Origin: Dryocola clanedunensis subsp. sulfonylureivorans
Lineage (GTDB): Bacteria; Pseudomonadota; Gammaproteobacteria; Enterobacterales; Enterobacteriaceae
NCBI RefSeq assembly: GCF_016756775.1
Contig: NZ_JAERMU010000002.1
Span: 186,001 to 250,000 of the forward strand
Length of the DNA: 64,000 nucleotides
Reading direction: 5' to 3'
Each line of letters opens with the position of its first letter. Position 1 is the first letter of the stretch. This document shows positions 1 through 64,000 of the stretch, in pieces. The notes below the pieces were generated by a model. It saw only the letters and a program-made list of their open reading frames with translations. It ran no database searches and was not told the DNA's origin. Position numbers and translations under genes: made by a program.

Positions 1-467
1 CTGAAGGGGAAGTCGATCTGCAGCTCGTTGAGCAGCTGATGGTCACGCGGCTGATCTTCGAGCCTAACGTCGCCACCCTTGCGGCGCTCAACGCCAACGG
101 TCACGACCTGGCAGCGATGGAAGACGCGCTGCAGCTGATGCGTCAGGGCCAGCTTGAGGCGGAGCGGCCGCTGTTTGAACAAGGGGACATGGCCTTCCAC
201 CAGGCCTTACTGCGCGCGACGCACAACCCCTTCCTGCTCGCCCTCGGCAACGCCCTTTCTGCCGCAATGGAGCTCTCCTTCCGGCAAACGATAGAAAAAG
301 ACGTGCGCCAGACGAAAACCGCCATTGATGAACACTTTCAGCTGTTCGACGCCATCCGTCTGAAGCAGGTCGACAACGCCCGTCAGCAGATGCGCAGCAT
401 CGTGCTTAACGCCGCGAAGAAACGCATCTGGCACGATCGCCCGGAAATGTTCGACCACATCATCTGA
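1..467 (+). CDS. GntR/FadR-family transcriptional regulator, C-terminal part (DgoR-like)
   Basis: The gene enters from the left edge. The open frame runs from base 3 to the TGA at 465-467, so the N-terminal winged helix lies outside the window. The visible part is an all-helical FCD effector domain: an Asp-x3-His pair in GDMAFHQAL, then ATHNPF and a later EHFQLFDAI histidine, the usual metal/ligand residues of FadR-type regulators. It precedes a galactonate-type catabolic operon, and the gap contains two FadR-type operator motifs, so it is probably the local, sugar-acid-responsive repressor. The family assignment is sound. The DgoR name and the inducer are inference from context. Confidence 0.8.
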   Translation, partial: EGEVDLQLVEQLMVTRLIFEPNVATLAALNANGHDLAAMEDALQLMRQGQLEAERPLFEQGDMAFHQALLRATHNPFLLALGNALSAAMELSFRQTIEKDVRQTKTAIDEHFQLFDAIRLKQVDNARQQMRSIVLNAAKKRIWHDRPEMFDHII

Positions 468-527
468 TCCCCTTCTGACGTAATTTCGATCGCCCTCACA
501 GATCGTGGTTGTTTTTTGCCCTAACAT

Positions 528-562
528 TCTTGTATTACAAGATTGATTGGTTTGTATTACTT
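528..562 (+). promoter_or_regulatory. Tandem FadR-type operator sites upstream of dgoK
   Basis: Bases 528-542 form a perfect odd palindrome, TCTTGTATTACAAGA. Its core fits the GntR/FadR family consensus TNGTNNNACNA. A second, less symmetric copy of TTGTATTAC lies at 552-560, exactly 22 bp (about two helical turns) after the first at 530-538. Both lie between the FadR-type regulator and dgoK, and the second ends just before the dgoK ATG at 566. That position suits repression by the upstream regulator. The sites are read directly; occupancy is inferred. Confidence 0.65.
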
Positions 563-565
563 GAT

Positions 566-1468
566 ATGAGCAGACACTGGATCGCTATCGACTGGGGCAC
601 CACCAACTTCCGTGCATTCTTGATGCATGACGATGTTCAGGTTGCCCACATAAATCAGGCCTGCGGGCTGCTGTCCGTGGGACAGGGGGAGTTTGCCGCC
701 ACGCTGCAAAAACTTATTCAGCCGTGGCTTGAGGAGCATCCTGCCGTACCGATCGTGCTGGCGGGGATGGTTGGCTCGCAGCAAGGCTGGTTTGAAGTTG
801 CCTACGCCCCGCTTCCCGCCACGACGCGCAGCCTTATTGAGGGAACGCGAAGAATCGCCACCTCATGGGGAAGTCCTGCGTGGATCGTGCCCGGCGTCAG
901 CGGCACCAGTCCGTTTGGACAGCCAGATGTAATGCGCGGCGAGGAAGTCCAGCTCTTTGGCCTTTACGCTTTACACCCGGCGGCGCAGCACTACGCATTG
1001 TTGCCGGGTACGCACAGCAAACACGCGCAGATGATCAACGGCGAGATCGCCGCCTTTTCCACGTTTATGAGCGGCGAGCTGTTCGCGCTGCTCAGCCAGC
1101 ACTCACTCCTCGGACGCGCCCTGCCGCCGCAACAGGAAGATGAAAATGCCTTCTTACTCGGTGTCTCGACGGCCCTGCACGGCGCGCCTTTCAGCCATTT
1201 AATTTTCTCTGCCCGCTCCCGTCGCCTTGCCGGTGAGATATCGGACGCGCACGTCCACAGCTACCTTTCCGGCCTGGTTATCGGTTATGAACTGCTGGCT
1301 TTACCCGGTGCGCAGCGCGCCTGGCTGGTTGGCAGCCCTGCTCTCACCGCTCGCTATGCGCTGGCGGCAACACAGATCGGCTTAGATCTTGTGCCGGTCA
1401 GCGGCGACGACTGTTTTATCAGCGGCCTTTGCCATCTCTATTCCCTTCTTCAGGAACACGCATCATGA
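566..1468 (+). CDS. dgoK: 2-dehydro-3-deoxygalactonokinase
   Basis: Predicted to phosphorylate 2-keto-3-deoxy-D-galactonate at C6 in the galactonate branch of the De Ley-Doudoroff pathway. The protein has 300 residues, close to E. coli DgoK. It starts IAIDWGTTNFRAF (phosphate-binding loop of the ASKHA fold), then has VLAGMVGSQQGW, a MRGEE segment, LLPGTHSKH and FMSGELFALL, matching DgoK block by block. A longer frame opens at 509, but homology starts at the 566 ATG and the upstream stretch is operator DNA. The stop overlaps the next start (ATGA), indicating translational coupling with the aldolase. Confidence 0.9.
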   Translation: MSRHWIAIDWGTTNFRAFLMHDDVQVAHINQACGLLSVGQGEFAATLQKLIQPWLEEHPAVPIVLAGMVGSQQGWFEVAYAPLPATTRSLIEGTRRIATSWGSPAWIVPGVSGTSPFGQPDVMRGEEVQLFGLYALHPAAQHYALLPGTHSKHAQMINGEIAAFSTFMSGELFALLSQHSLLGRALPPQQEDENAFLLGVSTALHGAPFSHLIFSARSRRLAGEISDAHVHSYLSGLVIGYELLALPGAQRAWLVGSPALTARYALAATQIGLDLVPVSGDDCFISGLCHLYSLLQEHAS

Positions 1469-2112
1469 ACCCGACATCGTTTCTTCAGCGCTGGCAGCAG
1501 GAACCTCTGCCGCTTGTGGCTATTTTGCGCGGCATCACGCCAGACATGGCCGCAGAGGCGGCGGAAGCTCTGCTCGAGTGCGGCTTTCGCTATCTTGAAG
1601 TGCCGCTCAACAGCCCATCCCCTTACGAATCAATCAGCCTGATGCGCAAAGCCGTAGGCGATCGAGGTTATGTGGGAGCAGGCACCGTTCTGAGCGTTGA
1701 GCAGGTGGATCGGGTGGCCGAGTGCGGCGGGCAGCTGATCATCTCCCCAAATTGTGATCCCGACGTGATCGCCCATTCAGTGAGGCGCGCAATGGTCAGC
1801 CTGCCGGGCGTGATGACGCCGAGCGAGGCCTTCCGCGCAATCAGCGCCGGGGCCAGCGCGCTGAAGCTCTTCCCGGCGGAGCAGATCTCCCCGGCAATCA
1901 CTAAAGCCTTCCGCGCGGTGATCCCGGCAGAAGTCGCTCTCCTGCCGGTAGGCGGCATCCAGCCCGACGCGGCCCAGATGCGCAGTTATATTCAGGCCGG
2001 TGCCAACGGCTTTGGCCTTGGCGGCGGGCTGTACCAGGCGGGCATGAGCATCGACACGCTGCGGGGCCGGGCGCTGGCATACCAGCAGGCCTGGCGCGAG
2101 TGCGCGGAGTAA
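1465..2112 (+). CDS. dgoA: 2-dehydro-3-deoxy-6-phosphogalactonate aldolase
   Basis: Class I KDPG/KDPGal aldolase of 215 residues that cleaves KDPGal to pyruvate and glyceraldehyde-3-phosphate. Visible hallmarks are VAILRGITP near the N terminus, the catalytic Glu in LEVPLNSP (about residue 45), GAGTVLSVEQV, and the Schiff-base Lys in ALKLFPA (about residue 134), followed by the phosphate-binding glycine-rich end. The chosen ATG overlaps the dgoK stop; an upstream in-frame ATG at 1429 lies inside dgoK and lacks homology. Together with dgoK it gives the phosphorylated exit of the pathway encoded here. The galactonate stereochemistry is inferred from the pairing with dgoK. Confidence 0.88.
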   Translation: MNPTSFLQRWQQEPLPLVAILRGITPDMAAEAAEALLECGFRYLEVPLNSPSPYESISLMRKAVGDRGYVGAGTVLSVEQVDRVAECGGQLIISPNCDPDVIAHSVRRAMVSLPGVMTPSEAFRAISAGASALKLFPAEQISPAITKAFRAVIPAEVALLPVGGIQPDAAQMRSYIQAGANGFGLGGGLYQAGMSIDTLRGRALAYQQAWRECAE

Positions 2113-2113
2113 T

Positions 2114-2986
2114 ATGATGGCTGACTGGAACAGTGCTGACATTCAGGTAGTAAACGACTACCGCGCACAGCTAGGTGAAACGCCCGTCTGGTGCGCACGC
2201 AGCCAGTCATTGCTGTGGGTCGATATTTTGCAGCAGCGCCTGCTGCGCTACTGGCCCGCACCCAATGGCCGCACTGAAATCCACGCCATGCCGCTTTTTA
2301 CCAGCGCGGTGCTGCTGACTAATAAAGAAGAGGTTTTTCTTACCGTAAGCCAGAGCGGTATCGCGCTGTATGACTACGCCCACCAGCGCTTTGAGCCGCT
2401 TTGTGATTATCCGACGGATGCGGCAGACACCCGGCCTAACGAGGCGGCCATCGCCCCCGACGGTGCGCTCTGGTTCAGCACGATGGAGCCTGCCGCTAGC
2501 CGGACCATCGGGAGCTGGTATCGCTTTGCCTGGGGCGATGTGTCCCCGCGTCGCCTGCTGGGTAGCCAGCTCGTTCCAAATACGCTTCAGTGGCATGACG
2601 GCCACGTCTGGTTTGCGGACTCCCTGCGGCACAGTTTTTACTGCGCGCCTGCGGCCGATACTGCGCTTTCCTGCCTCACAACTCATCCTGTTGACGGCAT
2701 CCCGGACGGCTCCGCGCTGACGACTTCAGGTCAGCTAATCAACGCCCGCTGGGGCCAGTCCCGGCTGGTGCGCTGCCGGCTTTCAGGCCCGCACATGCGC
2801 GAGCTGGACGCTTTGCCTTTACCGGTTCGCCAGCCCAGCAGCTGCACCTTCGGCGGGCCGGATCTCTCTACCCTTTTTATCACTTCCGCACGCGACGGGC
2901 TTTTACAGCCCGGCGCAACGGACGGCGCTCTGCTTTGCACGGCGACCAGGCTTACCGGCCAGCCTGCCGGTCACTTCGTTTACTAA
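2114..2986 (+). CDS. SMP-30/gluconolactonase family aldonolactonase
   Basis: Six-bladed beta-propeller lactonase of 290 residues, expected to open an aldono-1,4- or 1,5-lactone to the free aldonic acid. Family signatures are GETPVW with the metal-ligand Glu (about residue 22), TRPNEAAIAPDGALWFSTM, LVPNTLQW, VDGIPDGSAL, and QPSSCTFGGPDLSTLFITSA near the end. It starts two bases after the dgoA stop; the ATGATG leaves the start ambiguous by one codon. Placed between an aldolase and a sugar transporter in an operon with an SDR dehydrogenase, it fits the second step of an oxidative sugar pathway. Which lactone it prefers cannot be read from sequence. Confidence 0.82.
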   Translation: MMADWNSADIQVVNDYRAQLGETPVWCARSQSLLWVDILQQRLLRYWPAPNGRTEIHAMPLFTSAVLLTNKEEVFLTVSQSGIALYDYAHQRFEPLCDYPTDAADTRPNEAAIAPDGALWFSTMEPAASRTIGSWYRFAWGDVSPRRLLGSQLVPNTLQWHDGHVWFADSLRHSFYCAPAADTALSCLTTHPVDGIPDGSALTTSGQLINARWGQSRLVRCRLSGPHMRELDALPLPVRQPSSCTFGGPDLSTLFITSARDGLLQPGATDGALLCTATRLTGQPAGHFVY

Positions 2987-3012
2987 AATTATAAAACTAT
3001 CAAGGTGTTATT

Positions 3013-4437
3013 ATGAACACGGCTACCCACCCTACAAAAACGAACCGGCAGACGTACCTCGTCTGCTTCCTTGCGGCCCTGGCCGGACTGCTGTTCGGTC
3101 TGGATATGGGCGTCATTGCGGGCGCACTGCCCTTCATCGCCCATGAATTTAGCCTCAGCAGCCACCACCAGGAGATAGTCGTCAGCATCATGATGTTTGG
3201 CGCCGCTCTTGGTGCGCTGTGCAGCGGTCCGATGTCCTCCTCGCTTGGCCGCAGAAAAAGCCTGCTGCTGGGCGCTGCGCTGTTTGTCATCGGCTCCGTC
3301 GGCTGCGCCCTTGCCCATAATATGGAAATTCTTTCGGTTTCCCGCTTTATCCTCGGCCTGGCGGTGGGCGTGGCCTCGTTTACCGCGCCGCTTTATCTGT
3401 CTGAAATCGCCCCGGAGCGCATTCGCGGCAGCATGATCTCTCTGTACCAGCTGATGATCACCATCGGTATTCTGGCGGCGTTCCTCTCCGACACGGCGCT
3501 GAGCTCCGGCGGCCACTGGCGCTGGATGCTCGGGGTGATCACCTTCCCGGCCATCATTCTGTTCGTCGGCGTGCTGACGCTGCCGGAAAGCCCGCGCTGG
3601 CTGGCAATGAAAGATCGCCATGAGCTTGCCGGTAAGGTGCTCAGGCTTCTGCGTAATTCAGATAAAGAGGCCCAGCAGGAGCTGGATCAGATCCGCGAAA
3701 GCGTGATGATGAAACAGCGCGGCTGGCAGCTGTTCCGCAAAAATACCCACTTCCGCCGCTCAACTTACCTGGGCGTGCTGCTGCAGTTTATGCAGCAGTT
3801 CACCGGCATGACGGTGATCATGTACTACGCGCCGAAGATCTTCGAAATCGCGGGCTTCTCTACCACTAAAGAGCAGATGTGGGGAACGGTAATTGCCGGG
3901 CTGACCAACGTGCTGGCGACCTTTATCGCCATTGGCCTGGTGGATAAATGGGGGCGTAAGCCGATCCTCAAACTTGGTTTCTCCGTCATGGCGGTTTGCA
4001 TGGGGATCCTTGGCTACATGTTCTACAGCGGCATCACCAACCCGACGGAGCAGTACTCCGCCGTTATCGTGCTGCTGATCTTTATCGTCGGCTTCGCAAT
4101 GAGCGCAGGCCCGCTGATCTGGGTGCTCTGCTCGGAGATCCAGCCGCTGGCCGGGCGCGACTTTGGCGTCACCTGCTCCACCATGGCGAACTGGATCGCT
4201 AACATGATCATCGGCGCGACCTTCCTGACGCTCATCGACACCATCGGCAGCCCGAATACTTTCTGGCTGTACGGCGTGCTGAACGTGGTCTGCATCGTGC
4301 TGACCATCCTCTTCGTCCCCGAAACCAAGAACATTTCACTGGAGCACATTGAACGCAACCTGATGCGCGGCGAGCCCCTGCGCCACATCGGGCGGCAGCT
4401 AAGCACCAATAGCCCGATCGCCGCCACGGCGAAATAA
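3013..4437 (+). CDS. MFS sugar porter (GalP/AraE/XylE type)
   Basis: Twelve-helix sugar:H+ symporter of 474 residues. Diagnostic sugar-porter motifs are GLLFGLDMGVIAGALPFI in helix 1, GRRKSLLLGA after helix 2, PLYLSEIAPERIRGSMISLYQ, the central PESPRWL, QQFTGMTVIMYYAPKIFEIAGF in helix 7, DKWGRKP, and the terminal VPETKNISLEHIE. It resembles arabinose/galactose permeases more than glucose facilitators. In this operon it presumably imports the aldose that the SDR and lactonase oxidise in the cytoplasm. It follows the lactonase gene by 26 bp. Confidence 0.88.
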   Translation: MNTATHPTKTNRQTYLVCFLAALAGLLFGLDMGVIAGALPFIAHEFSLSSHHQEIVVSIMMFGAALGALCSGPMSSSLGRRKSLLLGAALFVIGSVGCALAHNMEILSVSRFILGLAVGVASFTAPLYLSEIAPERIRGSMISLYQLMITIGILAAFLSDTALSSGGHWRWMLGVITFPAIILFVGVLTLPESPRWLAMKDRHELAGKVLRLLRNSDKEAQQELDQIRESVMMKQRGWQLFRKNTHFRRSTYLGVLLQFMQQFTGMTVIMYYAPKIFEIAGFSTTKEQMWGTVIAGLTNVLATFIAIGLVDKWGRKPILKLGFSVMAVCMGILGYMFYSGITNPTEQYSAVIVLLIFIVGFAMSAGPLIWVLCSEIQPLAGRDFGVTCSTMANWIANMIIGATFLTLIDTIGSPNTFWLYGVLNVVCIVLTILFVPETKNISLEHIERNLMRGEPLRHIGRQLSTNSPIAATAK

Positions 4438-4444
4438 CTAATAA

Positions 4445-4467
4445 GCCCGGGCCGCCGAGGCTCGGGC
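4445..4467 (+). other. Intercistronic GC-rich hairpin between the two transporter genes
   Basis: GCCCGGGCC pairs with GGCTCGGGC across a five-base loop, with one G-T wobble. No T tract follows on the coding strand, so it is more likely an mRNA-stabilising or processing hairpin that tunes expression of the two transporters than a terminator. Confidence 0.45.
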
Positions 4468-4491
4468 AATTTACACCTCTGGAGAAAGACT

Positions 4492-5892
4492 ATGAACGAG
4501 ACGCTGGACAGCAAATCATCGGCCAAAGCCGCTGAGTCGCGGGTTTACAGTAAGATCACGCGACGCCTGATTCCCTTTTTAATCCTCTGCTACTTCTTCG
4601 CCTACCTGGATCGCGTTAACGTCGGCTTCGCCAAGCTGCACATGCAGGATGCGCTGAGCTTCAGCGACACGGTCTACGGGCTGGGGGCCGGGATTTTCTT
4701 TATCGGCTACTTCCTGTTTGAGATGCCGAGCAACCTGCTGATGCAGCGCTTCGGCCCCCGCTTCTGGATAGCCAGAATTATGGCAACCTGGGCGGTGCTC
4801 TCCGCAGGCATGATGTTTGTCACCACGCCAACGCAGTTCTACGTCGTGCGCTTCCTGCTGGGCGTGGCGGAAGCGGGCTTCTTCCCCGGCATCGTGTTCT
4901 ACCTTACGCTGTGGTTCCCGTCATGGCGTTCGGCCCGCACGCTCGGGCTGTTTATCCTCGTCACCCCGCTTTCCACCATCATCGGCAGCCCGCTTTCGGG
5001 CCTGATCCTCAAGCTGTTTGAGGACGTCGGCGGCCTGCATAACTGGCAGTGGCTGTTCCTGGTGGAAGCCGTTCCGTCGTTCCTGCTGGCCTTCGTGGTG
5101 CTGCGCTACCTGGATAACGACGTGAAATCCGCCAGATGGCTGAGCGACGCAGAAAAGCAGATTGTCTTTGACGACCTGCGCAAAGATGCCGTCAACCGCG
5201 AACGGGCCAACCGGGGCAAGGTGGACAGCAGCCTGAAGGGCATGCTCGCTAACGGCTACGTCTGGCTGCTGGCGCTGGTGTTCTTCAGCTTTAACATCGG
5301 CTACTACGGCATCAACTTCTGGCTGCCGTCGATTATCAAAAGCTCCGGCGTGAACGACGATTTCTACATCGGCCTGCTCGCCGCCCTGCCCTACATCTTT
5401 GGCGCGGCCTTTATGGTGTGGAACAGCCGCCACTCCGACCTGAAGCAGGAGCGCCGCTGGCATATCGCGATACCGGCGCTGATTGGCTGCGTTGGCCTTG
5501 CATTAAGCGCTTATTGCAGCGGCTCCACCTTCTGGATGATGGCGTGGATCTGCGTGGCAATGTCCGGCACCCTGGCGCTGATCCCTACTTATATCAGCCT
5601 GCCCGGCGCCCTGCTTTCCGGCACGGCCGCCGCAGCCGGGATCGCCTTCGTCAATTCCGTGGGTAACCTGGCGGGCTTCTTTGGCCCAACTGTGCTGGGC
5701 TGGCTGAAAGATGCCACCGGGCGCACCGACCTCGGCCTGTACATTCTGGCGGGCTTCCTGCTGCTCTGCGCCCCGCTGATTCTGGCCCTGCCGGCCCGTC
5801 TCGCTAACCCAAAAAAAGTTATCGCTGTCCCTGAACAGAACACCGCGCAGCCTGACGCTGCACACCCTGACAATGCGGCTCTTCGCCGCTAA
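4492..5892 (+). CDS. MFS transporter of the anion:cation symporter family (sugar-acid uptake)
   Basis: Twelve-helix MFS protein of 466 residues. The N-terminal pattern RLIPFLILCYFFAYLDRVNVGFAKL, then FFIGYFLFEMPSNLLMQR and RFLLGVAEAGFFPG, marks the ACS family, which includes the tartrate, rhamnonate (RhmT/YfaV) and galactonate carriers. It probably imports the free aldonic acid, giving the operon a second entry point below the lactonase. The polar C-terminal tail is unremarkable. An SD-like GGAGAAAG precedes the ATG. The exact substrate is unknown. Confidence 0.85.
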   Translation: MNETLDSKSSAKAAESRVYSKITRRLIPFLILCYFFAYLDRVNVGFAKLHMQDALSFSDTVYGLGAGIFFIGYFLFEMPSNLLMQRFGPRFWIARIMATWAVLSAGMMFVTTPTQFYVVRFLLGVAEAGFFPGIVFYLTLWFPSWRSARTLGLFILVTPLSTIIGSPLSGLILKLFEDVGGLHNWQWLFLVEAVPSFLLAFVVLRYLDNDVKSARWLSDAEKQIVFDDLRKDAVNRERANRGKVDSSLKGMLANGYVWLLALVFFSFNIGYYGINFWLPSIIKSSGVNDDFYIGLLAALPYIFGAAFMVWNSRHSDLKQERRWHIAIPALIGCVGLALSAYCSGSTFWMMAWICVAMSGTLALIPTYISLPGALLSGTAAAAGIAFVNSVGNLAGFFGPTVLGWLKDATGRTDLGLYILAGFLLLCAPLILALPARLANPKKVIAVPEQNTAQPDAAHPDNAALRR

Positions 5893-5909
5893 GAAAAGAG
5901 ACTGAAATT

Positions 5910-7616
5910 ATGAGTGGATGTGGAGGATGTGCCAGCTGTGGCACGCATTTCAACCCAATCCTTGAAGGTGACGACGGCGCGCTGAAACGTGCGCTGTACA
6001 AATCAATGGGCCATAGCGATGAGCAGCTTCGCCGCCCGGTGATTGCCGTGGTGAACAGCTACACCAACGCGACGGCGGGACACGCCAATCTTAACGAGCT
6101 GACGGCCAAAGTGCTGGAGGGTATTGAAGAGGCAGGCGGCGTCGGCATGGTCTTTGGCACCATTGCCCCGTGCGATGGCATCGCTGAAGGTCACCTTGGC
6201 ATGCGCTATATTCTCGCCGCTCGCGAGGTGATTACCGCCTCCATTGAAGTGATGATGCGCGCCCACCGTTTCGACGGCATGGTGCTGCTTGGCTCCTGCG
6301 ACAAAATCGTTCCGGCGATGCTGATGGCCGCCGCGCGGCTGGATATCCCGGCGATTATGGTCAACGGTGGGCCAATGTATCCCGCTGAATACAAAGGTAA
6401 ACACTGGGACGGCAACATCGTTACCGAGGCCATCGGCTGGAAAAAACGCGGCGAAATCACCGAAGAAGAGTTCGCGCACATCGAGAACATTGCCGAGCCG
6501 GGGCCGGGCTCCTGCACCATGTACGGCACCGCTAACACCATGTGCTGCATCGGTGAAGTGCTGGGCATGAGCCTGCCGGGCAGCAGTACCCTGCCCGCCG
6601 TCTCGCCGGAGCGTCGCGAATGCGCCGTAGAAACGGGCCGTCAGGCCGTCAGGCTGGTGCTGGACGGGGTTAACGCTCGCCAGATCATCACGCCGGAATC
6701 TATCCGCAACGCGATGGTTTATCTGCTGGCGACCGGCGGCTCCACGAACGCGATCCTGCATTTGCAGGCCATTTACTATGAGGCCGAGCTGGGTCATTTG
6801 CCGCTCTCCGCGTTTGATGAGCTCAGCCATCATGTGCCGCTGGTTGCCTCACTCTATCCGGCCTCCGAACACGACATGATCGACTTCTGGGAAGCTGGCG
6901 GCGTGCGGGCCGTGGAGTATGAAATCAGCAGGCTGATGAATCTTGATGCGCTGACGGTAGCGGGCAAAACCAAGCGCGATCTGCTCGCCCAAACGCAGCG
7001 AAGCTGCCGCCCGGAAGTCATCCATACGCTTGCTATCCCGGTACGTAACGAAGCGGGCGTAGCCGTACTTCACGGCAATTTGTCTCCGCTCGGCTGCGTG
7101 GTGAAACCCGCCGCCGTGCCGGAGAATCTAATGGTGTTCCGTGGCCCGGCCGTTGTCTTTAACAGCGAGCAGGAGTCCGTGGACGCGATAATGTCCGGCC
7201 AGATCCAGCCGGGCAGCGTGCTGGTGCTGCGCTACGAGGGGCCAAAAGGCGGGCCGGGAATGCCGGAGATGTATAAGCCGATGAAATCTCTTGAGGGGAT
7301 GGGCCTGTCCGATACCTGTGCGCTTATCACCGACGGGCGTTTCTCCGGCTCTAATCGCGGCCTGTTCGTCGGGCATATCTCGCCGGAAGCGGTGGACGGC
7401 GGCGAGCTGGGCCTGGTGGAAGACGGCGATGAAATCTCCATTGATATCCCCATGCGCACCCTGACGCTCCACGTTGATGAATCCACGCTGGCGACCCGCC
7501 GCGAAAGCTGGAAGCCGGTAAACAAAGAGGTTCCGCGCGGCTTCCTGCGGTTATATCGCCGCTGGGCGCTGCCTGCTGCGCAAGGTGCGGTACTGGCGGA
7601 CAGGGAGGACGACTGA
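5910..7616 (+). CDS. IlvD/Edd family sugar-acid dehydratase
   Basis: Iron-sulfur dehydratase of 568 residues that should convert an aldonate to its 2-keto-3-deoxy derivative. Visible are the Fe-S ligands Cys130 in LLGSCDK and Cys202 in GPGSCTMYGTANTM, the Mg/carbamyl-Lys region with Lys132, and the C-terminal TDGRFSGSNRGL loop with the catalytic Ser. The first family motif reads NSYTNATAGH, so the position that is Cys in Edd and arabinonate dehydratases is not Cys, as in IlvD. An unusual Cys-rich N terminus (SGCGGCASCG) precedes the fold. Its stop shares one base with the next start. Substrate (galactonate, fuconate or pentonate) is not resolvable here. Confidence 0.85.
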   Translation: MSGCGGCASCGTHFNPILEGDDGALKRALYKSMGHSDEQLRRPVIAVVNSYTNATAGHANLNELTAKVLEGIEEAGGVGMVFGTIAPCDGIAEGHLGMRYILAAREVITASIEVMMRAHRFDGMVLLGSCDKIVPAMLMAAARLDIPAIMVNGGPMYPAEYKGKHWDGNIVTEAIGWKKRGEITEEEFAHIENIAEPGPGSCTMYGTANTMCCIGEVLGMSLPGSSTLPAVSPERRECAVETGRQAVRLVLDGVNARQIITPESIRNAMVYLLATGGSTNAILHLQAIYYEAELGHLPLSAFDELSHHVPLVASLYPASEHDMIDFWEAGGVRAVEYEISRLMNLDALTVAGKTKRDLLAQTQRSCRPEVIHTLAIPVRNEAGVAVLHGNLSPLGCVVKPAAVPENLMVFRGPAVVFNSEQESVDAIMSGQIQPGSVLVLRYEGPKGGPGMPEMYKPMKSLEGMGLSDTCALITDGRFSGSNRGLFVGHISPEAVDGGELGLVEDGDEISIDIPMRTLTLHVDESTLATRRESWKPVNKEVPRGFLRLYRRWALPAAQGAVLADREDD

Positions 7617-8521
7617 TGCAAAAGCACTATGCGGCGCAGGATATCATCGGCGTTAACCCGATAACCGCCATGCCGTTTACCGCCAGCGGTGAAATCGATG
7701 AGGCGAGCCTGATCCGCCTGCTGGAACATCTGGCGGATAGCGGCGCGCAGGGCACCACCCTGTTTGGCATCGCCAGCGAATTCCCCAAGCTGGACGACCA
7801 CGAGCGCGATCGGCTGGCGCAGATTTTTGTCACTACGCTTGCGGGCAGCCCGCTTTACCGTGCGATGTCCATCACCGACCACAGTACGGAACTGGCGGTA
7901 AAGCGCGCTCGCCGGTACGCCAGCCTGGGCGCGGATGCACTGATGCTGCTACCGCCTTTCTTCCTGCAGCCAAACCAGCAAGCAATTCAGGAACACATTT
8001 TTGCCGTGCTCGAAGCGGTGGATATTCCAGTGATGGTGCAATATGCACCGGGAGAAACCGGCCTGGCTATTACCCCGGAGCAGCTGGCAGAGGTCGCCGC
8101 CCGCTATCCCCATGCCGTTTTCAAAATCGAATGTAACCCGCCGGTAGACTACACCCGCGAGTTTCTGGCTAAGGCACCGCAGGCCAGCGTGCTTAACGGC
8201 TATGCCGGGCTGTATATGCTGCAAATGCTCGAAGCGGGCGGCAAGGGCGTGATGCCGGGCTGCTCGTTTACCGAGGTCTACGTGCAGATTTATCGCCACT
8301 GGCTTAAAGGGGAACAGCAGCAGGCCGAAGCGTTACACACCGCGCTGCTGCCGTACATCCAGCGCTGGATGAGCCACTGCGAATACATCATCCAGGCTGA
8401 GAAAACGATTCTGATGCGGCGCGGGATCATTGCCAGCGACTACTGCCGCAGGCCGGGCTGGGCGCTTACCGCCGAAGACGGCCTGCTTATCGATAAATTT
8501 ATCGCCGACTTCCAACTATAA
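7616..8521 (+). CDS. DapA/N-acetylneuraminate lyase family aldolase or dehydratase
   Basis: Class I (beta/alpha)8 lyase of 301 residues. The Schiff-base Lys is at about 170 (VFKIE) and the conserved Tyr at about 143 (QYAPGETG), with GIASEF replacing the GTTGE pyruvate-binding motif of DapA. Such variants act on 2-keto-3-deoxy sugar acids, either cleaving them (KDG aldolase) or dehydrating them (KDA/KDX dehydratase). Fused by a one-base overlap to the dehydratase gene, it probably consumes the dehydratase product directly, giving a non-phosphorylated route in parallel to DgoK/DgoA. No 2-ketoglutarate semialdehyde dehydrogenase is nearby, which favours aldolase over the Weimberg-type dehydratase. 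Confidence 0.8.
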   Translation: MQKHYAAQDIIGVNPITAMPFTASGEIDEASLIRLLEHLADSGAQGTTLFGIASEFPKLDDHERDRLAQIFVTTLAGSPLYRAMSITDHSTELAVKRARRYASLGADALMLLPPFFLQPNQQAIQEHIFAVLEAVDIPVMVQYAPGETGLAITPEQLAEVAARYPHAVFKIECNPPVDYTREFLAKAPQASVLNGYAGLYMLQMLEAGGKGVMPGCSFTEVYVQIYRHWLKGEQQQAEALHTALLPYIQRWMSHCEYIIQAEKTILMRRGIIASDYCRRPGWALTAEDGLLIDKFIADFQL

Positions 8522-8560
8522 TTTTAAGGCTGCGGCCTGCCCGCAGCCACCGAGGTTTCC

Positions 8561-9343
8561 ATGACAAATCAAAACACAGCCCGAGTGGTTATCGTCACCG
8601 GCACCAGCCAGGGAATCGGCCACGCTATCGCACAAACCTATCTTAACAACGGCGATATCGTGATCGGCTGCGCCTTTTCAGCCCTCGATAAAGCGCCGCT
8701 GGCCCAGAAAATGCTGGCCGAAAATCCTGATCGCTACTTTTACTATTCGGTAGACGTCACCAGCACGGAAGCCATCAAACGGTTCGTTGACGAGGTCGAG
8801 GCCCTGTTTGGCCGCATAGACGTTGTTGTCTCCAACGCCGGGAAGAACGTCTTTAAGGGGATCGACTGCGAGGAGAGCGACTGGGCGCACAACTTCGATT
8901 TGAACCTGCGCTCCCACTGGTATCTGGCTAAATGCGCCCGCCCGGCGCTGCAAAAAAGCAAAGGCGTGATTGTTATCATCACCTCCAACCATGCGTTTTC
9001 CACCATGCCGGGCTGCGCACCTTACAACATCAGCAAACGCGCGCTGCTCTCGCTGGTGCAAAGCCTGACTATTGAATGGGGGCCAGAAATTCGCACCGTG
9101 GGGATCGCCCCCGGCTTCATCGACACCGACGGCAACCAGACGTGGTTTGACTCCCACGCCGACGGCAAAGCCGCACGCGAGAAAACCATTAAGAAACACC
9201 CCGTAGGCCGGATTGGCCGCCCGGAAGAAGTCGGCGATCTTTGTTTGTTCTTATCCAGCGACAGGGCCGGGTTCATAGCGGGAACGACGATTGTGATGGA
9301 CGGCGGGCGCAGCGCGATAATGCAGGACGAGGACGACGCTTAG
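8561..9343 (+). CDS. SDR-family oxidoreductase (probable aldose 1-dehydrogenase)
   Basis: Classical short-chain dehydrogenase of 260 residues: cofactor loop TGTSQGIG (residues 13-20), SNAG at 91-94, catalytic Ser142, Tyr155 and Lys159 (YNISK), and the terminal GTTIVMDGG. It is the last gene of the operon, followed by an intrinsic terminator. With the lactonase and dehydratase upstream, the simplest role is NAD(P)-dependent oxidation of an imported aldose to its lactone, the first pathway step. Oxidation of another intermediate remains possible. Confidence 0.8.
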   Translation: MTNQNTARVVIVTGTSQGIGHAIAQTYLNNGDIVIGCAFSALDKAPLAQKMLAENPDRYFYYSVDVTSTEAIKRFVDEVEALFGRIDVVVSNAGKNVFKGIDCEESDWAHNFDLNLRSHWYLAKCARPALQKSKGVIVIITSNHAFSTMPGCAPYNISKRALLSLVQSLTIEWGPEIRTVGIAPGFIDTDGNQTWFDSHADGKAAREKTIKKHPVGRIGRPEEVGDLCLFLSSDRAGFIAGTTIVMDGGRSAIMQDEDDA

Positions 9344-9344
9344 C

Positions 9345-9371
9345 AAAATGGGGAGCCGAAGCTCCCCATTT
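9345..9371 (+). terminator. Terminator of the sugar-acid operon
   Basis: Perfect 11-bp stem AAATGGGGAGC / GCTCCCCATTT with a CGAA tetraloop, starting two bases after the SDR stop codon. The run of A before and T after the GC core suits termination in either direction. Confidence 0.75.
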
Positions 9372-9386
9372 AAAACTGGCAAAAAA

Positions 9387-9418
9387 GGTGGATGACGCTA
9401 TCGCTTATCCACCCTACG
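9387..9418. repeat. Dispersed REP-like palindrome, copy A
   Basis: Imperfect inverted repeat GGTGGATGACGCTATCGCTT continuing into ATCCACCCTAC. It is closely related to copies at 33281-33309, 33872-33900 and 51629-51660. It lies between the dgo-type operon and the 3' end of ispH. Confidence 0.7.
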
Positions 9419-9419
9419 C

Positions 9420-10367
9420 CTACACTTCTTTGGCATCGATACGCAGCTCGCGCGGCACTTCAAACACGATGTTTTCTTCACGGCCGGTCAGCTCTCGGGT
9501 TTCGCTGCCGCCAAGCTCACGCAGGCGGGCAAGCACGTTCTGCACCAGCACATCCGGGGCAGAAGCACCGGCGGTGACGCCAACGCATTTCGCGCCGGTC
9601 ACCCACTCTTCCTGGATGTCCGTCGCGTCGTCAATCAGATACGCCGCTTTCCCCATGCGCTGGGCAAGCTCCGCCAGGCGGTTGGAGTTAGAAGAGTTCT
9701 TCGAGCCGACGACCAGCACCACGTCCGCCTCGTCTGCCAGCGCACGCACGGCTTCCTGACGGTTAGTGGTGGCATAGCAGATATCGTCTTTGCGCGGCCC
9801 GATGATTTTCGGGAAGCGTTGGCGCAGCGCGTCAATCACATCGGAAGTATCATCCACCGACAGCGTGGTCTGGGTCATAAACGACAGTTTGCCTTCGTTT
9901 TTGACGTTCAGCCTGCTGACATCCTCCGGCGACTCCACCAGGTACATGCCCCCTTTCGGGTTGCTGTACTGGCCCATGGTGCCTTCCACTTCCGGGTGGC
10001 CGGCGTGGCCAATCAGAATGGATTCTTCACCACGGCGGCTGGCGCGCGCCACTTCCATATGCACTTTGGTGACCAGCGGGCAGGTCGCATCGAATACCGT
10101 TAAATCACGGCCTTTGGCTTCGTTGCGCACCGCCTGGGAAACGCCGTGCGCCGAGAAGATCAGAATCGCGCCGTCCGGCACTTCGCTGATTTGCTCGATG
10201 AAAATCGCTCCGCGCTCGCGCAGGCTGTCCACCACGTAGCGGTTATGCACCACTTCATGACGAACGTAAATTGGCGCGCCGTAGATAGCCAGCGCGTTTT
10301 CCACAATGCTGATAGCGCGGTCGACCCCGGCACAAAAGCCGCGTGGGTTAGCCAACAGGATCTGCAT
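9420..10367 (-). CDS. ispH: 4-hydroxy-3-methylbut-2-enyl diphosphate reductase
   Basis: Last enzyme of the MEP isoprenoid pathway, a [4Fe-4S] protein reducing HMBPP to IPP and DMAPP. The three cluster cysteines are visible: Cys12 in NPRGFCAGV, one in [13 protein letters not shown] and one in [11 protein letters not shown]. The product has 315 residues, about E. coli length. An upstream in-frame extension lies within fkpB and lacks homology, so the start at 10367 is chosen; it overlaps the fkpB 3' end by 20 bp. It is the last gene of the ribF-ileS-lspA-fkpB-ispH operon. Confidence 0.97.
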
Positions 10368-10818
10368 GCAACGCCTCCAGTACCGGGTTGACTTCCAGTA
10401 CTTCGATATCAAAATGAATGGTTTGCCCGGCGAGAGGATGGTTAAAGTCAACGGTGATGGAATCCCCGTTCACTTCGCGCACCACGCCCGGCATCTCGCT
10501 GCCATCCATTGCGGTAAAAAGCATAATCGCGCCCGGCTCCGGCTCCCCCGCGTCGATGAATTCACGACGTGAGAAGTACTGGATCATGTCCGGGCTTGGG
10601 ATACCAAACGCGGATTCCGGGGCCAGCGAAAAAGCCTTTTTGTCGCCAGCCTTGAGGCCGACAAGCTGGTCTTCCATACCCGGCGACAGGGTTTCATCGC
10701 CAAGGGTGAAGAGCGCCGGTTTGCCGTTGTTACGGGTGGACTCGGCGGTGGAACCATCTTCGAGTTTCAGCGTGAAATGCACCAAAACGCGGCTGTTAGC
10801 TTGTACAGATTCAGACAT
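10348..10818 (-). CDS. fkpB: FKBP-type peptidyl-prolyl cis-trans isomerase (SlpA-like)
   Basis: Small cytoplasmic prolyl isomerase of 156 residues with the FKBP core and inserted flap. Conserved segments are [40 protein letters not shown] and [11 protein letters not shown]. coli FkpB has 149 residues; the extra C-terminal residues come from overlap into ispH. It lies between lspA and ispH as in E. coli. Confidence 0.95.
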
Positions 10819-10836
10819 GCAGTAGAGCCTATTATT

Positions 10837-10869
10837 GTGGCGGGGGCGCTAACGCCTGCCCGCCCTACA
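10837..10869. repeat. REP-like palindrome in the lspA-fkpB gap
   Basis: GC-rich inverted repeat with GTGGCGGGGGCGCTAACGCC opposite a CCCGCCCTAC end. It shares the terminal CCTAC signature of the other REP-like elements in the window and sits in the short gap between the lspA stop and fkpB start. Confidence 0.55.
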
Positions 10870-10892
10870 AATCAAACGGCACGCAGGCCGGA

Positions 10893-11393
10893 TTATGCCG
10901 CTTTCTTCTTCCCGTCAGAGACGAAGAACCCTTCCAGCACAATCAGCGCCGCGCCGATACAGATTGCCGTATCGGCCAGGTTGAAGGTGGCAAAGTGCCA
11001 GTCGCCGACGTAGAAGTCGATCATGTCGACCACGAAACCGTGCCAGAGCCTGTCGAACAGGTTGCCGAGCGCGCCGCCGATGATTAAAGCATAGGCGATA
11101 TTGTTCAGCTTCTGGGTCGCTTTTGCGCGATACATCAGCACCGCCAGCACTACGCAGATACCCACCGCGATACCGGCAAAGAACCAGCGCTGCCAGCCGC
11201 CTTTGTCCGCCAGGAAACTAAACGCCGCGCCGTAGTTACGGGCGTAGTGCAGGTTCAGCGACGGGAACAGCGAGACGGTGTCCCCCAGCATGAAATGCTG
11301 GAGGATCAGGTACTTGCTTCCCAGGTCGATGATTAACACCACGGCCACCAGCCACAGCCAGCGCAGGCCGGTAGAAAGAATCGGTTTACTCAT
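10893..11393 (-). CDS. lspA: Lipoprotein signal peptidase (signal peptidase II)
   Basis: Inner-membrane aspartyl protease that cleaves prolipoprotein signal peptides after lipidation. It has 166 residues, four hydrophobic segments, and both catalytic aspartates (Asp123 in VVDMID and Asp141 in FNLADTAI), matching E. coli numbering. The start codon shares one base with the ileS stop, implying translational coupling. Confidence 0.97.
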
Positions 11394-14209
11394 CAGGCGA
11401 ACTTACGCTTTTCGCCGTCACCGGCTACGTTGCTGACACAGCGGCCGCAGATTTCTGCGTGTTCCGCTACCTGACCGACGTCGGTGGTGTAATGCCAGCA
11501 GCGCGGGCACTTCTCACCGTCGGCTTTACGCAAGGCGACTTTCAGGCCTTTAAGGATTTCGCTCGGCTGAGCGTCTTCCGTTGCCTGCGCATAATCGGCA
11601 ACCTGGCTACCTGAGGTCAACAGGACAAATCGCAATTCATCGCCCAGGGCGTTGAGCTTCGCCGCCAGATCGCTGTCCGCATACAGGGTGACTGCCGCTT
11701 CCAGAGAACCGCCAACGCGCTTGTCGGCGCGAGCCTGCTCAATGACCTTGTTCACTTCGCCGCGCACGGTCAGCAGGGTATCCCAGTAGTCGTTGTTCAT
11801 CTCTTCGGCGTTATCCAGGCCAAACAGACCTTCGTACCACTCGCCGGTGAAGACGTACTGCTCGCGTTTACCCGGCAGGAAGCCCCAGATTTCGTCGGCG
11901 GTGAAGGACATGATCGGTGCCATCCAGCGAACCAGCGCTTCTGCAATGTGATACAGAGCGGTCTGGCAGCTGCGGCGCGCCACGCTGTCAGGCTTCGCGG
12001 TGTACTGACGGTCTTTGATGATGTCGAGATAGAACGAGCCCATTTCGACGGAGCAGAAGCGCATCAGGCGCTGCACCACTTCGTGGAAGTCGTAGTTCTC
12101 GTAGGAGGCCAGGATATCCGCCTGCGCTTCTTGCGCACAGCCAACGGCCCAACGATCCAGCTTCACCATCTCTTCTGGTTTCACCATGTCGGTTTCAGGG
12201 TTGAAGCCGTTCAGGTTAGCCAGCAGGAAGCGCGCGGTGTTACGGATGCGACGATATGCATCGGCAGCACGCTTGAGGATTTCGTCGGAAACCGCCATTT
12301 CACCGGTGTAGTCGGTAGATGCCACCCACAGGCGCAGGATATCCGCGCCCAGCTTGTTCATCACGTCCTGCGGAGAAACGGTGTTGCCGATGGATTTGGA
12401 CATCTTGCGGCCCTGACCATCTACGGTGAAGCCGTGGGTCAGCACCTGGCGGTAAGGCGCTTTGCCTTTCATCGCCGTGGAGATCATCAGGGAGGACATG
12501 AACCAGCCGCGGTGCTGATCCGACCCTTCCAGATACATGTCCGCCGCGTGGCCGTTGAACTCAGGGCGCACGTCCACAACGGATGAGTGGGTTGAACCGG
12601 AGTCGAACCACACGTCCAGGGTGTCCGGCACTTTGGTGTAGTTGTCGGCGTCGTCACCCATGATGTCGCGCGGGTCTAAATCCCACCATGCCTGGATGCC
12701 GTCTTGTTCGACTCGTTTAGCCACTTCTTCCATCAGTTCCAGCGTGCGCGGGTGCAGTTCTTCCGTCTCTTTATGGACGAACAGAGACATTGGCACGCCC
12801 CAGGTGCGCTGACGGGAGATGCACCAGTCCGGACGGTTAGCAACCATGGATTCAATGCGCGCCTGGCCCCAGTCCGGGATCCACTGCACGCCTTTGATCT
12901 CTTTCAGGGACTGCTCGCGCAGGCCTTTCTGATCCATGCTGATAAACCACTGCGGCGTGGCGCGGAAGATGATTGGCGTTTTATGACGCCAGCAGTGCGG
13001 GTAGCTGTGCAGCAGTTTTTCAACGTGCAGCAGAGCACCTTTATCGCGCAGGATGTTGACGATCAGATCGTTGGCTTTAAAGACCTGCACGCCGTCCAGA
13101 CCTTCATAGGTACCAGGCAGGTAGCAGCCGTCCGGGCCAACCGGGTTAGCGATTTCCAGACCGTATTTCTGGCTGATCACATAGTCGTCAGGACCGTGAC
13201 CACCTGCGGTATGCACCGCACCGGTACCTGCATCCAGGGTAACGTGGTCGCCCAGAATCACCGGCACATCGAAAGCCAGGAACGGATGCTTAAAGCGCAT
13301 CAGCTCAAGCTCTGCACCTTTCGCTTCGCCCAGCACTGTCCAGTCGCTGATTGCCGCGCTTTTCATTACGCTTTCAAGCAGATCTTTAGCCACGATCAGC
13401 GCCTGGCCATCAACCTGCACCAGCACGTATTCGAATTCAGCGTTCAGGGACACCGCACGGTTAGACGGCAGCGTCCACGGGGTGGTTGTCCAGATAACCA
13501 GAGAAACCGGGCCGGTCACCGCAGCCGCACCAAACTTCGCTTTTACCGCGTCGGCATCGACGGCCTGGAAACTAACAAAGATGGAAGGAGACGTTTTGTC
13601 GTAGTACTCGACTTCCGCTTCAGCCAGCGCTGAACGGCAGTCGACGCACCAGTGAACTGGCTTAGCCCCTTTATGCAGGTGGCCGTTACCGATGATTTTA
13701 CCGAGCGCACGGATGATGTTCGCTTCGGTGTTGAAATCCATGGTCAGGTACGGACGCGACCAGTCGCCCAGCACGCCTAAGCGGATGAAGTCTTCGCGCT
13801 GGCCGTCAACCTGCTCTGCCGCGTACTTACGGCACGCCGCACGGAATTCCGCCGCGGACACTTTTTCGCCCGGCTTGCCGATCAGCTGTTCTACTTTCAG
13901 CTCGATTGGCAGACCGTGGCAGTCCCAGCCCGGCACATACGGCGAGTCAAAACCGGAAAGCCCTTTGGACTTAACGATAATGTCTTTCAGAATCTTGTTT
14001 ACGGAGTGACCAATATGAATGCTGCCGTTCGCGTAAGGAGGGCCATCGTGCAAAATAAAGGACTTCTTGCCTTTTTTTGCAGTACGGATGATGCCGTACA
14101 GGTCATCATCGTTCCAGCGCGCCAGCATGCCCGGTTCGCGTTTAGCGAGATCGCCACGCATCGGGAACCCTGTTTCCGGCAAGTTCAGGGTAGATTTAAA
14201 GTCACTCAT
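11393..14209 (-). CDS. ileS: Isoleucyl-tRNA synthetase
   Basis: Class I synthetase of 938 residues, identical in length to E. coli. Visible are [12 protein letters not shown] (HIGH motif), the CP1 editing domain, KMSKS in [10 protein letters not shown], and the C-terminal zinc-binding CPRC...CGRC pair. A 15-residue upstream extension is rejected because homology starts at [12 protein letters not shown] (14209). One editing-site neighbour differs from E. coli: [10 protein letters not shown] instead of HTAPGHGPDD, keeping the flanking His and Asp. It is the second gene of the ribF operon. Confidence 0.98.
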
Positions 14210-14237
14210 TAGATTCTCGGTTCCGTAGTTAGCTTGC

Positions 14238-15170
14238 TCAGGTATTAGAGCCAAAAAATTCGCGGGCGGTTACTACATCGTTAACGATCTGCGCTTTCAG
14301 TTCATCGAGCGAAGCGAAGCGCTGTTCATTGCGTATTTTTTTACGCAGCACCACATCTATATGGTGTCCATACAGGTCCATTGCAACATCCAGCAAATGG
14401 ACTTCTAACTGCTGGCGCATTCCCGCCACCGTAGGGCGGGTGCCGATATTGGCAACGCCAGGAAGCAGCCTGTCGCCGAGGCCCGCCACTTCTACCGCAT
14501 AGACCCCTTTTACCGGGGAGACCTGACGACGCAGCGGTATATTCGCCGTCGGAAAACCTATGGTGCGGCCCAGCTCGTCGCCGTGGACAACGCGTCCGGA
14601 GATGATAAACGGATGCCCGAGCAGGCTTTTTGCAAGCTCGAGGTTGTCATCCGCCAGCGCCTGGCGAACCGCCGTGCTGCTAATGCGCACGCCACCTTCG
14701 CAGTAAGTCTGCGTGCTGATGACGTTAAAGCCGTATTCCAGGCCAGCCTTCTGTAATAACAAGAAATCCCCCTGGCGACCAGCACCAAAGCGGAAATCAT
14801 CCCCGACGGCGAGAAATTTCACCCCGAGGCGGTTAACCAGCAGATCGCTGACAAAGTTTTGCGCCGTGAGGGCGGCGAAGCGGCGGTCAAACCGCACGCA
14901 AAGCACATAGTCCACGCCGCACTCAGCAAGATAACGTAGCTTTTCGCGCAGCCGGGTTAAGCGCGCGGGCGCCTGGCCTGCGGCAAAAAGCTCCAGCGGC
15001 TGAGGCTCGAAAATCATCACCATGACCGGAAGGTTGCGCGCACGCCCCTCCTCACACAGCCCTTGTAGCAGAGACTTGTGGCCTCGATGCACGCCATCAA
15101 AATTACCAATGGTGAGGACACACCCGTGGTGATTCTGGCGTAAATTATGTATGCCGCGTATCAGCTTCAT
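14238..15170 (-). CDS. ribF: Bifunctional riboflavin kinase / FAD synthetase
   Basis: Makes FMN and FAD from riboflavin. The N-terminal adenylyltransferase half has [12 protein letters not shown] and [10 protein letters not shown]; the C-terminal kinase half has [10 protein letters not shown] and [11 protein letters not shown]. The product has 310 residues, three fewer than E. coli. It heads the ileS-lspA-fkpB-ispH operon, 28 bp upstream of ileS, and is divergent from rpsT. Confidence 0.97.
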
Positions 15171-15760
<590 letters not shown>

Positions 15761-15781
15761 TCGCCATTCTGTTGTCAGCTT

Positions 15782-15811
15782 AAAAAAAACCGGCTCACGC
15801 CGGTTTTTTTA
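15782..15811. terminator. Bidirectional terminator between rpsT and nhaR
   Basis: ACCGGC / GCCGGT stem with a TCAC loop, flanked by an A tract on the left and T7 on the right. It serves convergent rpsT (+) and nhaR (-). Confidence 0.85.
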
Positions 15812-15827
15812 TGCCTGAAATCTGGCG

Positions 15828-16715
15828 CTATTTAAACAGCGCCGAGTAATCTCTTTTACAGACTCTCTGCACCGCCGGGTGCTGAATCATGCGTTCCGCA
15901 AAAATCGCGTGGTACTCTTCCATCACGCTCTCGATACGCCCTATCTCAATGATGTGATCGTCTTTATAGATGTCCTGCCCGTACAGCGTCGGGGCTACGA
16001 ATATCGCATTGTGCGTCGCGCCAAACGCCTTCATCAGCGCCGCATCGTCAAACTCGCCCAGTATCTCGACCTTCAGCCCCTGGGTGTTAATCCAGTTGAG
16101 GATTTTGCGCCCCAGCATTGAGCGACGGCCGGGGATCAGCAAACGCCTTGTTTCAAGACAGGCCGGGAACGGCAGCGCCGGCAACGGATCGTGGGTCCAG
16201 AAGCTGATGCCACATTCGCCAATTTTGACGGAGAACAGCCCCTCCTGCTGCGTGGAATCAATTGGGCAGTCTGAAATAATCATGTCCAGCTTGTGCTGGC
16301 TGAGCTGCTCGAGCAGCATTTCGTGCGTGGATTCAAAACAGCGCAGATGAATCTGTTCGTCTTCAACGACAGCGGCATCCAGCACGCCGCTGACCAGCCT
16401 TTTCGAGAGCGCGTCCGCAATACCCACGTCAAACAACAGGCTGGACTCTTTGCGGTAGTTCACGATATCCAGCATCTCCTGGCTTAGCGTAAACATGCGG
16501 TCAGCATAGCGAAACACCAGCTGACCCAGTTCGGACGGTTCAAGGCCACGGCCTTTTCGTTTGAAGAGTTTGCCGTCCAGCCGTTCTTCCAGCGCTTTGA
16601 TTTGCCCGGTAATGGTTTGCGGCGTCAGATACAGCGCTTCTGCCGCCCCGACCACCGAGCCCTCTCTGCAGACGTGCCAGAAATAGTAGAGATGGTTGTA
16701 GTTGATGTGGGACAT
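15828..16715 (-). CDS. nhaR: LysR-type transcriptional activator NhaR
   Basis: Sodium-responsive activator of nhaA. The N-terminal winged helix ([20 protein letters not shown], then [19 protein letters not shown]) and the effector domain closely match E. coli NhaR. The product has 295 residues from the ATG at 16715; a 15-residue upstream extension has no homology. It lies 73 bp downstream of nhaA on the same strand, as in E. coli. Confidence 0.96.
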
Positions 16716-16788
16716 CCGGCTTCCACTCCCTGAGATAATATCCGTGGGCTGGCAGCGCACGGGCTGCCAGCAGTGAAGTAAAGTCTGG

Positions 16789-17958
16789 TTATGACGCGAC
16801 TGAAAAACGCTTTCTTAGCATGGTGTATCCGACCACGGCTGAAAGCAGCGAGCCTATCAGGATACCGAGCTTAGCCCAGGTGATCAGCGCAGGATCAACG
16901 CTGCTAAAGGCAAGGGATGCGATGAAGATCGACATGGTAAAGCCAATCCCGCACAGCACGCCAACGGCCAGTATGTCTTTGCAGGTTGTTCCCTCCGGCA
17001 GGCTGGCCAGCTTCAGTTTCAGCGCAGCCCAGCAGAACAGGCTAATCCCCAGCGGCTTACCGATAAACAGCCCGGCGATAATTCCCATCGGCAGCAGCGA
17101 CGTCAGCCCTTCGAGCGTTACGCCCTGCAAAGAAACACCGGCGTTGGCAAAGGCAAACAGCGGCAGGATCAGAAACGCAACCCACGGGTGGAGGACATGT
17201 TCGAGATCTCTTGCAGGCGAACTGCCATTTTTCTCTTTAAGCGGAATAAGGAAGCCCACGATGACTCCGGCAAGTGTCGCATGCACCCCGGACTTCAGTA
17301 CCGCAGTCCACAACACGGCTCCGACGAGAATATAAACCCCGGTACGCCGCACGTTGAAGATATTCATTAAAGCCAGCACAGCGATGGCACCAGCCGCTAC
17401 CGCCAGCGACAACAAAGAGAGGTCGTTGGTGTAGAACAGAGCAATGATGACGATGGCACCCAGGTCATCGATAATGGCCAGTGCCATCAGGAATACTTTC
17501 AATGCAATGGGTACGCGGTTGCCGAGCAGCGCCAGAATACCGAGAGCAAAAGCAATGTCCGTCGCCGCCGGGATCGCCCAGCCTTGACGGGTTACCGGAT
17601 CCTGGAAATTGAAAATCAGGTAGATCGCAGCCGGGATCACCATCCCCCCCAGGGCGGCAATCATCGGGAAAGCAGCCTGACGGCGGCTGGCCAGCGACCC
17701 TTCCACCATCTCCCGCTTGACCTCCAGGCCAATCATCAGGAAGAAGATGGCCATCAGGGCATCGTTAACCCACAGCAGCATATTTTTGCTGATATCCAGC
17801 GCGCCAATACGGACTTCGACAGGCGTTTCCAGAAACGCCTGATACAGGCCGCTGGTGGCATCCATGTTCGCCAGAAGCATAGCCAAAGATGCGGCAATAA
17901 TCAGCAGAATGCCGCCAGCGGCGTCATTCTTGAAAAAATTGTGTAGTGATTTCGTCAT
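16789..17958 (-). CDS. nhaA: Na+/H+ antiporter NhaA
   Basis: Electrogenic inner-membrane antiporter (2 H+ in per Na+ out) for sodium and alkaline pH tolerance. It has 389 residues and twelve hydrophobic segments. The transport-site aspartates are the adjacent pair Asp164-Asp165 in [11 protein letters not shown] (163/164 in E. coli) plus Asp134 in [10 protein letters not shown]. The C-terminal helix [15 protein letters not shown] is conserved. Its upstream neighbour is not dnaJ as in the E. coli backbone but an accessory chitinase island. Confidence 0.97.
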
Positions 17959-18140
17959 TTTCCCTCCCTTTTCCGGCAGCCAGTCATATAGGCCACCAAT
18001 GAGTGCGAGGATAACAGTCTTAACACATCGATAAAAGCAGGTTATTTTAGCTTTATGAATCGAAAATAACGAGCTGTCAGATCACATCATCGTATTAACC
18101 GTACGGAGTCCGGTCCGCTTAACTATAGGCAAGAGAACGT

Positions 18141-18167
18141 AAAAAAGCCCCGATGCAATCGGGGCTT
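18141..18167 (-). terminator. Intrinsic terminator downstream of the chitinase gene
   Basis: Ten-bp perfect stem AAGCCCCGAT / ATCGGGGCTT with a three-base loop. On the minus strand it is followed by a run of T, so it stops leftward transcription from the chitinase gene before nhaA. Confidence 0.8.
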
Positions 18168-18307
18168 ATAAGTTGCTGACAAAGAAGGAAAAAGCGTGGT
18201 TTCTCCTTCTTTGTGATAAGCAGGCGAAAATCAATGAATTGATTTTCCTTGTTATTTACTCGCTGAGATCTTTGCGAAATTCATTCGCTTTAGGTTTGTC
18301 ATCAGTC

Positions 18308-18336
18308 TGAAAGCCCCGATGAAATCGGGGCTTTCA
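18308..18336 (-). terminator. Hairpin after the chitinase stop, related to the terminator at 18145
   Basis: Perfect 13-bp stem TGAAAGCCCCGAT / ATCGGGGCTTTCA with loop GAA, 28 bp after the chitinase stop on the minus strand. It lacks a long T tract, so it may pause or protect the 3' end rather than terminate fully. Confidence 0.55.
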
Positions 18337-18363
18337 GGTGTAGCTGAACGAGCGGAGGGTTTA

Positions 18364-20427
18364 TTATGCCTTCGCGATGCTCCACGGTTTTTCTGATCCG
18401 CCGCTGTTCAGGTCCGGCTGGTCGCCTTGCGTCCAGTAGTTGGCGGTATAGTTTTGGCCTTTCCAGCTAACCGTTTCGAAGACGCCCCAGGTCTGACCAT
18501 AAATAGTTTCTGCGTTCCATTGAGGATATTCAGAGTCATCATTATCTGGCTCAGGATCTGGAGTAGGTTCCGGGTCTGGATCCGGCGTTGGGTCCGGAAT
18601 GGGATCGACGTCAGGCGTGATAGCAGGCACAACGGTCAGTTCATAACGCTGCTGGGTGGAAGGTTCACCCTGGCTGTCGCGAACAAACAGGGTGAACTGG
18701 TAGAGGGTTTCTTCAGTCACCACCGGTACGCTGAACTCGACGATCGCAGCAGTTTTATCCGCAACGGTAATAGCCGCAGGCACGCCCCAGCTGTAGGTCA
18801 GCGCGTCGTTATCTTCGTCGCTTGAGCCTTTACCCGAAAGCTGAACGGTAGAGCCCCCAACAATATTCATCGCGATTTTGGCGACTGGCGCATGGTTAAC
18901 AACGGGCACTGGCACGTCGTCATCGTCATCTTCGCCGGTAATATTGATGCCTTCAAAATAGAACGGCTGCATATCAACAACTTCATCCACAATTTCACAG
19001 CCCAGGCCTTCGCGAGCCGCGTTGACCAGCACGCCGTTATCCTGATCGATAGTCCAGGTAAACAGGCCGCCGAGGTTACGGCTGGCAGCATAGGCCCCCT
19101 TCGCCTTAACGGAACGTGGCGTATCCAGAGACAGGTAGAGTTTGCTTTGCGGATTAAACAGGTAGTCCGCATCGGCCACTTTGTCGGTGTAGACGTTGAA
19201 GCCGTTGCGACCGCGCTGATTCTCAAGATCAAGGTAGTTATAAATGGTGTCGTACCATTCCGTACAGCCGGACTCAAAGGTACCGGTGGTGGTGCCAGTG
19301 CCCGCTGAATAGCTGCCTTTCAGCGGAGAGAAGGACTCAATTTCAGCGTTGCGGGCATTACGTGAATAGGCGGCATAACCGATATTAATACGGTCAGCAG
19401 GGAAGCCTTCGGCAATCAGGTAATCCACCACCGAATCGATACCCCAGCCATCTTTAACCAGCGCTTTCAGGTTAGTGTGGTGAGTCAGAGTCTCAGCCCA
19501 CGGCGTACCGAAGAAGTCATAGGTCATGACGTTAATGCCGTATAAGCCGGCGTCCAGCAGCGCCTTCACGTTTGAATAGCCAAGGATCTCAACGACCGCA
19601 GAGCTGGCAATCGAAATTTTCACATCGCTACGGTTAATCGCCTTCAGCTCTTTTTTCAGCTCCTTAATCAACAGAGCGTAGTTAGCGCCGTCTTCCGGGC
19701 CAAACGGGTTATTGTTGCCCGCGTCATTCGGGTATTCCCAGTCGATATCCACTTCGCTGAACATCGGGAACTGTTTAAACAGTTTTGCGACGCCTTTAGC
19801 GAAAGTGGAGCGACTCGTATCGCTGGCGGACATATCGTGGAAGCCATTACTCATGGTCCAGCCGCCGATACTCATCGATAAGGCCAGCTCGTGACCCTGT
19901 TGCTTCGCGGCCTGCTGCAGGTTACGCAGCCCACCCACCAGGCCTTTTGACTGTGCCTGGGTGACGGTAGCTGGATTAATGTCTACCCAGCCGGCATCAA
20001 CGTTACAGTTAGTGCTGGACTGGAAATCGCCCCACGGGTCGAGGAAAGTCGGCTCATTGGCGACTTTTTTAGTCTGGTTGGCCGCGTTTGTAATCGTATA
20101 TTGTTTTTCGCCTTTATCACCGACTATTCCAAGGAAACCAACAATGATTTTGTCATAAGCCGTCGGAGAAACATTGGCGAGGTCAAAGCCGCGACCGCGA
20201 CCGGCAGGAAGATCGTTATTTTGTAAACGGCCATCATATTGAGACCAGTCGGTAAAGTAACCGAATACCTTCGGTTTTCCTGCTGTATTATATTTGTTGT
20301 ATACGTAATTCTGTACTCGGGCAGAGGTATAACTATATTTTTCGACTTCCACCGCAGGGTTGAATCCATCCGCAGCATTACTTATTTCAGTATAACCGTC
20401 ACCCTTAATTAATTTGCTCGCAGTCAT
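18364..20427 (-). CDS. Leaderless GH18 chitinase with PKD-like and CBM5/12 domains
   Basis: Secreted-type chitinase of 687 residues. The GH18 barrel (about 50-490) contains SMSIGGW at 184-190 and the catalytic DxDxE as Asp227-Ile-Asp229-Trp-Glu231 (VDIDWEYP). A PKD/Ig-like domain (about 510-600), an acidic Pro/Asp-rich linker (601-633) and a C-terminal CBM5/12 chitin-binding module (634-687, with ANYWTQGDQP) follow. No signal peptide is present: the N terminus is polar (MTASKLIKGDGYTEISNA). Chitinases released by holin/endolysin (type 10) systems also lack one, and an endolysin and holin lie next door. The gene is divergent from a ToxR-like regulator. Confidence 0.9.
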   Translation of the reverse strand: MTASKLIKGDGYTEISNAADGFNPAVEVEKYSYTSARVQNYVYNKYNTAGKPKVFGYFTDWSQYDGRLQNNDLPAGRGRGFDLANVSPTAYDKIIVGFLGIVGDKGEKQYTITNAANQTKKVANEPTFLDPWGDFQSSTNCNVDAGWVDINPATVTQAQSKGLVGGLRNLQQAAKQQGHELALSMSIGGWTMSNGFHDMSASDTSRSTFAKGVAKLFKQFPMFSEVDIDWEYPNDAGNNNPFGPEDGANYALLIKELKKELKAINRSDVKISIASSAVVEILGYSNVKALLDAGLYGINVMTYDFFGTPWAETLTHHTNLKALVKDGWGIDSVVDYLIAEGFPADRINIGYAAYSRNARNAEIESFSPLKGSYSAGTGTTTGTFESGCTEWYDTIYNYLDLENQRGRNGFNVYTDKVADADYLFNPQSKLYLSLDTPRSVKAKGAYAASRNLGGLFTWTIDQDNGVLVNAAREGLGCEIVDEVVDMQPFYFEGINITGEDDDDDVPVPVVNHAPVAKIAMNIVGGSTVQLSGKGSSDEDNDALTYSWGVPAAITVADKTAAIVEFSVPVVTEETLYQFTLFVRDSQGEPSTQQRYELTVVPAITPDVDPIPDPTPDPDPEPTPDPEPDNDDSEYPQWNAETIYGQTWGVFETVSWKGQNYTANYWTQGDQPDLNSGGSEKPWSIAKA

Positions 20428-20836
20428 TATATTTGTCCTTTCGTTTTTAATATGCGACTGATTGCCGCGATGAACATGTTGTCCGTAACCTGCTGTTCAG
20501 ACAAATCATCCTGACTCATTCCTCCTCATTTACCTTATTGATGAAAAAATCTATACATTAAAAAGAATAAATAATTTTTTTAAACATTCATCATTTTTAT
20601 TTGTCGCCCTTCCTGGGGTGCAATGCAAAGAAGACGAGGTAGATAACATTAAGCGGCATTTAATTAGGAATTAAATTCCGTTTTACTTGCCATGCTATTT
20701 GTAATGCACGTCACTAAAAAGACACGCCCATGCTTATTTACTAAATGTAGGTATAGATTAATCTTATCCGCATTATTAATATCCAGGCTCTCGACAAAAA
20801 ATGCCTATCCGTTCTGATAATAGTCAGGTGTATCTA
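20428..20836. other. AT-rich divergent control region, chitinase / ToxR-like regulator
   Basis: This 409-bp gap contains no gene-like frame and is much richer in A+T than the backbone. It must hold the promoters of both divergent genes. A 19-bp inverted repeat (20658-20676) lies about midway. Confidence 0.6.
20658..20676. promoter_or_regulatory. Inverted repeat, candidate operator
   Basis: Perfect repeat ATTTAATT-AGG-AATTAAAT in the chitinase/regulator divergent region. Its symmetry and place suit a dimeric regulator, either the adjacent ToxR-like protein or the LysR protein of the island. The composition is AT-rich, so chance is possible. Confidence 0.35.
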
Positions 20837-21283
20837 ATGAAATGTTATCTAATCAATCATAGCTGTATCTATAATGAAGATAAAAACGAACTTAAAATGG
20901 CAGACAACTCATGTATTGTAAAAATGACATCGATGCGCTGCCGCTGCCTTAGCTATATTATTTCTCATGCCGAGAACGGCATTATCGAAAAAGAGGAGTT
21001 GGCCACTGAACTATGGGGAAACAGGGGGCAATTTGTCAGCGATGCGAATTTGACCCAGATTCTCTATTTAATTCGTCGCGATCTAAAGTCGCTTGGTATA
21101 ACTGACCTTTTCGTCACGGTTCCCCGCCAGGGAATTAAAGTTAACGATAATATCAGTATTGAATCCATGGCCGAGAATAAAAGGCCCACCCTACATATAA
21201 CACGCTGGCAGGTCTTGTTTGCTGTCATGCTGGCAATGACGCTACTGTCCCTGTGCAGCGTCATAGAAATTACCTTATTTTAA
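20837..21283 (+). CDS. ToxR/CadC-like membrane-anchored winged-helix regulator
   Basis: 148-residue protein with an OmpR/ToxR-type winged helix (ELATELWGNRGQ, then DANLTQILYLIRRDLKSLG and the wing VPRQGIKV) and one C-terminal membrane helix (about residues 120-145, VLFAVMLAMTLLSLCSVI) with almost no periplasmic domain. It thus resembles truncated ToxR/CadC-like regulators that bind DNA from the membrane. The start at 20837 has an AGGTG SD; an ATG at 20801 has none. Placed between a chitinase and an endolysin, it is the likely local switch for this lytic release cassette. Confidence 0.75.
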   Translation: MKCYLINHSCIYNEDKNELKMADNSCIVKMTSMRCRCLSYIISHAENGIIEKEELATELWGNRGQFVSDANLTQILYLIRRDLKSLGITDLFVTVPRQGIKVNDNISIESMAENKRPTLHITRWQVLFAVMLAMTLLSLCSVIEITLF

Positions 21284-21304
21284 AAGCGTGAATGGAAGGT
21301 CAAC

Positions 21305-21847
21305 ATGAATAATCCTGTCATAGACGGCATCTTTATGAAAGAAGGTGGCTACGTAAACAACCCTGCAGATAAGGGTGGCCCCACAAACTGGGGGATTACC
21401 GAGGCCGTTGCGCGGGCCCATGGTTTTAAAGGTGATATGCAAGACCTCACCCGCGACGAGGCGTATAGCATCATTGAAGAGGACTACTGGCTTAGGCCTG
21501 GTTTGGATAAGCTTTCGCAGATCTCCATCCCCGTCGCATTTAAGCTGTGCGATACGGCGGTGCATATTGGCCCCAATTACCCAGGGCGCTGGCTGCAGCA
21601 GTGGCTCAACTTATTTAATCAACGGCAAAAGCACTACCCGGATATCACCGTTGATGGTGTGATAGGCGAGAAAACACGCTCATCGTTGCAGCAGTACTTA
21701 TCCTGGCGAGGTACGGAAGGGGAAAAGGTATTGCTCAAGGCGATCAACTGTAGCCAGGGAAATCATTACCTCACTATTAGCGAAAAACGTGAGGCTAATG
21801 AAGAGTTTATTTATGGCTGGCTAAAAGAAAGAATTGCCCTTGATTAA
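21305..21847 (+). CDS. GH108 peptidoglycan muramidase (TtsA/ZliS-like endolysin)
   Basis: 180-residue cell-wall hydrolase. The N-terminal GH108 domain carries the catalytic Glu13 in FMKEGGYVNNPADKGGPTNW, and a C-terminal peptidoglycan-binding segment (ITVDGVIGEKTRSSLQQYL) follows. It has no signal peptide, so it needs a holin to reach the periplasm. Relatives include phage lysozyme-like endolysins and the TtsA muramidase used for typhoid-toxin export in Salmonella. It follows the ToxR-like gene by 21 bp on the same strand, so the two are probably co-transcribed. Its partner holin is convergent, 50 bp away. Confidence 0.85.
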   Translation: MNNPVIDGIFMKEGGYVNNPADKGGPTNWGITEAVARAHGFKGDMQDLTRDEAYSIIEEDYWLRPGLDKLSQISIPVAFKLCDTAVHIGPNYPGRWLQQWLNLFNQRQKHYPDITVDGVIGEKTRSSLQQYLSWRGTEGEKVLLKAINCSQGNHYLTISEKREANEEFIYGWLKERIALD

Positions 21848-21896
21848 GGTACGACTCATCATCTAATCGGGATACACTGTATCCCGTAGATGTTTT

Positions 21897-22220
21897 TCAC
21901 ACGAGCTTCTCCAGTATCTTCTTAAGTCGCTCGCCCAGGATGTTCAGAATCGGCACCGCAAATACTCCGCCCACCCCGGCAACCATGATGATCATATACA
22001 TGCTCATATGGTTTTCGAAGGCAATAGCACTCAGCATAAAACCGGTAAAGCATGAGATAACAATATTTTTTAAACATTGCTCCAGGCTACGGTCCGTTTT
22101 CTGGTTTTTTATCAAGAAGCTGACAATGCCCCCCCAACCGCCAATGATAATGACCGTTGACAGCACTTCCAGCTCAAGCAGCATGACCTTTGTGCCTTCC
22201 ACATTAGAAGAAACGTTCAT
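21897..22220 (-). CDS. Phage-type holin
   Basis: 107-residue integral membrane protein with three hydrophobic segments (VLSTVIIIGGWGGIVSFLI, IVISCFTGFMLSAIAFE, MIIMVAGVGGVFAVPIL) and a short basic C terminus (GERLKKILEKLV), the architecture of class I holins. No other phage gene is near, so this is a domesticated holin. It should form inner-membrane holes that let the adjacent GH108 muramidase reach the wall. It lies 150 bp downstream of the LysR gene on the same strand. The family is judged from topology and context. Confidence 0.75.
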   Translation of the reverse strand: MNVSSNVEGTKVMLLELEVLSTVIIIGGWGGIVSFLIKNQKTDRSLEQCLKNIVISCFTGFMLSAIAFENHMSMYMIIMVAGVGGVFAVPILNILGERLKKILEKLV

Positions 22221-22370
22221 AATATTCCCAACTCAATTATGCGGACATTTACCGCTACAGATAAAATAGCGGGCATAAAATGAGTGGGATAATCAATAAC
22301 AATCAAAACCACTGATATATAAATCACTGAACAAAGTGTGTCCCCTCATGGCGTTGATGACGCTACTCGC

Positions 22371-23324
22371 TTACTTACGGAAAGAAGAGAGGGTCTGCAT
22401 CATACTGACAAATTCTTTAATGTAGCCTCTTCGGCTGCTTTGTCTGTACCACGAGGCATACACCGGCACCGTTTTAAACGCTAACTCGGAAGGCAGATCA
22501 ATCATGGAAATGCTGGCGTTATATTTTGATTGATAATACCGCGCGAGTTTCAATGGCATGACGGCAATCATGGGTGTGTTTTCAACGGCACTCACTACGG
22601 CCCGCATCGAATCTGACCGGTAGCTAATCTTTCTGACTCCCGAAAAAGGAAAATCGGAATGAATAAAATCAACTTCATCGCTAAAGTTTGAAGTAAAAAC
22701 GTTCGTGTGATACACGGCATGGGCACTGGAATAAAAGTTGTATAAGCTCAAGCGTTCTAGTTCCGCCAGCGGACTATTGCTGCTGCAAATTGCGGTAAAC
22801 TTAGAGTATTTATCAATTTTTATGGTTTCAATATCAATATCATCCATTGACGTATTGCTCACGGCTAAATCGATATCCCCGAGAACAAGAAAATCTTTTA
22901 TTTTTTCAATCGAATAAGTTCGTCCCTGATAGTGACTAATGATGAACCGCTCAAACGTCTCCATGCCGTGCATCTGGGATATATAATATTCCTGGCTGAC
23001 CTCACCGCCCATGACTGTAATCTCATGGGCGGATTTCTCCGGGAGGGGTACGTCCATCGTTGACTGAATACTGGCAATAACGTGGGAAAATATTCGGTGG
23101 ATCTCTTTCGCTTTTGCGGTAGGGGTTAGCCCCTGATAAGTTCTGATAAACAGCTCTTCTTTATAGATTGCCTGCAGACGCTGCATGGCGAAGGTTACTG
23201 CCGCGGGGGTAACGTTCAACCGCTGTGAAGCTCGTTTGGCATTCCCCGCAGATATGACCGCATCAAAAATTTTGATCAAATTTAAATCAAAATTCTTCAA
23301 GTCGTTCCTGTTATTCACCGTCAC
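22371..23324 (-). CDS. LysR-type transcriptional regulator of the chitinase/lysis island
   Basis: 317-residue LTTR: N-terminal winged helix (LNLIKIFDAVISAGNAKRAS, then QRLNVTPAAVTFAMQRLQ) and a divergent effector-binding domain. Unusual for a housekeeping LTTR are the Asp-rich DIDLAVSNTSMDDIDIETI segment and low similarity to well-known members. In insecticidal Tc-toxin islands, LysR regulators also sit beside holin/endolysin genes, so it plausibly controls induction here. The gene ends 150 bp before the holin on the same strand. Confidence 0.8.
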   Translation of the reverse strand: MTVNNRNDLKNFDLNLIKIFDAVISAGNAKRASQRLNVTPAAVTFAMQRLQAIYKEELFIRTYQGLTPTAKAKEIHRIFSHVIASIQSTMDVPLPEKSAHEITVMGGEVSQEYYISQMHGMETFERFIISHYQGRTYSIEKIKDFLVLGDIDLAVSNTSMDDIDIETIKIDKYSKFTAICSSNSPLAELERLSLYNFYSSAHAVYHTNVFTSNFSDEVDFIHSDFPFSGVRKISYRSDSMRAVVSAVENTPMIAVMPLKLARYYQSKYNASISMIDLPSELAFKTVPVYASWYRQSSRRGYIKEFVSMMQTLSSFRK

Positions 23325-23624
23325 TTCACCTCGGTAATGAGAGTCAGTGATAAAAGTAGATATTTATGCCAATAAAAGACAATCATCTTTCAACAATTCA
23401 AAAAGTTAATGAGGAAAGATGAATTAATTTTGGCTGTCTGATAAGCAATTTATTGTTTATTTCTTCATGCAGGATAATTCTTAAGCCAAGAATATCATTA
23501 ACATTTTAATCATCCATGATAGCGCGTCGAACAACGCTGAATCGCAGACATAAAAAACCTGAAGCGCACTTGCAGAACGCTTCAGGTTTTGAAGGGAATC
23601 AGATCTGGCTACTCTCCCGGGGGA
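23325..23624. other. Junction between the accessory island and dnaJ
   Basis: This 300-bp AT-rich stretch holds the LysR gene's promoter side and the dnaJ 3' end. Apart from the terminator at 23552-23590 nothing gene-like is seen. It marks the right edge of the insertion relative to the E. coli backbone. Confidence 0.55.
23552..23590 (-). terminator. Terminator of the dnaK-dnaJ operon
   Basis: Thirteen-bp stem AAAACCTGAAGCG / CGCTTCAGGTTTT around an 11-base loop, followed on the minus strand by further T residues, 35 bp after the dnaJ stop. Confidence 0.85.
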
Positions 23625-24758
23625 TCAGCTGGTCAGATCGTCAAAGAACTTTTTCACACCGTCAAAGAAGCTTTTGGACCGTGGGCTGTTGTGCTCGCCG
23701 GTCGGGCCACCAAAGCTCTCTTCCAGATCGCGTAGCAGCTGCTTCTGCTTTTCGTTCAGGCTGACAGGTGTCTCGACAACGACACGGCACAACAGGTCAC
23801 CCTGCGCTCCGCCACGCACCGATTTCACACCTTTGCCACGCATTCTGAATAGCTTACCGGTTTGGGTTTCACCCGGCACTTTCAGCTTCACGCGGCCATC
23901 AAGCGTAGGGACTTCGATTTCGCCCCCCAGCGCTGCCATCGCAAAGTTGATTGGCACTTCACAGTAAAGGTTGTTGCCTTCACGTTCGAATATTGGGTGC
24001 TGCTTCACCTGCACCTGAACATACAGATCGCCTGCTGGCGCGCCGTGTTCACCCGCTTCACCTTCACCTGTCAGACGAATACGATCGCCGGTATCCACGC
24101 CCGCCGGGATTTTCACCGACAGGGTTTTAGTTTTTTCTACACGGCCATGGCCATGGCAGGCGTTGCACGGATCTTTAATAATCGAACCGCGGCCCTGACA
24201 GTGGGGACAGCTCTGCTGTACGGTAAAGAAGCCCTGGCGCATCTGCACCTGACCCGCACCATGGCAGGTAGGACAGGTTTGCGGTTTGGAACCGGATTTC
24301 GCACCGCTGCCGTGGCAAACGTCACACTCTTCAAGCGTAGGGATACGGATCTCTTTGTTTACGCCGCGGACGGCTTCTTCCAGAGTAAGATCCATGTTGT
24401 AGCGCAGGTCAGCACCGCGTGAGGCACGCTGACGGCGACCGCCGCCAAAGATATCGCCAAATACGTCGCCAAAGATGTCGCTGAAATCGGCACCGCCGCC
24501 GCCAAAGCCACCGCCGCCGCCCATACCGCCCTGCTCGAACGCGGCGTGACCGTACTGGTCATAAGCGGCACGTTTTTGCTCGTCGGTGAGAATTTCGTAA
24601 GCTTCTTTGATCTCTTTAAACTTACCTTCGGCCTCTTTATCACCCTGGTTACGGTCCGGGTGGAATTTCATCGCCAGACGCTTGTAAGCTTTTTTGATTT
24701 CACGTTCGTCAGCGGTTTTAGCGACGCCTAAAACCTCGTAATAGTCTGTCTTCGCCAT
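23625..24758 (-). CDS. dnaJ: Chaperone DnaJ (Hsp40)
   Basis: Co-chaperone stimulating DnaK ATPase. The J domain has the HPD triad in [11 protein letters not shown], then comes a long Gly/Phe region and four CxxCxGxG zinc repeats ([32 protein letters not shown]) and the C-terminal substrate domains. It has 377 residues. It lies 83 bp downstream of dnaK; the gap has a CACGGGCG / GCCCGTG hairpin (about 24781-24815) that may tune the DnaK:DnaJ ratio. Confidence 0.98.
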
Positions 24759-24841
24759 GTTTTTTCTGCCCCTAACATGCGGACACGGGCGGAGAGGAAA
24801 CCCTCTACGCCCGTGCCAGTATTTACCCGTTCAAAGGGCGA

Positions 24842-26758
24842 TTATTTTTTGTCTTTAACTTCTTCGAACTCAGCGTCAACCACGTCGTCATCTTTGCCAG
24901 CGTTGGTTGCATCAGCCGCGTTCCCCGCCTGCTGCTCAGCGTGCTGTGCCTGAGCCAGCTCCATCAGCTTCTGGGAAACCTGAGCCAGTTCCTGCATCTT
25001 CGCTTCGATATCTGCTTTGTCTTCGCCTTTCAGAGAACCTTCCAGCGCGGTCAGAGCAGCTTCGATAGCAGTTTTGTCGTCAGCCGGCAGTTTGTCGCCT
25101 GCTTCTTCAACCTGCTTGCGGGTGCTGTGCACCAGGTGATCGGCCTGGTTGCGGGTCTGAACCAGCTCTTCGAACTTACGGTCAGCATCGGCGTTAGCTT
25201 CTGCTTCGCGAACCATTTTCTGGATCTCTTCTTCGTTCAGACCAGAAGAGGCCTTGATAGTGATCTTCTGCTCTTTACCGCTGTTTTTGTCTTTCGCGGA
25301 AACGTGCAGGATACCATCAGCATCGATGTCGAAGGTCACTTCGATCTGCGGCATGCCGCGCGGTGCCGGGCTGATCCCATCCAGGTTAAACTGGCCCAGA
25401 TCTTTGTTATCCGCAGCACGTTTACGTTCACCCTGCAGCACATGGATGGTGACCGCAGACTGGTTGTCTTCAGCGGTAGAGAACACCTGGCTGTGCTTGG
25501 TCGGGATAGTGGTGTTTTTGTTGATAAGCGCAGTCATCACGCCGCCCATGGTTTCGATACCCAGAGACAGTGGGGTAACGTCCAGCAGCAGTACGTCTTT
25601 CACTTCGCCTGTCAGAACACCACCCTGAACGGCTGCGCCAACGGCAACGGCTTCGTCCGGGTTAACGTCTTTACGTGGCTCTTTACCAAAGAACTCAGCA
25701 ACTTTTTTCTGCACCATTGGCATACGGGTCTGACCGCCAACCAGCAGCACGTCCTGGATGTCGGATACGGACAGGCCAGCATCCTGCAGCGCAACTTTCA
25801 GCGGCTCGATAGAACGGTTTACCAGGTCTTCGACCAGGGATTCCAGTTTCGCGCGAGTCACTTTGATGTTCATGTGTTTTGGACCAGTCGCGTCTGCTGT
25901 GATGTACGGCAGGTTCACGTCGGTCTGCTGTGCAGAAGAGAGTTCGATCTTCGCTTTTTCAGCGGCTTCTTTCAGACGCTGCATCGCCAGCGGATCGTTA
26001 CGCAGATCGATACCCTGATCTTTCTTAAACTCTTCCACCAGATAGTTGATCAGACGGCTGTCGAAGTCTTCACCACCCAGGTGGGTATCACCGTTGGTCG
26101 CCAGGACTTCGAAGGTCTTCTCACCATCAACTTCGTCGATTTCGATAATAGAGATATCGAAAGTACCACCACCCAGGTCGTAAACCGCGATAGTACGGTT
26201 GCCAACTTCTTTATCCAGGCCGTAAGCCAGTGCCGCTGCGGTTGGTTCGTTGATGATACGTTTAACTTCCAGACCTGCGATACGACCGGCGTCTTTGGTT
26301 GCCTGACGCTGAGCATCGTTGAAGTAAGCAGGTACGGTGATAACCGCTTCGGTTACTGGCTCACCCAGGTAATCTTCAGCCGTTTTCTTCATTTTTTTCA
26401 GCACTTCAGCAGAGATCTGCGGCGGTGCCATTTTCTGGCCTTTCACGTCAATCCATGCGTCGCCGTTATCAGCGCCGATGATTTTGTACGGCATGATAGC
26501 TTCGTCACGCTGTACTTCTTCGTCCTGGAAACGACGGCCAATCAGGCGCTTGATCGCGAACAGGGTGTTCTGCGGGTTAGTCACTGCCTGACGCTTAGCC
26601 GGCTGACCAACCAGAGTTTCGCCATCCTGGGTATAAGCAATAATGGAAGGGGTGGTGCGGTCGCCCTCGGCGTTCTCCAGCACACGTGCGGTGGTGCCAT
26701 CCATCACTGCTACACAAGAGTTGGTTGTACCCAGGTCGATACCAATAATTTTACCCAT
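24842..26758 (-). CDS. dnaK: Chaperone DnaK (Hsp70)
   Basis: ATP-dependent chaperone of 638 residues, the same length as in E. coli. The nucleotide-binding half starts [17 protein letters not shown] and includes [14 protein letters not shown]; the substrate-binding half and helical lid follow, ending [11 protein letters not shown] with the EEVD-like acidic tail. It heads the dnaKJ operon under a heat-shock promoter. Confidence 0.99.
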
Positions 26759-27058
26759 CTAAACGTCTCCACTTAAAATTTGTTCGTCATGTGGTTGTGA
26801 ACCTGTTATGCGGGCAAACAAGAGTGTTTCAACTGCCCAAACGTGTTTTTTTACAGGTCCGCCAACTGCGGTTGCATACAAGATGGGGTCGGCTTGCTCA
26901 CCATCAAGGGGCAAAGCAAAAAAAAATTTCATCATCACACCTGTTTAGATCATGGACTCAGCCCTGACACCCCTTTATGATGCCGCGCCCCGCTGCCCTT
27001 TCACGGCAAGCGGGCCATTTACTCATCATCTTTTTCAGACGAATTTTTCAGAGGAACT
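26759..27058. other. Divergent dnaK-satP control region
   Basis: This 300-bp gap separates dnaK (-) from satP (+). It contains the sigma-32 promoter for dnaK at 26881-26911. The satP promoter should lie in the right half, but no box was clear enough to assign. Confidence 0.6.
26881..26911 (-). promoter_or_regulatory. Sigma-32 heat-shock promoter of dnaK
   Basis: On the minus strand, CCCCTTGAT (the CTTGAA-like -35) is followed after a 14-bp spacer by CCCCATCT (-10). Spacing and sequence match the RpoH consensus and the E. coli dnaK P1 promoter. It lies about 120 bp upstream of the dnaK start. Confidence 0.85.
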
Positions 27059-27625
27059 ATGGGCAACACTAAGTTGGCTAATCCAGCTCCCCTGGGCTTA
27101 ATGGGCTTCGGCATGACCACCATTTTGCTCAACTTGACCAACAGCGGGCTATTTGGTTTTGACATTACGATCCTGAGCATGGGGATCTTCTACGGTGGCA
27201 TCGCGCAAATCTTTGCTGGCCTGCTTGAGTATAAAAAGGGCAACACCTTCGGCCTGACCGCTTTCACCTCCTACGGTGCATTCTGGTTATCTCTGGTCGC
27301 TATTTTCCTGATGCCGAAAATGGGCCTGGGCGATGCGGCGAACCCTCACTTCCTCGGTGCCTATCTCGGCCTGTGGGGCGTCTTCACGCTGTTCATGTTC
27401 ATCGGCACATTGCAGGGTTCACGCATGCAGCAGTTCATTTTTGGCAGCCTGACCGTGCTGTTTGCCCTGCTGTCTGCCGGCCACTTTGCCGATAGCGAAA
27501 GCATTATCCACGCAGCTGGCTGGGTTGGCCTGGCCTGTGGCGCCAGCGCTATTTACACCGCGATGGGCGAAGTGATCAACGAACAGTTTGGCCGCACCGT
27601 GCTGCCGCTGGGCGAAAAACGCTAA
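27059..27625 (+). CDS. satP: Acetate/succinate:H+ symporter
   Basis: Six-helix YaaH/SatP-family carrier of 188 residues, taking up acetate and succinate with protons. The family motif NPAPLGLMGFGMTT is at the N terminus, with GGIAQIFAGLLEYKKGNTFG and a C terminus NEQFGRTVLPLGEKR as in E. coli. It stands alone between dnaK and a convergent MFS gene. Confidence 0.96.
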   Translation: MGNTKLANPAPLGLMGFGMTTILLNLTNSGLFGFDITILSMGIFYGGIAQIFAGLLEYKKGNTFGLTAFTSYGAFWLSLVAIFLMPKMGLGDAANPHFLGAYLGLWGVFTLFMFIGTLQGSRMQQFIFGSLTVLFALLSAGHFADSESIIHAAGWVGLACGASAIYTAMGEVINEQFGRTVLPLGEKR

Positions 27626-27646
27626 TTCTCGCCAGCCGGGAGAAAT

Positions 27647-27677
27647 AAAAATGCGGAGCCTGGCTCCGCATTTTTTT
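27647..27677. terminator. Bidirectional terminator between satP and an MFS gene
   Basis: ATGCGGAGC / GCTCCGCAT stem with A4 before and T7 after. It serves satP (+) and the convergent MFS gene (-), whose stop codon falls at the right end. Confidence 0.85.
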
Positions 27678-28989
27678 ATGAAGGCTGCAGCGGTCTTTCC
27701 ACCACCCCATCCTCATGATTCAAATCCCTTCGCAGCCAGATACCCGTCGCCAGACCTACCAGCGCCAACGCCAGTACATACCAGGCCGGAGCCATTGGCG
27801 AAACCCCCATTAGCAGGGTGACAAGGATTGGTGTCATCCCGCCAAAAATCGCGTAGGAAACATTGTAGGAAAACGAAATGCCGGTGAAGCGAACTTCCGC
27901 CGGGAACGCTCTCACCATCACAAATGGCACCGCGCCGACAACGCCCACGCTCAGCCCAACCAGGCCATATAAAAAGAACAGATAGCCAGGATGGCTGGCC
28001 GTCAGGTGATAGAACATCCAGCTGCACACCGCCAGCAGAATGCTGCCAAAGATAAACGTCCTGCTCGCGCCAATTTTGTCGATGACCAGCCCGGCAACGA
28101 TACAGCCGATGCAAAGCATAATAGTGGCAATGCTGTTGGCCTGCAGGGTCAGGGCTGGAGCAATACCCAGCTGTTTTTGCAGCCAGGTCGGCGACATCAG
28201 AATCACCACGACAATCCCCGCCGACAGTAGCCAGGTGAGCAGCATTGAAATCACGACGGCTTTTCGGTGGTTCATCACCACGGATTTCAACGGCAGCTCA
28301 TCAGCCAGCGCCTTACGCTTTTGCATCTCAATAAAAATCGGCGTCTCCTGAAGCCAGCGGCGCAGATACATCGCGACCAGCCCAAACACTCCACCAAGCA
28401 GGAATGGAATACGCCAGCCGCCGTTATGAATGGCTTCCTGCGTCATCGCCGTATTGATAATGGTGGCCACCACTGACCCCAGCAGGATACCGACCGTCAG
28501 CCCAGCGGTCAGCGTTCCACAGGCGATACCAATGCGTTTATAAGGCACATGCTCCGCGACGAAAACCCAGGCACCCGGCACTTCACCACCAATTGCGGCC
28601 CCTTGCAGTACGCGCATGAGCAGCAGCAATATTGGCGCAGCGATGCCCAGCGAGGCGTAAGTCGGCAGCAGTCCAATGGCGAGCGTCGGCACCGCCATCA
28701 GCAGGATGCTCAGGGTGAACATCTTCTTACGGCCAACCAGATCGCCAAAGTGAGCCATGACGATGCCGCCCAGCGGACGGGCAAGATAACCGGCGGCAAA
28801 AATGCCGAAGGTCTGCACCTGGCGCAGCCATTCAGGGATATCAGCCGGGAAGAACAGCGCTCCGACGACGGAGGCGAAGAAGACGAAAATAATAAAATCG
28901 TAGAATTCGAGCGCACCGCCCAGAGCGGCAAGCGTCAGGGTTTTGTAGTCCTGACGGTTCAGAGGTCTTGTCTGTTGTTGTTTTGACAT
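27676..28989 (-). CDS. MFS transporter of the metabolite:H+ symporter (MHS/ProP-like) family
   Basis: 437-residue, twelve-helix carrier. MHS hallmarks are ALGGALEFYDFIIFVFFASVV in helix 1, GYLARPLGGIVMAHFGDLVG, the loop GRKKMFTLSILLMAVPT and MRVLQGAAIGGEVPGAWVFVAEH. Family members carry citrate, shikimate, proline/betaine or alpha-ketoglutarate; the substrate here is not evident. The start MSKQQQT (28989) fits homology better than an upstream ATG at 29046, though neither has a strong SD. It sits between satP and mog, where E. coli K-12 has no such gene. Confidence 0.8.
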   Translation of the reverse strand: MSKQQQTRPLNRQDYKTLTLAALGGALEFYDFIIFVFFASVVGALFFPADIPEWLRQVQTFGIFAAGYLARPLGGIVMAHFGDLVGRKKMFTLSILLMAVPTLAIGLLPTYASLGIAAPILLLLMRVLQGAAIGGEVPGAWVFVAEHVPYKRIGIACGTLTAGLTVGILLGSVVATIINTAMTQEAIHNGGWRIPFLLGGVFGLVAMYLRRWLQETPIFIEMQKRKALADELPLKSVVMNHRKAVVISMLLTWLLSAGIVVVILMSPTWLQKQLGIAPALTLQANSIATIMLCIGCIVAGLVIDKIGASRTFIFGSILLAVCSWMFYHLTASHPGYLFFLYGLVGLSVGVVGAVPFVMVRAFPAEVRFTGISFSYNVSYAIFGGMTPILVTLLMGVSPMAPAWYVLALALVGLATGIWLRRDLNHEDGVVERPLQPS

Positions 28990-29114
28990 AAGAAACCGTG
29001 CGTATGAGAAAGCGAGAAGCCGATTAACCGTTTTTCTGTAAAGCAATGCTTACTATAACGGTTAACCATCAACACTCCACAGGCACTGCATCTTATGTCA
29101 CAAACGGTCTATCT

Positions 29115-29702
29115 TCAGGATTTTGTCTCGCGACGCGCGCTCTTAGGGCGAAATGCTGCTACAACCTGGTCATCGGTTTCGATATAAGGCCCATCCAGCA
29201 GCTGTACACAATACGGTACACTTGCGAAGATACCCGCCACCACAACCTTACCGTTTTCGTCTTTCACCCCTTCCAGCGTCTCCTGAATCGACTTCGGCTG
29301 GCCCGGCAGGTTGAGGATCAGCGCCTGCTTGCGGATGACGCCAACCTGGCGGGAAAGAATCGCCGTTGGCACATAGTGCAGGCTTATCTGGCGCATCTGC
29401 TCGCCAAAGCCCGGCATCAGGCGATCGGCAACGGCAAGCGTTGCGTCTGGCGTGACATCACGTCGGGAAGGGCCGGTTCCACCCGTGGTCAGCACCAGGT
29501 GGCAGGCCATTTCATCCACCAGCTCGCACAGCGTTTGTTCGATGATCGGCTGCTCGTCAGGGATAAGGCAGGTTTCAATCTGGAAAGGGGTGGTTAAAGT
29601 CCGTTCCAGCCACTCAACGAGCGACGGAATGCCTTTGTCCTGATAAACACCGCTGGAGGCGCGGTCAGAGATGGAAACTAAGCCAATGCGTAAGGTATTC
29701 AT
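29115..29702 (-). CDS. mog: Molybdopterin adenylyltransferase
   Basis: Activates molybdopterin by adenylylation before molybdenum insertion. The 195-residue MoCF fold shows GLVSISDRASSGVYQDKGIP, TTGGTGPSRRDVTPDAT (substrate loop) and LNLPGQPKSI, with the same length as E. coli Mog. Single gene between the MFS gene and talB. Confidence 0.97.
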   Translation of the reverse strand: MNTLRIGLVSISDRASSGVYQDKGIPSLVEWLERTLTTPFQIETCLIPDEQPIIEQTLCELVDEMACHLVLTTGGTGPSRRDVTPDATLAVADRLMPGFGEQMRQISLHYVPTAILSRQVGVIRKQALILNLPGQPKSIQETLEGVKDENGKVVVAGIFASVPYCVQLLDGPYIETDDQVVAAFRPKSARRETKS

Positions 29703-29775
29703 ATCAATTCCGGGAAATCAGCAAACTTGGGCGGAATGATACACGGCGGAGGGATTTGCAGACAGGGGATAACGT

Positions 29776-29806
29776 TAAAAAGCGTGACCGGGATACCCGG
29801 CCACGC
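29776..29806 (-). terminator. talB terminator
   Basis: GC-rich stem-loop with GCGTG / CACGC outer arms, ending in T5 on the minus strand, directly after the talB stop codon. Confidence 0.8.
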
Positions 29807-29812
29807 CAATGA

Positions 29813-30766
29813 TTACAGCAGGTCGCCGATCATTTTTTCCAGTTTTTCCTGGTCTACAGCAAACTTACGGATACCGTCAGCCAGTTTATCAACGGCCATT
29901 GGATCCTGGTTGTGCTGCCACAGGAACTGGGATTCAGTGATGCGTTCCGGACGGGCTTTCACTTCGCCGGTGTAGCTCAGTTTGCGTTCAACCGCGCCTT
30001 CGCTTTCAGCCAGCTCTTTAAGCAGCGCTGGTGCGATGGTCAGACGGTCGCAGCCGGCCAGCTCAAGAATTTCGCCGACGTTACGGAAGCTTGCGCCCAT
30101 CACTACGGTCTCGTAGCCATGCTGTTTATAGTACTGATAGATTTCAGCCACAGACACCACGCCCGGATCTTCCTGCGGTGCGTACTCTTTCTTGTCGGTG
30201 TTAGCTTTGTACCAGTCGAGGATACGGCCAACAAACGGAGAGATCAGGAACACGCCAGCTTCGGCACAGGCACGAGCCTGAGCGAAGGAGAACAGCAGAG
30301 TCAGGTTACAGTTGATGCCTTCTTTTTCCAGCTGCTCGGCAGCACGGATGCCCTGCCAGGTAGAAGCCAGCTTGATAAGGATACGTTCGTTACTGATACC
30401 CGCATCGTTATACAGTTTAATCAGACGTTTTGCTTTCGCGATGCTGGCTTCGGTGTCGTAAGACAGGCGAGCGTCAACTTCAGTGGAGATGCGACCTGGG
30501 ATCAGCTTGAGGATTTCCAGACCAATGTTTACCGCCAGTTTATCAGTGGCGTCCACGACCTGCTGAGCACGATCGCTGCTCTGCTCACGCGCCCATGCCA
30601 CCGCATCATCAATCAGTTTACGGTATTCAGGGATCTGCGCTGCATTGAGGATCAGAGAAGGGTTAGTCGTAGCATCCTGCGGCTGGTACAGCTTCATTGC
30701 CGCGATATCCCCGGTGTCAGCAACCACTGTGGTCAGCTGACGCAGGGAGGTCAATTTATCCGTCAT
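29813..30766 (-). CDS. talB: Transaldolase B
   Basis: Non-oxidative pentose phosphate enzyme moving a dihydroxyacetone unit between sugar phosphates. The 317-residue class I aldolase fold has the Schiff-base Lys in [13 protein letters not shown] (about residue 132), the NPSLIL motif, and [11 protein letters not shown]. Length equals E. coli TalB. Confidence 0.98.
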
Positions 30767-30982
30767 GATAGTGTTTCTCGTCAGGTGTAGCTTGTTAGGG
30801 AGATGTAACCGGTCTTACCCGATGATATCACGACGCAACACAGGTGCAACCGTGACAATCGACCACCTGGAAGCAAAGATAAATATGATAAACTCGCTAT
30901 AATATTTGCCTGCGATGTAATGGACTACGGGTCGAGATCGCTTCCCGGCCACTTTCGTAACACATTGACAAGAGGGACGTTA

Positions 30983-32428
30983 ATGATCGGTTTTCTACAT
31001 TTTATCAACGAGATACTCTGGGGGTCGGTACTGATTTACCTGCTCATCGGCGCAGGTATCTGGTTCACCGTCCGCTGCGGTTTCGTCCAGTTTCGTTATT
31101 TTACCCAGTTCCGCGCCCTACTTGCCCCTGGAAAAAACACGGATAAATCAGGCATTTCGCCAATGCAGGCTCTGTTCACCAGCCTTGCTGCACGCGTCGG
31201 CAGCGGCAATCTGTCGGGGGTCGCTTTAGCGCTGACCATTGGCGGGCCTGGCGCGATATTCTGGATGTGGGTCATCGCTCTTATTGGCATGGCAACTTCC
31301 TATGCCGAATGCTCCCTGGCACAGCTTTATAAAACCCGCGACAGTGAAGGACACTTTCGCGGTGGCCCGGCGTGGTACATGGAACGTGGGCTGGGCATGC
31401 GCTGGATGGGGGTCATGTTCTCGATCTTTCTGATGGTTGCCTTTGGCCTGATATTTAACGCCGTGCAGGCGAATGCTATCGCGAATGCGGCCCACTTCGC
31501 CTTTAACGTGCCGAGAGAGTGGGTCGGCATTCTGCTGGTCGTCCTGACCGGTGGCGTTATTTGGGGAGGCATGCGCGGTACGGCAAAACTGTCACAGTAC
31601 CTGGTCCCTTTTATGGGACTGATTTGGGTGCTGATGGCCCTGTACGTCGTGATACTGCACTTCGATCGCATACCGGATATCCTTATCCTGGTGTTTAAAA
31701 GTGCCTTTGGCTGGCGCGAAGCGGCCTCCGGCACGCTGGCATTCACAATAAGCCAGGCCATCACCACTGGCTTCCAACGCGGTATGTTTTCCAACGAAGC
31801 GGGTATGGGATCGACGCCTAATGCCGCGGCAACCGCTTCGGCCTGGCCGCCTCACCCTGCCTCTCAAGGCCTGGTTCAAATGTTCGGTGTCTTTTTCGAT
31901 ACGATCGTTATCTGCACCGCGACAGCGGCTATCGTGCTGGTTTCCGGCATGCTGGACACCACGGCGAGCAGCGTGGACGGTATTCCCCTTGTGCAAATGG
32001 CGTTAAGCGGCATGACAGGTAACTGGGCGATGGCATTTATTGCTTTTATCGTCTTCCTGTTTGGTTTTACTTCCATCGTTGCCAATTATGCTTATGCAGA
32101 AAACAACCTGCTGTTTTTGAAGAAAAATAGTGCCTTCTCTCTGGTTCTCCTTCGCTGTCTGGGGCTGATAATGGTGATGTTGGGCACCCTTTCTCCTTTG
32201 CCTTTGGTCTGGCAGCTCGCCGATGTGGCAATGGCGTTTATGGCAATGACCAATCTCAGCGCCATCTTGCTTCTTTCTCCGGTGGTCAAAGAGTTAACCG
32301 CAGACTATATGCGCCAGCAGCGGCTTGGTTTCACACCGACTTTCGACCCTAACCGTTTCCCGGAAATCAAAAGCCAGCTTGAGCCGGGCGTGTGGGACAA
32401 CCTGAAAGAAAAGCAAAGCGGCGGTTAA
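30983..32428 (+). CDS. yaaJ: Sodium:amino acid (alanine/glycine) symporter YaaJ
   Basis: AGCS-family transporter of 481 residues with about eleven membrane helices. Shared family blocks are SLAARVGSGNLSGVALALT, GGPAWYMERGLGMRWMG, ITTGFQRGMFSNEAGMGSTP and SSIVANYAYAENNL. The ATG at 30983 follows an AGAGGGA SD; a 21-residue upstream extension is not conserved. A TATAAT box at 30898-30903 probably belongs to its promoter. Divergent from talB. Confidence 0.93.
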   Translation: MIGFLHFINEILWGSVLIYLLIGAGIWFTVRCGFVQFRYFTQFRALLAPGKNTDKSGISPMQALFTSLAARVGSGNLSGVALALTIGGPGAIFWMWVIALIGMATSYAECSLAQLYKTRDSEGHFRGGPAWYMERGLGMRWMGVMFSIFLMVAFGLIFNAVQANAIANAAHFAFNVPREWVGILLVVLTGGVIWGGMRGTAKLSQYLVPFMGLIWVLMALYVVILHFDRIPDILILVFKSAFGWREAASGTLAFTISQAITTGFQRGMFSNEAGMGSTPNAAATASAWPPHPASQGLVQMFGVFFDTIVICTATAAIVLVSGMLDTTASSVDGIPLVQMALSGMTGNWAMAFIAFIVFLFGFTSIVANYAYAENNLLFLKKNSAFSLVLLRCLGLIMVMLGTLSPLPLVWQLADVAMAFMAMTNLSAILLLSPVVKELTADYMRQQRLGFTPTFDPNRFPEIKSQLEPGVWDNLKEKQSGG

Positions 32429-32497
32429 TCGCAACCATTGGCGGATACTTTCAGGAAATTTGCTACAGTACCCCGCAAAGACCTGTAAGGATCAACC

Positions 32498-33271
32498 ATG
32501 CTAATCGTCATTTCACCTGCTAAAACTCTTGATTATCAAAGCGATCTGCCAACGGATCGCTATACTCAACCGGAGCTGCTGGAGCATTCCCAGCAGCTCA
32601 TTGGTATTGCGCGCAGGCTCAGCGCACCGCAAATCGCCTCGTTGATGAGTATCAGCGATAAGCTGGCGTCGCTTAATGAGACCCGCTTCCACGAATGGCA
32701 TCCGGAGTTCACTCCGCGCAACGCCCGTCAGGCCATTCTGGCCTTCAAAGGCGATGTCTACGCCGGCCTGCAGGCGGAAAAGTTTAGCGACGCAGAGTTT
32801 GATTTTGCCCAACAGCATTTGCGTATGTTGTCCGGCCTGTACGGCGTACTGCGCCCGCTGGATCTGATGCAGCCGTACCGCCTGGAGATGGGGATTCGTC
32901 TCGAGAACCCGAAGGGCAAAGACCTGTATCATTTCTGGGGTGAGACGATTACTGAAAAGCTGAATCAGACGCTGGTAGCCCAGGGAGATAACGTTCTGAT
33001 TAACCTGGCATCTGATGAATACTTCAGATCGGTTAAGCCGAAGAAGCTGAATGCGGAAATCATCAAACCCGTCTTCCTCGATGAGAAAAACGGCAAGTTT
33101 AAAGTGATCAGCTTCTACGCCAAGAAAGCGCGCGGTTTAATGAGCCGCTACATCATTGAAAACCGCCTTACGAAGCCTGAGCAGCTGAAAGCGTTTAATA
33201 CGGACGGCTACGTTTTTGATGAAGCGGCCTCAACGAAAAACGAGCTGGTATTTAAACGCCACGAACAGTAA
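32498..33271 (+). CDS. yaaA: Peroxide stress protein YaaA
   Basis: DUF328 protein of 257 residues, nearly collinear with E. coli YaaA ([15 protein letters not shown] at the start, NLASDEYF and [14 protein letters not shown] later). In E. coli it is OxyR-regulated and limits iron-dependent DNA damage during peroxide stress. Nucleic-acid-like binding of the fold is known; the chemistry is not. Confidence 0.96.
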
Positions 33272-33280
33272 CGGGTTTCC

Positions 33281-33309
33281 AGGGTGGATAAGCGTCAGCG
33301 TCATCCACT
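33281..33309. repeat. Dispersed REP-like palindrome, copy B
   Basis: AGGGTGGATAAGCGTCAGCG followed by TCATCCACT, in opposite orientation to the 9387 copy. Lies 10 bp after yaaA. Confidence 0.7.
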
Positions 33310-33337
33310 AAATTCCCTTGTCATGTAGACTGGCAAT

Positions 33338-33368
33338 GCCGGATGACGCAAAGCTCATCCGGCCTACG
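33338..33368. repeat. REP (repetitive extragenic palindromic) element
   Basis: GCCGGATGACGCAAAGCTCA continuing TCCGGCCTACG. It matches the classical enterobacterial REP pattern (GCCGGATG...CATCCGGCCTACG), in the yaaA-yaaX gap. Confidence 0.8.
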
Positions 33369-33370
33369 AA

Positions 33371-33667
33371 TCAGTGATGCTTGTATTGGCCGTAATGGTT
33401 GCCGTTGTCATGATGTTGATGATGGTTATCGTGATGATCATCATGATGGTCCGGACGACCGTGTGGACGCCAGTGGTTATCATGCCACTCGTAGTGATTA
33501 CCCCACCAGCCATGATCGCGCCACTGGCCGCCATCCCAGTAGTTCCCACGATTGTCCTGGTCACCAATTTGCAGCTTCACTGCCGGTACCAACGTGATTT
33601 CGGAAGCCTGTACGGCCAGAGGAGTCACCACCAGAATCGATAACGCCAGAACGATAGATTTCAACAT
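33371..33667 (-). CDS. yaaX: DUF2502 His-rich periplasmic protein YaaX
   Basis: 98-residue exported protein. An Ala-cleaved signal peptide ([16 protein letters not shown]) precedes the DUF2502 core ([33 protein letters not shown]) and a very His/Asp-rich tail ([16 protein letters not shown]). The His tail suggests metal binding, which is inference. Position between yaaA and thrC and overall sequence match E. coli YaaX; function is unknown. Confidence 0.9.
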
Positions 33668-33837
33668 AAGTCACTCCTTACTTCTTTTTGTCCCGATATG
33701 GGCTGTTGGAGTGAGCTTATGACGAACGACATCAAGTGATAATACTGTGCAATCCTAATATCTAAGTGCCCGCATTTTATGGGAATTCCTCCGTTTTCCC
33801 TCCACTTTCCCTGCGCATTTTCTCCATATTTCAGATG

Positions 33838-33862
33838 TAAAAAAGCCACCCTCTCGGGTGGC
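33838..33862 (-). terminator. Terminator of the thr operon
   Basis: GCCACCC / GGGTGGC stem with TCTC loop; on the minus strand it runs into T6. It lies about 50 bp beyond the thrC stop. Confidence 0.8.
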
Positions 33863-33871
33863 CGAAATCGC

Positions 33872-33900
33872 AGGGTGGATAAGCGCCAGCGCCATTCACC
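33872..33900. repeat. Dispersed REP-like palindrome, copy C
   Basis: AGGGTGGATAAGCGCCAGCG followed by CCATTCACC, between the thrC stop and the thr terminator. Confidence 0.65.
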
Positions 33901-33909
33901 AGTATGTCG

Positions 33910-35196
33910 TTAAGCCTTTGCCATCATCAGCTTACGCAGAGCGGCGAAGTCCGCAGGCAGGTTGTGCGACAGCAGCGGCAGGTCGGCACGGGAGGCCAGC
34001 TCTTCCGGCAGCGCCAGCGGCTCACCAAGGATCTCTTCCACGCTCTCTTTGAACTTCGCCGGATGTGCCGTCCCCAGGAACAGGCCATATTCGCCAGGCT
34101 GCAGCTGATCGCGCAGCGCACGGTAGGCGATTGCTGCGTGGGGTTCAGAGACATAGCCTACGGCTTTCAGCTCGTGCATGGTCGTCTTAGTGGTTTCATC
34201 GGTGACCGCGGCATAACCCAGATCCGTCAGACGCCAGATTTTGCGGCGGAACAGCTCTTCAACGCGCGGCCAGTTGTTCGGCTGGCTAACGTCCATCGCG
34301 TTAGAAAGCGTGGCAACGGTGGTTTTCGGCGTCCATTTCCCGTCGGCCAGGAAGCGCGGAACGGTATCATTGGCGTTGGTTGCGGCAATAAAGCGCTTGA
34401 TCGGTAGGCCAAGAGATTTTGCCAGCAGGCCAGCAGTAAGATCGCCGAAGTTACCGCTAGGTACGGAGACCACCAGCTGGTTGCGGGCTTCCTGCGGCAG
34501 CTGCGCGACGGCTTCAAAGTAGTAGCAAATTTGCGCCAGCAGACGGCTGATGTTAATGGAGTTGGCGGAATTAAGCCCCAGCGCCACCTTCAGCTCTTCA
34601 TCGTCGAAGGCCTGCTTAACCAGCGCCTGACAAGCATCGAAATCGCCGTCAATTGCCACGGTTTCAATGTTGCCGCCCAGGGTACAGAACAGCTTTTCCT
34701 GTAGCGGACTGATTTTGCCGCGCGGGTAGAGGATCACCACGCGAACATTCTTCAGGCCGTAGAAGGCGTGGGCTACTGCGGCACCGGTATCACCGGAGGT
34801 CGCGGTCAGAATAGTGACAGGCTTGTCGCCGCTGATGTGGGTCAGCATCTGCGCCATAAAGCGCCCGCCGAAATCCTTAAACGCAAGCGTAGGGCCGTGG
34901 AACAGCTCAAGGCAGCCAATATCCGGCTCGACGCTTTTCACCGGCGCAGGGAAGGCAAACGCTGCACGCACGCGCTCTTCCAGAAGCTCCGGCGGAATTT
35001 CATCGCCGATAAAAGCGGAGAGGATCTTGCTGCTGCGGGAGACGAAATCCATCTTCAGCATTTCGTCGATTTCGGTCAGTTCAAATTCTGGCAGATCGTG
35101 CGGGAAAAAGAGCCCCTGCTGTTTGCCAAGGCCCTGGGTAATTGCCTGGGCAAAGTTGACCTGTTCGTTATGATCTTTAAGGTTATACAGTTTCAT
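33910..35196 (-). CDS. thrC: Threonine synthase
   Basis: PLP-dependent last step of threonine synthesis (O-phosphohomoserine to threonine). It has 428 residues; the PLP Lys lies in LAFKDFGGRFMAQ and the phosphate-binding loop is SGNFGDLTAGLLAKSL. Third gene of thrABC, 3 bp after thrB. Confidence 0.98.
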   Translation of the reverse strand: MKLYNLKDHNEQVNFAQAITQGLGKQQGLFFPHDLPEFELTEIDEMLKMDFVSRSSKILSAFIGDEIPPELLEERVRAAFAFPAPVKSVEPDIGCLELFHGPTLAFKDFGGRFMAQMLTHISGDKPVTILTATSGDTGAAVAHAFYGLKNVRVVILYPRGKISPLQEKLFCTLGGNIETVAIDGDFDACQALVKQAFDDEELKVALGLNSANSINISRLLAQICYYFEAVAQLPQEARNQLVVSVPSGNFGDLTAGLLAKSLGLPIKRFIAATNANDTVPRFLADGKWTPKTTVATLSNAMDVSQPNNWPRVEELFRRKIWRLTDLGYAAVTDETTKTTMHELKAVGYVSEPHAAIAYRALRDQLQPGEYGLFLGTAHPAKFKESVEEILGEPLALPEELASRADLPLLSHNLPADFAALRKLMMAKA

Positions 35197-35199
35197 GCG

Positions 35200-36129
35200 T
35201 TATCCCAAAACTCGTGCGCCAGCCGTATCCAGACGGCAGATATGTACAAAACCTTCCTGGTTCTGCAAATAGTGTTGGCCTAACCAGTCGGCCACTCGCT
35301 GTGCGGTATCGGTGTTATCACACAGCGCAAATAGGGTTGGGCCGGAGCCCGAGATGCCGCTTGCCAGCGCGCCGATATCGGCCACCGCCTGACGCGCTTC
35401 GTTAAAGCGGGGCAGCAGTTTTGCGCGGTAAGGTTCGGCAATGACGTCACGCATCAGCTTTGCCGCCAGCAGCGGCTGACGGGTATGACAGGCGTGAATG
35501 AAGCCCGCCAGATGACGACCGTGGCTGATACAGTCCTGACGACGATACTGAGCAGGAAGAATGGCGCGCGCTTCGGCTGTCGACACCTTGATGCCCGGAT
35601 AGGCCAGCACCCAAAGCCATTCGTCAAAGCCCGGTACCGACTGGCTGATAATGCCGTTTTCTTCGATCATCAGCTGCATGCCGCCAAGGTAGCACGGTGC
35701 CACATTGTCATAATGCACGCTGCCGGAAATGCGCCCTTCCAGCTCGCCCATCAGCGTGAGCATCTTAGTTTCGTTCAGCGGCCTGCCGCAGAACTCGTTC
35801 ATCGCCACTAAGCCTGCCACCACCGAACAGGCGCTGGATCCCAGCCCCGAGCCAATCGGCATGCTTTTTTCCAGCGTCATCGCCACGGGAACGTTTTTGC
35901 CAATCTCCTGGCAGAAGCGCTCCCAGCACTGATAAACGATGTTCTCACGCGGTTCGGCCGGCAGCTTGCTGGCAAACCGCCCGACGTTGTTCAGGCTGAA
36001 CGAGTCTGCCGCTTCGACCGTAACGTAATCCCCTAACAGCGAGCCATCAACGGGCGTGACGGCGGCCCCGAGCACGTCAAAGCCGACGCTCATGTTGGCG
36101 CTGGAAGCCGGTGCAAATACTTTAACCAT
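35200..36129 (-). CDS. thrB: Homoserine kinase
   Basis: GHMP kinase of 309 residues that phosphorylates homoserine. The ATP loop is [17 protein letters not shown], the N terminus is [18 protein letters not shown], and the C-terminal [10 protein letters not shown] is conserved. It starts one base after the thrA stop, so it is tightly coupled. Confidence 0.98.
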
Positions 36130-36130
36130 C

Positions 36131-38593
36131 TTAAACTCCTAACTTCCATGACAGGGTGCGAAGCAGGTCCGCAAAGACACCGGCAGCAGTGACGTCGTTG
36201 CCCGCGCCGTAGCCGCGCAGCACAAGGGGCAGCGGCTGATAATAGTGGCTGTAGAAGGCCAGGGCGTTCTCGCCGTTTTTCACTTTATACAGTGGATCGT
36301 TACCGTCCACGGCGTCAATTTTAACTTTGCAGCTGCCGTCTTCTTCGATGGCACCGACCAGGCGCAGCACTTTGCCCTCGTCACGCGCTTTCGCGACGCG
36401 GGCCGCAAATTCATCATCCAGCTGCGGCAGGCGGGCCATGAAAGATTCCACATCGCCCGTTGCATCAAAGGATTCCGGCAGCAGCGGTTCGATGATGATG
36501 TCCGAAAGCTCAAGATTTCGGCCCGTTTCACGAGCCAAAATCAGCAGCTTGCGCGCCACGTCCATGCCGGAAAGATCGTCGCGCGGATCGGGTTCGGTAT
36601 AACCCAACTCGCGAGCGACCCGGGTTGCTTCTGACAGACTCACGCCTTCATCCAGCTTGCCGAAGATAAACGACAGCGAGCCGGACAAAATACCCGAGAA
36701 GCGCTGCAGTTCATCCCCCGCGTTGAGCAGGTTTTGCAGGTTTTCGATAACCGGCAGGCCCGCGCCCACGTTGGTGTCGTAGAGGAATTTACGACGGGAT
36801 TTCGCCGCCGCGTTGCGCATCTGATGGTAGTAATTCATGGTGGAGGTGTTCGCCTTTTTGTTTGGCGTCACCACGTGGAAACCTTCGCCCAGGAAGTCAG
36901 CATACTGATCGGCAACCGCCTGGCTGGAAGTACAGTCGACGATGACCGGGTTGAGAAGATGGTACTCTTTTGCCAGGCGAATCAGGCGGCCCAGATTAAA
37001 GGGCTCTTTGGCTTCCGCCAGCTCCGCCTGCCAGTTCTCCAGGTCCAGCCCGTGAACGTTAGTCAGTAGCGCTTTCGAGTTCGCCACGCCGCATACGCGC
37101 AGGTCGATGTGCTTTTGCTTAAGCCAGGTCTGCTGACGCTTAACCTGCTCGAGCAATGCCGCCCCCACACCACCCACGCCAATCAGGAACAGCTCAATAA
37201 CCTGGTCGGTATTGAACAGCATCTGGTGAGTCACGCGCACGCCGGTCACGGCGTCATCATTGCTGACAACAACGGAGATTGAGCGCTCGGACGAGCCTTG
37301 AGCAATGGCCACGATATTGATATTTGCGCGAGCCAGCGCCGCGAAGAATTTAGCGGAAATCCCCCGCAGAGTGCGCATGCCGTCGCCAACTACGGAGATA
37401 ATGGCCAGATGCTCCATGATGGCCAGCGGCTCCAGCAGGCCTTCTTTCAGCTCAAGGTAGAACTCTTCTTCCATCGCACGACGGGCACGATGGCAGTCGC
37501 CCTGCGGCACGCAGAAGCTGATGCTGTATTCAGAAGAGGACTGGGTGATCAGCACAACGGAGATCCCCGCTCCGGACATGGCGGCAAACACGCGAGCCGC
37601 CATGCCTACCATCCCTTTCATGCCGGGGCCGGAAACGTTAAACATCGCCATATTGTTAAGGTTGGTGATGCCCTTCACCGGCAGGCCGTCTTCGTCGCCT
37701 TCTGCACCAATCAGGGTGCCTGGCGCCTGCGGGTTACCGGTATTTTTGATGAGGCAAGGGATTTGGAACTGGGCGATGGGGGTAATCGTGCGGGGGTGAA
37801 GAACTTTAGCGCCGAAGTAGGATAGCTCCATGGCTTCCTGATACGACATTGACTTCAGCAGCCTGGCGTCGGGCACCTGGCGCGGGTCGCAGGTATAGAC
37901 CCCATCGACGTCGGTCCAGATTTCACAACAGTCTGCCCGCAGGCAGGCGGCCAGCACCGCGGCAGAGTAATCCGAGCCGTTACGGCCCAGCACGACCAGT
38001 TCGCCCCTGTCGTTACCGGCGGTGAAGCCAGCCATGAGCACCATATGGTCAGCGGGAATGCGGCTGGCGGCAATGCGGCGGGTGGATTCAGTGATATCAA
38101 CGGTGGATTCGAGGTAATGCCCAACGGCGAGGAGTTTTTCAACGGGATCGATCACGGTCACTTTATGGCCGCGAGCCTCCAGCAGCCCCGCCATGATGGC
38201 GATTGAGAGCTTTTCGCCCCGGCAGATGATCGCCACGTTGATGCTGTCCGGGCATTGCCCCAGCAGGCTGATGCCGTGCAGAACATGCTTGAGCTGGGCG
38301 AACTCCTGCTCGACGAAAGCTTTGAGTTTTGCCAGCGGGAAATCCGGCTGCGCTTCGGCGAGCCCATTGAGCAGCTCGCTGAAAATGCGCTCCGCATCGC
38401 TGATATTCGGCAGTGCGTCCTGGCCGCCGATGGTTTTTTCAATCATCGCCACCAGGTGGTTAGTAATTTTTGCCGGGGCAGACAGTACCGTCGCCACCTG
38501 CCCCTGTTTGGCATTACTTTCCAGGATATCGGCAACGCGAAGAAAACGCTCCGCATTTGCCACCGATGTACCGCCGAATTTCAACACTCGCAT
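36131..38593 (-). CDS. thrA: Bifunctional aspartokinase I / homoserine dehydrogenase I
   Basis: 820-residue fused enzyme, the same length as in E. coli, committing aspartate to threonine. The N-terminal kinase has [15 protein letters not shown]. The ACT regulatory domains, where threonine inhibits, have [13 protein letters not shown] and GDGMRTLRG. The C-terminal dehydrogenase has [14 protein letters not shown]. First structural gene of the attenuated thr operon. Confidence 0.99.
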
Positions 38594-38621
38594 AAGATAT
38601 TACCCTTTGATTTTTAGTCGA

Positions 38622-38658
38622 AAAAAAAGCCCGCACTGTTCAGGTGCGGGCTTTTTTC
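38622..38658 (-). terminator. thr operon attenuator
   Basis: Ten-bp stem AAGCCCGCAC / GTGCGGGCTT with a TGTTCAG loop, followed by a T tract on the minus strand, between thrL and thrA. The thrL 3' end (GGTGCGGGC) can pair with the left arm, giving the alternative antiterminator when Thr/Ile codons stall the ribosome. Confidence 0.92.
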
Positions 38659-38674
38659 GTTTTTCCTTTATGCG

Positions 38675-38743
38675 TCAGCCCGCACCGTTACCTGTGGTAA
38701 TGGTGGTTGTAATAATTGTGGTCATCGGGCTGATGCGGATCAT
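38675..38743 (-). CDS. thrL: thr operon leader peptide
   Basis: A 22-codon frame too short for standard gene finding. It begins MIRISPMTTII and ends TTITTGNGAG. Seven Thr and five Ile codons allow ribosome stalling on scarce threonyl- or isoleucyl-tRNA, which prevents attenuator formation. E. coli ThrL has 21 residues and shares the ITTGNGAG end. It is followed by the attenuator and preceded by a matching promoter. Confidence 0.93.
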   Translation of the reverse strand: MIRISPMTTIITTTITTGNGAG

Positions 38744-38778
38744 GGATGTTGTGTGCTCTTAATCTGATTTACCTATAT

Positions 38779-38807
38779 TGGTTAAAGTATCCGTCAGGTG
38801 AAGTCAA
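38779..38807 (-). promoter_or_regulatory. thrLABC promoter
   Basis: On the minus strand, TTGACT (-35, 38802-38807) and TAACCA (-10, 38779-38784) are separated by 17 bp. The stretch TACTTTAACCAATATAGG is the same as in E. coli thrLp. It lies about 36 bp upstream of thrL. Confidence 0.85.
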
Positions 38808-38923
38808 TTATTTTTTAAGTTTGTCACCTAAAGTTACTATCTCACCACTCTCTGATTTAATCGCCAGGAGTGCGTCATTACACCAGTAACACCGGGTAAA
38901 AACCTGGCCATTTGACTACCACA

Positions 38924-39628
38924 TCACTTATCAGCAGCATTTTTAACTGGAAGATTTATTTCTATGTCATGCAGCAAACGGTGCAACATTGCGGTATCTC
39001 GTTGGGCCAACCGGCCTAATCGCTGCTGCAGCCAGTCGGCCATTTTTTGGTCATCCTCAACGTTCAGGCGGGTCGTCAAAGCGGAGACTCTCTGACGTAA
39101 GGCGCTCAATTGTTGAGCATCTGCTTTATGTTCTTCCACGACGGGCAGTTGCATTAATGAGGACAGCTGGTAGCAATACACCATCACCGCCTGCCCCAGG
39201 TTCAACGAAGGATAATCTGCCACCATGGGCACACCGGTGAGCACATCCGCCAGCTCCAGCTCTTCGTTGGTCAAACCGGAATCCTCACGCCCAAAGACCA
39301 GTGCTGCCTTCCCTACCCATTGACGTTTCTCTTCCAGCATTGGCACCAGTTCCTGGGGAGTGGCGTAATAATGGAATTTGGCTCGGCTACGTGCGGTCGT
39401 GGCGATAGTGAAATTTACATCGTGAAGCGCATCGGCCAGCGTTGAAAAATGTTGAACATTATCAAGGATATCCCCGGAGCCATGGGCAACCCATCGCGCC
39501 TCCGGTTTCAAATAAGCATCACTTGCCACGATACGAAGCTCAGAAAACCCCATAGTTTTCATGGCGCGGGCGGCGGCACCGATGTTTTCGTCCCTGGCGG
39601 GAGAGACCAGAATGACAGGAAATTGCAT
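38924..39628 (-). CDS. yjtD: TrmH-family (SPOUT) RNA methyltransferase YjtD
   Basis: 234-residue SPOUT methyltransferase related to TrmJ. The N-terminal ILVSPARDENIGAAARAMKT, the central LVFGREDSGLTNEEL and SLNLGQAVMVYCYQL (SAM-binding knot) are typical. The C-terminal extension is slightly longer than in E. coli YjtD (228). The RNA target is not established from sequence. Located between thrL and arcA as in E. coli. Confidence 0.92.
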   Translation of the reverse strand: MQFPVILVSPARDENIGAAARAMKTMGFSELRIVASDAYLKPEARWVAHGSGDILDNVQHFSTLADALHDVNFTIATTARSRAKFHYYATPQELVPMLEEKRQWVGKAALVFGREDSGLTNEELELADVLTGVPMVADYPSLNLGQAVMVYCYQLSSLMQLPVVEEHKADAQQLSALRQRVSALTTRLNVEDDQKMADWLQQRLGRLAQRDTAMLHRLLHDIEINLPVKNAADK

Positions 39629-40257
39629 GATTACTCTCTTAAAAAATCCGATTACGAGTGTAACCGGTGCTAAAAAATGATAATGCGCGTCACAAATTTA
39701 CTTTATTGCAACATACACGTTGGAAATATAAGTTATAAAAACATAAATGATTTGCATATGTATTCAGCTAACCAACGGCTGAAAAGTCATTCACCATATT
39801 GATATGTTACTGTTTATTATCACTAAAATCAGGGTAAATATCATAAGTAAATTGGATGGTGTAATTTCATAGAAAATTTCACGTAACTACATTGATTATT
39901 AAAAAATTGTGACGAGCGCTAACAATTCGCTACGATGATTTCATCAAACTGTTAACGTGCTACAATTGGAATTGATATATGTCAACGAAGCGTAGTTTTA
40001 TCAGATGTCTAAAGCGGTCGTGCCTGTTATGTTGCTGTTAAAATGGTTAGGATAGCAGCCGTTTTTGACACCGTCGGGTCCAGAGGGAATGCACCCACGA
40101 CCAAGCTAATGATGTTGTTGACGTTGATGGAAAGTGCATCAAGAACGCAATTACGTACTTTAGTCATGTTAGCCCGACATGTTAATTTATGACATGTGGC
40201 AGGTCAGGGACTTTTGTACTTCCTGTTTCGATTTAGTTGGCAATTTAGGTAGCAAAC
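39629..40257. other. Long AT-rich arcA upstream region
   Basis: A 629-bp gap without gene-like frames. Its length and A+T richness fit the multi-promoter arcA leader of enterics. Direct repeats of ACATGT occur near 40170-40200 (gacatgttaatttatgacat). No promoter was assigned with confidence. Confidence 0.5.
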
Positions 40258-40974
40258 ATGCAGACCCCGCACATTCTTATCGTCGAAGACGAGTTAGTAA
40301 CACGCAACACGTTAAAAAGCATTTTCGAAGCTGAAGGCTACGATGTCTTTGAAGCGACTGATGGCGCAGAGATGCATCAAATCCTGTCAGACAATGACAT
40401 TAACCTGGTCATTATGGACATCAACCTGCCGGGCAAAAATGGCCTGCTGCTGGCACGTGAACTGCGCGAGCAGGCTAACGTGGCGCTGATGTTCCTGACT
40501 GGCCGCGACAACGAAGTGGACAAGATCCTCGGGCTTGAAATTGGCGCTGATGATTACATCACCAAGCCGTTCAACCCGCGTGAATTGACCATTCGTGCGC
40601 GCAACCTGCTGTCCCGTACCATGAACCTGGGTGCGATCAGCGAAGAACGCCGCTCTGTTGAAAGCTACAAGTTCAACGGCTGGGAGCTGGATATTAACAG
40701 CCGTTCTCTGGTCAGCCCGAACGGTGAACAGTATAAGCTGCCGCGCAGTGAATTCCGCGCCATGCTGCACTTCTGCGAAAATCCGGGCAAGATTCAGTCC
40801 CGCGCAGAGCTGCTGAAGAAAATGACCGGCCGCGAGCTGAAGCCGCACGATCGTACCGTTGACGTGACCATCCGCCGCATTCGTAAACATTTCGAATCCA
40901 CGCCGGACACCCCAGAAATCATCGCTACCATCCACGGTGAAGGTTACCGTTTCTGCGGCGATCTGCAGGAATAA
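40258..40974 (+). CDS. arcA: Aerobic respiration control response regulator ArcA
   Basis: OmpR-family regulator of 238 residues, the partner of the ArcB sensor, repressing aerobic metabolism under low oxygen. The receiver domain has acidic residues in IVEDE, phosphoacceptor Asp54 in [12 protein letters not shown] and Lys in YITKPFNP. The C-terminal winged helix ends [14 protein letters not shown], then [11 protein letters not shown]. Nearly identical to E. coli ArcA. Confidence 0.99.
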
Positions 40975-41003
40975 CTTCCGGTTTACAGCGGTTTTTTCAT
41001 GCG

Positions 41004-41030
41004 AAAGGGCGGATTATCCGCCCTTTTTCT
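41004..41030. terminator. arcA / creD terminator
   Basis: GGGCGGAT / ATCCGCCC inverted repeat followed by T5CT4, 30 bp after arcA and just before the convergent creD stop. Confidence 0.8.
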
Positions 41031-41045
41031 TTTCTCTTTTTAGCA

Positions 41046-42404
41046 CTATTTCCACAGCCTGAAGCGGTCCGCATCCTCCGTCGCTGCCGTGGCCTTTTCA
41101 ATAGATTTCCTGCTAACGCTGTACCAGTCAACGCCGCGGGTAAGCAGCATAATAGCCGACAGCGCCGCCAACAGAATTCCCGTGCCCAGCAGCAAAGCGC
41201 TGTCTTCGGACTGTAACAGCTGCCAGAGAATCGCTTCCAGCGTCAGCAACCCCGCCGTAAACATCAGGCTAATCTTCCAGCCGTTCAGCACCGCCTTAAG
41301 ATAGAAACCGTTGATTCCCGCGCAGACCAGGCTTGCCAGCAGCCATGCCGCGTTGAAACCGATATGTTCGGAGAGCGCCAGCAGCACAAGATAGAACATG
41401 ACCAGCGACAGCCCCACCAGCAGATACTGCATCGGGTGAACCCGCAGCCCGGTCAGCGTTTCCAGCAGGAAGAAGCTCATAAACGTCAGGCCAATCAGCA
41501 GGACGGCGTATTTTACGGCCCGGTCAGTGAGCTGATATTGATCGACGGGATTAGCGACCGTCACGCTGAATGCGGGAAGCTGCTCCACCACGATCCGGCT
41601 TCCCTCTGCAAAGCTCAGGTTCAGGTTGTTGGCAAACCAGGTGCTCTGCCAGCCGGCGGTAAATCCTTTCGGCGTAAGCGCACGCTCCTGCGGCAGGAAA
41701 TCCCCGACGAAGTTCGGATGAGGCCAGTTGCTGGTTAACCCAAACTGGCTATTGCGCCCAAGCGGCACGACAGCGAGCTGTTTCGTCCCCATCAGCCCGA
41801 GCGTAAAGCGCAGGTTAAGCTTGTCGCTATCGAGCAGCGTCGGGGGAACTTCGGCGTGCAGCCCTTGTTCAAGCCCCCGCAGGTTACCGCCTGGCTCAAG
41901 CGGAAAGGCTTTGCCATTAATTTCAAGTTCACCGACTTTACCGATGCCGCGGGAGTCGCCCACCGACAGCACAACGTAAGGCGTACCCGTATGCGTTTCC
42001 ACGCCTTCATTGTTGCCCTCCAGCATCTCACGGTTAAACGTGGCGCTGAACGTCAGATCGGTCCGCCAGATCTGTCCTTCATAAATCCCAATGCGGCGTG
42101 GTTCAACGGCCTGCTTTCCCGACACGACCAGATTCTCCGGCAGATAATAACGGATGAAGCGGCGCTCTTTTTTGACCTCTTTTTTATCTTCCAGCACGGT
42201 TGTCAGTTCCGTCACCGGGATAGCTATCAGCGGGCCAACCAGCATTTGCGGCCCGCTGGTGCTCTGGCGCAGAGACTGCTCAACATCGTCCCGATAGCTG
42301 CTGCGTTCGGCAATCAGCGAGCTGAGCATGCTCAGCGGGATTAACAGCAGCAGCATACAGCCCACCAGCGTCATGACTTTCCAGAACAGCGTAGATTTCA
42401 ACAT
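41046..42404 (-). CDS. creD: Inner-membrane protein CreD
   Basis: 452-residue membrane protein of the CreBC regulon. An N-terminal helix (FWKVMTLVGCMLLLLIPL), a large periplasmic domain (SGPQMLVGPLIAIPVTEL, SNWPHPNFVGDFLP) and a C-terminal multi-helix bundle are visible. E. coli CreD has 450 residues and is linked to beta-lactam and colicin tolerance. The start at 42404 has a strong GGAGGGG SD. It is separated from creC by a Cre-tag promoter. Confidence 0.93.
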   Translation of the reverse strand: MLKSTLFWKVMTLVGCMLLLLIPLSMLSSLIAERSSYRDDVEQSLRQSTSGPQMLVGPLIAIPVTELTTVLEDKKEVKKERRFIRYYLPENLVVSGKQAVEPRRIGIYEGQIWRTDLTFSATFNREMLEGNNEGVETHTGTPYVVLSVGDSRGIGKVGELEINGKAFPLEPGGNLRGLEQGLHAEVPPTLLDSDKLNLRFTLGLMGTKQLAVVPLGRNSQFGLTSNWPHPNFVGDFLPQERALTPKGFTAGWQSTWFANNLNLSFAEGSRIVVEQLPAFSVTVANPVDQYQLTDRAVKYAVLLIGLTFMSFFLLETLTGLRVHPMQYLLVGLSLVMFYLVLLALSEHIGFNAAWLLASLVCAGINGFYLKAVLNGWKISLMFTAGLLTLEAILWQLLQSEDSALLLGTGILLAALSAIMLLTRGVDWYSVSRKSIEKATAATEDADRFRLWK

Positions 42405-42467
42405 AGTCCCCTCCATTTTTTGATATGGCGAGGTTAGCCGGCGTATGTGGGGGATAAATGAAGTTGT

Positions 42468-42483
42468 GTGAAGGGACGGTGAA
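42468..42483 (-). promoter_or_regulatory. Cre tag (CreB binding site) upstream of creD
   Basis: Minus strand reads TTCACCGTCCCTTCAC, exactly the TTCAC-N6-TTCAC direct repeat bound by phosphorylated CreB. It lies in the creC-creD gap about 64 bp upstream of the creD start, so creD should have its own CreB-activated promoter. Confidence 0.85.
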
Positions 42484-42492
42484 GTGGATGAA

Positions 42493-43911
42493 TTATTTTT
42501 CCGGCAGCGTCAGGCGGGCCTGCGCTCCGCCTTGCGGGCGATTATCAAGCGTGAGAGTTCCGCGATGCAGGCGAGCCACTTCCTGAGCAAACGCCAGCCC
42601 CAGCCCGCTGCTCTTCTGCCCGTTGCTGCGCGGGAGCGAATAGAAGCGTTCAAAAACGCGATCCTGTGCATAATCCGGGATCCCGCTGCCGTTATCCGCC
42701 ACCGTAATAATCGTTTGTCCGCCAGCCTGCTTTGCCGATAGCGTTATTTCTCCTCCGGCAGGGGTGAAATCCAGCGCATTATCAAGCAGGTTGCCAACGG
42801 CCTGCTCCAGCAGCGCTGCATCGCCCCGTACAAAGACGACATCGGTAATAACGTGCAAAGAGACCTGCTTAGTGCTGACGATCGCCTCACGCTGCTCACA
42901 GAGCGTTCTAAACAGCAGAGCGGTATCAACTGTCTGCGGCACAATTTCGGCGCGGCTTTCAAGTCTGGCCTGCTGCAGCAGATTATCCACCAGCCGCTGC
43001 ATGCGGAGATTTTGCTGGAGAATATTGGCAGAGAATTTTTCTACGATGGCCGGTGGCGGCCCCTCACGCAGAATTTCTGCCGCACCGCGGATGGCTGCCA
43101 GCGGGCTTTTTAGCTCATGCGTCAGGGCATGCACGTACTTTTCGATATAACTTTTCCCTTCAAGTTTAAGCCGCATACTTTCCAGAGCCAGCGCCAGCTT
43201 GCGAAGTTCGCCGCTGCCGGGTTTCGGCAGCGGCAAAGGATGCTCATCGGTAACGGAGTCCGCATAGCGCACCAGGCCGCCGATTGAACGGTTAATCCAC
43301 AACACAACCCCAAGGCCAATCAGCAACGCAATCCCCAACAGCGCCACGCCGGCCCACAGAATACGGCGTTCGCTGCGGCGGATAACCGGCTCCATCGCGC
43401 TGTTCGGTTTGCCTACGCTGAGCACGCCAAGCAGCGTGGTGCCGTCACGGACAGGGGCCGCGACGTACATGACGGTGCTTTCAGGGTTGCTGGCATCCTG
43501 CGGTGAGCTGCGCGCGCCGTATTTTCCCTGCAGCGTCAGCCAGACATCGTTCCAGCGCGAATAGTCCTGCCCGACAGCAACCCCGCTGGAGTCGAATAAA
43601 ACGATGCCTTTAGCATCCGTCAGGTAGACCCGGTACTCGTTTCTGCTTTTGGTGATACCGCTGATATTGGCTTTGAAAGGCTGCTGATTCAGGCGGGAAA
43701 AAGCCTGCGCCAGCTGCCCGTGTTCAGGGTTACCGGCTTTCATATCGGCCTGAGCAAATTCGGCCAGTAACGTGGCGGTGTCAATTAACGTTCCTTCGGT
43801 GGCCCGCCTCACCCCTGGTTTCACTTCCTGGAGGAAAATCGACAGCACAAACCAGGCGGCAATTGCCACAATCAGGAAATAGCCCAGCAGCAGGCGCAGG
43901 CCTATACGCAT
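42493..43911 (-). CDS. creC: Sensor histidine kinase CreC
   Basis: 472-residue inner-membrane kinase with two membrane helices around a periplasmic sensor, phosphoacceptor His in HALTHELKSPLAAIRGAAE, N box GNLLDNALDFTP, and G boxes DNGSGIPDYA and SSGLGLAF. It controls CreB in response to growth conditions. The start overlaps the creB stop (TAATG). Confidence 0.96.
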   Translation of the reverse strand: MRIGLRLLLGYFLIVAIAAWFVLSIFLQEVKPGVRRATEGTLIDTATLLAEFAQADMKAGNPEHGQLAQAFSRLNQQPFKANISGITKSRNEYRVYLTDAKGIVLFDSSGVAVGQDYSRWNDVWLTLQGKYGARSSPQDASNPESTVMYVAAPVRDGTTLLGVLSVGKPNSAMEPVIRRSERRILWAGVALLGIALLIGLGVVLWINRSIGGLVRYADSVTDEHPLPLPKPGSGELRKLALALESMRLKLEGKSYIEKYVHALTHELKSPLAAIRGAAEILREGPPPAIVEKFSANILQQNLRMQRLVDNLLQQARLESRAEIVPQTVDTALLFRTLCEQREAIVSTKQVSLHVITDVVFVRGDAALLEQAVGNLLDNALDFTPAGGEITLSAKQAGGQTIITVADNGSGIPDYAQDRVFERFYSLPRSNGQKSSGLGLAFAQEVARLHRGTLTLDNRPQGGAQARLTLPEK

Positions 43912-44606
43912 TAACCGGCTCCCAGACTGTAGCCTAAACCGCGCAGCGTATTGATGGGTGAGAGTTCGGGGTTTATCGCGCGTAGCTTGGCGCGCAGGGT
44001 TTTAATATGGGTATCAACGGTTCTGTCGATGCTCTCTTCGGCGTTGCTCCACACCAACTCCATAAGCTGCTGGCGCGAAAATACTCTGCCGGGGGAGAGC
44101 AGAAGCGTTTTCAGCAGCAGATATTCGTAGCGCGTCAGCGGCAAAGGCTGCTGGCACCAGCTCACCTGCGCCGCCATTTCGTTCAGTTCGAACTGGCCGA
44201 CGCGCAGCACGTCACCGGTCTGGTTCTGCTGTTGTTTTTGCAGACGGCGCAGCACGGTGCGGACCCTGGCGCAGACTTCACGCGGAGAAAACGGTTTGGC
44301 GATGTAATCATCCGCACCGATTTCCAGGCCGATCAGCCTGTCCACCTCTTCACTACGCGCCGTCAGAAACAGCAGCGGCAGCTGCGGATGCTCTGCAATC
44401 AGGCGTCTGCAAAGCTCAAAGCCGTTTATATCCGGCAGTCCTACATCCAGAATCGCCAGATCGGGGCGTGAGAGTTTTACCGCCTCCAGCACAGGCAGGC
44501 CGCGATCGAAACTCCGAACGCTGAAACCTTCCTGCTCAAGGGTGTAGATGAGCGTATCGGCGATACTGCTCTCATCTTCAACCAACCAGATGGTGCCCTG
44601 GCTCAT
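43911..44606 (-). CDS. creB: Response regulator CreB
   Basis: OmpR/PhoB-type regulator of 231 residues: acidic pocket in VEDES, Asp54 in AILDVGLPDINGFEL, Lys in YIAKPFSP, and the C-terminal winged helix ending VDTHIKTLRAKLRAI and LRGLGYSLG. It binds Cre tags such as the one before creD. Separated from creA by three bases. Confidence 0.97.
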   Translation of the reverse strand: MSQGTIWLVEDESSIADTLIYTLEQEGFSVRSFDRGLPVLEAVKLSRPDLAILDVGLPDINGFELCRRLIAEHPQLPLLFLTARSEEVDRLIGLEIGADDYIAKPFSPREVCARVRTVLRRLQKQQQNQTGDVLRVGQFELNEMAAQVSWCQQPLPLTRYEYLLLKTLLLSPGRVFSRQQLMELVWSNAEESIDRTVDTHIKTLRAKLRAINPELSPINTLRGLGYSLGAG

Positions 44607-44609
44607 CTT

Positions 44610-45080
44610 TTATTTCCAGGGGATGATCGGTACGGCGCTCAATGCGTTTTTCGGCGAACCGTCGACAACTTTGTCTGAATAGGCCAGATAGGCCAGGGTG
44701 TTACGCTTCTCATCGTAGAAACGAACCACCTGAAGCTTTTTGAAAACCAATGAGGTGCGTTTCTGGAACACCACCTCACCGTCTTTTTTGCCCTGTTTGA
44801 TTTTGTCGCTCAGCTCTACCGGACCAACCTGCTGGCAGGAAATGGCCGCATCGGAAGTATCTTCAGCCAGACCCAGGCCGCCTTTAATGCCGCCGGTCTT
44901 GGCGCGGCTGATATAGCAGGTGACATTTTTAACATCAGGATCGTCAAAAGCTTCAACGACGATCTTGTGGTCCGGGCCGAATATTTTGAACACGGTATCC
45001 ACTGAACCGATTTGCTCGGCCATAACGCCCTGAGAAAGCATCAACAAAGCAGCTGCTACGGCTAAAACTTTATATTTCAT
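44610..45080 (-). CDS. creA: CreA family periplasmic protein
   Basis: 156-residue protein with a cleavable signal peptide ([19 protein letters not shown]) and the CreA domain ([40 protein letters not shown]). Function is not known despite conservation. First gene of creABC(D). Confidence 0.94.
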
Positions 45081-45286
45081 ATTGTTACCATTAATGAAGG
45101 TTGCTCTGATTGACTATTCAGCCCCGAGGAAAAAAATCGTTTAATATCACATTATTAACAAATTTCCATCGTGACGGCGTTCATTTTGGCACAACTTGTC
45201 AAAAAAAACTCTGAATGTCTCAGGAGCAAAAAGTGCTATTATCCGACCATAATTACAGCATTAGCTGGGCAGGATGAGGAAATTAT

Positions 45287-46156
45287 ATGGATCAGGCTGG
45301 GATCATTCGCGATCTGCTTACCTGGCTGGAAAGCCATTTGGATCAACCCCTTGCTTTAGACAATGTTGCGGCAAAGGCAGGCTATTCCAAGTGGCATCTA
45401 CAAAGGATGTTCAAAGAAGTCACGGGACACGCCATCGGCGCTTATATCCGCGCTCGTCGTTTGTCTAAATCTGCCGTGGCTTTACGTCTTACCGCACGCC
45501 CTATTCTCGATATTGCACTGCAATACCGTTTTGACTCTCAGCAAACCTTTACGCGCGCTTTTAAGAAGCAATTTGCTCAGACGCCAGCGTTATATCGCCG
45601 CGCGCCGGACTGGAGTGCATTTGGTATGCGCCCACCGCTGCGTTTAGGTGAGTTTACGCCACCACAGGCGACGTTTGTGACTCTGCCAGAAACGCATCTC
45701 GTCGGCGTCACGCAGAGCTACAGCTGCACCCTGGAACAAATTTCAGATTTCCGAAACGAAATGCGCATTCAGTTCTGGACTCAGTTCCTGGGCAATGCAC
45801 CGACGCTGCCACGCGTGCTGTATGGTTTACATGAGCCGCGCCCAAGCATTGAAAAAGACGATGAGCAGGAGGTGTTTTACACCACCGCGCTGACGCCGGA
45901 GATGGCCAACGGCTTCCTGCCGGATTCGCATCCGGTGACGCTGGAAGGCGGCGAATACGTTCAGTTTGACTATGAAGGGCCTGGCACCGGACTACAGGAC
46001 TTTATCCTGACCATCTACGGAACCTGCATGCCATCATTGAACCTGACCCGTCGTAAGGGTCAGGATATTGAACGATTCTTCCCGCAGGATGAAGCTCGGG
46101 CGCAGGACAGGCCAATGCAAATTCGCTGCGAGTACCTGATCCCGGTGCGTCGTTAA
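45287..46156 (+). CDS. rob: Right-origin-binding protein, AraC/XylS-family activator Rob
   Basis: 289-residue MarA/SoxS paralogue. The N-terminal double helix-turn-helix (QPLALDNVAAKAGYSKWHLQ, RPILDIALQYRFDSQQTFTR) binds rob/mar/sox boxes, and a C-terminal GyrI-like domain senses ligands such as bile salts. It controls efflux and solvent tolerance genes. Its 3' end overlaps convergent gpmB by 4 bp. Confidence 0.98.
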   Translation: MDQAGIIRDLLTWLESHLDQPLALDNVAAKAGYSKWHLQRMFKEVTGHAIGAYIRARRLSKSAVALRLTARPILDIALQYRFDSQQTFTRAFKKQFAQTPALYRRAPDWSAFGMRPPLRLGEFTPPQATFVTLPETHLVGVTQSYSCTLEQISDFRNEMRIQFWTQFLGNAPTLPRVLYGLHEPRPSIEKDDEQEVFYTTALTPEMANGFLPDSHPVTLEGGEYVQFDYEGPGTGLQDFILTIYGTCMPSLNLTRRKGQDIERFFPQDEARAQDRPMQIRCEYLIPVRR

Positions 46157-46800
46157 CGCTGCAGTTCGTCTAACGCAGGGGCGTCCAGATGCGAGATGTC
46201 CCCTGCGGTTTCCACCACCCAGCCAGGCGCAAGCCACGGACTTTCCTGGTGATCGACCCGCGAGATAGAACAGTTGCGCAGCCGCAGGCGACGCTCAGCC
46301 CAGGCTGGTAAGCCCAGAATCGTGCTCACCAGACAGCCCAACGCCATCCCATGACTCACCAACAGAGGACGGCTGCCCGCAGGGAGTTCGCGACAGGCAT
46401 TCAGCGCCTCATGCATTCGCTCGCTCATCTCCAGCATCGACTCCCCTTCCGGGATACGCCCGTCCGGCGTGCCGTTGACCAGCAGACGACGCCAGCTCTC
46501 TTCTTCCTCGCTTAAGGTGTCCAGAGGCCGGCGTTCAAGCACGCCCATATCCAGCTCACGCAGACGCGCATCCAGCGAGACATCGCATCCGCAGACTTCA
46601 GCAATGATCTCAGCGGTACGACGCGTACGGCCAAGATCGCTGGCGATGACATGAGTAATACCGAGGGCTTTCACTCGCTCAGCCACCTGCCAGGCCTGAC
46701 GCTCCCCTTTTGCAGTCAGCGCGCTGTCTGACTGCCCCTGAATGCGGCGTTCTGCATTCCACTGCGTTTCACCATGGCGAACAAGGTATACCTGTAACAT
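46153..46800 (-). CDS. gpmB: Histidine phosphatase family protein GpmB (YtjC)
   Basis: 215-residue phosphoglycerate-mutase-like phosphatase with the catalytic YLVRHGETQWNAERR, the second conserved His in LLVSHGMALG, and proton-donor Glu in REL(D)MGVLE. Annotated as mutase, but relatives act as phosphatases. Between rob and yjjX as in E. coli. Confidence 0.95.
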   Translation of the reverse strand: MLQVYLVRHGETQWNAERRIQGQSDSALTAKGERQAWQVAERVKALGITHVIASDLGRTRRTAEIIAEVCGCDVSLDARLRELDMGVLERRPLDTLSEEEESWRRLLVNGTPDGRIPEGESMLEMSERMHEALNACRELPAGSRPLLVSHGMALGCLVSTILGLPAWAERRLRLRNCSISRVDHQESPWLAPGWVVETAGDISHLDAPALDELQR

Positions 46801-46853
46801 GCGTTTTATCCGTTATACTGCGGCATCAAAAATGCTAATGAGTTTCAGTGATT

Positions 46854-47372
46854 ATGTACCATGTCGTGTGCGCTACAACCAATCCTTCCAAAATTCAGGC
46901 GATTCTGCAGGCTTTTCACGAAATCTTTGGTGAAGGATCCTGCCATATTGAATCCGTTGTCGTCGATAGCGGTGTGCCGGAACAGCCGCTCGGAAACATT
47001 GAAACGCGAACTGGCGCACGTCAGCGCATCATGAATTCCCGCCAGGTTCGCCAGGAGGCCGATTTCTGGGTGGCGATTGAGGCGGGGATCGACGAAGGCA
47101 GCACCTTCAGCTGGGTGGTCATTGAAAACCAGAATCAGCGTGGCGAAGCCCGGTCTGCAACGTTGCCGCTTCCGGACGTTATTCTGGAGAAGATAGATGC
47201 AGGGGAAGCGTTGGGGCCGGTGATGTCCGAATACACGGGGATCGACCAGATAGGCCGTAAAGAGGGAGCCATTGGCATATTTACCGCCGGCAAGCTCACG
47301 CGTAGCAGCGTTTATTACCAGGCGGTAGTCCTGGCCTTAAGCCCGTTTCATAACGCCATTTATCGCGCCTGA
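46854..47372 (+). CDS. yjjX: Inosine/xanthosine triphosphatase YjjX
   Basis: 172-residue ITPase-like house-cleaning enzyme that hydrolyses non-canonical ITP/XTP. Conserved are [34 protein letters not shown] and [20 protein letters not shown]. The start at 46854 matches E. coli better than the ATG two codons upstream. The 3' end overlaps convergent trpR by 13 bp. Confidence 0.95.
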
Positions 47373-47686
47373 AGCAGCGCCTGCTCCAGCCATTTAGTTA
47401 ACTCAGGGGGCGCGGATTTCAGGCTATTTGAACCGCGGGTAATAGTCGCAATGCCAGCGCCCAGCTCGTTTTTCAGCTCGCGCTGGCTCATCTCTCCACG
47501 CAGCAACTCTTCAATAATTCTCACGCGGGTTCCCAGCGCGGTACGCTCATCAGGCGTCAGGAACAGCGCCAGCAGCGGCAGGTGAAGCTGCTTATCAAAC
47601 GAACTTTGCAGCAAGTCCACAAAGCGGAGCCACTCCTGATTACTTTGCTCGGCCTGTTCTGCCGAGTACTGAGAGAGCTGGGTCAT
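47360..47686 (-). CDS. trpR: Trp operon repressor
   Basis: 108-residue all-helical repressor activated by tryptophan. The helix-turn-helix ([20 protein letters not shown]) and the [16 protein letters not shown] segment match E. coli TrpR. It lies downstream of slt and has its own trp operator. Confidence 0.98.
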
Positions 47687-47698
47687 GTCAGGCCACCA

Positions 47699-47714
47699 TA
47701 CTATTTAACTAGTA
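47699..47714. promoter_or_regulatory. trp operator of trpR
   Basis: TACTATTTAACTAGTA is near-palindromic and differs by one half-site change from the consensus TACTAGTTAACTAGTA. It lies 12 bp upstream of the trpR start and supports autorepression. Confidence 0.85.
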
Positions 47715-47741
47715 CAGCAGCATAACATAATCTCCCGCAAA

Positions 47742-49676
47742 TCAATAACGACGCTGCCACTCTGCATCCGTGAGCAACGGTGCTGATTTACCCATGAAAT
47801 GCTTATAGTACGCATCATATGCCAGCACGTTCTTCACATATCCGCGCGTTTCCGAGAACGGAATGCTCTCAACGAAAGCTACCGCATCGATACGTCCGGC
47901 GCTGTTGCCAAGCCAGGTTCTGACGCGTCCAGGGCCGGCGTTATACGCAGCGGAGGCAAAAATACGGTTGTTCTCAAACTGCTGATAGACGTACTGCAAA
48001 TAGCTGGTGCCGATATTGATATTAGTCTCTGGATCCAGCAGCTGTCCGCTGTTGACGTAACCAGGAATGTTGAACATCTTCACCGTATGGGTGGCCGTAC
48101 CCGGCATAATTTGCATCAGGCCGCTGGCCCCCACTGGCGAGCGTACTTTCGGGTTCCAGGCGCTCTCCTGGCGAGCAATGGCCATCGCGTAGCTTTGCGA
48201 GATATCTTTGCCGCTCACATAGCGGGCGAAAGTGTCTTTATAAGCCAGCGGGAAACGCTCTTCGAGATGATTCCACAGCTTGCCGGCAATGGTTGCCTGT
48301 ACGCTGAGATCCCACCAGTCCTGATCGAACGCGTAACGAGCCAGCCCTTCCTGCTCTGATTTGCTGCGGCTCCTGACCAGGTTTGCCCACTCGTTACGTG
48401 CGGTGTTATCCAGGTTCCAGTACATCAGTTCACGAACACGTGCCATTTCAGGCCCTTGCACCAGCGCCTGATTGACCGCTACGGATTTGTCTACACGCAG
48501 AGGGTACTCTTCACCAAGACGCTGAGCAGCAATCATCGGATAGAACCCGCGCTGCTGCATCAGGGAGTGAAGAATCTCTTTTGCTTCGGCTTCGCGGCCA
48601 CGCTCCAGCAGTAAATCTGCCTGCCAGTAGCGCCACTCATCTTTCTCTTTCGCATCCATTGGCAGACGTGCAAGCCAGGTGTTTAACCCGGCGCGATCCC
48701 CTGCGCCCAACGCGATACGCACGCGCCGCTCAACCAGCGTAGTGGACTGGGAACGCATGATCACATCGTCGCGCCAGCTGGCCTGTTCAGAAGTAATGTC
48801 GTTGCCCATCAGGCGCCAGGCTACCGTCTCTTTCAGCTCCTGCGCCTGCTCGTCGTTGAGCTGCTGAGCCTGGACCAGCGACGGGATCATCAGGCGGGCG
48901 TTTTCCACATCCTGGCGAGCAACGCGCGTGAAGGCCACTGCGGCAGCCTGACGGGTAAAGTTTGTCGCGCCAACGGTGCGGGCGAAAGTCAGCACCGTGT
49001 TGGGATCCCTTTGCAGGGCGATCAGCGAGCTTGAAATCGTCTGATAGTCCGCAGGCATCTGGTTCGCCAGGCTGGTGACCAGCGAGGTATTGCCCTCTTT
49101 CATCGCCAGACGAATGCGCTCCAGATAAGCAAGCGGATCCTGGGTGCCGGACGAGCGCCAGGCCGAGAACAGACGGTCGCAGCTGGCAGGTAAATTCCTC
49201 CCGCTTAACCACAGCTCTTTTGCTCCGACCCATGCGGCATCCGCCTGGCCGGTATTCCATTTCGCGTAGTAGTAGTTACATTTTGATTCTGTGGTGCCCG
49301 GCGGCTCCGGGCTAAACGCCAGCAGGCCGCGCCAGTCTTCACGACGCGCCAGCTCGTTAACAAAGCGGGATTTCAGCGAGCGCGCTGGCGGCAAGGTTGG
49401 ATTGGCCTGGATGAACTGGCTGACGGCTACCGCTGGCTCATTTTTTAAATCATCGGTGATCAAACGATACTCGAGATAAGGATAAAGCGGATAATCGCGC
49501 AGGGCGGGCATCATTTGTTGCACCACGTCCATCTGCTTGTTGTCCCACGCCTGTTTGATTTGCGCGTAGCGGCTACGCTGTTCGTCAAGCGTTTCAGCCC
49601 GCGCGACACCGGCTAATGTCGCCAGGCAAACGCCTGCTGCTAACATACGCCATACGACTTGTCTGGTCTTACCCAC
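47742..49676 (-). CDS. slt: Soluble lytic murein transglycosylase
   Basis: Periplasmic 644-residue exo-lytic transglycosylase forming 1,6-anhydromuropeptides. A signal peptide (MLAAGVCLATLAGVARA) precedes a long alpha-helical doughnut domain and the C-terminal lysozyme-like domain with catalytic Glu in AMAIARQESAWNPK, then GASGLMQIMPGTA. One residue shorter than E. coli Slt70. Confidence 0.98.
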   Translation of the reverse strand: MGKTRQVVWRMLAAGVCLATLAGVARAETLDEQRSRYAQIKQAWDNKQMDVVQQMMPALRDYPLYPYLEYRLITDDLKNEPAVAVSQFIQANPTLPPARSLKSRFVNELARREDWRGLLAFSPEPPGTTESKCNYYYAKWNTGQADAAWVGAKELWLSGRNLPASCDRLFSAWRSSGTQDPLAYLERIRLAMKEGNTSLVTSLANQMPADYQTISSSLIALQRDPNTVLTFARTVGATNFTRQAAAVAFTRVARQDVENARLMIPSLVQAQQLNDEQAQELKETVAWRLMGNDITSEQASWRDDVIMRSQSTTLVERRVRIALGAGDRAGLNTWLARLPMDAKEKDEWRYWQADLLLERGREAEAKEILHSLMQQRGFYPMIAAQRLGEEYPLRVDKSVAVNQALVQGPEMARVRELMYWNLDNTARNEWANLVRSRSKSEQEGLARYAFDQDWWDLSVQATIAGKLWNHLEERFPLAYKDTFARYVSGKDISQSYAMAIARQESAWNPKVRSPVGASGLMQIMPGTATHTVKMFNIPGYVNSGQLLDPETNINIGTSYLQYVYQQFENNRIFASAAYNAGPGRVRTWLGNSAGRIDAVAFVESIPFSETRGYVKNVLAYDAYYKHFMGKSAPLLTDAEWQRRY

Positions 49677-49906
49677 AAGTTCTCCTCGTTAGTTTGCTGG
49701 CAGCATCATGCCGCCGCGATATGTTCATGCTAACCAGGGGGCACAGGATACGCCACGCCGGAAGCCGATATTTTACGATTAACTGCATTTTGCCCGTCAG
49801 GCTTAACACTACCCTTGCGCCCTGCTGGGATTAACAGCTGAAAACGGCTACACTTCGCCTTTGAAACGCATCATCTTACATCACGAAAAAGAGGCGAAGT
49901 CGCACA

Positions 49907-51574
49907 GTGGCTCAATTCGTTTATACCATGCATCGTGTCGGCAAAGTTGTTCCGCCGAAACGCCATATTCTTAAAAATATCTCGCTCAGTTTCTTCCCTG
50001 GCGCCAAGATCGGCGTACTGGGTCTTAACGGTGCGGGTAAATCTACTCTGCTGCGCATCATGGCCGGCATTGACACCGACATCGAAGGTGAAGCCCGCCC
50101 GCAGCCAGGCCTGAAAATTGGCTATCTGCCTCAGGAACCGCAGCTCAACCTGGAACACACGGTCCGCGAGTCCGTTGAAGAAGCCGTTGCCGAAGTGGTT
50201 AACGCATTGAAAGGTCTGGATGAGGTGTACGCAAAATATGCCGAACCGGATGCTGACTTCGATAAGCTTGCCGCCCAACAGGGCAAGTTTGAAGAGATTA
50301 TTCAGGCGCACGACGGCCACAACCTGAACGTGCAGCTTGAGCGCGCCGCCGACGCCCTGCGTCTGCCTGACTGGGATGCGAAAATCGCCAACCTGTCCGG
50401 TGGTGAACGCCGCCGCGTGGCGCTGTGCCGTCTTCTTCTCGAAAAACCAGACATGCTGCTGCTCGACGAACCAACCAACCACCTGGATGCGGAATCCGTG
50501 GCGTGGCTGGAGCGCTTCCTGCACGACTTCGAAGGTACCGTTGTGGCCATCACCCACGACCGTTACTTCCTGGACAACGTAGCAGGCTGGATCCTGGAGC
50601 TGGACCGCGGCGAAGGTATTCCGTGGGAAGGCAACTACTCCTCCTGGCTTGAGCAGAAAGACCAGCGTCTGGCTCAGGAAGCATCGACGGAAGCGGCCCG
50701 CCGTAAATCCATTGAGAAAGAGCTTGAGTGGGTACGTCAGGGCGCTAAGGGCCGTCAGTCGAAAGGCAAGGCGCGTCTGGCTCGCTTTGAGGAACTTAAC
50801 AGCACCGAATACCAGAAACGTAACGAAACCAACGAACTGTTTATTCCACCGGGCGCACGTCTGGGCGATAAGGTCGTTGAGGTTACCAACCTGCGTAAAT
50901 CCTACGGTGACCGACTGCTGATCGAAGACCTCTCCTTCTCCGTACCGAAAGGTGCGATTGTGGGTATCATCGGTCCGAACGGCGCGGGTAAATCTACCCT
51001 GTTCCGCATGATGTCCGGTCAGGAACAGCCTGACAGCGGCACCATCGAGCTGGGCGAAACCGTGAAGCTCGCGTCCGTGGATCAGTTCCGTGACTCCATG
51101 GACAACAGCAAAACCGTGTGGGAAGAAGTCTCCGGCGGCCAGGATATCATGCGTATCGGCAACACCGAGATGCCAAGCCGCGCCTACGTGGGCCGCTTTA
51201 ACTTCAAAGGCGTTGACCAGGGCAAGCGCGTGGGCGAACTGTCCGGCGGTGAGCGCGGTCGTCTGCACCTGGCGAAGCTGCTACAGGTTGGCGGCAACAT
51301 GCTGCTGCTTGATGAACCAACCAACGACCTGGATATCGAAACCCTGCGCGCGTTAGAAAACGCCCTGCTGGAGTTCCCGGGCTGCGCAATGGTTATCTCC
51401 CACGACCGTTGGTTCCTTGACCGTATCGCCACCCACATTCTGGATTACCAGGATGAAGGCAAAGTTGAATTCTTCGAAGGCAACTTTACCGAATACGAAG
51501 AGTACAAAAAACGCACCCTGGGTGCGGATGCGCTGGAGCCTAAGCGTATCAAGTACAAGCGTATTACTAAGTAA
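49907..51574 (+). CDS. ettA: Energy-dependent translational throttle protein EttA (ABC-F)
   Basis: 555-residue ABC-F ATPase that gates entry into the elongation cycle at the ribosomal E site. Two ATPase halves are visible (Walker A GLNGAGKSTLLR and GPNGAGKSTLFR; signatures LSGGERRRVALC and LSGGERGRLHL; Walker B MLLLDEPTN twice) joined by the charged P-site interaction linker. The start is GTG at 49907, as in E. coli. Confidence 0.98.
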   Translation: MAQFVYTMHRVGKVVPPKRHILKNISLSFFPGAKIGVLGLNGAGKSTLLRIMAGIDTDIEGEARPQPGLKIGYLPQEPQLNLEHTVRESVEEAVAEVVNALKGLDEVYAKYAEPDADFDKLAAQQGKFEEIIQAHDGHNLNVQLERAADALRLPDWDAKIANLSGGERRRVALCRLLLEKPDMLLLDEPTNHLDAESVAWLERFLHDFEGTVVAITHDRYFLDNVAGWILELDRGEGIPWEGNYSSWLEQKDQRLAQEASTEAARRKSIEKELEWVRQGAKGRQSKGKARLARFEELNSTEYQKRNETNELFIPPGARLGDKVVEVTNLRKSYGDRLLIEDLSFSVPKGAIVGIIGPNGAGKSTLFRMMSGQEQPDSGTIELGETVKLASVDQFRDSMDNSKTVWEEVSGGQDIMRIGNTEMPSRAYVGRFNFKGVDQGKRVGELSGGERGRLHLAKLLQVGGNMLLLDEPTNDLDIETLRALENALLEFPGCAMVISHDRWFLDRIATHILDYQDEGKVEFFEGNFTEYEEYKKRTLGADALEPKRIKYKRITK

Positions 51575-51585
51575 GTTTTGTATTC

Positions 51586-51614
51586 GTAGGGCGGGTTGGC
51601 GCAGCGTCACCCGC
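51586..51614. repeat. REP-like palindrome after ettA
   Basis: GTAGGGCGGGTTGGCGCAGC continuing GTCACCCGCC, an inverted repeat of the same class as that at 10837. It begins 12 bp after the ettA stop. Confidence 0.6.
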
Positions 51615-51628
51615 CTGTATTGCGAAGG

Positions 51629-51660
51629 TGGTGGATGGCGCTAAGCGCTTATCCACCCTA
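51629..51660. repeat. Dispersed REP-like palindrome, copy D
   Basis: GGTGGATGGCGCTAAGCGCT continuing TATCCACCCTAC, almost the same as copy A. Lies between ettA and nadR, 15 bp after the preceding REP-like element. Confidence 0.7.
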
Positions 51661-51683
51661 CAAAACAACCTAACCGCAGCCTG

Positions 51684-52916
51684 CTACCCCTGCCCGCCCA
51701 GCATCTCCTTCACCAGATCAACGCAGCGTAAGAAACGCGAGTCATAGTCTGACTCTTCTACGTGTACGTAGCTGATGTTGTTCTCTTCCAGCATCGAGAC
51801 CAGTAGGTTCTGAAACGACTTTCTGTCGGCGTCGCTGCCCAGACTGCGCAATCCGTCCGCCACCCACGGCGTATTGTTTTCCAGCAGGATCACCAGGTCG
51901 AAACGGTACTCGTCGATCAGCGCCTGGACGAACGGATGTTCACGCCCTTCATATTTCTTACAGAACGCCTGCGTGGTGACAAAGTCGGTATCGATAAAGG
52001 CAACTTTATTAGCGTATTTGATTGCAAAATCAATGTACTGTGCATGGCCCAGGGCGATTTTGTCGTAGTCTGAATACTGCAACGCCATCTCGTCACCGCC
52101 AAGATGGGAGAAGACGTAATCACGCCCGTACTCCCACGCGCTGGTAGTGTTAAAGATGTTGGCGAGCTTGTTCACCATCCACGACTTGCCGCTAGACTCG
52201 CCGCCCAGCACCGCCACCGTACGCACGAAGAACGGCTTAACTTCTGTGGGGATGTATTCCCAGTAGCGGAACGGGTTTTCGCGGATCTGCCCACCACTGA
52301 TGTTCATGAAGGTACGCTGCGGATCGATAAGCACCGACTCAATGCCGAGGTGTTCGGTGAAGCGCGGCGCATCGCTCTCCTCTGAGGTGTAGATGCGGTC
52401 GGCATTGATGCCGTTGCTTTCCATAAACGCTTTGATACCGCGGCTCCAAACGTCCCAGCCGTGCGGATACGGCTCCATCCCCTCTTCATTGAACGAGTGA
52501 ATGCGGATATTTTTCTGGTATTTGAAGGTCTGCAGCAGCCAGCGCAGGCGGTCGCCCGTGGTTGGCTGCTGGGACATTGCGCTGTCTTCAAACAGCAAGC
52601 GGTCGCGGGTTTCGTCGTAGCCCATAATGATATGCAACTCGTCGACCTGGCTTGCCGCGCGCTGGATAAGGTAGATATGCCCGGTATGCAGCGGATAAAA
52701 TTTGCCAAACACCACGCCGACCGTTTTGTCCCGGCGCGGGAATTCCAGCCCCAGGAAACGGTGTAACGCTTCCAGCTTCTGGGCGCTCGGGCTTTTGATT
52801 TTGGCGTTCAGCAGCTGGCTGAGATAGCCCTTGGTCATGTCACAGGCTTCCGCCACCTGCTGCAACGTAACGCTCTGCTGACGAATAGCGGTCTTCAGGT
52901 ATTCGAAAGACGACAT
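51684..52916 (-). CDS. nadR: NadR: NAD regulator, NMN adenylyltransferase and ribosylnicotinamide kinase
   Basis: 410-residue trifunctional protein. An N-terminal helix-turn-helix (QQVAEACDMTKGYLSQLLNA) represses NAD synthesis genes. A central NMNAT-like domain has GKFYPLHTGHIYLIQ. The C-terminal kinase has Walker A LGGESSGKSW. Downstream gene of serB-radA-nadR, 35 bp after radA. Confidence 0.97.
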   Translation of the reverse strand: MSSFEYLKTAIRQQSVTLQQVAEACDMTKGYLSQLLNAKIKSPSAQKLEALHRFLGLEFPRRDKTVGVVFGKFYPLHTGHIYLIQRAASQVDELHIIMGYDETRDRLLFEDSAMSQQPTTGDRLRWLLQTFKYQKNIRIHSFNEEGMEPYPHGWDVWSRGIKAFMESNGINADRIYTSEESDAPRFTEHLGIESVLIDPQRTFMNISGGQIRENPFRYWEYIPTEVKPFFVRTVAVLGGESSGKSWMVNKLANIFNTTSAWEYGRDYVFSHLGGDEMALQYSDYDKIALGHAQYIDFAIKYANKVAFIDTDFVTTQAFCKKYEGREHPFVQALIDEYRFDLVILLENNTPWVADGLRSLGSDADRKSFQNLLVSMLEENNISYVHVEESDYDSRFLRCVDLVKEMLGGQG

Positions 52917-52951
52917 GCTCCCTGCTCCTGCAAAATAGGATTAATAATCAA

Positions 52952-54334
52952 TTATAAGTCGTCAAACACCGACAGCGCATCAGAGAGTTTTTTCACGCCA
53001 AAGACCTGCATCCCTTCCGGCAATTTCTTCGGCACGTTAGCCTGCGGCACGATGGCCCGTTTGAAGCCATGCTTTGCCGCTTCGGAGATACGCTCCTGGC
53101 CACTAGGTACAGGACGGATTTCGCCGGCCAGCCCCACTTCGCCAAAGACCACTAAGTCATGCGGAAGCGCCCTGTTTCGCAGGCTGGAGACCATCGCCAG
53201 CAGGAGGGCCAGATCCGCGCTGGTTTCCGCGACCTTCACGCCGCCGACGACGTTAACGAATACGTCCTGATCCGCCATCTGCAACCCGCCGTGGCGGTGC
53301 AGTACGGCGAGCAAAATGGCTAAGCGATTTTGCTCCAGCCCCACCGCCACGCGGCGAGGGTTGGACATCATGGATTGATCCACCAGCGCCTGAATCTCTA
53401 CCAGCAGAGGGCGAGTCCCTTCCCAGACCACCATCACCGAGCTGCCCGGCGTGATTTCATCGCCCCGGCTCAGGAAGATAGCGGACGGGTTGCTGACTTC
53501 GCGGAGCCCTTGCTCCGTCATCGCAAACACGCCCAGTTCGTTCACCGCACCGAAGCGGTTTTTATGGCTGCGCAAGGTGCGGAAGCGGGAATCCGCATCG
53601 CCGTCCAGCATGACCGAACAGTCGATACAGTGCTCAAGGACCTTTGGCCCGGCAAGCGAGCCGTCTTTGGTGACGTGGCCGACCATGATAATCGCCACAC
53701 CGCGTGTCTTGGCAAAGCGGGTCAGGTAAGCGGCGGACTCACGCACCTGCGCCACGCTGCCGGGTGAGGACTGCACGTCCGCCATGTGCATGACCTGGAT
53801 GGAGTCGATAACCATCAGCTTCGGCGCTTCTTCTTCGGCAATCATGCAGATCTGCTCAATGCCGGTTTCTGAGAGCATGTTCAGGTTAGCGGTCGGCAGG
53901 CCCAGACGATGGGCGCGCATGGCGACCTGCTGCAAGGACTCTTCACCGGTGACGTACAGCGTTTTCATCTGTTCGCTGAGTTTGCACAGGGTTTGCAGCA
54001 GCAGAGTCGACTTACCCGCACCAGGGTTACCACCTATCAGAATGGCGCTGCCCGGCACCACGCCGCCGCCCAGCACGCGGTCAAACTCTTTAAAACCGGT
54101 GGAGAAACGCGGCAGCTCTTCCAGACTGATGTCAGAGAGCTTCTGCACCTTGCTGACGCCCGCGCTGCCCGCATAGCCGGACAGGCGTTCGTTACGCGCA
54201 ACGGTTGGCGAGGCGGCGATGCGCACTTCGGTGATGGTATTCCATGCATGACAGGCGCTGCACTGCCCCTGCCAGCGCGGATAATCCGCACCACATTCAT
54301 TACAGACAAATGCGCGTTTTGGAGCTTTCGCCAC
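52952..54334 (-). CDS. radA: DNA repair protein RadA
   Basis: 460-residue RecA-like branch-migration ATPase: N-terminal zinc finger (CNECGADYPRWQGQCSAC), Walker A in GGNPGAGKSTLLL, the RadA-specific KNRFG motif (RSHKNRFGAVNE), and a C-terminal Lon-like domain (VFGEVGLAGEIRPV). It starts 12 bp after serB. Confidence 0.98.
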   Translation of the reverse strand: MAKAPKRAFVCNECGADYPRWQGQCSACHAWNTITEVRIAASPTVARNERLSGYAGSAGVSKVQKLSDISLEELPRFSTGFKEFDRVLGGGVVPGSAILIGGNPGAGKSTLLLQTLCKLSEQMKTLYVTGEESLQQVAMRAHRLGLPTANLNMLSETGIEQICMIAEEEAPKLMVIDSIQVMHMADVQSSPGSVAQVRESAAYLTRFAKTRGVAIIMVGHVTKDGSLAGPKVLEHCIDCSVMLDGDADSRFRTLRSHKNRFGAVNELGVFAMTEQGLREVSNPSAIFLSRGDEITPGSSVMVVWEGTRPLLVEIQALVDQSMMSNPRRVAVGLEQNRLAILLAVLHRHGGLQMADQDVFVNVVGGVKVAETSADLALLLAMVSSLRNRALPHDLVVFGEVGLAGEIRPVPSGQERISEAAKHGFKRAIVPQANVPKKLPEGMQVFGVKKLSDALSVFDDL

Positions 54335-54346
54335 CTTAATATCCTC

Positions 54347-55324
54347 TTATCTTTCTTCCTGAATCAGGCTGCCGGAGAGAATGCAGAAGACGCCCATCAG
54401 ATCGGCATGACGGATGGTCACTTCGGTTTTCTCATTCACCTTCGGCTTCGCGTGATAGGCAATGCCCAGCCCGGCGGCCTGAATCATCGGTAAATCATTA
54501 GCTCCGTCGCCAATCGCAACGGTCTGCTCGGCGGGGATCTCATATTTGGCTGCCAGACGTTTTAACGTCTCGGCTTTAAACTGGGCATCGACTATCTGGC
54601 CGATCACTTCGCCGGTCAGCTTACCGTCGCAGATCTCCAGCTCGTTGGCCACGACGGTGGTCAGATGCAGCTTGTCGCGCAGATATTCCGCGAAGAAGGT
54701 GAAACCGCCGGAGGCAATCGCCACCTTCCAGCCCAGGGCTTCCAGCTTCAGCACCAGCGACGTCAGCCCCGGCATCAGCGGCAGCTCATCGCGTACCTGG
54801 CGTAATATCGAAGCGTTAGCGCCTTTCAGTGTCGCCACGCGTTGTTTCAGGCTGGCGGTGAAATCCAGCTCGCCGCGCATGGCGCGCTCGGTGACTTCCG
54901 CCACCATTTCGCCCGTACCGGCAAGTTTGGCAATTTCATCAATGCATTCGATTTGAATTGCGGTAGAGTCCATATCCATCACCAGCAAACCTGGCGTGCG
55001 CAGATGAGGAATTTTGCCCAGCGGTGCCACATCCAGCCCGGCTTCGTGAGCAAGCTTCGTTGCTCTTGGCGTCAGAGAGCCCGCCAGACGAATAACCTGA
55101 TAATCTTCCACACACCAGGCGGTGACGATAACCATCGCAGCCCCCAGCTTGCGCTGATAGCGGTTCAGACATGCCTTGTCGAGGTTCCGGCCGTACAGGA
55201 GCCAGCCGCTGCGGCCAGCACGGTAGTCCAGCGGCATCACTTCGTCGCCACTAAGGGATAGCGGCAATCCTGGCCAGAGAGCAACATCGTTCGGCAGATC
55301 GCACCAGGTCAGACTATTTGGCAT
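54347..55324 (-). CDS. serB: Phosphoserine phosphatase
   Basis: HAD-superfamily enzyme finishing serine synthesis. The ACT-like N-terminal domain precedes the catalytic DMDSTAIQIEC (nucleophile DxDxT), SGGFTFFA, and GDGANDLPM. It has 325 residues, three more than E. coli. In E. coli its divergent neighbour is ytjB (smp); here an ERIC element, IS debris and an accessory cluster follow. Confidence 0.98.
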   Translation of the reverse strand: MPNSLTWCDLPNDVALWPGLPLSLSGDEVMPLDYRAGRSGWLLYGRNLDKACLNRYQRKLGAAMVIVTAWCVEDYQVIRLAGSLTPRATKLAHEAGLDVAPLGKIPHLRTPGLLVMDMDSTAIQIECIDEIAKLAGTGEMVAEVTERAMRGELDFTASLKQRVATLKGANASILRQVRDELPLMPGLTSLVLKLEALGWKVAIASGGFTFFAEYLRDKLHLTTVVANELEICDGKLTGEVIGQIVDAQFKAETLKRLAAKYEIPAEQTVAIGDGANDLPMIQAAGLGIAYHAKPKVNEKTEVTIRHADLMGVFCILSGSLIQEER

Positions 55325-55346
55325 TACGGCTCCTGAATAAGATTAT

Positions 55347-55472
55347 TATACCCTTTAGCATTCGAATTCCAGGTAGGCGGCAAGGGAGCTTATCCTCAGG
55401 AGCTTACTTAAGTAAGTGACTGGGGTAAGGGAGTGCAGCCAACACCCCTGCAATTTGAAGGATGAAGGGTAT
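55347..55472. repeat. ERIC element (enterobacterial repetitive intergenic consensus)
   Basis: A 126-bp imperfect palindrome bounded by TATACCC and GGGTAT. Its centre reads CAGGAGCTTACTTAAGTAAG followed by TGACTGGGG, which corresponds to the two ERIC core arms. Length fits the canonical 127-bp ERIC. It lies 22 bp from the serB start, so it may affect the serB leader. Confidence 0.9.
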
Positions 55473-55631
55473 CCAGAACAAAACAACGCATGAGGCTACC
55501 CTGTCCACGCCGCTTCTGGCAACATTAAAGTATGCAATGTTAAGACTATGCGGTCATGTCCCCTTTGACCAAATCAGAAATGTCACCCATTGTATTTTGA
55601 GTGAATATTTCATGGCAAAGAGATAATTAGC

Positions 55632-55781
55632 ATGGGTCATAAAGAGCTCGATCGGCTCCAGATTATTCAGGAGTCAGTCAGCCCCACATCACTCTGGGCC
55701 AGAATGCTGCCTGTGCGTTTCTGGCGGGTTTTCGGGTGGTTTGTTGCCGGTTTTACCGCTTATCCGTCAGAAACGCCCTGA
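55632..55781 (+). pseudogene. Possible N-terminal remnant of an ISNCY-type transposase
   Basis: A 49-codon frame starts MGHKELDRLQIIQESV, resembling the start of ISNCY-family transposases (KEL-RL-IIQ pattern). After residue 16 the sequence loses resemblance and soon stops. If real it is a short decayed remnant marking past IS activity; the match rests on few residues and is only suggestive. Confidence 0.35.
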
Positions 55782-56140
55782 GGCCGTTTTAGCAGTGCGT
55801 ACAATTAGGGTGTTATGGTAAATCTCATATGTAACGGCCAATACCTGCTAAGAGCGAGCAGCGGACAATCCATGTCTTATGCCAGTCAACCTAAATCTTT
55901 GTTTAGAACCCATTCCCTTTATAAGTGGGGTGAGGTCAATGGCTGAATTACCCGTGCTGAATCTCTCCCAGTCGAAAAGAACTAAACCGCCGCTCTCCCT
56001 TTTTCCCCAATTACCCGCATTACTGTTGCCAGAAATTAAACACTGAAGACAAAATGAAGCGTGAGACAATAACGCGGGTATGAAATGCCTACCTTGCGGG
56101 TACTGGCTATAGGTGGGAAGGGGTAATTAACCCCCATTTT

Positions 56141-57088
56141 TCAGTCTGGAAGACGGTTATTACACAACTCATCCTGAGCATTCAGGATGACCTCACGCTT
56201 TTCATCAAGCCGGGTTGCAGCGTAGACGTCTATGTTTAGTGTCTGCGATTCGTCGTCGGTGAGCTCTCTGTAGCACAGCCCTTCCTGATTAAAGGTGCAT
56301 TTCGACTGAGGCATCAGGGCAACTCCCTTACCCCTCGCTATATGAGTAAGCATCACGAGTGAATCATCCGGCTCTTTTACCCTTTTAAGGGGGAACTGAA
56401 GCTGATCAAAATAGCCTTCGCACTTGTCATAGAACGACGGGTTGGCGCTTCTGGCGAACCAGAAGAGCGGTAAATCACAGACGTCTGCCAGCGATACCTT
56501 TTCTTTAAGACTTGCAGGGTGCATCGCTGGCATTGCTAACAGAAGCGGCTCGCGACAGACCCATCGATACTGAACGATATCTTCATGGCCGGCCCCCTTT
56601 TCCCCGGTAAGGACGAGATCAAGCGTGTTCTTCGTCAGGCACTGAAGCAGCTGGGCGGAAGTCAGGTTCGGTATTTCAACGTCGTCGCCGACATTCAGCT
56701 TACTAAGCTGTTTGTTAACAGGCTCAATTAACTCAAAATTCATAGTCCGGGTCAAACCGATGCGCAGGGTCTTCTCTGATGAAAGTGAGTCTGTTTTCAG
56801 CTCGCTGAGCTGCTGAAGGATCTTCTCTGCTGTTATTACCAAGGCGCGGCCAGCGTCTGTCAGGCTGACATCATGTGTGCTGCGGCTGAACAGTTGACGC
56901 TCCAGAACGGCTTCAAGACACTTAATCTGACGAGTTAACGGAGGCTGGGTCATTCTGAGCCGTTCGGCGGCTCTGCGAAAGTTCAGTTCATGCGCCACGG
57001 CAAGAAAACACTGAAGCTGTTTAACGCTGGGAAGGTTGTTACTGATGAGGTGACCTGCGGTAGCCATCGATACAATCCGGTCTATCAA
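56141..57088 (-). CDS. LysR-type regulator divergent from the AfsA-type cluster
   Basis: 315-residue LTTR. Helix-turn-helix near the N terminus (LQCFLAVAHELNFRRAAERL then RMTQPPLTRQIKCLE) and a typical effector domain; it resembles CatM/BenM-like members in the HTH. About twelve extra residues precede the usual LTTR start, so a start at a downstream Met is possible. It is divergent from the 57259-63187 operon with a 170-bp shared control region, the classical layout for an LTTR controlling its neighbour with a pathway metabolite as co-inducer. Confidence 0.85.
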   Translation of the reverse strand: MIDRIVSMATAGHLISNNLPSVKQLQCFLAVAHELNFRRAAERLRMTQPPLTRQIKCLEAVLERQLFSRSTHDVSLTDAGRALVITAEKILQQLSELKTDSLSSEKTLRIGLTRTMNFELIEPVNKQLSKLNVGDDVEIPNLTSAQLLQCLTKNTLDLVLTGEKGAGHEDIVQYRWVCREPLLLAMPAMHPASLKEKVSLADVCDLPLFWFARSANPSFYDKCEGYFDQLQFPLKRVKEPDDSLVMLTHIARGKGVALMPQSKCTFNQEGLCYRELTDDESQTLNIDVYAATRLDEKREVILNAQDELCNNRLPD

Positions 57089-57160
57089 AAGTCTTACTCT
57101 ACCATTTTTAAATGCACGGACATATCAAGAAAAACCAAACCAAAACAAAGCATTTAACAT

Positions 57161-57179
57161 TAATATAAAAATTATATTA
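57161..57179. promoter_or_regulatory. Inverted repeat in the LysR/operon divergent region (candidate LTTR box)
   Basis: Perfect repeat TAATATAA-AAA-TTATATTA, 80 bp before the operon's first start codon. It contains several T-N11-A arrangements as expected for LysR recognition sites. The region is AT-rich, so symmetry alone is weak evidence. Confidence 0.4.
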
Positions 57180-57258
57180 CAAACTTAACAATTCCATCTG
57201 CGTCACAGATTGATAAATTCATTCCGAAACTTAATCCAATATCCTTTCGGAGATAATA

Positions 57259-57864
57259 ATGTCATCTAACTATGTGCTGGTATCGCGTTTCCCATTAAAA
57301 AACAACATTTCTACTGATACTCTTTCATCCTTAAAAAACACTGAAAGCAAGCGATATTATTTATGTGAAGAGCCGGGGGTGAATGAATTGCTGGAACTTC
57401 GTTCATTTAATGACATTAAAGAGATCTCATGGGTAGAAGAAGAACTTGATTCCATGTTCCATAACTTTGCTGATGTTCTTTCTGCAGATATCCGTAGAGA
57501 ATTGCTTAAATTTGTCGAATCTCCTATTGACAATGAAAATGACCTTCCTGAAACGGAGTATATTCAACTTCGCCACGTAGAAGTACCAGCGCATAACTAT
57601 CAGCAATACCGCCAGTGGCGTGATGAAACCATTTTCAATGTCGTAAGAGATAATAAAGATAAAATTGAAAGCTTCGAAGCGTTTCACTCACTCATCAGCG
57701 GTGTGCCGGGCGTAATGTTCATCTCTGCCTTTAACGGCAATAAAGACGATTATAAAGAACCCTTTACCAATGCACGCTATAAGGAAATTATCCAGCAGGC
57801 TGGCGATAATTATATCACCGGCGGTAATGAAGGTCTGTATACCCGTATCTATCGTGCCTGTTGA
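57259..57864 (+). CDS. Protein of unknown function, first gene of the AfsA-type operon
   Basis: 201 residues, soluble, acidic, no signal peptide or membrane helix. Two similar-sized halves, each starting with a strand-like segment (NYVLVSRFPLK; EYIQLRHVEVP), and a C-terminal half that ends in GLYTRIYRA suggest duplicated ferredoxin-like (dimeric alpha/beta barrel) folds, as in small cyclases, monooxygenases or EthD/NIPSNAP proteins. This is a structural guess. The codon content is AT-rich compared with flanking core genes. A GGAG SD precedes the ATG, and it lies 17 bp before the AfsA-type gene. Confidence 0.7.
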   Translation: MSSNYVLVSRFPLKNNISTDTLSSLKNTESKRYYLCEEPGVNELLELRSFNDIKEISWVEEELDSMFHNFADVLSADIRRELLKFVESPIDNENDLPETEYIQLRHVEVPAHNYQQYRQWRDETIFNVVRDNKDKIESFEAFHSLISGVPGVMFISAFNGNKDDYKEPFTNARYKEIIQQAGDNYITGGNEGLYTRIYRAC

Positions 57865-57881
57865 TGCTAGAGAATTAACAA

Positions 57882-58658
57882 ATGAACTGTAAAAAACTTG
57901 TTGTTGTCGGCGATATGTTTAATGAATTTGCAAACGGCAAAGACGTCCTGACCATTTCTCAACTTGAATTACTAACGCAGATCCCTGCTAATATTATTGA
58001 TAAAGAACATGAAATTATCATTGGGCAGGGTATACGTAAAGATTTTGCAGGGAAAGTCATTTCAAATCAGGCGAGAAATGCCGTGCATGGAAATAAGCTT
58101 AAAATGTGCTCTCTGGAAAAACTAGTTAACGATAAAAAGAATGCACACTGTCATAAGCGGCTTGAGCAGAATGTTCTTATTGGTTCAGCGGAGCGAACTG
58201 AACATAACGGTGACCTTTTTACCATGCCGTTGCTGATCGATGAACGCTGTGAACTTATGGCCGATCATCAGACCGGCCAGCACATTCAGGGGATGCTTCT
58301 GGTGGAAGCAAGTCGTCAGGCTTTTATCGCCGTGACCGAAGAGTTTATCTATAAACAGGAAACGGGACGTTACTACGTTATCAACAGTATGGCGATTAAC
58401 TTTTCAAGCTTTCTGTTTCCTTTACCTGCGCTGGTCCATTTTGAATACCTTGAAAAAGATGTTAACGAACGCAGAGGACGCTTCAAAGCTAAGATTCGCG
58501 TGACTCAGCACCAGACGCTTTGCGCAACCATGGACGTATCGTTCACGGTGTATTCCTCGGGGCTGATTTCTGAAAAGGAAAAGTCACTAGCTGAGGCGGC
58601 CATGCAGGCGGCAATTGTGGAACAGAAAGGCACGATGATCGGGGTAGTGCATGCCTGA
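57882..58658 (+). CDS. AfsA-type hotdog domain protein (butenolide/A-factor synthase-like)
   Basis: 258 residues. The key block QNVLIGS (about 96-102), then ADHQTGQHIQGMLLVEASRQ (127-146) matches the AfsA hotdog signature DHxxGMLLLEAARQ, with His129, Glu142 and Arg145 in place. AfsA of Streptomyces condenses a beta-ketoacyl thioester with dihydroxyacetone phosphate to start gamma-butyrolactone signals; MmfL does the same for furan signals. Streptomyces AfsA has two hotdog repeats; here one is clear and the N-terminal 95 residues are divergent. A phosphatase, thiolase and exporter in the same operon support a small-molecule role. Function is inferred. Confidence 0.72.
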   Translation: MNCKKLVVVGDMFNEFANGKDVLTISQLELLTQIPANIIDKEHEIIIGQGIRKDFAGKVISNQARNAVHGNKLKMCSLEKLVNDKKNAHCHKRLEQNVLIGSAERTEHNGDLFTMPLLIDERCELMADHQTGQHIQGMLLVEASRQAFIAVTEEFIYKQETGRYYVINSMAINFSSFLFPLPALVHFEYLEKDVNERRGRFKAKIRVTQHQTLCATMDVSFTVYSSGLISEKEKSLAEAAMQAAIVEQKGTMIGVVHA

Positions 58659-59484
58659 ATTAAGTAGTCAGAAATATAATCTGGCTGCTACCACGCAGGG
58701 GCCGCTTTACCCCCCTGCGGAGGTAATGGACCAGGAAGGTAATTTTGTGGTGGTCGGTATGGTCCCCGGAGATAACGGACTGGAATGGCGCAGCGTCATT
58801 GTTTCCGCAGACAGCCAACTTCCTGCATTCGGAGAAGTGGCACCCTATAAGATACTGCGCGACATTGAGGACATGTCACAGGAAGAGTGTAAGGATATTA
58901 TCCTGCACACTCTTCCCTTGCCCGTTCCGTTGAACAATTACGGAATGTTGTTCGCACCTGAGCAACGGCCTCAGGCAAACACCGAAAACCGCCCAAGCCG
59001 GCCTCTGCATGAAGGCTATATTGCAGATTATCGAAGCTGCGATGGCAAACGCCATATCCATCCGATTACTTTGGCAAATTGGATGCGGGCTGAAGGCAGG
59101 CTTGAGGTATTACTTTCGGAAGACCGCAGGCAGGCCCTTTTTAAGTTTTCTTTTCGACATCTTGTCCCTGATAGCGTTTATACCGTCATGAGCCTGCGTG
59201 AAAAAGATTTGGCGACTGAAAATCCGAGTCGTCCGGGGCCGCTGGGAATACCTAACGTATTCATCACCGATCACAACGGCAATGCAGAATACTGGGCAGA
59301 ATTACCTGACCCTTTTCCAGCTAATGAAAGCAATGGAAATCGGATAATTAACGTTGTCGTTCTTTATATGAGCTCCCGCCAGAGCCATGGCGGCGCAATA
59401 GGGCTTTATGGCCTGGGTGGAGACATTCATGCTCATCTGAAACTGAAAAGCCGCTCTTTCGATGAATTCATTACTATAAAGTGA
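58651..59484 (+). CDS. Protein of unknown function, possible beta-sandwich (CHRD-like)
   Basis: 277 residues, soluble, overlapping the AfsA-type gene by 8 bp. The C-terminal half (about 130-265) has alternating strands with the phrases LANWMRAEGRLEVLL, FSFRHLVPDSVYTVM, FITDHNGNAEYWAELPDPFP and YGLGGDIHAHLKLK, loosely recalling CHRD or superoxide-dismutase-like sandwich folds. His and Asp residues in GGDIHAHL and DHNGNAEYW could bind metal. No family can be named with confidence. Overlapping translation suggests it works with the AfsA-type protein. Confidence 0.65.
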   Translation: MPELSSQKYNLAATTQGPLYPPAEVMDQEGNFVVVGMVPGDNGLEWRSVIVSADSQLPAFGEVAPYKILRDIEDMSQEECKDIILHTLPLPVPLNNYGMLFAPEQRPQANTENRPSRPLHEGYIADYRSCDGKRHIHPITLANWMRAEGRLEVLLSEDRRQALFKFSFRHLVPDSVYTVMSLREKDLATENPSRPGPLGIPNVFITDHNGNAEYWAELPDPFPANESNGNRIINVVVLYMSSRQSHGGAIGLYGLGGDIHAHLKLKSRSFDEFITIK

Positions 59485-59493
59485 GAAATAAAT

Positions 59494-59718
59494 ATGCCAT
59501 TTGTTCATATCACCACCTGGCCTGCAAAAGATGAAAGCGAAATTACCGGGATGCAGGAAGATATCACGTTAGCCGTGCATAAATATACCGGCGCACCGCT
59601 TGATAAAATCTCCGTTGTAATTACTGAGATTGAGCCCTCGCGCTGGGCTGATGCAGGTGTCCCCGGAAACCATAAAGAATTTCCGGAAAAAAGTCGTAGG
59701 AAGAGTTACGAGGAATAA
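59494..59718 (+). CDS. 4-oxalocrotonate tautomerase family protein
   Basis: 74-residue tautomerase with Pro as second residue (MPFVHITTWP), exposed by Met removal as the catalytic base. The later EIEPSRWADAG matches the W/G-ring pattern of the family. Such enzymes interconvert keto/enol forms of alpha- or beta-keto acids; in this operon it may isomerise a condensation product. Ten bp after the preceding gene. Confidence 0.8.
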   Translation: MPFVHITTWPAKDESEITGMQEDITLAVHKYTGAPLDKISVVITEIEPSRWADAGVPGNHKEFPEKSRRKSYEE

Positions 59719-59721
59719 ACC

Positions 59722-60375
59722 TTGCATACATCAGCCGCTTTTTTTGACGTCGATGAGACGCTTATAACTGTTAAAAGCATGTTTGATTTTTACGACTTCT
59801 GGTGTCGTGAGAACAATGACGATGACAAGCTCGAAAGCTATATGACTCACTTTCGTTCCGCAGTGAAAAATGGAACTCCACGCGAACAGCTTAACAGAGA
59901 ATATTACAGACAGTTTGCCGGCGTGAACTATAAAGAGCTAGAAGAAGCCGGTGAAAACTGGTTTAGGGCTAAGAGGCTAGATTCCGGATTATTCATAAAT
60001 AGCGCAGTGACAGCCCTGAAAAAACATCAGGCTAATAAGATGCTTACTGTTTTTATCTCTGGATCTATGCGCCCCGTTCTTTCACCGGTTGCAAGTTATC
60101 TGGGCGTAACCGATATCCTCTGCGCACCGCTGGAACTAACGGATGAAGGGATAATAACGGGGGAAATAGGGACACCACAGACAATTGGCAGTGGAAAGAA
60201 AGAGGCGCTTATTAATTTCTGTAGTCAGAAAAAGATAAATGCTGCGGATTGCTATGCCTATGGAGACGATCTTTCAGACATCCCCATGCTCGAATCCGTC
60301 GGCTATCCCGTCTGTGTAGGGAAATATACGGAACTTGCCAGACACGGGATAAACCAGAGTTGGCCAGTTATTTAA
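59722..60375 (+). CDS. HAD-IB family phosphatase
   Basis: 217 residues with all HAD motifs: nucleophile Asp9-x-Asp11-x-Thr13 in FFDVDETLI, Ser in VFISGSMRPV, Lys in GSGKKEAL and the metal-binding YGDDLSDIPML. SerB-like HAD-IB subclass with a helical cap. It starts with TTG, three bases after the tautomerase stop, behind an AGGA SD. Butenolide and furan pathways need removal of the DHAP-derived phosphate (for example MmfP), and this gene supplies a candidate. The actual substrate is unknown. Confidence 0.8.
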   Translation: MHTSAAFFDVDETLITVKSMFDFYDFWCRENNDDDKLESYMTHFRSAVKNGTPREQLNREYYRQFAGVNYKELEEAGENWFRAKRLDSGLFINSAVTALKKHQANKMLTVFISGSMRPVLSPVASYLGVTDILCAPLELTDEGIITGEIGTPQTIGSGKKEALINFCSQKKINAADCYAYGDDLSDIPMLESVGYPVCVGKYTELARHGINQSWPVI

Positions 60376-60395
60376 CCATTCCAGAGGTAAAAAAT

Positions 60396-61616
60396 ATGAA
60401 CACAGAAAAATCCCCGCAGGATATGTCCTTGAGGTCATGGCTTGCCCTGTTTATTCTGGCTCTTTCAACTTTCACCATTGTCACTACAGAGCTGGCGCCT
60501 GTTGGCTTGCTGACACCTATTGCAGAGGGACTCCGTTCTTCCGAAGCAGCGGTGGGCATGACGGTCTCGCTTTATGCCTGGGTCGGCGCACTGAGTGCGC
60601 TTTTTGCTTCAGTCTTTCTGGGCAATGTTGCCAAGAAGCGGCTCCTGCTCATATTGACCGTTATCCTTTTTCTGTCAAACGTGCTTGCCGCTACGGTAAA
60701 TACTTACGCGGTACTGCTTGCGGCACGCGTGCTGGGTGCGCTGGCTCACGGCGCCTTCTGGTCGATGATCGGGGCAACGGCAGTTTCCATCGTACCGGCC
60801 AAATACATCGGCGCCGCAACATCGATTGTTTTTGGAGGGGTGTCGGCTGCTAGTGTGTTTGGCGTACCGGTATCAAATTATATCGGTATTCACCTCGGCT
60901 GGAGACAAGCATTTTGGCTGATGGCGGGGCTCAGCGTGATCGCTTTTGTCGGCATCAGCGTGCTTGTCCCGCAGATAACCACCAAAAGTGCCATCGGTCT
61001 GGAAGCACTTAAAGGCGTGCTTAAATCCTCTGCGCTGTGGAAAATTTATACGGCTACGTTACTGGCTGTGACCGCGCACTTCGCCGCGTTTACTTACATT
61101 GAACCTTGGCTGAATACACAGAATGCCCTTGCTACCTCAACTATACCGGTTGTCCTGTTTATTTACGGTGTCGCAGGCCTCGCTGGCAATTTTCTGACGG
61201 GGATGATTATAGATAAATGCCTCAAGGCCACGGTTTCCATGTCGGTCCTGCTTATCTGCGCGGTACTGATATTTCTGGGGTTGTCCGGGGCAGCACTTTC
61301 AGATACCGCAGTCTTCGCTGCGATGGTTATCTGGGGCGTGGCCGTATCCGGGATCTTCGTAGGGTTCCAGACGTGGGTCTTACGCCTGGCGGAAGACAAA
61401 ACCTTCCCAGCTTCAGCGGTTTACGTTTCATTTTTCAATACTGCTATCGGTTTCGGGGCTTTTGCCGGAGCCTGGATGGTATCCGCTTTTTCTATCCCCA
61501 TGCTCTATATCGTATCGGGGGCCGCCATCGGACTTTCTGTGCTGCTCGTGGCAGTTATCCCAACTCGCGTAGCACCCACTCAAACCGTGCTGGAGAAATC
61601 TTATGAGTCAAACTAA
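60396..61616 (+). CDS. MFS exporter, DHA1 family (SotB/AraJ-like)
   Basis: 406 residues, twelve helices. The N-terminal ALSTFTIVTTELAPVGLLTP motif, then LYAWVGALSALFASVFLGNV and RVLGALAHGAFWSMIG, are typical of DHA1 sugar/drug efflux proteins. The start at 60396 has an AGAGG SD; the frame extends further upstream into the HAD gene without homology. As the only transporter in the operon it is the likely exit route for the product. Confidence 0.85.
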   Translation: MNTEKSPQDMSLRSWLALFILALSTFTIVTTELAPVGLLTPIAEGLRSSEAAVGMTVSLYAWVGALSALFASVFLGNVAKKRLLLILTVILFLSNVLAATVNTYAVLLAARVLGALAHGAFWSMIGATAVSIVPAKYIGAATSIVFGGVSAASVFGVPVSNYIGIHLGWRQAFWLMAGLSVIAFVGISVLVPQITTKSAIGLEALKGVLKSSALWKIYTATLLAVTAHFAAFTYIEPWLNTQNALATSTIPVVLFIYGVAGLAGNFLTGMIIDKCLKATVSMSVLLICAVLIFLGLSGAALSDTAVFAAMVIWGVAVSGIFVGFQTWVLRLAEDKTFPASAVYVSFFNTAIGFGAFAGAWMVSAFSIPMLYIVSGAAIGLSVLLVAVIPTRVAPTQTVLEKSYESN

Positions 61617-62019
61617 CGATCTCACGCGCTATGGCAGAGACATCATGGATCGTCTTGAACCCGGTCTGGCCGATAAAGTGACCGGACGCCTGGGTGAACT
61701 TGACGCCACCTTGCCTGCCCTGATTACCGATTATGCATTTGGCGCTGTGGTTGGCCGTCCCGGGTTGGATCTCAGAACAAGGGAAATGCTCACTGTGGCA
61801 TCACTTGTGACGCTAGGTAACGCCATGCCTCAGCTCGAGTTACACATGAGAGCGGCGCTTAATACCGGCGTTACCCCCGAAGAGCTGCTCGAAATCGTGA
61901 TACAGATGGCCGTTTACGCCGGCGTACCAGCGTGCATGAACGGACTGACAGCTTATCGCGCCGCTATGGCGGCAACCGGCAATACTTTACCCGGACGCAA
62001 GGAGAAAACTGATGAGTGA
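61603..62019 (+). CDS. Carboxymuconolactone decarboxylase family protein
   Basis: 138-residue all-helical CMD/AhpD-like protein. Conserved are RPGLDLRTREMLTVASLVTL, LHMRAALNTGVTPEELLEIV and VYAGVPACMNGL. The CxxC of AhpD is absent (PACMN has one Cys), so a peroxidase role is unlikely and a decarboxylase/lactone role is preferred. Overlaps the MFS gene by 14 bp and the thiolase by 8 bp, indicating tight coupling. Confidence 0.82.
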   Translation: MSQTNDLTRYGRDIMDRLEPGLADKVTGRLGELDATLPALITDYAFGAVVGRPGLDLRTREMLTVASLVTLGNAMPQLELHMRAALNTGVTPEELLEIVIQMAVYAGVPACMNGLTAYRAAMAATGNTLPGRKEKTDE

Positions 62020-63187
62020 AGTCGTTATCGTTTCTGCAAAACGCACGGCAACTGGCGCATTCCAGGGGTCTTTGTCGGATCATTCCGCAGTCGCACTGGG
62101 AAGCTGTGTCATTCGTGCACTTCTTGACGATTCTGGCGTGAAGGCCACTGAAATTTCTCAGGTCATAATGGGACAGGTCCTGACGGCCGGTTGCGGCCAG
62201 AATCCGGCACGGCAATCCGCTCTGAATGCCGGGCTGTCTGTTGAAACGCAGTGCCTGACTATTAACAAGGTTTGTGGATCAGGTCTCAAGTCGGTACATC
62301 TTGGCATGCAGGCGCTGCTGATGGGGGAGGCGGAGTTTGTTATCGCCGGAGGGCAGGAAAGTATGTCCAGCGCACCGCACATCCTGACGTCATCGAGTAC
62401 CGGGACACGGCTTGGAGACAGTAGCATGAAGGATAGCCTGGTGTCTGACGGGCTCTGGGATGCATTTGACGATAATCACATGGGGATCACCGCCGAAAAC
62501 GTTGCGGATAAATTTGGTATCAGTCGTGCAATGCAGGATGAATTCGCCCTATTGTCCCACATTAAGGCGCTGAACGCGCAGGCAAAGGGTATTTTTGACG
62601 GCGAAATTGTTCCTGTGGAATGGCAGAACAGAAAAGGCGAGACCCTGCGGGTAGGTACGGATGAAGGTCCCCGTAAAACCAGCATCGAAAAACTCGGGCA
62701 GCTGAAACCTGTTTTCAGGAAGGGCGGAACTGTGACCGCAGGGAATGCATCCTCACTTAATGACGGCGCTGCGGCAGTCCTTCTCTGCACTCGCAATACG
62801 GCGACCGCACGTGGCCTAACGATTCTCGCCTCGCTGGGGGAGTTTGCCAACTCGGGTATCAAGCCGGCATTAATGGGCGCAGCGCCGGTACAGGCGATCG
62901 CAAACTGTCTTTCCCGTTCGGGCTGGAAACCTGAAGACGTTGAACAGCTAGAGTCGAATGAAGCCTTTGCAGCCCAGGCGCTGGCAGTGATCAGCCAGAC
63001 GGGGATTCCATCGGAGCGCATCAACCCTTACGGTGGTGCAATTGCGCTCGGTCATGCAATCGGATCTTCAGGATGCCGTATCCTGGTGACGCTCGTGCAT
63101 AGTCTAGTACGCAATAATACTAAGCGTGGCATGGCAGCACTATGTGTTGGCGGCGGTGAGGGGGTGGCGCTGAGTGTTTATCGTTGA
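62012..63187 (+). CDS. Thiolase (acetyl-CoA acetyltransferase type)
   Basis: 391-residue degradative/biosynthetic thiolase: nucleophile Cys in INKVCGSGLKSVHLGMQAL, GQESMSSAPH, NASSLNDGAAA, the catalytic His in GGAIALGHAIGSSGCRIL and the second Cys in CVGGGEGVAL. The usual VNEAF motif is SNEAF here. It would form or cleave a beta-ketoacyl-CoA; in this operon it could supply acetoacetyl-CoA as the acyl donor for the AfsA-type condensation. Last gene of the operon. Confidence 0.9.
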   Translation: MSEVVIVSAKRTATGAFQGSLSDHSAVALGSCVIRALLDDSGVKATEISQVIMGQVLTAGCGQNPARQSALNAGLSVETQCLTINKVCGSGLKSVHLGMQALLMGEAEFVIAGGQESMSSAPHILTSSSTGTRLGDSSMKDSLVSDGLWDAFDDNHMGITAENVADKFGISRAMQDEFALLSHIKALNAQAKGIFDGEIVPVEWQNRKGETLRVGTDEGPRKTSIEKLGQLKPVFRKGGTVTAGNASSLNDGAAAVLLCTRNTATARGLTILASLGEFANSGIKPALMGAAPVQAIANCLSRSGWKPEDVEQLESNEAFAAQALAVISQTGIPSERINPYGGAIALGHAIGSSGCRILVTLVHSLVRNNTKRGMAALCVGGGEGVALSVYR

Positions 63188-63287
63188 GAACATCAGCCAG
63201 GCAGGCCCTGCGCTGATGTGAATAAAAAAACCGGGCATCTGCTAATGTCGATCGCTTCTAGATTGGTTGACCGAACGGTGGCTTGTG

Positions 63288-63321
63288 AAAAAAGGGTTCA
63301 TGTTCATCATGGACCCTTTTT
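63288..63321 (+). terminator. Probable terminator of the thiolase operon
   Basis: AAAAAGGGTTCATG pairs with CATGGACCCTTTTT (one G-T wobble) over a five-base loop, ending in T5, about 100 bp after the thiolase stop. Confidence 0.7.
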
Positions 63322-63600
63322 ACACGGAGCCTTCATAAGCCCGCCATCTTCTCAGAGTACGCTCGCAGCCTTTCTGATTCTATCCACTGAGCTTATCCAC
63401 CAGGCGATGACCCTTACAGTCACCGGGAAGCAAAGCTGGGCCGGCAGACAGAGGTTATCAGCAGCCACGTTATTTCAATTATCGAGCAACTGAAACTCAG
63501 CCGTCGGGAAAAGCAGAGCGAAGATATCCGAGGATTATCAGAGAAAAAGCCAAAATGTCCTGAAAGGGAAATACTGGTCATTTAAGGTGACCAGTATTAG

Positions 63601-63626
63601 GGCATAGCCCGGTTTGTGGCTATGCC
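63601..63626 (-). terminator. Hairpin after the aldo/keto reductase stop
   Basis: Perfect nine-bp stem GGCATAGCC / GGCTATGCC with an eight-base loop, 8 bp beyond the stop codon of the minus-strand reductase. No T tract follows directly, so termination may need the next hairpin at 63571-63597. Confidence 0.5.
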
Positions 63627-63634
63627 TGCAGGTT

Positions 63635-64000
63635 TTAGGCGTTAACGCCTTTCATGCCTTCCTCAGAGTACCGACCACCTCTGATCTCAACGTGTTGGTG
63701 AATATCGTTTAGCAAGGCAATGTCTGATTCCTCGAGAATGATATCGACCGCCTGTGCATTTTCAGTCAGGAAAGTGATGTGCTTGGTCCCGGGAATAGGT
63801 ACCAGATTGTCATACTGCGCTAGCAACCAAGCCAGCGCTATTTGCCCCGTAGTGCAATCGTATTTTTCAGCCAGCGGCTCGATTACGTCAAGAAGCTGGA
63901 TGTTATGATCGAGGCTTGCCTGCGTGAATCGCTCATTGTTTTTACGGAAATCGCCTTCAGCAAATTCGCTGTTTTTGCGGAATTTTCCGGTCAGGAACCC
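63635..64000 (-). CDS. Aldo/keto reductase, C-terminal part (gene runs off the right edge)
   Basis: The frame is open to the window end and gives 121 C-terminal residues. GFLTGKFRK, SLDHNIQLLDVIEPLAEKY, TGQIALAWLLAQ and LVPIPGTKHITFLTENAQAV are the typical C-terminal NADP-binding part of YajO/YakC-like AKRs. It is convergent with the AfsA-type operon, so it probably does not belong to it. Substrate unknown. Confidence 0.88.
   Translation of the reverse strand, partial: GFLTGKFRKNSEFAEGDFRKNNERFTQASLDHNIQLLDVIEPLAEKYDCTTGQIALAWLLAQYDNLVPIPGTKHITFLTENAQAVDIILEESDIALLNDIHQHVEIRGGRYSEEGMKGVNA

Follow-up and report, generated by a model that had tools for sequence, protein, structure and literature searches.

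The locus described here raises the question of what an AfsA-type gene cluster makes in an enteric bacterium. We focused on a 64,000-nucleotide stretch of the Dryocola clanedunensis subsp. sulfonylureivorans genome (the window), in which the original prediction had seen nine genes between positions 56141 and 63187 that might produce a diffusible signal. All nine reading frames are open, their coordinates hold, and their family labels are matched by Pfam and NCBIfam models (Table 1). The unit itself is larger than that extent, given that an aldo/keto reductase (AKR) gene comes after the thiolase gene, and with it the island has about ten genes. The AT-rich composition ascribed to the cluster is true of the genes from u1 through HAD (39.8 to 49.3% G+C) but not of the MFS, CMD, and thiolase genes (52.7 to 55.2%, compared with 54.2% for the whole window). 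The HAD protein has the catalytic motifs DVDET and GDDxxD, the thiolase has a complete Cys/His/Cys catalytic triad, and the tautomerase has a Pro directly after the Met; no CxxC motif is present in the CMD protein of the window.

Table 1. Features of the island, in window positions unless a position in locus L165 is given
Feature	Position	Strand	Evidence or remark
Acquired insert	55539-64000 in the window, ending beyond it near 65103	.	L165:3539-13103, ~9.57 kb
LysR-type regulator	56141-57088	-	HTH_1 5.5e-20, LysR_substrate 1.5e-18; divergent from operon
Candidate LysR operator	57161-57179	.	Dyad TAATAT-N7-ATATTA, T-N11-A inside
Unknown 1 (u1), 201 aa	57259-57864	+	Homologue in 73/80 loci
Single-hotdog AfsA-family protein, 258 aa	57882-58658	+	PF03756 3e-13, residues 91-222
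Unknown 2 (u2), 277 aa, unnamed conserved family	58651-59484	+	
4-Oxalocrotonate-tautomerase-type protein, 74 aa	59494-59718	+	PF01361 23.0 bits, cutoff 22
HAD-IB phosphatase	59722-60375	+	TIGR01490 127.5 bits, cutoff 98.3
Predicted MFS (DHA1-type) exporter	60396-61616	+	PF07690 6.8e-34
CMD/PcaC-like protein	61603-62019	+	PF02627 1.4e-19
Thiolase, acetoacetyl-CoA-type	62012-63187	+	TIGR01930 415.5 bits, cutoff 240.55
Aldo/keto reductase (AKR), 332 aa	63635-64000, cut by window end; full gene L165:11635-12633	-	PF00248 7.4e-76

The insert sits between two genes that we take to be serB and smp, and the site is empty in five of five congeners (L172 to L176), where the serB and smp sides are adjacent. 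An 11-bp direct repeat, ACATTAAAGTA, occurs at L165:3522 and L165:13104. Together with Buttiauxella warmboldiae, which carries the cluster between other flanks, the vacant site supports the earlier view that the genes were acquired horizontally as one unit. Such genes had also been called nonstandard for Enterobacteriaceae, and indeed the AfsA query found a match in only 12 of 392 genomes of the family (source genome counted): two with the intact cluster, one with a degraded cluster, two with an AfsA-HAD pair without u1 and u2, and seven with another AfsA-like protein of ~330 amino acids.

The 258-amino-acid protein scores 50.4 bits against the AfsA hotdog family PF03756 (cutoff, 24), compared with 14.6 bits for the best thioesterase model, 4HBT_2, which is under its own cutoff (Pfam). 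This confirms its predicted AfsA membership, and a FabZ or thioesterase identity was rejected on the same scores. A PDB profile search with the protein returned only FabZ-like hotdogs (E values of 2.3e-4 and 0.0015). PF03756 was likewise matched by 42 of 42 aligned relatives of the cluster AfsA. The protein contains the motif DHxxGxHxxGxxxxEAxRQ; the pattern DH..H..G....EA.RQ is common to it and the C-terminal hotdog of canonical AfsA, and the strict cluster form of the motif occurs in 70 of 76 loci. The canonical γ-butyrolactone (GBL) synthase model NF041195 (ScbA/BarX) was not reached (21.4 bits versus a 200-bit cutoff), and the window protein has a single hotdog stretch, with no second AfsA hotdog. 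Across 10 genomes, every cluster AfsA has one hotdog stretch, versus two in eight of the other AfsA proteins and one in a ninth. Canonical proteins for the AfsA tree were drawn from genomes carrying the surveyed loci, and 41 of 141 candidate rows, some being genuine canonical open reading frames, were dropped for low score or length. In this tree the 9 canonical and 3 enteric ~330-amino-acid proteins (12 rows) stand apart from 88 rows on a 100/100 branch, leaving the window protein outside the canonical clade; cluster membership is not monophyletic (5 changes). Judged by its sequence, the protein is not a canonical A-factor/GBL synthase; it is probably a phosphorylated-butenolide synthase.

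The conservation of the gene set was assessed in 80 loci fetched with u2 as the query, some of which end at contig ends; L187, a marginal u2 match with no cluster gene beside it, was left out. AfsA is present in 79 of these loci, HAD in 78, and u1 in 73, showing that u1, u2, AfsA, and HAD form a conserved core that spans two phyla. AfsA lies within 3 kb of u2 and on the same strand in 79 of 79 cases and u1 in 73 of 73, while HAD is as close in 73 of 78 and on the same strand in 68 of 78; the catalytic DxDx[TV] is kept in all 78 HAD homologues. The distances of u1, AfsA, u2, and HAD correlate with one another (Pearson, 0.82 to 0.90; 68 rows; 0 of 500 permutations), to which shared phylogeny contributes. 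Given that the same set recurs in distant bacteria, it is more than a chance assembly. Tautomerase is found in 58 loci, MFS in 38, CMD in 38, and AKR in 34, the last three being absent from 42, 42, and 46 of the 80 surveyed loci, some of them cut by contig ends. The expectation that AfsA, HAD, and thiolase genes would co-occur was borne out for the AfsA-HAD pairing but not for thiolase, which is found in 19 of 80 loci overall and in 18 of the 19 Enterobacterales-order loci and is a variable part of the cluster, outside the conserved core. KAS III occurs in 27 of 39 actinobacterial loci, and as suppliers of a beta-keto thioester the 80 loci contain thiolase only (18), KAS III only (26), both (1), or neither (35). 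This alternation follows phylum and is therefore not independent evidence. One Shewanella locus (L068) has AKR-MFS-CMD-u2-tautomerase without AfsA, u1, or HAD nearby, and a search of that genome, run without a positive control, gave no AfsA match; this set, from one genome, resembles a resistance cassette and may be a relic.

Neither u1 nor u2 reached a Pfam or NCBIfam family above cutoff. Family scans of 38 u1 and 41 u2 relatives yielded subthreshold scraps only, and PDB profile searches of both proteins gave only insignificant rows. The u2 family is well defined, with 52 to 93% identity over 41 aligned members, except for one at 48 to 49%. A match in 3 of 38 u1 members (E value of 0.033 at best) hints that u1 might be ABM-like in fold. 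The assignment of u1 as a D12 methyltransferase (E value of 0.0067, under cutoff, in only 3 of 38 members) was rejected.

The same genes occur on the megaplasmid of Ruegeria pomeroyi DSS-3, where LysR, u1, AfsA, u2, tautomerase, and HAD follow each other in the order of the enteric cluster, and the enteric locus has the arrangement seen there, with AfsA between u1 and u2, then tautomerase and HAD. Identities are 54.7% for u2, 54.8% for u1 (69% of the query covered), 37.3% for AfsA, 47.9% for HAD, 50.0% for tautomerase, 42.3% for MFS, and 52.3% for CMD, and by this sequence comparison the two clusters are orthologous. The R. pomeroyi cluster (SPOA0339 to SPOA0344 and neighbors) also includes AKR, CMD, and MFS genes, but these form a separate divergent group, a thiolase is missing, and the host is an alphaproteobacterium. 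According to the accessible parts of the 2020 report, this “putative GBL” cluster is needed for a killing activity that is diffusible and density dependent, and immunity requires parts of it; six non-killer insertions fall within it, three in afsA, two in SPOA0341, and one in SPOA0344 (PMC7426152). By gene order only, SPOA0341 corresponds to u2 and SPOA0344 to the LysR gene, so that u2 would be the ortholog of a protein needed for both killing and immunity. Given that the matching marine set is needed for killing, its enteric counterpart probably serves as a chemical weapon and not only as a Streptomyces-style signal. The accessible text gives no identification of the killing molecule (PMC7426152), and we found no later work on it among the open-access papers searched.

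Our preferred reading, which we hold with moderate confidence, is that the acquired island directs the synthesis of a small butenolide-derived antimicrobial, which is exported, diffuses, and probably induces its own production. The substrate, the product, and the antimicrobial action in the enteric host are what we infer here. The thiolase would provide acetoacetyl-CoA, the single-hotdog AfsA would join the beta-keto thioester to a C3 phosphate, most likely dihydroxyacetone phosphate (DHAP), giving a phosphorylated butenolide, and the HAD-IB phosphatase would take off the phosphate. Tautomerase, PcaC-like CMD, AKR, u1, and u2 may tailor or neutralize the product, MFS would carry it out, and LysR would detect it or a precursor, acting at a conserved operator. 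In a 10-locus alignment, all 24 invariant columns fall within window positions 57161 to 57219, and in each of the 10 loci the dyad retains 4 to 6 of its 6 pairs. Because 25 perfect dyads of the same form occur in the 64 kb, the evidence for the candidate operator is this conservation and not the dyad alone. Of the 80 loci, 37 have a LysR homologue, among them 33 of the 41 from Pseudomonadota.

Several observations act as counterweights to the antimicrobial reading: thiolase and KAS III are both out of reach in the 35 loci counted above, MFS, CMD, and AKR are each missing from about half of the loci, cluster membership is not monophyletic in the AfsA tree, and the transcription of 10 R. pomeroyi cluster genes requires afsA, which also fits a signal (PMC7426152). 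In the accessible text, the authors of that study keep the signal and weapon readings both open (PMC7426152). A dedicated signal, as originally proposed, would be a butenolide or furan hormone made by AfsA, read by LysR, and acting on genes elsewhere, and it would agree with the AfsA family membership, the adjoining phosphatase and exporter, and the conserved candidate operator. Stated in this form, the role does not hold well, and we consider it unlikely: killing is the sole phenotype that we found for the orthologous cluster (PMC7426152), the AfsA-type protein is noncanonical (21.4 bits, one hotdog, separate clade), and the tailoring genes exceed the needs of a GBL signal. Loss of afsA in R. 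pomeroyi affects 21 of 4,252 genes, 10 of them in the cluster (PMC7426152), so that little outside the cluster appears to be controlled. Furthermore, four Streptomyces-type genomes that carry the cluster encode a canonical ScbA above cutoff, in three of them on the same contig and 8 to 16 kb apart, as if the cluster were the signal's target rather than its source.

A catabolic or detoxification operon of the beta-ketoadipate type would account for thiolase, PcaC-like CMD, tautomerase, and LysR together. The CMD protein is nearest to PcaC models, the thiolase also matches PcaF models (NCBIfam), LysR and tautomerase suit aromatic catabolism, and L068 is without a synthase, but every such NCBIfam equivalog score is under cutoff, AfsA and HAD rather than thiolase and CMD are constant in the 80 loci, and the orthologous R. 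pomeroyi cluster kills (PMC7426152), making this explanation very improbable. Returning to the antimicrobial, we suggest more tentatively, and with a little less than even confidence, that the clusters belong to a class of small antimicrobials that derive from butenolides and cross phylum boundaries. Such a class would combine a single-hotdog AfsA branch with the u1 and u2 families, which GBL pathways are not known to contain, with interchangeable suppliers of the beta-keto thioester (thiolase or KAS III), and with a protection set that can be detached (AKR, MFS, CMD, u2, and tautomerase). The survey sets out the constant genes (AfsA, HAD, u1, and u2) and hints at those that may protect the producer, and fast-growing, readily modified enteric carriers would offer a direct route to an R. 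pomeroyi-type compound. It also cautions that an AfsA-domain cluster need not mean a butyrolactone signal.

Among known systems, AfsA, ScbA, and BarX (NF041195) have the hotdog catalytic motif in common with the enteric protein, but they contain two hotdogs instead of one and form a separate clade. Canonical GBL systems use TetR-type receptors. MmfH is a flavin-type oxidoreductase, and from the methylenomycin-furan-type set (mmfL/mmfH/mmfP) the cluster has AfsA and HAD; a flavin-type oxidoreductase was not found, with no flavoenzyme family among the Pfam matches of the cluster proteins. The mmr exporter of the methylenomycin cluster belongs to the MFS.

In the accessible description of methylenomycin, an acetoacetyl thioester (acetoacetyl-ACP, from KAS III and ACP) is joined to a small sugar-derived unit by use of the AvrD-like MmyD, and mmr is a resistance exporter (PMC12593393). 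The likeness to our cluster is by this description, and the AvrD-like MmyD is a difference (PMC12593393). This precedent, along with the order KAS III-ACP-TauD-AfsA-HAD-u1-u2-AKR on a Streptomyces plasmid (L119), would favor a pentulose or other acceptor for AfsA, as proposed for AvrD/MmyD, and a cyclopentanone or syringolide-like product, whether weapon or signal. We regard this as quite improbable, given that the AfsA-type protein has no AvrD-family entry among its Pfam matches at E≤1 (a test against Pfam models), its motif fits the C-terminal hotdog of canonical AfsA, and a HAD phosphatase suits a phosphorylated C3 acceptor. The DHAP route of the preferred reading has a Gram-negative precedent in gladiostatin of Burkholderia gladioli, whose AfsA-like PBS domain joins a beta-keto thioester to DHAP in vitro, as described in the accessible text (PMC7756379). 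The AfsA, DHAP, and phosphatase chemistry of the original prediction thus remains a good inference by analogy, while its canonical signal synthase does not stand. The PBS domain is an AfsA-family member like the enteric protein but differs from it in being fused to a polyketide synthase and serving a large polyketide (PMC7756379).

The nine genes described in the original prediction (lysR on the reverse strand, u1, an AfsA-type gene, u2, a tautomerase, a HAD-IB phosphatase, MFS and CMD proteins and a thiolase) are all open, lie where they had been placed and belong to the families claimed, u1 and u2 being the two proteins without a named family on either side of the AfsA-type gene. Catalytic motifs are intact in the AfsA, HAD, thiolase and tautomerase proteins, and adjacent genes overlap or almost abut. 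The low G+C content proposed for the whole unit holds from u1 to HAD (39.8 to 49.3%) but not for MFS, CMD and thiolase (52.7 to 55.2%; window, 54.2%); because it is low in that part only, the cluster may be a composite unit. Elsewhere in the window, an AT-rich stretch (39 to 48% G+C at 20 to 23 kb), flanked by an NhaA-type antiporter gene and dnaJ, encodes a GH18 family enzyme with a PKD domain, followed by a CadC-like regulator fragment and a GH108 peptidoglycan hydrolase.

Coordinates of features in the window and in fetched loci (L numbers; L165 is the window's own locus, extended past the window end)
Feature	Coordinates	Basis or remark
GH18/GH108 stretch	window 18364-21847	
serB to lysR, spanning insert edge	window 55325-56140	~0.8 kb; no listed ORF of at least 80 aa
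Insert	L165:3539-13103 (window 55539 to about 65103)	~9.57 kb; alignment with five congeners
Direct repeat, exact, 11 bp	L165:3522 and 13104	both insert edges
u1	window 57259-57864	
AfsA-type gene	window 57882-58658	
u2	window 58651-59484	
Aldo/keto reductase	L165:11635-12633 (window 63635 onwards)	genome sequence past window end
~330-aa AfsA-like proteins	L035:7980-8972, L036:6153-7142, L037:7571-8560	in tree, all three fall with canonical proteins
Degraded copy, genome G138	L024:8367-9346	u1 and AfsA fragmented
Distant u2 relative	L186:9266-10471	401 aa
Shewanella sp. SR44-3 locus	L068:7169-11071	AKR-MFS-CMD-u2-tautomerase

Past the thiolase lies an aldo/keto reductase (AKR) gene, followed by genes that we take to be smp and lplA. 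The serB-side and smp-side sequences adjoin in all five congeners aligned, so the stretch between them is an insert; a direct repeat is present at both of its edges. The Buttiauxella warmboldiae cluster is 91.4% identical to that of the window across 7,319 bases, and its site differs, since the window's serB neighborhood has no match in that locus. The AfsA tree puts the window, B. warmboldiae and Erwinia rhapontici in one group within Enterobacter/Lelliottia rows; Vibrio adjoins this group, and Erwinia persicina stands apart. Taken together, insert, differing site and tree placement indicate horizontal transfer of the cluster. A block in the 170-bp lysR-u1 spacer is kept in all 10 chosen loci, Serratia, Ewingella and Vibrio among them, with 24 of 24 invariant alignment columns within window positions 57161 to 57219. 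It holds TAATAT-N7-ATATTA with T-N11-A; because 25 perfect dyads of this form occur in the 64-kb window, the dyad itself carries no weight and conservation alone counts.

The AfsA query matched 12/392 family, 8/394 order and 2/398 phylum genomes, each count including the window's own, and among the Enterobacteriaceae matches the complete gene set is found only there and in one other genome (L023). One Enterobacteriaceae copy is degraded (L024), and the AfsA gene of Pantoea latae (L050) is a decayed copy with one in-frame TGA; this repeated decay fits a costly accessory trait. The u2 profile matched one genome among 147 relatives, namely the window's own, and 9 of the 394 order genomes, three of these weakly or partially (G489, G618 and G718), while megablast of the cluster, which sees near matches only, found none in 5,426 E. 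coli genomes. Among 72,556 plasmid records, u2 occurs in two, from Ruegeria pomeroyi and Streptomyces sp. YIM 121038. Two Bartonella sp. genomes (L113 and L114) also carry the core cluster. A wider family of AfsA-HAD clusters is represented by pairs without u1 or a close u2 (L025, L026, L030 and L034), L030 having a weak u2 relative 5.8 kb off. The distant u2 relative in L186, near which no cluster genes were found, has a hydrophobic N terminus resembling an export signal.

To define the core, we used the best 80 of 95 u2 relatives from a search of genome contigs, with at most 10 kb on each side and some loci ending at contig ends; u2, as the query, is present in all by construction. AfsA (79/80), HAD (78/80), u1 (73/80) and tautomerase (58/80) are followed by MFS and CMD (38/80 each), LysR (37/80), AKR (34/80), KAS III (27/80), TetR (26/80), EamA (24/80) and thiolase (19/80). 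Pairwise distances among u1, AfsA, u2 and HAD correlate at 0.82 to 0.90 (68 rows), consistent with their common inheritance, although shared phylogeny contributes too. Among the same best 80 loci, 31 have only MFS, 17 only EamA, 7 both and 25 neither; for thiolase and KAS III, the figures are 18, 26, 1 and 35. Alternation of thiolase with KAS III would be expected of a step that provides a beta-keto thioester, but it is no independent evidence because it tracks phylum: with phyla hand-assigned from record titles, 39 loci are Actinomycetota, 27 of them with KAS III, and 41 are Pseudomonadota, none with KAS III, while thiolase is found in 18 of the 19 Enterobacterales loci.

From the presence of thiolase, AfsA and HAD, the substrates would be acetoacetyl-CoA and DHAP, and dephosphorylation of the condensation product would yield a C7 butenolide; PcaC, which the CMD protein resembles, acts on a lactone. 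AfsA-family condensation of a beta-keto thioester with DHAP was reconstituted with a Gram-negative PKS domain (PMC7756379), and the proposed first step of methylenomycin biosynthesis joins an acetoacetyl thioester and a sugar unit via an AvrD-like enzyme (PMC12593393).

The AfsA protein is not a canonical signal synthase. It has a single AfsA stretch (residues 91 to 222) and scores 21.4 bits against the ScbA/BarX model, whose cutoff is 200. In ten of the genomes that supplied loci, every cluster AfsA has one stretch; of the other AfsA proteins, eight have two and one has one. Canonical proteins match its conserved half with their C-terminal hotdog (hhalign, 96.8%; HMM domains). The hotdog tree holds 100 rows and leaves out 41 of 141 candidate rows, genuine canonical ORFs among them; it has few columns and long branches (program warning) and requires five changes of the cluster label. 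On one side of a branch with 100/100 support it places 9 canonical proteins and 3 of the enteric ~330-aa type, and on the other 83 cluster proteins and 5 from AfsA-HAD pairs without adjacent u2. The ~330-aa type is present in 7 of the 392 family genomes (matches L007 to L013), a congener of the window among them, and the L035 protein has two AfsA stretches. ScbA scored above the cutoff in four of seven genomes searched, in three of them with one on the cluster's contig, 8 to 16 kb away, as if the cluster were under classical signaling.

Our search of open-access papers found none on the enteric cluster or its product. Calls of "butyrolactone" clusters of the antiSMASH type are on record for enterics and Xenorhabdus/Photorhabdus (PMC4458695 and PMC10676414), and the Pantoea ICE locus differs from the window cluster in gene set, having a phosphonate-type pair. 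The functional reading turns on R. pomeroyi DSS-3, whose megaplasmid holds this core with its gene order unchanged. According to PMC7426152, this bacterium kills diverse bacteria in a diffusible, density-dependent manner, and six non-killer insertions fall in the cluster: afsA (SPOA0342) has three, SPOA0341 two and the regulator SPOA0344 one. By our gene-order mapping, SPOA0341 would be u2, SPOA0343 u1 and SPOA0344 LysR. The same paper reports that immunity is kept in afsA mutants and lost in SPOA0341 and SPOA0344 mutants, that 10 cluster genes need afsA for transcription, and, already, that 0341-0343 homologues co-occur in 29 of 35 organisms, chiefly gammaproteobacteria and actinobacteria. 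The Shewanella locus L068, near which no AfsA, u1 or HAD was found (nor any AfsA genome-wide, in a search without positive control), has a gene set that would fit a protective module, as a single case that may be a relic. The authors of PMC7426152 weighed an antimicrobial as well as a signal. For the window cluster, the likeliest product is an antimicrobial that is exported and induces its own synthesis, with a signal as the rival reading. The window cluster is a real, mobile biosynthetic cluster with an ancestral core, of the same kind as the R. pomeroyi killing cluster.
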